This document shows, piece by piece, positions 1 through 32,499 of a stretch of 32,499 nt of DNA. A model generated the notes under the pieces. It did no database searches. It was not told the DNA's origin and saw only the letters and a list, made by a program, of their open reading frames with translations. The position numbers and the translations under genes were made by a program. The DNA lies in contig JAMDAM010000025.1 in the NCBI GenBank assembly GCA_023484805.1, positions 1 to 32,499 on the forward strand. Reading direction: 5' to 3'. The DNA is from Thermoplasmatota archaeon (lineage in GTDB: Archaea > Thermoplasmatota > Thermoplasmata > Thermoplasmatales > Thermoplasmataceae). Within the stretch, counting starts at the first letter, position 1. Every line of letters starts with the position of its first letter.

Positions 1-60
1 AAGCGGCGGCCCTGTTGTTGCCTTTCCACCCTCTACCATTGTACTAACTGATTGTGCCAT
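1..60 (-). CDS. rpl11: Ribosomal protein L11, N-terminal 20 residues only (cut by window edge)
   Basis: On the minus strand an ATG at 60-58 opens a frame that reads MAQSVSTMVEGGKATTGPPL and runs off the left edge without a stop. The GGKAxxGPPL stretch is the hallmark N-terminus of archaeal L11, the protein of the ribosomal stalk base that binds the GTPase centre of 23S rRNA. The start is supported by a GAGG ribosome site at 71-68, seven bases upstream of the ATG. Only 20 residues are visible, so nothing can be said about the rest of the gene or about an L11-L1-L10 operon, which would lie to the left. The identification rests on a short but very characteristic motif. Confidence 0.85.
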   Translation of the reverse strand, partial: MAQSVSTMVEGGKATTGPPL

Positions 61-110
61 AAATTATCCTCTATATGCCACGGCTTATAGCCAATCGGTT
101 TTTTAACTTT
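61..110 (-). promoter_or_regulatory. Leader and probable promoter of rpl11
   Basis: Read on the minus strand, this stretch has GAGG at 71-68 as ribosome site and two AT-rich boxes that could be TATA elements: CTATAAGC (90-83) and GTTAAAAAA (near 107-99). The distances suit a transcript with a short leader. Which box is used cannot be told from sequence. Confidence 0.4.
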
Positions 111-288
111 GTGATTCCTGCAGCAGTGTTTCGTGATCCCATTGTTTTTCCGCATCTTCCATCGCTGAATTGCAATTGAGTACCTTGAAACGGGTTTCAT
201 GTACCAGACACAACCACTTTGGTCCAGACCATCCCACTCTCCAGGAGCGGATCAAAGAGTAGATAAACAAACTGCGTATGCATAGATT

Positions 289-519
289 ATGAGGCAAAAG
301 CTGATCGCAGGTATTCTTGTGGCTGCTTTCCTGCTGTTCATTTTTCTTTGTCCCATAATCCCTGCTTCTTCCCCATACCCGGGTATAATTCAAATACCTG
401 GCCAAATCCAGTACCATTATTATAAGTCTATAAGCGGGCTATTTTTGCCCTATGGAACGAGCTTCTGGAACGGTAAATACTACTTCCACCCTGCTCCTTT
501 CTGGGGAATAATAGGCTGA
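289..519 (+). CDS. Small putative exported or membrane-anchored protein, unknown
   Basis: A 76-residue frame begins MRQK and continues with about 17 hydrophobic residues (IAGILVAAFLLFIFLCP), which resembles a signal peptide or single N-terminal anchor. The rest is rich in Tyr, Phe, Gly and Pro and ends PAPFWGIIG. I do not recognise a family. There is no clear ribosome site; a weak AT-rich box near 258-268 would fit a leaderless start. The reverse strand also has an open frame over part of this region (103-417), but its composition looks non-coding. If this frame is not real, then 61-736 is a 676-base stretch in which I see no gene, RNA or repeat beyond the rpl11 and comB promoters. Confidence 0.4.
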   Translation: MRQKLIAGILVAAFLLFIFLCPIIPASSPYPGIIQIPGQIQYHYYKSISGLFLPYGTSFWNGKYYFHPAPFWGIIG

Positions 520-736
520 TCCCCACGCGGGCACTGTCTACTTCTCCAAATAAGCAGCATCGATCCTGATGCCATGAGAATAATTGCATGGTGATGAAAC
601 ATATCTATTCCTGCCAGATGCGATCTCCATTCAGTTCTACCTGAGTCTGCAGAACACAATTCCCTTGCCCGGATACATCTATACTGGAATGAAAGAATTA
701 TTTTACCTAATCATAATAAGCCACTGGGTTAATTTC

Positions 737-1390
737 TTGAAAGTAGACATAATCGAAGGACGAAAGATCGATGCTTTTCCGCAATCCACAAAAGTCCTTG
801 TCGATATTTTCAGGTCAACCTCAACAATGCCCCTCATGATAAGGAATGGCGCGAAATACATCATACCAACCAAGACGGTGAAGGAGGCAAGATTGATTAA
901 AAAACGAAATCCGGAATACATTCTAGCCGGAGAGAGGCTGGGCAGAAGGATGCCTGGTTTTGACTATGGAAATTCCCCCTATGAAGTGTGGGAAGAGGAT
1001 TTCAAGGACAAGATTGTTGTTTTCACGAGCACCAACGGAACAAAGGTTCTCGACAAGATCAGGGACTCGGGAAGAATATTTATTGCGTCCTTCATCAACA
1101 TATCAGCCACCGTAGATGCGTTATCCGATGAACCATATGTATCAATAGTGGTATCCGGACGTCCTGATGGAGTGGCGGACGAGGATCACTACTTTGCTGA
1201 ATACCTCAGAGCAAGGCTCACGAAGGATCCTGCCGATATCAATTCATACCTGTCAAGAATTAAGAAGTCCAAGGGAGCAAGAAGACTAAGAATGATGGGA
1301 GCCAGGGAGGACATCGAGTATTCACTTAAGGTTGACTCGGTAGATTTTCCAGTGGTTTTCGAGGAAGGAAAAATCATCAGATCTCAATGA
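737..1390 (+). CDS. comB: 2-phosphosulfolactate phosphatase (ComB family)
   Basis: ComB is a Mg-dependent phosphatase that turns 2-phosphosulfolactate into 3-sulfolactate, the second step of the PEP route to coenzyme M. The 217-residue product has the family motifs VDIFRSTST (residues 22-30), GERLGRRMPGFDYGNSP (65-81) and TSTNGTK (97-103). I chose the TTG at 737 because it gives the usual N-terminus (MKVDIIEG) and family length of about 220 residues. An AT-rich box at about 697-707 fits near-leaderless transcription. The frame stays open upstream to 584, but that part is hydrophobic and unlike the family; an ATG at 689 is a weaker alternative. The gene converges on mptE with a 14-base overlap. 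Neither ComA nor ComC is in the window, and a Thermoplasmata host would not be expected to make coenzyme M, so the physiological substrate is uncertain. Confidence 0.85.
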   Translation: MKVDIIEGRKIDAFPQSTKVLVDIFRSTSTMPLMIRNGAKYIIPTKTVKEARLIKKRNPEYILAGERLGRRMPGFDYGNSPYEVWEEDFKDKIVVFTSTNGTKVLDKIRDSGRIFIASFINISATVDALSDEPYVSIVVSGRPDGVADEDHYFAEYLRARLTKDPADINSYLSRIKKSKGARRLRMMGAREDIEYSLKVDSVDFPVVFEEGKIIRSQ

Positions 1391-2054
1391 AGTCTGATTG
1401 GGTTAAATGTTTTCCCCTGCTGACAGCCAGATTTTCCAGCAGACGCTCCGCATACTTCAGTTTTTCAGCCTTGGTAACCGGATCACCACCGGGCTTGCCC
1501 GTCGGATGCACGAAATCGAAACCAGTTAGGGTTATGGATCTTGCCCCGGCCTGATCTGCCAGGTATGCAGCCCTGTCTCCGTCTGTGAACCCCCCAAAAT
1601 TATATATCATGCCGAAGGGAGCGTTCTGGGTTGTGCAGAGCACCTCTCCGTTTATATCCGGAAGTATCCTCCTGACGTTTTCCCTGTTGTCTCCATGGGC
1701 GTGAACCACGAGCCTTGATCCCTCCTCCTGGCATTTCCTGATCAGAACGGCATCGCCATCCAGATCGGTAACGATAACATCCGGAGGGCCAAGAACACGG
1801 TAGTAAACCGACAGGGCGCTGTCTGCCACAAAATAAGTTCCCCGGTGTGCATTTTCAAGTATAGCCGACAGATTGGGCCCATTGCCTACAACCCGGATAT
1901 CCTTCCCGATAAATTGACGCCTGAAGGAAAAAGAACTGCATTTTACCTTGGCAAGATCATCGAGAAGAAGGGAGGAGAGAAAGTCATCGTGTGGATTGAA
2001 TCCGAAGTGTGTACAGATTTCTTCATACCACGGAAGCCATTCAGAATAGTTCAT
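1377..2054 (-). CDS. mptE: 6-hydroxymethyl-7,8-dihydropterin pyrophosphokinase, MptE type
   Basis: This archaeal enzyme (DUF115 family) transfers pyrophosphate from ATP to 6-hydroxymethyl-7,8-dihydropterin on the way to tetrahydromethanopterin or folate-type C1 carriers. It replaces bacterial FolK. The 225-residue protein shows the nucleotide-binding signatures GNGPNL (57-62), ADSA (77-80), TDLDGD (96-101, acidic metal site) and HAHGDN (118-123), and a conserved late block, LTGFDFV. The ATG at 2054 is fixed by an in-frame stop just upstream. It follows the DUF373 gene on the same strand after 85 bases and may share its transcript. Its 3' end overlaps comB by 14 bases. Confidence 0.88.
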   Translation of the reverse strand: MNYSEWLPWYEEICTHFGFNPHDDFLSSLLLDDLAKVKCSSFSFRRQFIGKDIRVVGNGPNLSAILENAHRGTYFVADSALSVYYRVLGPPDVIVTDLDGDAVLIRKCQEEGSRLVVHAHGDNRENVRRILPDINGEVLCTTQNAPFGMIYNFGGFTDGDRAAYLADQAGARSITLTGFDFVHPTGKPGGDPVTKAEKLKYAERLLENLAVSRGKHLTQSDFIEI

Positions 2055-2139
2055 CTACATCAGCACCATTTTTTCCCACGCGGCAATAGCTGCAGCCTTA
2101 CAGGCATTTATACTGTGCTCTCCAGTGGTTTCCAGCCGC

Positions 2140-3297
2140 CTATCTTGTCTGGTCATCCGGCATGCCTGCTGGTTGAACCTCAGGCCTGTTTTCAGACTCC
2201 AGGGATGAAAAGTGCCTGTGAAGAAGCGAGGCGAGTATTGCAAAAAGAATTCCGACCACCAGTATCCCTATGTCCAGTATTGCCTGGTCAAAATCTATGA
2301 AAGAGAAGACGTACCTGGCATAGTTGAACACACCATAGAAGATGAATGCCATACCGAACACGAAGAATGCCGTTGACCACATCCTGGCTATCCCCTCCTT
2401 CCGTCCGATATACATCTGTATAACCAGGCCGACAATCCTGACGAAGGTGGATGCGTAGACCCACCATACCATTCCGGACAGGAATATGAGCAGTATATCC
2501 AGGAGAGGAGCGTTGAGTGTCCTGACTCCTGAATACGTGAATCCGAGGCCTGACAGTATTATCAGTGCGGACACAAGATAGGTGATGAACGTTACCCTCG
2601 TATCGTTTGCATACTGCTGCATCGACCTGATTGTCCACTGAATCTTCCTACCGATCTCAAAACCTCTTTCCACAAAATACGATCCGAGAACCAGGGTTAC
2701 CAGAGTGATCGCCCCCTGGTTGGGGTTCACGCTTATCTGCTTCAGGGCAATGGAGGAGTAGAAGATGAAAGCAAGCGTTGCAAGTCCGTATGTGAGCAGA
2801 ACCAGGCCTATGGGTATCAGGAACTTGCTCACGAGCTTCTTGTCCTTGAGTGCCTTAACGATATAGTAATAAAGAGACTCAATGTTCTGGTTATGCCGGA
2901 CAATTATGTGTTTCACATACCTTATCTTGATTCTCGACGTGATCAGGGGGGTTATGTAATCGTCCTCAGCCCCGTCCGAAACAAGTACAACATCGGAATA
3001 TATCCTCGGGTAAGCCATCAATATATCGAGCTGCCTGCCGATTTTCTCATCGGACTTACGGCCAACTTCATCGTCGCCTGTTATGAGTGCAATCTCAACG
3101 TCCATTCCCTCGTTGTGAAGCTCGTCATAATGCCTTATGGCTCCAAAGAGGGCGTTAGCATCAGAATCCTCCGGATCCTGAATGATAAGCTTTGATGCCG
3201 CCCGGTAACACTCCTGCCTCCCGATGATTGGACCCTCTATTCCTACCTTTTCACCGAAATCGTTATCCCTGTCCACATTGAGTATGAGAGTCTTCAT
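2140..3297 (-). CDS. DUF373 family membrane protein
   Basis: This 385-residue protein is of the archaeal DUF373 type. Residues 1 to about 150 form a soluble N-terminal domain with conserved acidic patches (LNVDRDNDFG at the start, then ALITGDDEVG and LVSDGAEDDY). Several hydrophobic segments follow from about residue 155 to 365 (I count six or seven), and the tail is charged. The family is nearly confined to Archaea and its function is unknown. The Asp-rich N-terminal motifs suggest binding of a metal or phosphate ligand, which is inference. Minus-strand AT-rich boxes (around 3355-3365 and 3338-3348) lie upstream of the ATG at 3297. It sits between the S9 peptidase and mptE, all on the minus strand. 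Confidence 0.85.
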   Translation of the reverse strand: MKTLILNVDRDNDFGEKVGIEGPIIGRQECYRAASKLIIQDPEDSDANALFGAIRHYDELHNEGMDVEIALITGDDEVGRKSDEKIGRQLDILMAYPRIYSDVVLVSDGAEDDYITPLITSRIKIRYVKHIIVRHNQNIESLYYYIVKALKDKKLVSKFLIPIGLVLLTYGLATLAFIFYSSIALKQISVNPNQGAITLVTLVLGSYFVERGFEIGRKIQWTIRSMQQYANDTRVTFITYLVSALIILSGLGFTYSGVRTLNAPLLDILLIFLSGMVWWVYASTFVRIVGLVIQMYIGRKEGIARMWSTAFFVFGMAFIFYGVFNYARYVFSFIDFDQAILDIGILVVGILFAILASLLHRHFSSLESENRPEVQPAGMPDDQTR

Positions 3298-3418
3298 TCA
3301 ACCGACCATCGCAAGCCCGGGAAAACCGGGAGCAGGTTAAATACCAAATCCGGGAATATAAATTTATCCAAATTCATGAGATACGGGCTGGAGAGAAATG
3401 GATTTCCAATCATGTAGC

Positions 3419-5263
3419 TTATGTCTTCCTGAATTTTTCATACCAGTTTAGCGTTTCGTTGAACTGCATCAGGATGTGTTTCTTCTCCAGGAACCCATGC
3501 CCTTCCCTGGGAAACAGCAGAAGCCTCACGGTCTTTCCAAGGTCCTTGAGAGCCCTGTAGAACTGGTGATACTGCCCCACCGGAACACAGGGATCATCGA
3601 CACCGTGCTGCAAGAGCACAGGTGTCTTTACTCTTTCCACGTAATTTATCGGGGAGAACTTTTCAAAGAGGTCTCTTCTGTAAGGGCTCTGCCCGTAATG
3701 GATGGAATCCCAGTCAGGGATATTGGTGACTCCATGGAAACTCATCCAGTCGGCGATTCCAAACAGTCCAACAGCCGCCCTGAACATATCGGTCTGGGTT
3801 ATCGCCCACGAGGTCATGAATCCCCCGTATGACCCGCCGGTTATGAAAACAGCGTCAGTTTCCACCTTTCCTGATTTCCTGAGGAAATCTACCCCGGAAA
3901 TGATGTCCTGGAGATCCATTCCACCCATGTCTCCCCGGTTCGCCTCAGCGTACTTCCTGCCTCTGCCAATGCTCCCCCTGTAATTCGGGTAGAACACTGA
4001 ATACCCCTTGCCTATGAAGGGAGTGGACTTGTCCACCAGGACAACGGGTGAGAAAGAGGTTGGTCCGCCGTGCACGTTTACTATCAGCGGATTTCCCCTG
4101 CTTTCAACCTTCAGCACCCCGTATACTTCCATACCGTCAGTAGATTTCCATCTCACTACTTCTGTGTTGTATTTTTTCAGTTCCCCGAACCTGTCATTGA
4201 CGGATGTGAGTTTACTGACCGAACCTGATTCAAGCCTGAACACTTCCAGTGGAGTGCCGGCATCAGTATAGGAAAACACGTGATCTTTTCCATGAAGCGA
4301 GAATTCTGGTGCCGCAGGGGGATACACTGTCCCCTCGGAAGACCATGAGTATTCCCATTTCCCATTATAAGTGGCGAATCCCGCAGAACCATCCCTCGTC
4401 CAGAGGGCGTGAAGGATTCCGTCACCCGACCAGTGAAAATCGCAGTAGCTCCTGTCATGATTTTCCGTAATGTTCAAAGTTTTTCCGGTCACAGTATCCG
4501 CGACCAGTATATCTCCCGAGACCACTCCCCGATCACTCCACAGTGACTCAAGGAAAGCTATTTTCCTGTTATCGGCAGAAATCCTTGGCCTGGCAACTGT
4601 GCGCCACTCCGGAGTATATATCTTCTCAAGATTGTTATCGCCTATCCCGAGCTTATAGATGCTGGAATGGTACCAGGAACTTTCCGAGGGCAAATCTGAA
4701 CCAACGAAAACTATTGTTTTCCCGGTAACGGAAAATTCCCATACCTGCACACCTTCTGTGATCCTCTGGAATCCCTGTCCCGGCCTGTAGATGTAGATTG
4801 AGGAATATTTCTGCTCCTCTTCAAAATAGAAGCCGTCATCCCCCGTCTCCTTTGCACGCTTTATCTCATCCTTTTCAGCTTCGGTCATAAGAACTGCAAT
4901 GCTGCCATCATCCAGCCAGGATATCTGGCTCGGCTCGGTGTCCAGGATAATTCTTTCATCCTGGCTGTTCTCCATGTTGCATATAACAAGACTGTTGGCC
5001 TTATCCCGCTTCTGCAGATAGGCGACGCGCTTGCCCTCCGGGCTTATGGCAGGCATGTAGTTCCTTGTTTCCGCCTCGTAGAGTTCCCTGGAGAGATCCG
5101 GATTCACCAGGGACTTTATGACAATGGAACCCTCCATGGTCTTTCCCTTTTCCCTGTAAGTCCTTGATGTTGCAAAAACAAGCGTTGACCCATCGGGAGA
5201 GATTTCGGCGGAAGAAATTACCCTGAGTTCCAGATAGTCTTCAACTGTATGTTCCCTGGCCAT
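3419..5263 (-). CDS. S9 family serine peptidase (prolyl oligopeptidase / acylaminoacyl-peptidase type)
   Basis: The 614-residue enzyme has the two-part build of family S9. An N-terminal half of about 350 residues is rich in WD/PD40-like strands (a beta-propeller with segments such as ISPEGKRVAYL and ISADNRKIAFLES), and a C-terminal alpha/beta-hydrolase follows. The catalytic triad is visible: Ser478 in GGSYGGF, Asp557 in HGVDDPCVP and His589 in EGHGF. Upstream, NVHGGP marks the oxyanion region. There is no signal peptide, so it should act in the cytoplasm on short peptides. An AT-rich box on the minus strand at 5290-5281, about 20-25 bases before the ATG, implies a leaderless transcript. The choice between acylaminoacyl-peptidase and dipeptidyl-peptidase activity cannot be made from sequence. 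Confidence 0.92.
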   Translation of the reverse strand: MAREHTVEDYLELRVISSAEISPDGSTLVFATSRTYREKGKTMEGSIVIKSLVNPDLSRELYEAETRNYMPAISPEGKRVAYLQKRDKANSLVICNMENSQDERIILDTEPSQISWLDDGSIAVLMTEAEKDEIKRAKETGDDGFYFEEEQKYSSIYIYRPGQGFQRITEGVQVWEFSVTGKTIVFVGSDLPSESSWYHSSIYKLGIGDNNLEKIYTPEWRTVARPRISADNRKIAFLESLWSDRGVVSGDILVADTVTGKTLNITENHDRSYCDFHWSGDGILHALWTRDGSAGFATYNGKWEYSWSSEGTVYPPAAPEFSLHGKDHVFSYTDAGTPLEVFRLESGSVSKLTSVNDRFGELKKYNTEVVRWKSTDGMEVYGVLKVESRGNPLIVNVHGGPTSFSPVVLVDKSTPFIGKGYSVFYPNYRGSIGRGRKYAEANRGDMGGMDLQDIISGVDFLRKSGKVETDAVFITGGSYGGFMTSWAITQTDMFRAAVGLFGIADWMSFHGVTNIPDWDSIHYGQSPYRRDLFEKFSPINYVERVKTPVLLQHGVDDPCVPVGQYHQFYRALKDLGKTVRLLLFPREGHGFLEKKHILMQFNETLNWYEKFRKT

Positions 5264-5279
5264 GGCTATACAATGGCAG

Positions 5280-5291
5280 GGTTATATTTTA
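5280..5291 (-). promoter_or_regulatory. TATA box of the S9 peptidase gene
   Basis: On the minus strand this reads AAAATATAAC, centred about 22 bases upstream of the ATG at 5263. That distance is right for an archaeal TATA element driving a leaderless mRNA. The intergenic space to the divergent gene at 5353 is only 89 bases, and the other direction has its own box at 5320-5331. Confidence 0.5.
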
Positions 5292-5352
5292 GCATTTATC
5301 AGGATGGCGTCAAAATACTGAAAAATTTAACCGCTGATTGTTGCACATCGAC

Positions 5353-6066
5353 ATGAGTTACATTTTTAATAGAGAGTTGAGTAATGTATCTATGATAATC
5401 AGGGAAATTGAGTACCTCGACCGGAAGCTTATGATAATGAGGGTTCCGAAACGTGTTTCTCCAGCCGTTTCTGCAATTTCGGTTTCCGCAGCCAACGCTC
5501 CGCAGTATGGGAAGGATGTGGTGTCGTATCGCCTCTCCAATGCCTCGTCGAGATATGCCGCATGCGTACTTTACAGAGGAGTTGAGAACATCGCTCCCCC
5601 GTATTACTTCGGAAATGCTTTCTATGCCGTGTACACCGGAAAAATTAACGGACAGCCCTCTGCCTTCTGGCTAGGGTCAGACCAGGTATCTGCGGCCACT
5701 CCTCAAGGTCCGGGTTCAAATTATGCCTTGGCCCCGTTAAACCTTGGATCCAAAAACGACCTGGCCTGCTTTGTGTTCGGGGTGCCCCCACAATCAGCGA
5801 TAGAGATACTGGAAGGAGGGATTCCGGATGCGGCCCAGATAAATGTCATGACCGCCTATGAAGTGACCCTAGGCTCTCCGGGCAGCTTTTGCGTGCAGTA
5901 TAACCAGCAGGCGGTGAAACAGTATATCCTCCAGACAGGGTACTCGGTTACGCCTCCGCCTGATCCATTCCCTGAGAATACGGTGCCGGTTACCCCCATC
6001 CAGAAGGGTATCCCAGACAACGAGATATACACGGGGCAGTACGTGAAGGCTGGGGGGTGCACCTGA
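5353..6066 (+). CDS. Unknown soluble protein, 237 residues
   Basis: I do not recognise this protein. From the ATG at 5353 it has 237 residues. A charged helical N-terminus (about residues 1-35, REIEYLDRKLMIMRVPKR) leads into a Ser/Ala/Gly/Tyr-rich region with beta-strand character, and the tail is Pro-rich (TPPPDPFPENTVPVTP) and ends GGCT. There is no convincing signal peptide or membrane segment. The frame also has two TTG codons at 5338 and 5341. I prefer the ATG because the AT-rich box at 5320-5331 lies about 26 bases before it, which fits a leaderless start. It is followed after about 120 bases by rps2, which has its own promoter. The low-charge, strand-rich middle is unlike its enzyme neighbours and might suit a structural or surface protein, but that is a guess. 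Confidence 0.75.
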   Translation: MSYIFNRELSNVSMIIREIEYLDRKLMIMRVPKRVSPAVSAISVSAANAPQYGKDVVSYRLSNASSRYAACVLYRGVENIAPPYYFGNAFYAVYTGKINGQPSAFWLGSDQVSAATPQGPGSNYALAPLNLGSKNDLACFVFGVPPQSAIEILEGGIPDAAQINVMTAYEVTLGSPGSFCVQYNQQAVKQYILQTGYSVTPPPDPFPENTVPVTPIQKGIPDNEIYTGQYVKAGGCT

Positions 6067-6189
6067 AGAGCCGGCTTTGTTCGCTGCGGAAAGGAAGCCG
6101 TACATCCAAATGGTCGCAGCATCAAGAATGCAACAATAAATATATGCGATCGAAATATCACTCATTGCGTATTAATTAAAGGTGCTTTG

Positions 6190-6792
6190 ATGAATGCAGA
6201 AGAGTTATTGATTCCAGAGGAAGAATACCAGAAGTCGGGCGTCCACATCGGGACTCAGGTCAAGTCCAAGGACATGAAGGATTACATTTTCAAGATAAGG
6301 GATGACGGGCTGTACATCCTAAACATAAAGATGACCAACAGCGTCCTTATCACTGCAGGAAAGATGCTGGCAAGGTTCAGTCCATCGGACATACTTGTGG
6401 TTGCCCAGAGGCAATATGCATTCAGGCCGGTTTCTAAATTTTCAGAGGTTGTAAGGTCCTCAAGCATTATAGGGAGATTTATACCAGGAACGCTCACAAA
6501 CCCTCAGCTTGACAGTTACAAGGAGGCAAAGGTGATTATAGCGACCGACCCTCTGGCTGACACACAGGCGGTAAAGGAGGCAAAGAAAATAGGGGTACCC
6601 ATAATCGCGCTCTGTGATGCAAATAACAAGACGGATTTCATTGACCTTATCATACCCACGAACAACAAGGGACGGAGATCACTGGCCGTAATTTACTGGC
6701 TCCTGGCAAGAGAGATACTGAAGAACCGCGGGGAAATATCGAACTATTCAGAATTCAAGTATACCATAGACGACTTCGAGGCCCAGGTCTGA
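6190..6792 (+). CDS. rps2: Ribosomal protein S2, archaeal type
   Basis: The 200-residue protein is a small-subunit ribosomal protein of the archaeal/eukaryotic S2 (SA/p40) class. It shows GVHIGTQVKSKDMKDYIFK near the N-terminus, then GRFIPGTLTNP and the strongly conserved ATDPLADTQAVKEAKKIGVPIIA and LCDAN blocks. The ATG at 6190 is preferred over the adjoining TTG at 6187. A GGTG ribosome site sits at 6181-6184, and an AT-rich box (AATAAATATATG, about 6134-6145) lies about 50 bases upstream. No other ribosomal or RNA polymerase gene is next to it, so here S2 appears to be transcribed alone. Confidence 0.95.
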   Translation: MNAEELLIPEEEYQKSGVHIGTQVKSKDMKDYIFKIRDDGLYILNIKMTNSVLITAGKMLARFSPSDILVVAQRQYAFRPVSKFSEVVRSSSIIGRFIPGTLTNPQLDSYKEAKVIIATDPLADTQAVKEAKKIGVPIIALCDANNKTDFIDLIIPTNNKGRRSLAVIYWLLAREILKNRGEISNYSEFKYTIDDFEAQV

Positions 6793-6990
6793 GCGCCATT
6801 TATGGCAGTACCATCTCCAAATGGCTCACGGCTGGCCTTTTGATTCTGTGAGCGCGTCCGCATGAATGACGCTTCCCATGCCGTGTAAGTTATTTTCTGG
6901 CATAATTAATGATGCTCGTTCCTTTTTTCAGCCGTATGTTTGCGAAGTCGCAAATTGGTTGTATATCGAATATCGCGCCTTGGATCGTTT

Positions 6991-7920
6991 TCATTCGCCG
7001 GAAAAAAGGTCCAGTATCCGGGATATTGAGACGTACTCAATCTTTCCTGCATGCATTCCCGCAAAGATCATGGATTTTCGCACGCCATGCGAAAGCCTTA
7101 CTGCCCTGCTGACCCTGTACCATTGATCGGTTCCGGCCATTACATGTATGAGATACTCCGCATGTTCTGACATGCTTTTCCGATATGCCCTGAAGTTTGC
7201 GCCATACTTGAAGCCGGTTCTCACTATTAGCTTCCTGCTGACCAGGTCCTCGTAAACGCCGTAAGCTGCGTCCCCGTCGGCATCACTATTTCCGGTTTCG
7301 CGCCCGAGGATGTGCCTTGCTTCCATATCCGTCAGCAGAACTTTGTCCGCAAATCTTGAACCCAGCCATTCCGATCCGGGTATTGGATCGAGGTAAAACC
7401 TGCCTCCTGCCTCATGCACAGATTCCTTGCCGGGCCATGAGTACAGGGTCTCCCCCACGGGATCCGCCCTGGCGGTTGCAAAAAGGGTGATGTCGCCCTC
7501 GTCGTCCATGGTTGAATAGAGGGATGGAGCGGTTACCGCCAGTTCCTCGAATGTGATCTCTGAATTCTCACCCTTGACCCTCAGGGGATGAGTTGCCTTC
7601 CTGTCATTCTTTTTCCCGAACATGAGGACCCTACCGTCTCTCCTGACCAGCATGCCCTTTGACTTGAGATAAAAATAAATCCTGAACGTGTCATAATCAT
7701 CCCTGTCCGTTATGAACGCATTCAGGATCGCAATTGTGCTCCGGTAATGGGCATTTTCAGGGACGATTCTTCCGGTGAAGTAGAGGAATAGGGCCTCATA
7801 GGGTTCAAGAATTAGGTTGTCATCAAGCACCCTGCCCACCCTGTATTTTCCGTTAAGGTAGGACGGGCTTCTGTCTCCCGGGATGTTAAAGACCAACGGG
7901 GTGCACACAGCCCTAGGCAT
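6991..7920 (-). CDS. endA: tRNA-splicing endonuclease with two fused repeats
   Basis: EndA cuts archaeal pre-tRNAs at the bulge-helix-bulge motif to release introns. The 309-residue protein is long for the single-unit type (about 180) and fits the tandem type known from Thermoplasma: a degenerate N-terminal repeat followed by a catalytic C-terminal repeat. In the latter I see GFKYGANFRAY, SEHAEYLIHV and GVRKSMIFAG, giving a likely triad of Tyr246, His253 and Lys282. I chose the ATG at 7920; the frame is open to 7959 but that part lies inside the upstream gene. The start overlaps the end of the small GTPase gene by 8 bases, so translation is probably coupled. Its natural substrate is visible here: the intron-bearing tRNA-Trp at 22246-22386. 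Confidence 0.85.
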   Translation of the reverse strand: MPRAVCTPLVFNIPGDRSPSYLNGKYRVGRVLDDNLILEPYEALFLYFTGRIVPENAHYRSTIAILNAFITDRDDYDTFRIYFYLKSKGMLVRRDGRVLMFGKKNDRKATHPLRVKGENSEITFEELAVTAPSLYSTMDDEGDITLFATARADPVGETLYSWPGKESVHEAGGRFYLDPIPGSEWLGSRFADKVLLTDMEARHILGRETGNSDADGDAAYGVYEDLVSRKLIVRTGFKYGANFRAYRKSMSEHAEYLIHVMAGTDQWYRVSRAVRLSHGVRKSMIFAGMHAGKIEYVSISRILDLFSGE

Positions 7921-8443
7921 TTTTCTTCCTCTTCGCGTAGAACCTCTGGAGAAGTTCATTGATTATATACTGCATCATTTCCTTCACAGAAGTCGCATCC
8001 CTGGAAGAAACAAAGAAATATTTTATCCCATACTTCTTTTCCAGTTTCTGGAAATCCTCGTCCCAGAGCACTGCCTCATACTTTCTGTCGAGCTTCGTGC
8101 CCGCCACTATTTTTACAGCAGGTGATTTTGACCGGTCCAGGTCGCCGAGGATCGATTCGGCTTCCGACAGCGATTTCCTGCTTGTGAGGTCTGCCGTGGT
8201 TATTATAACGTTAGAGCCGGAAACGATCTTTTCGGTATCGATCCCCTCTTCCGATTCTATAAAGAGGAGATCAGCGTTAACTCTCGATCCGTCATAATCA
8301 AGCATCAATTTCTTTCTTGCTATCTGTTTCCTCAGTCCTATTGCGGAATCAGAGTCGTAGACAATCCTGGAAATCAACGAGCTTTTACCGGTCCCGACGG
8401 CACCGATAATGCTGATTTTCCAGGTAACTCTATCCGCTTCCAT
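7913..8443 (-). CDS. Divergent Ras-like small GTPase
   Basis: This 176-residue protein has the layout of a Rab/Ras-like P-loop GTPase. A strand is followed by the P-loop GAVGTGKSS (14-22), then the G4 motif GTKLD (115-119, equivalent to NKxD) and the G5-like SSRDA (146-150). The G3 motif is not the usual DxxG: the matching strand reads ADLLFIESEEG (57-67), so the switch II glycine and the catalytic neighbourhood are changed. Either nucleotide hydrolysis is slow or the site is used differently; that is inference. It is the upstream gene of a probable two-gene operon with endA and diverges from the aminotransferase at 8567. There is no C-terminal lipidation motif, and the tail is basic (RFYAKRKKNA). 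Confidence 0.75.
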   Translation of the reverse strand: MEADRVTWKISIIGAVGTGKSSLISRIVYDSDSAIGLRKQIARKKLMLDYDGSRVNADLLFIESEEGIDTEKIVSGSNVIITTADLTSRKSLSEAESILGDLDRSKSPAVKIVAGTKLDRKYEAVLWDEDFQKLEKKYGIKYFFVSSRDATSVKEMMQYIINELLQRFYAKRKKNA

Positions 8444-8566
8444 CCGGGTTTGATTTCGAGGATTATAAAATACTTTTTCATTGAATTTTTCTTATTTCTT
8501 AGAATATATTTGATTTTCCAATTGGTTACTTTTATTAGAGCATTTGCAATGTTAGTGTTGATAGTT

Positions 8567-9781
8567 ATGAATTTCAAATTTTCGGAACTCGTAGGATACA
8601 TGAAACCATCGGAAATTAGGGAACTTTTGAAATTTGCATCTTCCCCCGACCTTATTTCCCTTGGTGGAGGAATGCCAAATCCGGATACGTTCCCAATAGA
8701 TGAGATCCAGGAAATAATTACATACGTCCTGAAGAATTCTGGCAAATATGCGCTGCAATACGGGAACACTGGAGGGCTCAATGAACTCAGGACCGAGATA
8801 AAGAAACTCATAAAAGGCACTGAGAATATCGACTCAGAGGAAAAGGGCATAATAGTAACCTCAGGTTCACAGCAGGCGCTCTATTCACTTGGAAAGATTC
8901 TTGTTACACCGGGAGAGACTGCAATCACGGAAGCCCCGACCTACGTCGGGGCTATATCAGCATTCAATGCGAACGGCGTCGACATGCAGGGAATTCCCAT
9001 GGACGAGAACGGGATGCGCATTGACCTTCTGGAAAAGAAAATCTCTGAACTAAAGGCAAAGGGGATTAAGCCGAAGTTTATCTACACAATACCTAACTAC
9101 CAGAACCCTGCAGGCTATACCATGTCTCTGGAGCGCAGGAAGAGGCTGCTTGAGATATCAAACGAGAATGAGATACCCATAATTGAGGATAACCCGTACG
9201 GTGAACTGAGATACCACGGGCCGAGAATCCCGACCATAAGGAGCCTTGACAGGGATGGCAACGTGATCTACCTGGGAACACTCTCCAAGGTCATGACGCC
9301 TGGACTGAGGATCGGATACACTGTCGGACCGGTAAGCGTGATTGAGAAGATCAATATCCTGAAGCAGGCGCTTGACCTTGCGACAAACACCCTTGCCCAG
9401 TATATCGCCTATGAATACCTGAAGCGCGGCATAATATACAAGCAGGTACCGAAAACCATAAAGCTCTATAGCAGGAAACTTGACCTGATGCTGAAGGCCC
9501 TTGACGAATATTTCCCTGAGGGTTCTACATGGTCAAGGCCAAATGGCGGGATGTTCATATGGGCAACCCTGAATGAAAGCCTTGACACTACGGCAATGGT
9601 AGGAAGGGCAATAAAGAACAATGTCGCATATGTCAGCGGGTCAGCATTCTACCCGAAGGGAGAGAAAAAGAACTCCATGAGGCTCAACTTCACTTACCCA
9701 GAGGATGACCAGATCCCGGTGGCCATCGATAGGCTGTCAAAGGTCATAAGGGAAGAAGAGTCCCTTGCCGAAGCAAAGTGA
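8567..9781 (+). CDS. PLP-dependent class I aminotransferase (2-aminoadipate / aromatic type)
   Basis: The 404-residue protein is a fold-type I aminotransferase of the LysN/ArAT-like group (MocR-related, without the DNA-binding domain). Landmarks are LISLGGGMPNPDTFP near the N-terminus, LQYGNTGGLNELR, IPNYQNPAGYTMS, EDNPYGELRYHG and GTLSKVMTPGLRIGY, in which Lys241 should hold PLP. Close relatives use 2-oxoglutarate with 2-aminoadipate, aromatic or branched amino acids, so the substrate remains open. I chose the ATG at 8567; the frame is open to 8450, but that extension is a run of Phe, Leu and Ile and looks spurious. An AT-rich box near 8529-8538 supports a leaderless start. It converges on the next gene with a single base between the stop codons. 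Confidence 0.9.
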   Translation: MNFKFSELVGYMKPSEIRELLKFASSPDLISLGGGMPNPDTFPIDEIQEIITYVLKNSGKYALQYGNTGGLNELRTEIKKLIKGTENIDSEEKGIIVTSGSQQALYSLGKILVTPGETAITEAPTYVGAISAFNANGVDMQGIPMDENGMRIDLLEKKISELKAKGIKPKFIYTIPNYQNPAGYTMSLERRKRLLEISNENEIPIIEDNPYGELRYHGPRIPTIRSLDRDGNVIYLGTLSKVMTPGLRIGYTVGPVSVIEKINILKQALDLATNTLAQYIAYEYLKRGIIYKQVPKTIKLYSRKLDLMLKALDEYFPEGSTWSRPNGGMFIWATLNESLDTTAMVGRAIKNNVAYVSGSAFYPKGEKKNSMRLNFTYPEDDQIPVAIDRLSKVIREEESLAEAK

Positions 9782-9782
9782 T

Positions 9783-10004
9783 TCAGTGCGTGAATCCGTG
9801 GGCCCAGAGGTCCACGAGTATTCCCATTGAAAATGCTATTATAAGAAGTGAAAGGATGCTTATGGCAATGTTGCCGTAGGTGAGAAAGAATATAATGAGC
9901 GACACCAAGGCTATACCCAGAAGCCCGTAGAGATCATGCGCCTGCCCCGTAAGAAATGCGGAGATCATTCTCCTGTTTACCTTCATCTGGCTTCTGAGAC
10001 TCAT
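9783..10004 (-). CDS. Small two-helix membrane protein, unknown
   Basis: A 73-residue product has a basic N-terminus (MSLRSQMKVNRRM) followed by two hydrophobic segments at about residues 28-46 and 47-65. It ends DLWAHGFTH. I do not recognise the family. The ATG at 10004 is preferred over a GTG at 10013 because an AGGTG ribosome site lies just upstream of it. A minus-strand AT-rich box (about 10042-10030) stands further back. The basic start suggests that the N-terminus stays in the cytoplasm. Confidence 0.6.
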   Translation of the reverse strand: MSLRSQMKVNRRMISAFLTGQAHDLYGLLGIALVSLIIFFLTYGNIAISILSLLIIAFSMGILVDLWAHGFTH

Positions 10005-10152
10005 CTTATACACCTAAAAAGGTGCGGACTTAATTTAAGTTTTCGCTCAAAGTATCGTTCGGCGAAATTTCACCATGCCCAATAGACGATGAAAAGAACC
10101 TTCTTTCACCCGAAAAGCTGGTCCCGGCACGTGTCAAAGCATTAGCAACGGG

Positions 10153-10332
10153 TCACTTATGCCCGTCCCTTGCAGACCTGATCACGATGCATTCCGAGAT
10201 CTTTCCGCATGAGGGGCAGCTCGCAATAACTTTGCTGGTGAATATGCCGAAAACCGGAGACCCGGCATCCGGAGCTGAAATGAATTCATGGCCGCAGCGT
10301 GTGCATCTGAGCCACCTTGCCTTTGTTTTCAT
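10153..10332 (-). CDS. Small zinc-ribbon protein
   Basis: The 59-residue protein has two Cys pairs, CTRC (residues 10-13) and CPSC (39-42), spaced as in a single zinc ribbon, and a basic C-terminus. It could bind nucleic acid or act as a subunit of a larger complex, but no specific role can be given. The start at 10332 is supported by a minus-strand TATA box (ATTTATAC, 10363-10356) about 24-30 bases upstream, which fits a leaderless mRNA. An open frame continues upstream to 10422, but it would run through the promoter. Confidence 0.6.
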   Translation of the reverse strand: MKTKARWLRCTRCGHEFISAPDAGSPVFGIFTSKVIASCPSCGKISECIVIRSARDGHK

Positions 10333-10355
10333 CCATCTTTTCAGGTCACAACAGG

Positions 10356-10363
10356 GTATAAAT
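10356..10363 (-). promoter_or_regulatory. TATA box of the zinc-ribbon gene
   Basis: Minus-strand ATTTATAC matches the archaeal box A, with about 24-30 bases to the ATG at 10332. It is one of the clearest leaderless promoters in the window. Confidence 0.55.
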
Positions 10364-10450
10364 GTTCCTGCATGAATCCGGCAGGCCTCATTCCAGCAGC
10401 AATACCTGCCGGAACAAAGCATTAATCACTGACATGGAATTCACATATGC

Positions 10451-11437
10451 ATGACTACCCTGGTTGGAGGAACGTTCAGCAGGATGCATAAGGGGCACAG
10501 GATACTTCTCAAAACCGCAATCGATACAGGAGACCATGTTATCATCGGGCTTACCACAGATGACTATGCAAAGGGGAACAAGGATTACCCGGCAGTGCCT
10601 TACCGGAGAAGAATGGAGGCCCTGAGAAGGTTCATGGACAGGTATTCGCGGGATTATGAGATAGTACCTCTGGAATCCAGGAGGGGAAACTCCGATACAG
10701 TTGCGGAATACGATTGCATGGTTGTATCAAGGGAAACCGAGCGATCCGCCCTGGATATCAACAGGAGGCGCATTGCAAACGGGCTAAGGCCATTGAAGAT
10801 TATCACAATCCCTTCTGTCCTTGCCGAAGACCTGTTTCCATTGAGCTCATCCAGAATAGTCTCCGGAGAGATTACACCTGGAGGCAGGAGGATAAAACCT
10901 GTCAGGATATCCGTTTCCACGAGGAATGAACTAAAAATCAATGCTGTGAAGGGCTACATATCCACATTAATGAAAAACACCAGCTACAGGAAATTCACCG
11001 AATATGACCTCCCCACGGAACAGCCCTTCGGGGATGACACGGCAAAGCTGGCTACGCAAAGGGCGATGAAGGGGCTGGACGATTTTGACTATTCCATAGG
11101 TATTGAGTCAGGGATCATCTATAATCCCATGAACCAGGCCTACTTTGATTTTCACTACTGTTCCGTGATCGACAGGGAAGGCAGGATAACCGTTGGGGTG
11201 AGCAGCGGGTTCCAGGTGCCGGAGAATATAGTTGCTCTTGTAAAGCGCGGCAGGACTGAATCCGAGGCGTACCTCAGCCTGCATGGGGAGGCTGACATAG
11301 GCCAGTCTGCAGGCATAGTTGGAAAGATATCTGGAAACAGGCTCTCAAGGGGTAGGCTTATTGAGGAGAGCGTAAGGAATGCATTCGTTCCTAGATTTTC
11401 CCCGGATCACTATCCAGAATTATTTTCTCCGTTGTGA
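10451..11437 (+). CDS. Fused phosphopantetheine adenylyltransferase and inosine/xanthosine triphosphatase
   Basis: Two domains are joined in 328 residues. Residues 1 to about 145 are an archaeal-type CoaD nucleotidyltransferase. They have GGTFSRMHKGH, with the HxGH-type motif HKGH at 13-16, and later SSSRIVSGE (the counterpart of the second nucleotide-binding loop). This domain makes dephospho-CoA from phosphopantetheine and ATP. Residues from about 149 are a YjjX/DUF84 non-canonical NTPase, with STRNELKINAV, YSIGIESGI and a conserved late GIVG segment. It removes ITP and XTP from the nucleotide pool. The same fusion is known from Thermoplasma relatives, which supports the taxonomic placement. 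The ATG follows an AT-rich box at about 10417-10428, so the mRNA is probably leaderless. The DUF59 gene follows after 48 bases but has its own signals. Confidence 0.88.
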   Translation: MTTLVGGTFSRMHKGHRILLKTAIDTGDHVIIGLTTDDYAKGNKDYPAVPYRRRMEALRRFMDRYSRDYEIVPLESRRGNSDTVAEYDCMVVSRETERSALDINRRRIANGLRPLKIITIPSVLAEDLFPLSSSRIVSGEITPGGRRIKPVRISVSTRNELKINAVKGYISTLMKNTSYRKFTEYDLPTEQPFGDDTAKLATQRAMKGLDDFDYSIGIESGIIYNPMNQAYFDFHYCSVIDREGRITVGVSSGFQVPENIVALVKRGRTESEAYLSLHGEADIGQSAGIVGKISGNRLSRGRLIEESVRNAFVPRFSPDHYPELFSPL

Positions 11438-11485
11438 GATAATCGTTAAGTAGTGGTATTTTATTAATCAATTGGTGAAAATAAC

Positions 11486-11782
11486 ATGGTAACCAAGGAA
11501 GAAATACTTGAGGAGCTGAAGGTTGTGTCCGATCCCGAGATCGGCATGGATATTGTCAACCTCGGCCTGGTCTATGACGTTCAGATTACGGGTGACCGCG
11601 TTTACATCAAGATGACAATGACTGCCCCTACCTGCCCGGTTACACCGTGGATCCTATCGGAGGCACAGAGGGTTGTGGAAAACATCAAGGGGGTGGAGGC
11701 TGCCGATGTTGAACTGGTCTGGGAGCCCCAGTGGAACCCAAGCATGATGACGGATGAGGCAAGAGAAGCGCTGAACATGTGA
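11486..11782 (+). CDS. DUF59 / MIP18-type iron-sulfur assembly protein
   Basis: The 98-residue protein is a compact MIP18 (DUF59, SufT/PaaD-like) domain. It reads VVSDPEIGMDIVNLGLVYDV at the N-terminus, then the conserved TAPTCPV loop with its Cys, and ends with the segment WEPQWNPSMM. Relatives help to load or deliver Fe-S clusters. This fits a window rich in Fe-S enzymes (MqnC, MqnE, UDG), although no functional link can be shown. A GGTGA ribosome site lies at 11474-11478 and an AT-rich box at 11456-11468. Confidence 0.88.
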   Translation: MVTKEEILEELKVVSDPEIGMDIVNLGLVYDVQITGDRVYIKMTMTAPTCPVTPWILSEAQRVVENIKGVEAADVELVWEPQWNPSMMTDEAREALNM

Positions 11783-11822
11783 ACTGCTTCTCCTCACAAC
11801 CCGTTGACCAATTAAAAACATC

Positions 11823-11834
11823 TTTATATATATA
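11823..11834 (+). promoter_or_regulatory. TATA box of the tbp gene
   Basis: TTTATATATATA is an unusually strong box A. With the usual spacing, transcription would start near 11850-11856, giving a leader of about 10 bases before the ATG at 11863. TBP itself would bind this site, so autoregulation is possible but not shown. Confidence 0.6.
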
Positions 11835-11862
11835 CTTTAAATAAAGCCCCTAAGTGACTTTT

Positions 11863-12417
11863 ATGAGTGAAAGAGAAAAGATCACAATAGAAAATATCGT
11901 GGCATCTACTTCATTGGCTGAACACCTTGACCTTAGCAGGATAGCCCTTGCCCTTGACGGATCTGAATACGAGCCTGAACAGTTTCCCGGCCTTATATAC
12001 AGGCTTCAGGAACCGAAGACTGCTGTACTGATATTCCGAAGCGGAAAGGTGAACTGCACTGGAGCTAAGAACCTAGCCAACGTCCAGCTTACCATACACA
12101 CCATAATACAGAGGCTGAAGAAAGCTGGCATTGAGGTCTATGATGATCCGGAGATAGTTGTGCAGAACATAGTTGCCGTCTACGATCTGGAGGCAGACCT
12201 GAACCTAACGGACATTGCCATGTCCCTCGGACTGGAAAACGTTGAATACGAGCCTGAACAGTTTCCCGGCCTTGTCTACAGGGTAGAGGAACCAAAGGTA
12301 GTGCTGCTCCTCTTCGGGTCGGGCAAGGTTGTCTGCACCGGCGCCAAGGAGGAAAGTGAAATCGAGCAGGCGGTTATTAAGGTAAAGAAGGAACTCCAGA
12401 AAGTCGGCCTGATCTAG
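11863..12417 (+). CDS. tbp: TATA-box-binding protein
   Basis: The 184-residue general transcription factor binds box A and recruits TFB and RNA polymerase. It has the two-fold saddle repeat: each half carries IENIVAST/VQNIVAVY, then EYEPEQFPGL, and ends in SGKVxCTGAK. The start is the ATG at 11863; the frame opens three codons earlier at a GTG, but MSEREKITIENIV is the normal N-terminus. The C-terminus lacks the acidic tail of some archaeal TBPs. A 31-base stretch encoding EYEPEQFPGL is identical at the DNA level in both halves (11964-11994 and 12243-12273). The stop codon overlaps that of truD on the opposite strand within a CTAG palindrome. Confidence 0.96.
   Translation: MSEREKITIENIVASTSLAEHLDLSRIALALDGSEYEPEQFPGLIYRLQEPKTAVLIFRSGKVNCTGAKNLANVQLTIHTIIQRLKKAGIEVYDDPEIVVQNIVAVYDLEADLNLTDIAMSLGLENVEYEPEQFPGLVYRVEEPKVVLLLFGSGKVVCTGAKEESEIEQAVIKVKKELQKVGLI
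11964..12273 (+). repeat. 31-base exact direct repeat inside tbp
   Basis: Positions 11964-11994 and 12243-12273 are identical base for base, including third codon positions. They lie at equivalent places in the two structural halves of TBP. The flanking sequence of the halves has diverged. Confidence 0.85.
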
Positions 12418-13649
12418 AATTTCTTGAGCAGCTCCCGGGTAAGGGAGGTTGCGTAGATCCCCTTACCGAGCGAAAAATTCAGGAGATTTTCTCCAGGCAG
12501 GGAGAAATTTTCAGGCATGAATGAAGTTATCCTGATATCTCCGCTGGAAGACAGTTCCGGATAATTCTTTATGTAGAAATCCGCGGGCTTGACCCTTTCC
12601 CCGTCCAGGATCCTGTGCTCTATCTCTCCAGCTTCATCCTCCGAGAACTCACTTTTGTAACCGAACAGCGGGATTATGGGGCGTGCCTTGTTTTCCGCCA
12701 CCAGGTTAGATATCTTGTCCACGTTGAAGCGTGTCACCCTAACTGGTTCGGTTCTCGGGTTGAAGTACCGGTCAACCGGAACAACGCGATCCCCGGGAAT
12801 CGGCAGTGAAGAGTTTCCGGATCGCTGGATCCGTGCCGTCAGAATCCGGTTGAAAAGGTATGACTGGTAGGCGTGGACAAACATCATTGACAGGTTTCTT
12901 GGAAGGCTTGAGAGGGCATTTTCGGCAGATCCATGCTCGGCCATGTATCCCAGCAGCGATCGCTCGTATGTAAGGTGAGCTGGAAATTCCCTTAGGGATT
13001 CCCGCGGATCATTGTGAATGCTGAAGTTCTTCCGGTATTCCTCGGTGTCGAAATCAGGGTCATAAATGTACTTCCTCACCGCTCCCTCGTAATCCCCTGC
13101 TACAAGCAGCTTCCCTATGCTATGGGTGTTTGCCCTTATGGAGCCGAACCTCTGCGGTCCGAAGAAATTTGGAAATCCTCCCTTTCCTGATACATCTCCA
13201 TAGATTTCCATAATCCTGTCTGCGGGTATGGTAGTTCCGTCATCAGGAGTTATCCTGATCGAAAACGTGTTTCCAACAAGGTCTCCAAGGCGTAGCATCC
13301 TGCCCGTCCTGAATGACTCCAGGATCTCGGCATCCCCTATCCTGAATAGTTCCTCGTTATCTTGTATGTTGATGCAGAAATACTGGGTTGTGACTGCGAA
13401 CTTGTCCTTGGTCCCGGCGTACGTGATTCTCTTCCTGCTTATGCCCAGCCGCCTTGCGAGAGTTATGAGAAACTTGTTCGTGTCCCATTCCCTGAGCCTC
13501 ACCTTAAGGATCAGGTATTTCCCGCCTTCTTCCTTCTTGGTTGGAATGGGAATTTCCTCTACAATGAAATCCTCCGGCGTGACCTTGATCTTCCCGCCTG
13601 TGCCGGGCAGGCTTGAAAGAAAGCACCCTATGCCATATATTTCATCCAT
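12414..13649 (-). CDS. truD: tRNA pseudouridine(13) synthase TruD
   Basis: TruD (Pus7 family) isomerises U13 of tRNA and related sites. The 411-residue protein shows the catalytic-loop motif AGTKDKFAVTTQ, whose Asp is the nucleophile, after RLGISRKRITYAGTKDK. It also has PNFFGPQRFGS, the family signature, and the C-terminal block SLGKGIYATSLTRELLKKF, slightly shifted. Length fits archaeal TruD. The ATG at 13649 lies 6 bases after the mqnC stop on the same strand, so mqnC-truD is very likely an operon. The 3' end meets tbp tail to tail, with overlapping stop codons. Confidence 0.94.
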   Translation of the reverse strand: MDEIYGIGCFLSSLPGTGGKIKVTPEDFIVEEIPIPTKKEEGGKYLILKVRLREWDTNKFLITLARRLGISRKRITYAGTKDKFAVTTQYFCINIQDNEELFRIGDAEILESFRTGRMLRLGDLVGNTFSIRITPDDGTTIPADRIMEIYGDVSGKGGFPNFFGPQRFGSIRANTHSIGKLLVAGDYEGAVRKYIYDPDFDTEEYRKNFSIHNDPRESLREFPAHLTYERSLLGYMAEHGSAENALSSLPRNLSMMFVHAYQSYLFNRILTARIQRSGNSSLPIPGDRVVPVDRYFNPRTEPVRVTRFNVDKISNLVAENKARPIIPLFGYKSEFSEDEAGEIEHRILDGERVKPADFYIKNYPELSSSGDIRITSFMPENFSLPGENLLNFSLGKGIYATSLTRELLKKF

Positions 13650-13655
13650 AGATCT

Positions 13656-14762
13656 TCAGCCGGTTGTATCTATTGGCCGGTAGAGATTGTCCCGCTCCAC
13701 AGGGATCATGCCTATCTGCCTGATGCTGTTGATGATTGATTCCTTCCTCAGGTTCCCCACGGACTTTCCGGTCGCCGGTATTACCTTCTCATCGTAAATT
13801 GTTCCGCCCCAGTCGTTGGCGCCAAACAGTATAGCCATCTGGCCCATCTGGATGCCGTTGGTGAGCCATGAGCTCTGTATTATTGGAAGATCACTGTTGA
13901 AGACTATCCTTGATATTGCTATGTTCCTCAGCACGTCCATCCCGCCAGACCTGTATTTTATTCCAGCTGTTTCCTGGAGCTTTGTATTTCCCGGCTCAAA
14001 ATTCCATGGGGTGAAAGACAGGAAGCCATGGTATTTTTTCTGCAGCTGGAGTATTGAGAGGAGATGGTCTGCCTTGTGCCTGCTTTCCTCAACGTGCCCG
14101 AACATCATGGTTGCCGATGTCCTGATGCCCAGCTTGTGAGCCTCCTCCATCACGGAAAGCCACTGCTTGCCGCTACCTGGAGGCCGTCCGAGCAGTTTCC
14201 TGACGTCATCAGAGAATATCTCGGCACCTGCACCCGGAATGCTTTCCATGCCGCTTTCCACCAGCGTCTCAAGCAAATCCCTGACGCTCATCCTTGATTT
14301 TCTGGATATGAAGGATATTTCCGATGTGGAAAGTCCATGGATGCCAAGTTTAGGGTAAGTCTGGTGAATGAGCCTGAAAAGATCGGTGTAGTATTCAAGG
14401 TCCAGGTCAGGGTTGACGCCACCCTGTATCAGAAGCTGGGTTATGCCGAGCTTTTCATAGAAGGGGCGGATCCTTTCGACGACCTGTTCCTTTGTGAGCA
14501 AGTATGAATCTTCCTCCTTCCCTGTCCTGTAGAAAGCACAGAAGTTGCACCTGACGTTGCAGATGTTGGTATAGTTCAGGATCATGTTTGACACAAATGA
14601 GACCTTTTTCCCGCTGATCCGGGTCATCAGAGATGAGGCCAGCTTGCCGAGCATGTTGAGGTCCGCCTCATCGTACATGAAAATTATGTCCTCCTGATCC
14701 AGAACCTCACCGTTACTGACTTTCCGGCCAATATTATCCAGTGATTGTGAAGAAGCGATCAT
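13656..14762 (-). CDS. mqnC: Cyclic dehypoxanthine futalosine synthase (radical SAM)
   Basis: MqnC closes the spiro ring of dehypoxanthine futalosine in the futalosine route to menaquinone. The 368-residue protein has the radical SAM cluster CNVRCNFC (Cys68, Cys72, Cys75) and LLIQGGVNPDL. The segment FTPWNFEPGNT, in which the Trp-Pro-Gly pattern separates MqnC from MqnE and CofH, is also present. The ATG at 14762 has AAAGGA just upstream. It heads a two-gene unit with truD and faces away from mqnE across 133 bases. The pair with mqnE and mqnA makes the pathway assignment firm; MqnB and MqnD are not in the window. Confidence 0.92.
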   Translation of the reverse strand: MIASSQSLDNIGRKVSNGEVLDQEDIIFMYDEADLNMLGKLASSLMTRISGKKVSFVSNMILNYTNICNVRCNFCAFYRTGKEEDSYLLTKEQVVERIRPFYEKLGITQLLIQGGVNPDLDLEYYTDLFRLIHQTYPKLGIHGLSTSEISFISRKSRMSVRDLLETLVESGMESIPGAGAEIFSDDVRKLLGRPPGSGKQWLSVMEEAHKLGIRTSATMMFGHVEESRHKADHLLSILQLQKKYHGFLSFTPWNFEPGNTKLQETAGIKYRSGGMDVLRNIAISRIVFNSDLPIIQSSWLTNGIQMGQMAILFGANDWGGTIYDEKVIPATGKSVGNLRKESIINSIRQIGMIPVERDNLYRPIDTTG

Positions 14763-14895
14763 GATCCTTTAGTTTAAATCGATTATTAACAGTTTCCAAT
14801 GGATTTGTCTCTGCACTGGCTCCTGATTAAACTGCGCACACGCATATTTCCAGCAGAATGCAAATGGTTAATAGTCGAAATCCACTTTTGGAGAC
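14763..14895. promoter_or_regulatory. Divergent promoter region between mqnC and mqnE
   Basis: For mqnE there is an AT-rich box near 14862-14874 (AATGGTTAATAGTC) and a GGAGA ribosome site at 14889-14893. For mqnC the minus strand offers GATTTAAAC near 14781-14773 and GTTAATAAT a little further upstream. One 133-base region therefore serves both arms of the menaquinone cluster and could coordinate them. Confidence 0.5.
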
Positions 14896-16011
14896 ATGGA
14901 ACAGATCCAGTCATACCGATACAGGTACTGGGAAGAGAGCCTCACCAGCAATCCGCTGATCTCTGCAGCAGAAGCCAGGGATCTGGCCGCAGATCTCTCC
15001 CTTTACGACATTATGGCACTTGCCAATTCACTCACGTCCGCCCAGGTTGGCGACGTTGTTTCCTATGCCGTATCCTATAACATAAACTACTCAAACTACT
15101 GCGCGGCTTCGTGCCCCATTTGCGCCTTTTATGTGCCAATGAAGATCAAGGGCAAGACCGACAGGGGGTACGAGCTCAGCCGCAACGACATCCGGAATGA
15201 GATGCAGAAGGCAAAGGCTATCGGTGCAACCGAGATACATATTGTTGGAGGATTCAACCCAGATCTTCCCGTTGAGTACTATGAGGACATCTTCCGGCTT
15301 GTGAAGGAGGAGATGCCGGGGGTCACGCTCAAGGCCCTCACCATACCTGAAATCGACTTCATCGCCCGGACGCATGGCCTGTCAATAAAGGAATTCGTAT
15401 CCAGGCTGCGGGATGCCGGAATGGATGCACATACCGGCGGAGGGGCAGAGATATTTGATCCTGCCGTCAGGAAGGTAATCACAACAAAGGAGAAGATATC
15501 TGGTGAGAAGTGGCTGGAGGATGCAAAGATCATTCACGGCATGGGAATAAGGGGCAACTCCACCATGACGTACGGGCATGTAGAAAACTTCGACCAGATA
15601 ATTGACCATATTGTGAAGTTGAGGGACAACCAGATTGAAGTCCCGGGATTCCTCTCATTCATACCACTCAAGTTCAGCATAGAGAATACGCCGCTCCTGA
15701 AGATGGGAAAGGTAACAATGCCCGCATCGGGAGAGACAGACCTGAAGGTGATTGCCATGGCCAGGATTATTGCGGGGGCCTACATCAAGAACATAAGCGT
15801 GTACTGGGTTGCGGTTGGAAAGGAGATAGCCCAGATAGCACTGAATGGCGGAGGAAGCGACCTTGTTGGTACTGCGTTCAGCGAGAAGATATTCGGGGCA
15901 ACAGACAGGCGCGACGTCACAACGTCCGAAGAACTGGATCACCTCATAAGGGAAGCTGGTAAGATACCGGCACAGAGAGACACTTTCTATAACATCCTGC
16001 GATATCCCTGA
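14896..16011 (+). CDS. mqnE: Aminofutalosine synthase (radical SAM)
   Basis: MqnE joins 3-[(1-carboxyvinyl)oxy]benzoate with SAM to give aminodeoxyfutalosine. The 371-residue protein has CAASCPIC (Cys69, Cys73, Cys76) for the Fe-S cluster, HIVGGFNPDLP, MTYGHVE and FLSFIPLKFSIENTPL. The last is the MqnE version of the late motif (FIPLxFxxENT), where MqnC has FxPWxFxPGNT. It precedes mqnA by 27 bases, so the enzyme and the supplier of its substrate are probably co-transcribed. Confusion with CofH (F420 synthesis) is possible in this superfamily, but the neighbours argue against it. Confidence 0.92.
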   Translation: MEQIQSYRYRYWEESLTSNPLISAAEARDLAADLSLYDIMALANSLTSAQVGDVVSYAVSYNINYSNYCAASCPICAFYVPMKIKGKTDRGYELSRNDIRNEMQKAKAIGATEIHIVGGFNPDLPVEYYEDIFRLVKEEMPGVTLKALTIPEIDFIARTHGLSIKEFVSRLRDAGMDAHTGGGAEIFDPAVRKVITTKEKISGEKWLEDAKIIHGMGIRGNSTMTYGHVENFDQIIDHIVKLRDNQIEVPGFLSFIPLKFSIENTPLLKMGKVTMPASGETDLKVIAMARIIAGAYIKNISVYWVAVGKEIAQIALNGGGSDLVGTAFSEKIFGATDRRDVTTSEELDHLIREAGKIPAQRDTFYNILRYP

Positions 16012-16038
16012 TGGAAAACCGGAGCGGACCCGGAAGCG

Positions 16039-16779
16039 GTGGAATTCTTGATCGGACTTATCAACTTCAGCCACACTGAGCCACTCTCAATGGCCATTGA
16101 TCACAGGTCGTATGTGCGGGAACACCCCCGGGACCTGCTGAATCACGTCCTTGACGGCACTGTTGACTGTGCAATGGTCTCCCTGGTATCGTATCTAGAA
16201 AACATGGTAAGCCTATCCATTATGGAGACTGCCAATATCCACTCCGGGAGGGGTACTCTTTCGACGCTGCTCATTTCCAGGGGAGAGGGTATTGCAAGGG
16301 ACATGGACATTGCCATAACCGCCCACACGCGCACCACCTCATACTATCTTGACCTGATACTTTCCGCCATGCACATCCCCCACAGAGACCATTTCACCCA
16401 TAGCACCGAAGCCTCCGACCTTCTTTCTGACTCCAGGTATGCCCTTGTCATAGGCGATGAAGCCCTGAAGGTGTTCAACGGAGGTTACAGGGTGCTGATG
16501 GACATAGGATATGAATTCTCCAGGATCTTCTCCATGCCTCCCGTCTACGCAGTGATGGTATGCAGGAAGGATCACGAATACCCTGCCGGGGACTTTTCCA
16601 TCCTGCAGGATGGCGTTCGTGCATCCACGAAATTCAAGGGAGAAGCTGCAGAAAGGATTTCCCGATCCCTGCACGTTTCCAGGAGCATCGTGGCATCATA
16701 CTATAACTGCATATCCTATGACTTCAACCCAATGGTTGGTAACACCGTGGATTTTGTGCAAAGGGGTATCCTGCAGTAA
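16039..16779 (+). CDS. mqnA: Chorismate dehydratase MqnA
   Basis: MqnA removes water from chorismate to form 3-[(1-carboxyvinyl)oxy]benzoate, the first committed step of the futalosine pathway. The 246-residue protein belongs to the MqnA/MqnD periplasmic-binding-like fold. It has the start pattern IGLINFSHTEPL, the block DGTVDCAMVSLVSYLEN, and ALVIGDEAL, a strong family marker. The GTG at 16039 is used; a TTG at 16048 would give MIGLINFSH and is also possible. Its position directly behind mqnE supports MqnA rather than MqnD. Confidence 0.85.
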   Translation: MEFLIGLINFSHTEPLSMAIDHRSYVREHPRDLLNHVLDGTVDCAMVSLVSYLENMVSLSIMETANIHSGRGTLSTLLISRGEGIARDMDIAITAHTRTTSYYLDLILSAMHIPHRDHFTHSTEASDLLSDSRYALVIGDEALKVFNGGYRVLMDIGYEFSRIFSMPPVYAVMVCRKDHEYPAGDFSILQDGVRASTKFKGEAAERISRSLHVSRSIVASYYNCISYDFNPMVGNTVDFVQRGILQ

Positions 16780-16820
16780 CTTTGCGTCACTTTTATTTAT
16801 CAATTTTACCTTAGGGTAAC

Positions 16821-18278
16821 ATGTTTGAGGATAAATTCCAGAAAGTGAAGGAGGGGTTCACTTTCGATGATGTGCTGCTTATACCGTTCAAGGCTTTTGT
16901 GGAACCCAGGGACGTTGACGTTTCTTCCAGGCTGACAAGGAACATAAGGCTCCGCGTACCCATCCTCAGTTCGCCCATGGACACCGTGACCGAGGCTGAG
17001 ATGGCCATTGCGATGGCAAGGTATGGTGGCATGGGAGTCATACACAGGAACATGTCCACAAACGAGCAGATCCTCCTTGTAAGGCAGGTCAAGAGGGAGG
17101 AATCCATAATCATCAGGGATGTCCACACCGTTGATCCGGATACCCCGCTGGACGTCGTAAGGAGCATAATGAAGAACAAGCACATCGGAGGATTGCCGGT
17201 GGTGAGCGGGGAGAAGCTTGTCGGCATTGTGACAAAGAGGGATATAGAATTCGCTGACAAACATAAGAAGACAGTTTCTGACATAATGGTAAGCAAGGTT
17301 ATCTCCGCAGGTGATGACATAACTATTGAGCAGGCCACGGAGATTCTTTTCAAGAATCGCATAGAGAAGCTCCCCCTTGTTGACAAGAAGGGCAGGCTCG
17401 TCGGGCTGATCACTGCCAAGGACATATTCACCAGGGAAAAATTCCCGGACGCCACAAGGGACGAGGAGGGGAAACTCATGGTATCCGCCGCTGTCGGGCC
17501 GTTTGACATTGACAGGGCGATCAACCTGGAAAAGGAGGGTGTTGACATGATTGTGGTAGACACCGCCCATGCACATAACCAGAATGTCCTTGAAAGCGTG
17601 AAAAAGATGAGGAAGAACATCGGGGTCGATCTCGTGGTTGGCAACATAGCGACAAGATCAGCGGCAGAGGACCTTATAGCACTAGATGTTGACGGCCTCC
17701 GTGTGGGCATAGGCCCGGGATCAATATGCACAACCAGGATAATAGCCGGGATCGGCGTACCGCAGCTGACGGCTGTTTCCGAGGTCGCGGAATATGCGGA
17801 CGGACAGGGTGTCCCGGTCATCTCTGACGGCGGAATAAGGTACTCAGGAGATATAGTAAAGGCATTCGCCGCTGGAGCAAACTCCGTAATGCTTGGATCG
17901 CTTTTTGCCGGGACGGACGAGAGCCCTGGGGCGGAGATGATAATCAACGGGAGAAAATACAAGTCCTACAGGGGAATGGGATCCATCGGTGCAATACAGA
18001 AAGGTGCCTCCGACAGGTACGGGAAACTAGGGCAGAACAAGTTTGTGGCCGAAGGAGTTGAGGGTGCAGTTCCTTACAGGGGAAAGGTCCATGAGGTGCT
18101 GTTCCAGCTTGTCGGCGGCCTGAAATCCGGGATGGGATACTCCGGAGCGAAGGATATAGAGGAACTCAGGAAGAATTCCAGGTTTATCAGGATCACAACC
18201 AATGGTCTCAAGGAGAGTCATCCGCACGACATCAGGGTGCTTACGGAGCCTCCGAACTACCAGAACTATGAATTATGA
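16821..18278 (+). CDS. guaB: IMP dehydrogenase
   Basis: The enzyme oxidises IMP to XMP with NAD, the committed step to GMP. The 485-residue protein is full length. A TIM barrel is interrupted by two CBS domains (about residues 96-143 and 154-203), and the active-site loop GIGPGSICTTRI places the nucleophile at Cys303. VISDGGIRYSGD binds phosphate, and SDRYGKLG resembles the mobile flap. An AT-rich box near 16788-16800 precedes the ATG by about 25 bases. It stands alone between mqnA and the convergent UDG gene. Confidence 0.96.
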   Translation: MFEDKFQKVKEGFTFDDVLLIPFKAFVEPRDVDVSSRLTRNIRLRVPILSSPMDTVTEAEMAIAMARYGGMGVIHRNMSTNEQILLVRQVKREESIIIRDVHTVDPDTPLDVVRSIMKNKHIGGLPVVSGEKLVGIVTKRDIEFADKHKKTVSDIMVSKVISAGDDITIEQATEILFKNRIEKLPLVDKKGRLVGLITAKDIFTREKFPDATRDEEGKLMVSAAVGPFDIDRAINLEKEGVDMIVVDTAHAHNQNVLESVKKMRKNIGVDLVVGNIATRSAAEDLIALDVDGLRVGIGPGSICTTRIIAGIGVPQLTAVSEVAEYADGQGVPVISDGGIRYSGDIVKAFAAGANSVMLGSLFAGTDESPGAEMIINGRKYKSYRGMGSIGAIQKGASDRYGKLGQNKFVAEGVEGAVPYRGKVHEVLFQLVGGLKSGMGYSGAKDIEELRKNSRFIRITTNGLKESHPHDIRVLTEPPNYQNYEL

Positions 18279-18350
18279 TTTCCCGTTTCCCAGGGAGACA
18301 ATTCCCGATCCATGCATAAGTGTAAAATTTGAGGCACCTTTCCCCACCGA

Positions 18351-18968
18351 TCAGGAGACTACTTTCACGTCGTAGTTCCTGACTATGGCATCAAGTGGAT
18401 CGATTTCAACGTCCCTGGCCAGCTGGGATATGGTCTCGAAGTTCTCCCTGAATTTTACGCTTCTCTTGGGGTTCCTCAGTATGGCTGCGGGATGGAACTG
18501 CGGAACTATGAACGCCTTCTTGCAGTAGTAAATGGATCCTGATATTTCCGTAACCTTGCCGAAGTCGTTGTTCATTATTTCACCAAGGGCCCTGATTGCA
18601 GAATTTCCCATGGGAACAATCACCCTTGGTACGATGGCCTCTATTTCATCCCTGAGGTACGGGGAGCAGGCCCTGATCTCTGAATTCTTCGGTGTTTCGC
18701 CAACCTTCGGCCTGCACCTGACGGAGTTTGTAAGGTATACCCTCGCCTTCGGGATCAGGGATGCCTCAAGCGTTGCATCCAGCAGTTTTCCGCTCCTGCC
18801 TACAAACGGCTTTCCCATCTCATCTTCCTTCGCACCGGGTGCCTCGCCAATAATCATTATGGTTGATTGAGATCCACCGAATCCGCAGACCGGCTTCTTG
18901 CGTGAGAACTGCAGGTCGCACTTCTTGCAGTTCTTGATCTCGTTGCAGAGGTCGGGAAGGCTTCTCAT
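18351..18968 (-). CDS. Family 4 uracil-DNA glycosylase (Fe-S)
   Basis: This enzyme removes uracil from DNA and is typical of thermophiles and archaea. The 205-residue protein has motif 1 GEAPG (41-45), the GKPFVGRSGKLLD loop, TNSVRCRP, and the late HPAAILRN motif with His159. The cluster ligands should be Cys14, Cys17, Cys85 and Cys101. It lies 22 bases behind the EamA transporter gene on the same strand and may share its transcript. It converges on guaB with 72 bases between. Confidence 0.93.
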   Translation of the reverse strand: MRSLPDLCNEIKNCKKCDLQFSRKKPVCGFGGSQSTIMIIGEAPGAKEDEMGKPFVGRSGKLLDATLEASLIPKARVYLTNSVRCRPKVGETPKNSEIRACSPYLRDEIEAIVPRVIVPMGNSAIRALGEIMNNDFGKVTEISGSIYYCKKAFIVPQFHPAAILRNPKRSVKFRENFETISQLARDVEIDPLDAIVRNYDVKVVS

Positions 18969-18990
18969 TCATGGAAATAATCCGCCGATA

Positions 18991-19884
18991 TTATAGACTT
19001 ATTGCTTGTCCGGCCGGCTTTCCATTTCTCTGGCTCCGTGAAGTGAGATAAATACCTGCTGCCACGAGGGCAAAACCCCCATATGTGAACAGAGTATTGG
19101 TCTGGCCGAGGATGATAAAGCTGAAGAGGATGGAGAGGGCGGGCACCGTGAAGAAATATGAGGATATGGCAGGAACGGAATATTCCCGGTAAAGCTTAAG
19201 GTAGATGAAATAAGCCAGCCCGGTGCCCAGTACCCCTATATACAGGCTTATGAGCAGGAACTGCCATGTTAACCCTGAAAGGCTGAAGCTCTCCGTTGCA
19301 AAAGCCCATATCACGATGAATGGCAGGGCGTAAATATACTGGATGGCATTGACAGTGGCTGGATGGGTTGTGTGAATGTACTTCTTGTAGAAAATTGTGC
19401 CTCCTGCCCAGCTTACTGCCGACAGCACCAGAAGCACCAGCCCTATCCCCGGCCTGATTGAGAGCTGGTCAATGAATATGAGAACTATTCCAAGGAAACC
19501 GAGCACCGTTCCAGCTATTGTGAGTGAATTGATGCGGTCCGCAAGGAATATTGCGGAGAAAACTATGGAGAATATCGGGTATGTATAGACAAGTATGGAT
19601 GAGATCGACGCGCTTTCGGTGCTTTCCCCTATGAACCAGAGCCCCATGAAAAGTGTTATGTTAAGGGCTGAGAGTATTGCCAGCTTGACGTTTGTCATCA
19701 GGTCCCTTGGAAACTTCAGCCCTCCCTTTATCAGGAAAATGGAAAATATGGCCGCAAACAGAACCCTGAACAGGAGGAACATCAGTGGAGGCTCGTAAAC
19801 CAGGGCAAATTTAACCATGACATAGTTCAGTCCCCAGAATGAGGACATTGCAAGGAATCCCGCCACATCTGCCGACTTTGGCAC
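18991..19884 (-). CDS. EamA/DMT family transporter
   Basis: The 297-residue membrane protein has about ten hydrophobic segments arranged as two EamA halves, with the SSFWGLNYVMVK motif in the first helix and LGTGLAYFIYLKLYREY in the second half. DMT carriers export amino acids, nucleobases or other metabolites, and the substrate cannot be read from sequence. The start at 19884 is a GTG; an ATG at about 19848 (MSSFWGLNY) is an alternative. The C-terminus is short and basic. Confidence 0.88.
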   Translation of the reverse strand: MPKSADVAGFLAMSSFWGLNYVMVKFALVYEPPLMFLLFRVLFAAIFSIFLIKGGLKFPRDLMTNVKLAILSALNITLFMGLWFIGESTESASISSILVYTYPIFSIVFSAIFLADRINSLTIAGTVLGFLGIVLIFIDQLSIRPGIGLVLLVLSAVSWAGGTIFYKKYIHTTHPATVNAIQYIYALPFIVIWAFATESFSLSGLTWQFLLISLYIGVLGTGLAYFIYLKLYREYSVPAISSYFFTVPALSILFSFIILGQTNTLFTYGGFALVAAGIYLTSRSQRNGKPAGQAISL

Positions 19885-20231
19885 TCAACCTGATTCCCGG
19901 CCCCTATTTCAGAATTCCGTTATGGTTAGATAGCTGAGAGTGGACTCCCAGCTTCCAGAACCCGCCAGCGTAATGGCAGTTTGGGAATGATTATGGTAAA
20001 GCACGGTCAGGAAACACACGGCAATTCCATTTTCAGCCGATGAATTTCATATTTACTGGGCGTTATATTTGTAACCGGAAGCAACATGGCATTTTTCCTC
20101 CACAGAAAGGCCTGCACCACCGGTGCCCCATTTATAGCCGCGCAGCACATTTCAGCCCATGCCAGTTTCCATTATTAAGCAAAGATAGCTCGCCGCGAAT
20201 CAACACAATTTTAAATCCGTCAACATTAGTG
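19885..20231. other. Intergenic region between the EamA gene and polB
   Basis: This 347-base stretch lies between divergent genes. It contains the likely polB TATA box (ATTTTAAAT, about 20208-20216) 24 bases before the ATG at 20232. A small GC-rich inverted repeat (GCACC at 20114-20118, GGTGC at 20122-20126) is followed by an ATTTATAG box at about 20130. The polB frame stays open upstream to 20040, but the residues are unlike the protein family. I see no RNA gene or insertion sequence. Confidence 0.5.
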
Positions 20232-21647
20232 ATGCGATCACATTTGCTGTTTCAGGACAAGGCTTCCATTCTTGACTATTTCAACAAGCACGGGCTTCTG
20301 GTTTCACCCAAGGCACTTGACATAATACTCGCCAGGAGCCTGGGGGACATGATCCCGAGGTTGATATCTGAGGATATCGTAAGTGCTGGGTATGTTGACG
20401 AGAAGACTGTCAAGAGCATACTCATTGGGAAAACGAGCACACCATCCGAGAATTTTGAGGTTTACATCCCTGACGTAAGGGTCAGGAGTTCCGTGGATGA
20501 TTTCAGGAACCACTTTGTGAGCAAGTATACCAAGCTTAAGAAGATCATATCCACGTCCAGTTCCATGAGGGGGAGCACTGACATACGGTCCGTGAAGAAG
20601 ACATCCGGGGAGGTAAAATTTGTCGGGATGGTGTCAACAGTAGAGAAGACGAAGAACGGACACAAGAGGATCGTGGTCGAGGATCTTGAGGACAGCGTCA
20701 GCGTCATCCTGATGAAGAGCAAGAACCTTGCCGACGAGCTCATCCTGCAGGATGAGGTCATAGGAATAGTCGGGAACGTATCCACCGGACAGGGTGAGGC
20801 GGTGATATTTGCAAACGAGATCATCCGCCCGGACATACCTTTCAGGATGATTGATGAAACTTCCCGGGAACCGGTATACGTCGCCTCCATTTCCGACATT
20901 CACGTTGGGAGCAAGACTTTCCGGAGGGACGATTTCCGGAAGATGATATCCTGGATAAAGAGCTCAAGTGACGAGGCACAGAACCTCAAGTATCTCGTGC
21001 TGAGCGGAGACGTTGTCGACGGCATAGGGGTTTACCCGTCACAGGAGGATGATCTGGAAATAATGAACCCATTTGAGCAGTACGCCAAGCTGGGAGAATA
21101 CCTGTCCGAAATTCCGGAAGACATCACGGTGTTTGTGATGCCGGGAAACCATGACAGCGTGAGGCTTGCAGAACCCCAGCCGGTGTTTTCGCAGAAGATC
21201 GCGCAGTCACTGGGCAGGAACGTTACCCTGCTTCCAAACCCGTCCACCCTGCACCTGGAGGGAAAGAATGTCCTTGTATACCATGGAATGTCCCTTAACG
21301 ACATGGTTGAGCTTGTTCCCGGAGCCAATTTCGAAACCATAGGAAAGGCCATAGAGGAGATACTCAAGAGAAGGCACCTTGCCCCGAAATACGGAGGAAA
21401 AACCCCCCTGATTCCCAGCCCGGTGGATTACCATGTTATCGAGGAGGTACCGGATATCTTCATAACCGGACATGTGCACTCCCACGCGCTGGGAAACTAT
21501 CGCGGAGTAAGGTACGTGAATTCATCCACGTGGCAGTCCCAGACGGAGTACCAGAAAATGATGAACTTCAGCCCGAATCCTTCCAGGCTGACGATGTTTG
21601 ACCTGAATTCCAGGACCACAATAGTAAAGAAATTTGGCGTGGATTAG
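20232..21647 (+). CDS. polB: DNA polymerase D small subunit DP1 (3'-5' exonuclease)
   Basis: DP1 is the proofreading nuclease subunit of the archaeal replicative polymerase PolD. The 471-residue protein has an N-terminal helical domain, an OB-fold region (about residues 130-200, VKFVGMVSTVEKT) and a calcineurin-like phosphoesterase domain. Metal-site motifs are SDIHVGS (Asp222, His224), SGDVVDG (Asp260), PGNHDS (Asn306, His307) and GHVHSH (His414, His416), so the nuclease should be active. The ATG at 20232 is preferred over a GTG at 20229 and over far upstream starts, because a TATA box lies 24 bases before it. The large subunit DP2 is not in the window. It converges on a small helical protein with one base between the stops. 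Confidence 0.94.
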   Translation: MRSHLLFQDKASILDYFNKHGLLVSPKALDIILARSLGDMIPRLISEDIVSAGYVDEKTVKSILIGKTSTPSENFEVYIPDVRVRSSVDDFRNHFVSKYTKLKKIISTSSSMRGSTDIRSVKKTSGEVKFVGMVSTVEKTKNGHKRIVVEDLEDSVSVILMKSKNLADELILQDEVIGIVGNVSTGQGEAVIFANEIIRPDIPFRMIDETSREPVYVASISDIHVGSKTFRRDDFRKMISWIKSSSDEAQNLKYLVLSGDVVDGIGVYPSQEDDLEIMNPFEQYAKLGEYLSEIPEDITVFVMPGNHDSVRLAEPQPVFSQKIAQSLGRNVTLLPNPSTLHLEGKNVLVYHGMSLNDMVELVPGANFETIGKAIEEILKRRHLAPKYGGKTPLIPSPVDYHVIEEVPDIFITGHVHSHALGNYRGVRYVNSSTWQSQTEYQKMMNFSPNPSRLTMFDLNSRTTIVKKFGVD

Positions 21648-21648
21648 A

Positions 21649-21990
21649 TCAGAGGGTACGCTTGATGATTTCCTCTATCTCGCTCTGGAATGAACTGAGG
21701 AAATCCGTCATTGCCTCGTCCTTGATGGACTTTGGTGCAGTCGCAACACCTATCTTTGCCGTAACCTTTGCCATCTTCGCCATGGAGTCGTATTCCTTCA
21801 GCCTGGCTTCCATGTATTCCTTAAGGACTTCCATAATCTCAGTCCTGAGTCCCTCGCTTTCATTTATCTTCTTCTTGATGTATTCCTTGATGATGTCCTT
21901 CATTATTTCCCTAATGGCCTCAAAGTAAAGTTCCTCAGAGGGCATTGTGCTCATGAAGCGTTTTATGTACAGGTCCAGATTTTCCTTCAC
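21649..21990 (-). CDS. Small charged helical protein, unknown
   Basis: The 113-residue product is almost wholly predicted helix with heptad-like spacing. It is acidic and basic in turn (EAIREIMKDIIKEYIKKKI, then LKEYMEARLKEYDSM) and has one Ala/Gly/Val patch (VTAKIGVATAP) near residue 80. I know no family for it. It diverges from rpl41e across 147 bases and converges on polB. A structural or nucleic-acid-associated role is possible but not supported by any motif. Confidence 0.65.
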   Translation of the reverse strand: MKENLDLYIKRFMSTMPSEELYFEAIREIMKDIIKEYIKKKINESEGLRTEIMEVLKEYMEARLKEYDSMAKMAKVTAKIGVATAPKSIKDEAMTDFLSSFQSEIEEIIKRTL

Positions 21991-22044
21991 GTTTCAATTA
22001 GAAGGACAAGGTAAATAAACTTTGGCTGGACTTTGAAAAAATAG

Positions 22045-22054
22045 TTATAAATAA
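22045..22054 (+). promoter_or_regulatory. TATA box of the rpl41e-tRNA-Trp unit
   Basis: TTATAAATAA is a good box A. Transcription should begin near 22072-22078, leaving a leader of about 60 bases before the TTG start of rpl41e. I see no second promoter between rpl41e and the tRNA, because no bases lie between them. Confidence 0.6.
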
Positions 22055-22137
22055 TCATAGGCAATATGGAGACACGCTTTATCTCGTATGAAGCAAGACT
22101 GCATGAAATTCAAGTAATCTGGATTTGGGGTGAAATA

Positions 22138-22245
22138 TTGAAGAGAAGTTCAAGGGACTGGAAGAAACGCGGCAATATGCGTTGGAAATGGCGCAAGAAA
22201 AGAATTAGAAGATTAAAGAGAGCGAGAAAAGCAAACAAGATGTAA
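22138..22245 (+). CDS. rpl41e: Ribosomal protein L41e
   Basis: A 35-residue, very basic peptide runs from [12 protein letters not shown] to KRARKANKM, with the core [15 protein letters not shown] that marks L41e, the smallest ribosomal protein. It forms one helix at the subunit interface. The TTG at 22138 is chosen because a strong GGTGA ribosome site (22129-22133) lies four bases before it and the product has the usual archaeal length. The ATG at 22177 would drop the conserved first 13 residues. An ATG at 22066 is in frame but probably lies upstream of the transcription start. The gene is too short for most gene callers. Its stop codon (22243-22245) touches the first base of the tRNA. Confidence 0.88.
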
Positions 22246-22386
22246 GGGCGCATGGGGTAGTCAGGTATCCTAACGGGCTCCAGTCAGGGTGTGATTAGCT
22301 ATGGGTCAACTGATCTTATGATGAGTGACTGGAACTATGAACCGGGAAGAGACCCGTAGATCTGGGTTCAAATCCCAGTGCGCCCA
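22246..22386 (+). tRNA. tRNA-Trp (CCA) with a 68-nt intron
   Basis: The exons fold into a clean cloverleaf. The acceptor stem is GGGCGCA (22246-22252) with TGCGCCC (22379-22385) and discriminator A. The D arm is GGGT-AGTCAGGTA-TCCT, with three pairs. The anticodon stem is ACGGG (22273-22277) with CCCGT (22353-22357). The T arm is CTGGG-TTCAAAT-CCCAG. The anticodon loop reads C-T-CCA-G before the intron, giving tryptophan. The 3' CCA is not encoded. The intron interrupts positions 37/38, the classic archaeal site; placing it one base earlier gives the same mature tRNA. The splice bulges read AG|T and AG|A around a four-pair helix (32-35 with 22346-22349) that contains one C-A mismatch, a slightly relaxed bulge-helix-bulge. 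Confidence 0.96.
22284..22351 (+). ncRNA. tRNA-Trp intron carrying a box C/D 2'-O-methylation guide
   Basis: The guide element occupies 22291-22340: C box GTGATTA (22291-22297), a 12-nt spacer, D' box CTGA (22310-22313), 4 nt, C' box ATGATGA (22318-22324), a 12-nt spacer, and D box ATGA (22337-22340). A three-pair stem, GGT (22288-22290) with ACC (22341-22343), closes it. Spacer 1 pairs over nine bases with 22351-22359 and puts G22305, fifth from D', opposite position 39. Spacer 2 pairs over seven bases with 22279-22285 and puts G22332, fifth from D, opposite C34. Intron-encoded guides for the same two positions are known in tRNA-Trp of other Euryarchaeota. The terminal boxes are degenerate but compensate each other (C-box base 6 U with D-box base 1 A). 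Confidence 0.9.
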
Positions 22387-22409
22387 CTCTGTGCAAATAA
22401 CACTGCCAT

Positions 22410-22435
22410 GTTTTTCTGATTATTGTTTTTTCTTT
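22410..22435 (+). terminator. T-rich terminator of the rpl41e-tRNA-Trp unit
   Basis: Runs of five and six T (TTTTTC, then TTTTTTCTTT) begin about 25 bases after the tRNA end, as expected for archaeal oligo-T termination. There is no hairpin before it. Confidence 0.6.
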
Positions 22436-22436
22436 A

Positions 22437-22454
22437 ATGAGGCGGTTGCCTCAT
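22437..22454. repeat. Perfect 7-bp hairpin
   Basis: ATGAGGC and GCCTCAT are separated by GGTT. It follows the oligo-T run rather than preceding it, so it is not an ordinary terminator for the tRNA unit. It may serve the converging protease transcript, which runs towards it from 23437, or bind a protein. Confidence 0.5.
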
Positions 22455-22477
22455 CAATCTAAAGATCTTTACTCCAA

Positions 22478-22493
22478 AACGATAATTATCGTT
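22478..22493. promoter_or_regulatory. 16-bp perfect palindrome, possible operator
   Basis: AACGATAATTATCGTT is fully symmetric. A second palindrome, AAAGATCTTT, lies at 22461-22470. The region from 22387 to 22606 contains no gene that I can support. Symmetric sites of this length often bind dimeric repressors, but no regulator gene or clear target promoter is next to it. Confidence 0.35.
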
Positions 22494-22606
22494 GATTGTA
22501 TATCATTGCAACTGAGATGCCGCCATGTCTATACAAGTTGATCCATCACTGTATACCCCCTGTCAATTTCTTATAGAGTAGACTTCTGACGAAAGAAGGT
22601 GAACGC

Positions 22607-22705
22607 ATGCTGCTCCACGAAGAGTTGTCCTCAAGATCGCGAACGCATATCCAGACCAGACATGAGAGTTCGTATCTGGTTAAAACAATATACAAGATCA
22701 ACTAA
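22607..22705 (+). CDS. Possible 32-residue small protein
   Basis: An ATG at 22607 opens a 32-codon frame starting MLLHEELSSRSR and ending VKTIYKIN. It has a GGTGA ribosome site at 22599-22603 and an AT-rich stretch (TTTCTTATAGAG, about 22567-22578) about 30-40 bases upstream. I recognise no family. Its stop lies against the 3' end of the protease gene on the other strand. It could be a true small protein, a remnant of a longer gene, or chance. Confidence 0.25.
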   Translation: MLLHEELSSRSRTHIQTRHESSYLVKTIYKIN

Positions 22706-23211
22706 TCAGATATACTTATTTGACCTGTTTGCCCATTATAATGCAGATGCCAATTACTCATGGTCTCCCTTCCGATTAGACAGTGAAACGACTGGTTGGC
22801 TAGATCAACTTCTGTCGCTCTCAACATGTCATAACTTTTAAGGTTGGAGCCTGGAAAACTTAGAGATACAAAATAAACTGGTGATATTTTTGCCCCATTA
22901 GCTGTCAAATTGTTTGTCACTCCCTTCTTCTTTAGACCCAGATCAGAGGCGATCTTTTTATCTATGGCAAGACCTGATGCTCCGGTATCCACCAGGGCTT
23001 TGCAAAGAAATGGTTGGGGAGTTTGCACTCCCTGAGTCTGGAGTGTGGAAACAGTGAGCATGTCAGGAGATATCGCAACATTCAAAATTATGCCATTTTG
23101 TGCCAAAACTCCTGCTCCAAGTGAAGGATTCCATTGTAACTGTATCTTCTTAGGATCGCTAGGATCAGGAGCCGTTTTGAAGCCCATGGGAGAGAGTGTA
23201 AGTAACCCCAT
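22702..23211 (-). CDS. Retropepsin-like aspartic protease (clan AA, single domain)
   Basis: The 169-residue protein carries the active-site motif ALVDTGASG (Asp75-Thr-Gly-Ala-Ser79) followed by LAIDKKIASDLGL, and the matching late motif CLIGRETMSNW (144-154). This is the pattern of single-domain clan AA proteases that work as homodimers. There is no signal peptide or membrane segment, so it should be cytoplasmic. The ATG at 23211 is used; it lies one base after the stop of the DUF5678-like gene, so translation is probably coupled. A TTG at 23229 is in frame but inside that gene. Targets are unknown. Confidence 0.82.
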   Translation of the reverse strand: MGLLTLSPMGFKTAPDPSDPKKIQLQWNPSLGAGVLAQNGIILNVAISPDMLTVSTLQTQGVQTPQPFLCKALVDTGASGLAIDKKIASDLGLKKKGVTNNLTANGAKISPVYFVSLSFPGSNLKSYDMLRATEVDLANQSFHCLIGRETMSNWHLHYNGQTGQISISD

Positions 23212-23212
23212 T

Positions 23213-23437
23213 CTAAGCCACCGATGCAAGGAAATTCAATGGCTGTTGTTCTACCATCTGAATTATTAGCACATCTTCTACCCCAAAGAGCTCGAGAGCC
23301 CTTTTATGGGCATCCTGAAAATTAGAAAATGATCCATGTACATTTTTATCCTTAATTAGAATAAACATATTTGGGTATTCTTGCATAAATTTCTGCTTGT
23401 TTTCTTTATAAAATTCAAGGTCTTTTTCAAATGTCAT
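23213..23437 (-). CDS. DUF5678-like small protein paired with the protease
   Basis: The 74-residue protein has the pattern FYKENKQKFMQEYPNMFILIKD followed by FQDAHKRALELFG. It resembles the small DUF5678-type domain (start LxxYxxNxxxLxxxYxxxxVxIxxxxV, then a helix). From memory of that family, such domains are often encoded just upstream of retropepsin-like proteases in bacteria and archaea; that association could not be checked here. The gene ends one base before the protease start, so a shared transcript is near certain. It may be the substrate, inhibitor or adaptor of the protease. An AT-rich stretch (around 23445-23470) precedes it. Confidence 0.7.
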   Translation of the reverse strand: MTFEKDLEFYKENKQKFMQEYPNMFILIKDKNVHGSFSNFQDAHKRALELFGVEDVLIIQMVEQQPLNFLASVA

Positions 23438-23513
23438 AATAATATATTTCCATTCTATGTATATACTTTTGTTTCATCTTACATCCACGGATATAACTTT
23501 TGGAAACTTAACG

Positions 23514-24023
23514 CTATTTGAGTCCCCATATCATCCAACTGCCAGGAAACTTCAGTTCTGCAGTTTTGACATAGAGTGCAAGTTCACCATCGTGCAATAT
23601 TTCGTGTTCAGTAAGCCATGAAAGGATCTGGACCGGAGATGCCCGTATGTTGTCATTGCCAAGATATTGCACCACTTGGCTGCAATCGATATATTTCTCG
23701 TTGGCCTCCTGCCATTGAATACTCTCAAAGAATTTCTCAAGCTTTCCATCTTCTAAATCCAGCTCCTGAATCAGTCTTTCCCTGTCAGCCTCAAGGGCAT
23801 GATCAATGTTCGGCCTGAAAAAGGTGAGAGACCCGTTGATCATCGATTCGACATAGCATTTCTCGATGTCCAGCAGGTGCCTGAATTGCTTTCCAAACGC
23901 ACCCGCCCTGTCAAATGGTTTAAGTGCCAACTGTTCCGGATGAAGCGAACGCAGTAAGTCCCTGGTGAGTTTTCTGTGAAGTCTGAATGTGCCAAGAATC
24001 TCATTAACCTCTGAGCTTCTCAT
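23514..24023 (-). CDS. DinB family protein
   Basis: This is a four-helix-bundle protein of the DinB/DfsB superfamily, 169 residues long. The probable metal triad is His49 (FRHLLDIE), His140 and His144 (LTEHEILHDGE). Members include thiol-dependent transferases and hydrolases, and many have no known reaction. The ATG at 24023 is fixed by a very strong ribosome site, GGAGGTG (24032-24026), ending three bases before it. A TTG at 24035 is in frame but lacks such a site. Confidence 0.82.
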   Translation of the reverse strand: MRSSEVNEILGTFRLHRKLTRDLLRSLHPEQLALKPFDRAGAFGKQFRHLLDIEKCYVESMINGSLTFFRPNIDHALEADRERLIQELDLEDGKLEKFFESIQWQEANEKYIDCSQVVQYLGNDNIRASPVQILSWLTEHEILHDGELALYVKTAELKFPGSWMIWGLK

Positions 24024-24123
24024 TTCCACCTCCAACCCATTTCCAAATTTTTTCTCCGCAGGTTCACGAAACTCTTGAGTTGAAACTAATTGAAAACTTT
24101 CTCCACGACTAACTGAATTTGCG

Positions 24124-24726
24124 CTAAATTGCTGCAGGGGATTCCTGCTCTGCTGCTCTTCTCAAGTCATCCCTGGCCACAAGCAGCAATATTCCCGTTA
24201 TAATACCGTTGAAAATCAGGGCGACTATTCCAAAGGCAACACTGTCCGCATCGTACGCAGATTTCGCATCTCCGCTTTCCATGAACCTCCTGATCGTCAG
24301 TATCCTGTAGAGCACCCAGATACTAATAACCAGAAAAGCGAGAGGGATCAGCCCAAGGAAAGCAACTATTGGAAAGGCTACTGGAGCTGCAATGATAGCC
24401 AGCAGTGCAATGGAATAAAAACCGAACCCGATTATGATAAGAATCGAGAGTATCATCGCTATGAGCACCAGCGTTGGTGCCGATCCCATTGCCCTCTGGT
24501 TGACGGCATTTCCAAGCTGCTGGGTCTTGATGACGTTTCCTTCGTCTGAAATGACAACCTGGTATTTCCTTGGTTCTGACAATGAATAGAAACTCAATAC
24601 CACGTTCCAGACAGTGCCCGTTCTAATGCAGGATACTGTTGTTATGCTTCCTGTTGCCACTCCGTATTCCCTGGACAGCCACTCTTTTCCAATCCTATTG
24701 GCTTCATCCACTGAATTGATTGTCAT
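24124..24726 (-). CDS. Membrane protein with PepSY-like N-terminal domain, unknown
   Basis: The first 80 or so residues of this 200-residue protein look like a small alpha/beta domain similar to PepSY (MTINSVDEANRIGKEWL, then VWNVVLSFYSL and KYQVVISDEGNV). About three or four hydrophobic segments follow (about residues 84-145 and 168-186). I do not recognise a named family. GGAGA stands about seven bases before the ATG at 24726. The gene diverges from 24890 across 163 bases. Confidence 0.7.
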   Translation of the reverse strand: MTINSVDEANRIGKEWLSREYGVATGSITTVSCIRTGTVWNVVLSFYSLSEPRKYQVVISDEGNVIKTQQLGNAVNQRAMGSAPTLVLIAMILSILIIIGFGFYSIALLAIIAAPVAFPIVAFLGLIPLAFLVISIWVLYRILTIRRFMESGDAKSAYDADSVAFGIVALIFNGIITGILLLVARDDLRRAAEQESPAAI

Positions 24727-24889
24727 GATTCAGTCTCCTGATAGTATCTGATCATGACGGGTACATTATTAAGAATACTGCTCGGCACAAGGGAATGATA
24801 CAAGCATTCGGTGCAGGTTGGAAAACCTATTTATCCACTGAGGCGTTTGGATTTCGTAACGATTGATCATTTAAGGGATTGATAAAAAG

Positions 24890-25768
24890 ATGAGATATGC
24901 GGATGTAGAGAAGAGGCTGGATATGCGCCTCACCCTGACAATGGAACAGCAACACCCCATACTTCCACTCCTTGAGAGGGAGATTGACACAATACCCCTT
25001 GATTCACACCACTTAGGGAATGAAGCTTTCATTGACCTTTTTATATGCGGTTCACCAATGGAAAAGCTTGAGGGCGTCCTATCCCAGTTCCATCCAGACA
25101 TCATGGGAGGATGCCTCATAGTCAGGATGAAGGCTGAGGAGATGGGAACTGCATCCTCCATTCTTGATCAGCTGGCTGAGATTCCGCTATCAGCTCGCGG
25201 AAGCCTGTACCTCACTGACAGGAAGATCTTTGCGGACTTCAGAATTTCCTCATCGGACATCTCCCCAATAACCGAAATAGAGAAGCGCATCTTAGCAATG
25301 AATAACAGGGTGAGGATTGCGGATTTCGGCCCCGGCGCAGGGGGCATAGCCACCATAGAGAAAGTGGATTCCAGGATACACCTAGGTGTTGTCTCATATG
25401 AAGTGGACATCCTCAGAGATTTTGGCGATTCAATTAAGGGTGACTGCTTCATAGAATACAACTTTAACCAGGTTGAGAAGAACGGTTTCAGGGCCATAAT
25501 TTACGATAGCCAGGGCCAGTCTGCAGCGTACATCGACTCCCCATTCCTCCGGGAAGTGCAGAGGCTCTCCATAGAGGAAAAGATACCTAAAGCTGCAATA
25601 CTTGCGAGGCCAGAAAATGGGAAGTACAGATCTTTCACGTTTTTGCCGGATTCCATGGTTGATAACCAGGTGTCAATCCTGTACAGGGCTTCGTCAAAAT
25701 TTCCAGATGCGGGGTTCAGGCTCCTGGCGATCCGATCATACAGCAGGGAAGTGTGGGATTGGATATGA
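24890..25768 (+). CDS. Unknown soluble protein, possibly frameshifted at its 3' end
   Basis: This 292-residue protein has no membrane segment and no motif that I can name. It starts MRYADVEKRLDMRL and seems to be built of two or three alpha/beta units. The MRY start and the HPILPLLERE region recall sensor parts of archaeal Bat-like regulators, but no helix-turn-helix is seen. The frame ends at WDWI. A second frame that overlaps the end stays open to 25913 and reads plausible protein (NSFFLVPLYSQMRYMLLNG and further). A one-base shift near 25745-25765 would join the two into a product of about 340 residues. An AT-rich box at 24863-24873 fits a leaderless start. Confidence 0.65.
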   Translation: MRYADVEKRLDMRLTLTMEQQHPILPLLEREIDTIPLDSHHLGNEAFIDLFICGSPMEKLEGVLSQFHPDIMGGCLIVRMKAEEMGTASSILDQLAEIPLSARGSLYLTDRKIFADFRISSSDISPITEIEKRILAMNNRVRIADFGPGAGGIATIEKVDSRIHLGVVSYEVDILRDFGDSIKGDCFIEYNFNQVEKNGFRAIIYDSQGQSAAYIDSPFLREVQRLSIEEKIPKAAILARPENGKYRSFTFLPDSMVDNQVSILYRASSKFPDAGFRLLAIRSYSREVWDWI

Positions 25769-25913
25769 CAACTCCTTCTTCCTCGTACCGTTATACTCCC
25801 AGATGCGATACATGCTCCTGAACGGTGATTTGAGCATTCAGGGTTCCTTAAGCCATGAGATTTTTGGCCTTTCCGAGGACATAATGTCAGTTGAGTATGC
25901 AGGAAAGACCTGA
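25769..25913 (+). other. Possible out-of-frame continuation of the upstream gene
   Basis: In the frame that ends with TGA at 25911-25913, the encoded segment reads YSQMRYMLLNGDLSIQ, then GLSEDIMSVEYAGKT. It has normal amino acid make-up and no start of its own. It may be the lost C-terminus of the 24890-25768 gene, or a chance open stretch. Confidence 0.3.
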
Positions 25914-25976
25914 GCTCTGAAGCCAACCAGAATTTAAGGAACTTAATTGTTATAACGCAAGGAAGTATTCCCAAAA

Positions 25977-26222
25977 ATGGAAATTTTTTCAGCACTGAAC
26001 ATCTTCGGGTCAATCGACCTGGCAGTAATGCTGCTATTCTATATCTACGAAAACAGCAGACCCATTTATTCCGTCCTCTTCGGGATCACCTGCATTGGAT
26101 CGTCTGCTTATGGCTTCCTTTCCGGCACATGGCCCTTCGGGGTCATAGAGCTTGTATGGGCGGTTTTCAGCATAAAGAAGTTCTTTACCAGAAACAAAAA
26201 AACCTTGGGGAACATTTCATGA
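25977..26222 (+). CDS. Small membrane protein, unknown
   Basis: This 81-residue product has hydrophobic segments at about residues 5-22, 30-48 and 50-65 and a basic tail (SIKKFFTRNKKTLGN). It resembles the widespread small three-helix proteins of unknown function with a WPFGVIELVWAVFS pattern. AT-rich boxes (AATTTAAGG at 25931, TTGTTATAAC at 25947) precede the ATG. From here to 26343 I see no further gene. Confidence 0.65.
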   Translation: MEIFSALNIFGSIDLAVMLLFYIYENSRPIYSVLFGITCIGSSAYGFLSGTWPFGVIELVWAVFSIKKFFTRNKKTLGNIS

Positions 26223-26342
26223 CCCACTGGCTGCATTCCATGAATGCCATGCACCAATTCATGTTGCCAAATTTGTCCAGTGCACCATGCCCGGCTACGG
26301 CATTAAGTATGCTAACATATATCACAACTCCCAGTGATTTTA

Positions 26343-27152
26343 TCAGAACAACGTCCTCTGTTTATTCCCATGGACTGAGAGAATTCTTGAGCCCCAGTCG
26401 ATTTTGGGCCTCCCCATCTGATCAAGGAACTGGTTGACAGTTCCGGGACCGAATCCCTGGAAATGGTTGTTTGAGAATACGCTGGCGTTCCCGATTTCAT
26501 TTTCCATTGCCTTGAGTTCGGCTGCCCATTTGCCGATTTCCGCGCTCCTGTCAAGCCGCATCGATCCGAACTGATCCTCCTGGATCCTCCTGTCACCCAC
26601 CAGCCGGAGGTATACTTCAGTCGTTGTCCTAATTCTAGGAGTATCAACAAATGGCGTCTCGGACCATGCAAGGGTCACGCCAGATGCTTCCAGCTCTGAA
26701 TAGATGCTCTCCCTGAACCATGAGTCGTGCCTGAATTCCACCGCAAACCTGAATTTTCCGGGCAGCAGCCTCAGGAATTTCAGGAGATCTTCAGAACCAT
26801 TTTCGTACCTAAAAAATGGAGGCAGCTGGATAAGTATAATGCCAAGCTTTTCCCCGAGGTAGCCTATGGACTCCAGGAAAGCATTGAGGGTATTTTCAAT
26901 TCCGGAAAGCCTTTGATCATGAGTAATCTTTCCCGGAATTTTCGGGTAAAACCTGAAATCGTCAGGAGTCGCTTCCCTCCATCCTTTCACTGTGCCGGCA
27001 TCTGGGATGCCGTAGAATGTGGAATCGATTTCCACGGAATCAAACACCCTGGAATACATCTGCAGGAAATTTTCCGGAACTGTACCCCGTGGATAGAAGG
27101 GGCCGATCCATGTCTTATAGCTCCAGCCGGAGCATCCTACCCTCAGTTTCAT
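26343..27152 (-). CDS. DUF72 (YecE-like) protein
   Basis: The 269-residue TIM-barrel protein belongs to DUF72. It has the N-terminal signature VGCSGWSYKTWIGPFYP, then FDSVEIDSTFYGIP, FRFYPKIPGKITHD, LGIILIQLPP and RFAVEFRHDSW. The function of the family is not settled. The ATG at 27152 has AGGAG seven bases upstream, and a minus-strand TTTATATTCAT box near 27206-27196. C-terminal motifs such as SNNHFQGFGPGTVNQF are intact, so it is full length. Confidence 0.92.
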   Translation of the reverse strand: MKLRVGCSGWSYKTWIGPFYPRGTVPENFLQMYSRVFDSVEIDSTFYGIPDAGTVKGWREATPDDFRFYPKIPGKITHDQRLSGIENTLNAFLESIGYLGEKLGIILIQLPPFFRYENGSEDLLKFLRLLPGKFRFAVEFRHDSWFRESIYSELEASGVTLAWSETPFVDTPRIRTTTEVYLRLVGDRRIQEDQFGSMRLDRSAEIGKWAAELKAMENEIGNASVFSNNHFQGFGPGTVNQFLDQMGRPKIDWGSRILSVHGNKQRTLF

Positions 27153-27525
27153 GTTACTCCTGCCCGCAACCCGGGAGAGGTCGAATGACCATATATGAAT
27201 ATAAAGATTGACATCCCCCGATGGAAACTATCCACCGGTCAGTCTTATCCCCTTTTCATATGTTCGCGGATTTATATTGCGAAAGCCTGCGTAAATCATG
27301 GCTTCCAATCAAAACATGCCAGTCTGCATTCATGTCAAATCAATCATAAAGCTTGAAATCAAAGGATGCCAAGCATAAAAATTGGCATGACACTGGGAGG
27401 AATGAAACGCGTTCAGGCCGATCTGTCCGTTATACTGGCAAGAACCATATATATGGATACGCTTGATAGCACACGAACAGAAGGCCTGGATGTATGGCAG
27501 ATAGTCGGGAACCGGTGAAACACCA
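27153..27525. other. Intergenic region before the ABC exporter operon
   Basis: The stretch is 373 bases long. It holds the DUF72 promoter, a plus-strand box ATTTATAT near 27270-27277 followed by a leaderless 26-codon frame at 27298, and a second short frame at 27387-27518. The likely exporter TATA box is the 12-bp palindrome CCATATATATGG at 27445-27456. No RNA gene or repeat family is seen. Confidence 0.45.
27387..27518 (+). CDS. Possible 43-residue leader protein of the ABC operon
   Basis: The frame starts MTLGGMKRVQADLSVILAR and ends DVWQIVGNR. Its TGA stop is part of the GGTGA ribosome site (27514-27518) of the ABC ATPase gene, which begins seven bases later. Such an arrangement allows translational coupling. 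Against it, there is no good start signal and the probable exporter TATA box lies inside the frame. Confidence 0.2.
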   Translation: MTLGGMKRVQADLSVILARTIYMDTLDSTRTEGLDVWQIVGNR

Positions 27526-28446
27526 ATGAAAATGATAGAGGTTGCCAACCTTACGAGAAAATTTGGCGGTTTTACAGCCGTTGACTCCCTGACATTCACC
27601 CTTGACAGGGGAGAGATTTTCGGCTTGTTGGGACCGAACGGTGCCGGGAAAACCACAACGGTGAGAATGCTCTGCTGCCTCATCTCAAAGACAAGCGGAA
27701 GCGCCAGGATTGGAGACCTAGATACTTCCGACAGTGACGATGCGATGAAGATCAGGAAAATGATCGGCCTGGTTCCTGACAATGTTGGCCTTTACGAAAC
27801 TCTAAGCGCTTACGCAAATCTTGAGTTCTATGGCAGGATGTACGAATTCCCTGAAAAGCAGCTGAAGGAAAATATCCAGAAATACCTTAAGATGCTTGAT
27901 CTCTGGGATAAGAAAGATTCACCTGTTGGTTCCTTTTCCAAGGGAATGAAACAGAAAGTATCACTGGCAAGGGCTCTTGTCCATGATCCGGAAGTGCTGT
28001 TCATGGATGAGCCCACTGCCAATCTTGATCCGGAAGCAGCAAAAACAATAAGGGATGTGATACTGGATTTGAGAAAGGAGAACAGGACCATTCTTCTCAA
28101 CACCCACAACCTGGATGAAGCCCAGCGCATCTGCAACCGTATCGGGGTACTGAAAACCAGGCTCATCGCCGTTGACACGCCGGAAAACCTTGCAAAACTT
28201 GTTTCCGGCAGGAAAACAGTGATCCTGCTTGAAGAAATGAACAATAAGGTACTTGGAGTGGTCAGGGCTTTAAATCCAAGGAGCGTGGAAACAGAAGGCA
28301 ATAAGATTATTGTAGGCATGGCCGATCCCGACAGGGAAACGCCTGCAATCATCACCGCCATTGTTTCCGCAGGTGGCAAGGTAAGATCTGTCAGCGAGAC
28401 AGGTGCATCACTTGAGGACATATACCTCCATCTTGTAAGGGAGTAG
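27526..28446 (+). CDS. ABC transporter ATP-binding protein
   Basis: This 306-residue ATPase is of the DrrA/NatA/Ccm type that powers ABC-2 exporters. It has Walker A GPNGAGKT (36-43), the signature SFSKG (136-140), and Walker B LFMDEP (158-163) with the catalytic Glu and the D-loop TANLDP. The switch His lies in LLNTHNLDEA. The C-terminal 80 residues are an accessory domain seen in exporter ATPases. GGTGA lies seven bases before the ATG. The permease gene starts five bases after the stop, so the two form an operon. The substrate is unknown. Confidence 0.94.
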   Translation: MKMIEVANLTRKFGGFTAVDSLTFTLDRGEIFGLLGPNGAGKTTTVRMLCCLISKTSGSARIGDLDTSDSDDAMKIRKMIGLVPDNVGLYETLSAYANLEFYGRMYEFPEKQLKENIQKYLKMLDLWDKKDSPVGSFSKGMKQKVSLARALVHDPEVLFMDEPTANLDPEAAKTIRDVILDLRKENRTILLNTHNLDEAQRICNRIGVLKTRLIAVDTPENLAKLVSGRKTVILLEEMNNKVLGVVRALNPRSVETEGNKIIVGMADPDRETPAIITAIVSAGGKVRSVSETGASLEDIYLHLVRE

Positions 28447-28450
28447 GAAA

Positions 28451-29188
28451 ATGAGACTCTGGAAATCTTGGATACTTGCGAAGAAGGACCTTGCGATCAT
28501 GAGGAAACGCAGATCGCTTGCGACTGCCATTCTTACATTTCCCCTGGGACTGGGCATAGCGCTTCCGCTGCTTATTGAGTACATTATCATCAGGAAGTCC
28601 GCGACCGTAACAATTGTCTCGTCCCTTCTCGGAGCTTTCCCTTTCTTTTTTATAATTCTATCAGCACTGCTGCCGCTCTACATATCCAGCTACGGGATAG
28701 TCGGGGAAAAAACAGAGAAGAGCCTTGAGCCCCTGCTTGCCACCCCGACATCCGATGGCGAGATACTGATGGGTAAATATATAGGTGCATTCCTGCCGGT
28801 TCTGGGGGCGATTTACCTCGGATTGACAATTTTCATGTTTCTAACCGATCTGCTTACGGTTTCAAAGATAGGACACTTCTTCTACCCGAACTGGGGCATG
28901 GCAATCGTCTACTTTTTAGGCGCCCCTTTCGCGTGCATTTACGGAGTCAGCACGGGAGTATTTGTATCCTCGAAGGTAAACAACATTCAGGGCGCTTACC
29001 AGATAGGCGCATTTTCTCTTATTCCCCTCTATGCACTGTATATTCTTGGAGAAATAGGCATAGTATCGCTGTCAAGCAATACGAACCTGCTCATAATTTC
29101 GGCGGGTTTGCTCGTGGCAGTTATCCTGATGTACATGCTCAGCAGGGCGACATTCAACAGGGAAAGTATCCTGACAAAGTGGAAATGA
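28451..29188 (+). CDS. ABC-2 type permease
   Basis: The 245-residue permease has six hydrophobic segments and the family stretch YGIVGEKTEKSLEPLLATPTS between helices two and three, which contacts the ATPase. It starts MRLWKSWILAKKDLAIMRKRR, a typical amphipathic cytoplasmic N-terminus. It forms a transporter with the ATPase before it, presumably with a 2+2 make-up. The cargo (drug, lipid, peptide or ion) cannot be told. Confidence 0.9.
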   Translation: MRLWKSWILAKKDLAIMRKRRSLATAILTFPLGLGIALPLLIEYIIIRKSATVTIVSSLLGAFPFFFIILSALLPLYISSYGIVGEKTEKSLEPLLATPTSDGEILMGKYIGAFLPVLGAIYLGLTIFMFLTDLLTVSKIGHFFYPNWGMAIVYFLGAPFACIYGVSTGVFVSSKVNNIQGAYQIGAFSLIPLYALYILGEIGIVSLSSNTNLLIISAGLLVAVILMYMLSRATFNRESILTKWK

Positions 29189-29377
29189 TGTGCCAGGTTT
29201 AGCGATACATTGCAGGATGACGATCCCTATCATTACCATTTGGACAGCCTCTAAGACCATTCCATATCCTGGCACTTTGAGAAATTCAACACCAGATACC
29301 AATCGGCTAAGCAAATGGACATTCTGCAAAACCACGCAATGCGGTCATCACTTTCGTGTTAATCCCTCTGGGCAGTC

Positions 29378-29388
29378 ATATATTTAAG
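29378..29388 (+). promoter_or_regulatory. TATA box of the DNA adenine methylase gene
   Basis: ATATATTTAAG is followed about 28 bases later by the expected transcription start and then by a GGATGA ribosome site (29405-29410) before the TTG at 29417. Confidence 0.5.
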
Positions 29389-29416
29389 AGCCGTGGCGTT
29401 TATAGGATGACAGGGT

Positions 29417-30325
29417 TTGAAGGGCATTAAATATCCAGTCTCCGGGACAGATAGGTCACAATCGACGGTTCTCAGGCCCATCTTAAAATGGGCAGGTGGG
29501 AAGAGGCAGCTGATGCCGGCGATTCTGCCAATGATCCCTGCAACTTTTGAAAACTACATTGAGCCGTTTGCGGGCGGCTGTGCCCTACTTGTTGAACTCT
29601 ACAACCTTGGCAGAATAAGGCATGCCATAATCTCCGATCTAAACGGCGAACTGATAAACCTGTACACAGTTGTAAGGAACAGCCCTGGGAAGCTGCTAGA
29701 CGAGGTTGCAGCTTTGACCTTCGAAAACAGCAGCACTTCATATTATTCTGCAAGGGAGAGATTCAATGACATCATTGGACTCAGTGACTCAATGATCGAG
29801 CGTGCAGCACTCTTCCTGTATCTTAACCGGCATGGATACAACGGTCTATGGCGTGTCAATGCATCCGGAAAGTTCAACGTACCCTTTGGGAGGTACAGGA
29901 ATCCGGCGATACCGGATCCTGAGCACATAATGGCCTTCAGCAGGATGCTGTCCCTTGTTGACATCTACAACTGCGATTTCGCTGAGACATGCAGCAAGGC
30001 TTCAGCCAGCGATCTTGTCTACCTCGACCCACCGTACTTTCCCCTCTCCAGCACATCCAGCTTTACCGCATATTCAAGCGGCGGCTTCCCCTTCAGCGAA
30101 CAGAAGCGGCTTAGGGATGAGTGTGTGGAAATGGGAAAAAGAGGCGCCAGGATAATTTTCAACAACTCCTGGTCACCGGAGATTTCATCGTTGTACAGCC
30201 AATTTTACAGCGTAAAGATTCCAGCGTCCAGGATCATAAACAGCAAACCGGAAGGGCGTTCAGGCCAATTTGATCTCCTTGGATCAAATTTCACGCCGCC
30301 GGGTTATGAAAACCAGATACAGTGA
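29417..30325 (+). CDS. N6-adenine DNA methyltransferase, D12/Dam class
   Basis: This 302-residue enzyme transfers a methyl group from SAM to adenine N6. It has motif X (PILKWAGGKRQL, 21-32), motif I (YIEPFAGGCALLVEL, 47-61) and motif IV DPPY (204-207), in the order of the alpha class that includes Dam and M.DpnII. GATC is the usual target of the class, but specificity cannot be read safely. A TTG start is used because no in-frame ATG precedes the conserved part. No restriction endonuclease or Vsr gene is adjacent, so it looks like an orphan methylase, perhaps for repair or regulation, or a remnant of a lost system. Confidence 0.92.
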   Translation: MKGIKYPVSGTDRSQSTVLRPILKWAGGKRQLMPAILPMIPATFENYIEPFAGGCALLVELYNLGRIRHAIISDLNGELINLYTVVRNSPGKLLDEVAALTFENSSTSYYSARERFNDIIGLSDSMIERAALFLYLNRHGYNGLWRVNASGKFNVPFGRYRNPAIPDPEHIMAFSRMLSLVDIYNCDFAETCSKASASDLVYLDPPYFPLSSTSSFTAYSSGGFPFSEQKRLRDECVEMGKRGARIIFNNSWSPEISSLYSQFYSVKIPASRIINSKPEGRSGQFDLLGSNFTPPGYENQIQ

Positions 30326-30386
30326 CGGAAAGGCAGAATGAATCCTGCAATCCATCAAAACCCAATCCGCCGTATTGAATCCCACG

Positions 30387-30397
30387 AAATTTATATC
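30387..30397 (+). promoter_or_regulatory. TATA box of the DUF998 gene
   Basis: AAATTTATATC is centred about 26 bases upstream of the ATG at 30418, which implies a leaderless mRNA. Confidence 0.55.
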
Positions 30398-30417
30398 CTC
30401 CAAGCAGTTGTATTTTC

Positions 30418-30990
30418 ATGCCTGTTATGGAAACCGCGAGAGGCAGGCTGATACTGTTCGGCGTGGCAGCACTTGCATCCATTTTCCTTTGGATATCCGC
30501 CGCGTGGCTGATCAACCCGTGGTTTGATTTCTATACAGGTGCCCTTAGCGCACTGGGATCGCCGGGTGCCACCGACCCCTGGATATATAATGTCGGCCTA
30601 ATGTTCACGGCCATCCTGATTGTGCTGTACGCCTCCGGCCTGATCCTTTATTCACGGAATGAAATCCAGACAGTGGGTGCGTCATTCTTCGTTGTCGCGG
30701 CTATGTTTCTTGCGCTTATAGGCATATACCATGGCGGCACATATCCGCATGATTTTGTCTCTGTGTGGTTCTTCATCCAGGCGGATATTGCCATCATAAT
30801 CTGGGGATCTGGGGCTCTCCTGCAGAAGGAAATAATCGGGGCATATTCCGTGGTTATCGCTATATCCGCTACATTCTTCGCCTACGCAGTCAAATGGCCG
30901 TCATCAGCTGAGCTTGAAACGTTCGGTACCTGCGCAATATCACTGTGGGTGATGCTCACCATTGCCTTCTCGCGCATGAACAGGCTTTGA
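30418..30990 (+). CDS. DUF998 family membrane protein
   Basis: The 190-residue protein has six hydrophobic segments and the family stretch GALSALGSPGATDPWIYNVGLM between helices one and two, plus GIYHGGTYPHDFVSVWFF. DUF998 proteins are widespread in archaea and have no proven role. The ATG at 30418 is supported by its TATA box; a second ATG lies two codons on. Confidence 0.88.
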   Translation: MPVMETARGRLILFGVAALASIFLWISAAWLINPWFDFYTGALSALGSPGATDPWIYNVGLMFTAILIVLYASGLILYSRNEIQTVGASFFVVAAMFLALIGIYHGGTYPHDFVSVWFFIQADIAIIIWGSGALLQKEIIGAYSVVIAISATFFAYAVKWPSSAELETFGTCAISLWVMLTIAFSRMNRL

Positions 30991-31045
30991 AGTCTGTGCG
31001 CAATCTAGATATTCCCGGTAAAAATAACTGGCTAACAGGAAACCG

Positions 31046-31723
31046 ATGTTTATGACGCAGAAAGACTACTCACTGACGCATGGCATGCAACTGCTGATAT
31101 CGGATTTCATGCTGGTTTTCCCCTTCCTTATAAGCTTCATAGCAGCCGTGATCCTTGAGGTTATCGCCGGTGCCGTGGCATCTGCATTTGCCTTCAGCGG
31201 CATGTTCGCAATCGGCAACAACCTGCTCCTGCTTCCATTGGGAGCCATTATTCTCGATTCTGCAATATTGTTCGTCGTGATACTTATTGAGTCATTTGGA
31301 GTGATATGGCAGTCTGATGCCGTCTCTATCCGCAGCAGAGGCTACCGGTTCGGACTGGAGTCATCCTTCAGGGGGGCACTCGCATCTATCAGCAAGTACG
31401 CGGGGATAATGGTTTTCATGGCCATTATCGGGACTGCCATCAACTTCATACCTCTATTTGGGGAATCACTGTCCAATCTCTGGATAGCCTACTCAGCCTA
31501 CGCCCTGATGATCAGCTCACTCACGGGAAGGACATTCTATGATGCCCTCTCCAGAGGGGCTGACTCGCTCCAGAAGATGTATGACAGTGAGTCAATCACC
31601 GGGATCTTCTTTGCCCTGGTGATTATCGTTTCAGTGATACCGGTGATTTCAGGGCTTGCGATCCTGGTTGAGGTCATACTGGGATCAGCGGCGATTGTGG
31701 AATACGAGAACAAGCAGGGCTGA
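31046..31723 (+). CDS. Membrane protein, unknown
   Basis: The 225-residue protein has about five or six hydrophobic segments and a central polar part (IRSRGYRFGLESSFRGALASISKY cut across two helices) that resembles the repeated helix-loop units of DUF4013-like or related glycerophosphodiesterase-membrane-domain proteins. I cannot assign it firmly. An AT-rich box (GTAAAAATAAC, about 31018-31028) precedes the ATG; ATGs at 31046 and 31052 are both possible. It converges on the MFS gene with three bases between the stops. Confidence 0.7.
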   Translation: MFMTQKDYSLTHGMQLLISDFMLVFPFLISFIAAVILEVIAGAVASAFAFSGMFAIGNNLLLLPLGAIILDSAILFVVILIESFGVIWQSDAVSIRSRGYRFGLESSFRGALASISKYAGIMVFMAIIGTAINFIPLFGESLSNLWIAYSAYALMISSLTGRTFYDALSRGADSLQKMYDSESITGIFFALVIIVSVIPVISGLAILVEVILGSAAIVEYENKQG

Positions 31724-31726
31724 AAT

Positions 31727-32499
31727 TCATGAACTGCTCTCCGGAAGGGTCCGCAGGATCCTGCCCGCATACAGGTAGACGATGTAAGAAAGCACTATTC
31801 CCAGCAGCGCTAATGGCCCCCACATCAGCACTGGATCGGAATAGAAGTATGACAGCATGACAGTTCCGACGAGCGGCGCTATTGGCTGAACCAGCCCAAT
31901 GACAAGCTGCGCGGCTCCAAAGTACTGCCCACGCTTGTCCGGCGGAGACATCTTGCCGATAATGCTGTATATCACCGGTGAAATCACGTTCTCGCCCATT
32001 GTGATAGCTACTACGTCAATGACCAGGAAAACAATGCCGGAAAAGAATGCAAGGGCGAGGAATGAAAAGGAATAGATAAGGCCGCCTATTGCTATCCTGG
32101 TGCTGTCCCTTACCCTTTGAAACAGTATGTTGGTGGGCATCTGCAGGAATACAACTGCAAACCCGTTGACTGTATATAGTATACCTATGGCCCTGTTGGT
32201 TATGAAGTCGACCCTGCTCCAGAATAGCGTGAGGGTTGTGCCCCACTGTCCGGCCACGAAGAATATTGACCCGATAAGCAGGCTGATTATGATGAACTTG
32301 GTGTCCTTCCTCGGGAATGAAAAGCCTGAGGATGACAGGCTCGTCATGTGCGGCGTCTCCTGGACATAAAGGGCGTATATGATCCATTCAACAGCAGTTG
32401 ACACCGCAGGGAAGAGGAATACATAGCCGTAGTTCAGGTACGACAGGAAGCCTCCTATTGCAGGCCCAGCGGAGAAGCCTATGTTTGCCATTATCCTGA
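31727..32499 (-). CDS. Major facilitator superfamily transporter, C-terminal part (cut by window edge)
   Basis: The visible 257 residues begin inside the protein. The frame stays open to the right edge and reads RIMANIGFSAGPAIGGFLSYL, which matches the end of helix four and start of helix five of a 12-helix MFS carrier. The internal ATG at 32491 is therefore not the true start, and helices one to three lie beyond the window. Further segments include the central cytoplasmic loop (PHMTSLSSSGFSFPRKD) and the helix pair with GENVISPVIYSIIGKMSPPDKRGQ, similar to multidrug exporters. The substrate is unknown. Confidence 0.85.
   Translation of the reverse strand, partial: RIMANIGFSAGPAIGGFLSYLNYGYVFLFPAVSTAVEWIIYALYVQETPHMTSLSSSGFSFPRKDTKFIIISLLIGSIFFVAGQWGTTLTLFWSRVDFITNRAIGILYTVNGFAVVFLQMPTNILFQRVRDSTRIAIGGLIYSFSFLALAFFSGIVFLVIDVVAITMGENVISPVIYSIIGKMSPPDKRGQYFGAAQLVIGLVQPIAPLVGTVMLSYFYSDPVLMWGPLALLGIVLSYIVYLYAGRILRTLPESSS

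Follow-up and report, generated by a model that had tools for sequence, protein, structure and literature searches.

Introns of archaeal tRNA-Trp genes that double as box C/D guide RNAs for the tRNA that hosts them have been described from Haloferax and Pyrococcus (PMC2584109, PMC7994747), as the first-pass annotation of the present locus had noted. In Haloferax the guided products are Cm34 and Um39, and the same arrangement is reported for at least 29 archaea (PMC2584109). Deletion of the Haloferax intron abolishes both methylations, as reported in PMC11408192, which also describes in vitro action of the guide in trans; cells that have lost the intron show no growth defect under standard conditions (PMC11408192). 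Where box C/D RNAs are nested in tRNA-Trp introns, the median intron length is 65 nt (PMC4090602). The Pyrococcus intron guide is named sR50 (PMC7994747), and we infer from its guide sequence that it corresponds to the Rfam family sR3 (RF01133). For P. furiosus, snoRNAdb lists C39 of tRNA-Trp as a target, but methylation predicted at this residue went undetected among the tRNAs analysed (PMC7668247).

The intron considered here lies within a 32,499-nt stretch of DNA from a Thermoplasmatota archaeon (hereafter the window) and is an ordinary, conserved example of this known archaeal arrangement. As in Haloferax volcanii (PMC2584109), it is found at position 37/38 with a bulge-helix-bulge (BHB), holds a nested C/D-C′/D′ RNA with guides to C34 and residue 39, and contributes part of its own sequence to the pairing with the guides. 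The two differ in intron length (103 nt in H. volcanii, 68 nt here) and in residue 39 (U there, C here), and the modification has been demonstrated in H. volcanii only, whereas here it is predicted from sequence. The intron RNA would also be of the same RNP type as free-standing tRNA-targeting box C/D sRNAs such as Pyrococcus sR49 (tRNA-Met C34), with the N+5 rule applied to a wobble C; in contrast, sR49 is encoded outside its target tRNA and its guide matches tRNA-Met.

Results

Positions 22246–22386 of the window hold a tRNA-Trp(CCA) gene that is split by 68 intervening bases following nucleotide 37. The Rfam tRNA model (RF00005) matches this interval at 49.5 bits, treating the intron as inserted sequence, whereas ARAGORN, as run, called no tRNA at the locus because of the intron. 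The features of the window discussed below are as follows.

7033–7266, reverse strand: catalytic domain of the EndA tRNA-splicing endonuclease (PF01974, 73.1 bits, in a 323-aa open frame)
22138–22245, forward strand: rpl41e, 35 aa, TTG start, from sequence (Pfam Ribosomal_L41, 17.3 bits, below the cut-off of 22.3)
22246–22283, forward strand: tRNA-Trp(CCA) 5′ exon, nt 1–37 (RF00005 match and sequence)
22280–22282, forward strand: anticodon CCA; C34 (22280) is the predicted target of the D guide (opposite G22332, invariant in 68/68)
22284–22351, forward strand: 68-nt intron at canonical position 37/38 (relaxed BHB, fold and sequence)
22288–22290, forward strand: 5′ side of the terminal stem, GGU, adjoining the C/D k-turn (pairs with ACC at 22341–22343 in the MFE fold; compensatory changes in relatives)
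22291–22297, forward strand: box C, GUGAUUA (sequence; UGA core kept in relatives)
22298–22309, forward strand: D′ guide, GCUAUGGGUCAA, 12 nt, with nt 5 (G22305) opposite C39
22310–22313, forward strand: box D′, CUGA (invariant in the order-level alignment)
22318–22324, forward strand: box C′, AUGAUGA (UGAUGA invariant in the order-level alignment)
22325–22336, forward strand: D guide, GUGACUGGAACU, 12 nt, with nt 5 (G22332) opposite C34
22337–22340, forward strand: box D, AUGA, first base non-consensus (AUGA in 45/68 relatives, CUGA in 7, GUGA in 6)
22341–22343, forward strand: 3′ side of the terminal stem, ACC (MFE fold; changes on both sides in relatives)
22352–22386, forward strand: tRNA-Trp 3′ exon, nt 38–73 (RF00005); C39 (22353), present in 68/68, is the predicted target of the D′ guide

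The exon-intron boundaries form a BHB-type structure in which C32 pairs with intron G-3, U33 with A-4 and C35 with G-6, the BHB being relaxed by one mismatch in the central helix (C34·A-5). The whole precursor folds with z = -3.4. The intron is predicted to be removable through this relaxed BHB, and the EndA encoded in the window is the enzyme expected to excise it.

The stop codon of rpl41e ends at the base just before nucleotide 1 of tRNA-Trp, and the gap between the two genes is 0–3 nt in several genera and families. An archaeal TATA-box-like element, TTATAAATA (22042–22056), lies ∼85 bases upstream of rpl41e and no comparable element is obvious directly before tRNA-Trp, which suggests co-transcription; the two genes probably share one transcript. 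The promoter scan used was of the bacterial type and is uninformative for this archaeal locus. In one relative (G003, locus L003) rpl41e ends in a TAG stop codon that takes in G1 of tRNA-Trp itself, so that after RNase P processing the mRNA would end at its stop codon or lack part of it.

Within the intron, boxes C, D′, C′ and D follow one another with UGA cores and a terminal stem. These boxes, the two 12-nt spacers and the fifth-base pairs G22305–C39 and G22332–C34 are all present in the sequence where the first-pass annotation had placed them. Boxes C and D both depart from consensus (GUGAUUA against RUGAUGA, and AUGA against CUGA), as in most relatives. The D guide is complementary to U33-C34-C35-A36-G37 and intron nucleotides +1 to +3 over eight contiguous Watson-Crick pairs, with an A·C mismatch at C32. 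The D′ guide has an unbroken run of five Watson-Crick pairs reaching from intron -1 to C41, followed by a G·U pair at position 42.

The sR3 consensus holds the same guide cores (GGGUC before D′ and UGGA before D) and differs from the window's intron in box D (CUGA as opposed to AUGA). The window's intron aligns with RF01133 over its full length but reaches 21.1 bits, short of the gathering score (41 bits), and the intron of an alignable relative (L131) scores 47.6 bits, above it; for the window's intron we claim the mechanism class and not formal membership of the Rfam family.

A search of 41 genomes recovered an identical gene (100%) in the three remaining genomes of the genus, and genes with 82–96% identity throughout the family and in a neighbouring one (f3). 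In the order-level alignment of boxes and guides (23 distinct sequences, one orientation), CUGA of D′ and UGAUGA of C′ are preserved, as are the guide cores GGUC and ACUGGA; box D nearly always retains its UGA, and 91.3% of guide-target cells are paired, as against 17–38% when the alignment is slid by 1–3 columns. Changes on both sides are also found in the terminal stem, the BHB and the anticodon stem of relatives.

At the level of the class, a covariance model of the anticodon arm plus intron matched 190 of 300 Thermoplasmata genomes and missed 110, and 68 distinct pre-tRNA-Trp genes from 27 families were read. The fifth nucleotide of the D guide is G in all 68 and that of the D′ guide in 67, the exception being L097. 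Such a search had been proposed in the earlier annotation, which named introns of relatives without boxes and spacers as one case that would refute its reading. The reading was not refuted: boxes, spacers and both N+5 duplexes prove to be kept, with covariation where they vary, and there is a D guide in 68/68 and a D′ guide in 67/68 distinct introns. Its remark that residue 39 is C rather than U, with the site kept, is correct as a description, but C39 is nothing special, being invariant in the class (68/68) and already listed for P. furiosus, and we have dropped it as a novelty. Twenty-three genomes, picked from the model misses and the first search of relatives, were queried with the spliced exons. 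Eight gave tRNA-Trp genes (seven fully readable, one cut at a contig end), all of which carry the intron, with a D guide in every readable one; the remaining queried genomes yielded other tRNAs or contig ends at best, and there may be true losses in some genomes.

Two positions of the intron covary with the guides. Intron +2 and nucleotide 10 of the D guide are C-G in 26 precursors, T-A in 39, T-G in 2 and A-T in 1, and hence pairable in 68/68; intron -1 and nucleotide 3 of the D′ guide are G-C in 27, A-T in 27, T-A in 5 and G-T in 1, and unpaired in 8/68. Neither intron position survives in the mature tRNA, so it is the precursor against which the guides are maintained, and the covariation shows selection keeping them matched to it in its unspliced form. 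Both guides would thereby read across the splice junctions, in line with the inference, from Haloferax, that methylation comes before splicing (PMC2584109). The h′ helix (+2:-7) was considered as the source of the changes at intron +2; it may be a partial source, but leaves the matching change in the guide base unexplained.

Chance resemblance was also considered, namely that this is an ordinary spliced tRNA intron whose boxes and complementarities are fortuitous. The imperfect boxes C and D would fit such a reading, as would the frequency of single guide-like matches (0.04–0.4%) in 200,000 dinucleotide-preserving shuffles of the intron, of which 84 contained an equally good D guide and 798 an equally good D′ guide. 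However, no shuffle contained both, the arrangement is conserved across the class with compensatory changes, and the relative's intron noted above passes the sR3 threshold. Chance is refuted at the sequence level, and we give it practically no credence.

The proteins required are encoded by the host. The window's own genome, which is 71% complete, contains fibrillarin (187.7 bits), Nop5 (113.7), L7Ae (87.3), EndA (73.1) and RtcB (531.5), and all five are present in all four genomes of the genus.

Discussion

Our results make it highly likely that the pre-tRNA-Trp intron is a box C/D sRNA with two guides, for 2′-O-methylation of C34 and of C39, and the guide RNA very probably directs methyl groups to these positions of its own tRNA. 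This reading, put forward from the window alone, is now backed by class-wide conservation, covariation and the encoded proteins, from which we infer the methylation itself. It extends the textbook case of a tRNA intron that modifies its own host to the class Thermoplasmata.

In the proposed mechanism, L7Ae would bind the C/D and C′/D′ motifs, where Nop5 and fibrillarin would assemble. The D guide would span the 5′ splice junction, pairing from U33 to intron +3 and placing C34 for 2′-O-methylation, and the D′ guide would span the 3′ splice junction, pairing from intron -1 as far as about position 43 and placing C39. Since intron nucleotides take part in both duplexes, the substrate would be the unspliced precursor, probably another molecule acted upon in trans, as reported for Haloferax; EndA would then excise the intron and RtcB join the exons. 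The locus had been termed self-directed, which holds in that the tRNA species targets itself; action within the same molecule is not implied, and the published Haloferax in vitro work favours trans. It is conceivable, though we consider it unlikely, that guides lying on both junctions act as a checkpoint, masking the junctions and excluding the BHB fold so that splicing could not occur before both methylations.

The two guides are not equally constrained, and it may be asked whether only the D guide is active, with the D′ half serving mainly RNP architecture and C39 left unmethylated. The D guide is the stricter of the two (68/68), complementarity of the D′ guide outside its core is short and variable in the window's family, with a G·U or mismatch at position 42, and family f1 often has pairing interrupted at 41–42 and at intron -2; the undetected C39 methylation in P. 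furiosus (PMC7668247) points the same way. Against this, the fifth nucleotide of the D′ guide is G in 67/68, its third nucleotide covaries with the last intron base (G-C, A-T, T-A), which architecture alone would not need, and Um39 is real in Haloferax (PMC2584109). We therefore regard a D-only guide as rather improbable, and retain the dual guide as the preferred reading.

A wider role, in which the excised intron also guides methylation of C39 of other tRNAs in trans, for example elongator tRNA-Met(CAU), is suggested by the 3′ anticodon strand ACCCGUAG, which is identical in tRNA-Met and tRNA-Trp. A tRNA-Met(CAU)-like anticodon arm in genome G000, CTCATAACCCGTAG (C33:47414–47427, L171), can pair with nucleotides 4–7 of the D′ guide and beyond, and its ACCCGUAG stretch could be a secondary D′-guide target at C39. 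However, the match to tRNA-Met breaks at nucleotide 37, and the covariation of D′-guide nucleotide 3 with the last base of the tRNA-Trp intron indicates that selection tracks pre-tRNA-Trp. Such additional targeting seems to us very doubtful, and pre-tRNA-Trp itself remains the favoured target.

Every precursor recognised and fully read has kept the intron, though it is deletable in Haloferax, and what maintains it is an evolutionary question.

Variants within the class are also of note. In L097 (G048) the intron keeps the C34 D guide, with an A-T pair at +2/nt 10, and holds no recognisable D′ guide for C39. Genome G148 has two tRNA-Trp genes ∼1.8 kb apart (L145 and L146), one of which, with its D′ guide altered to GGUUA and its T arm changed, is possibly a decaying duplicate. 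Intron lengths in the class range from 64 to 172 nt, and most of the longer introns (∼91–172 nt; L116, L119, L111, L124, L128 and others) have an additional hairpin downstream of box D, ahead of the 3′ splice site; short introns are without it, and the hairpins have similar loops, GGGGUCGCUCCCC and GGAGUAGCUCUCC.
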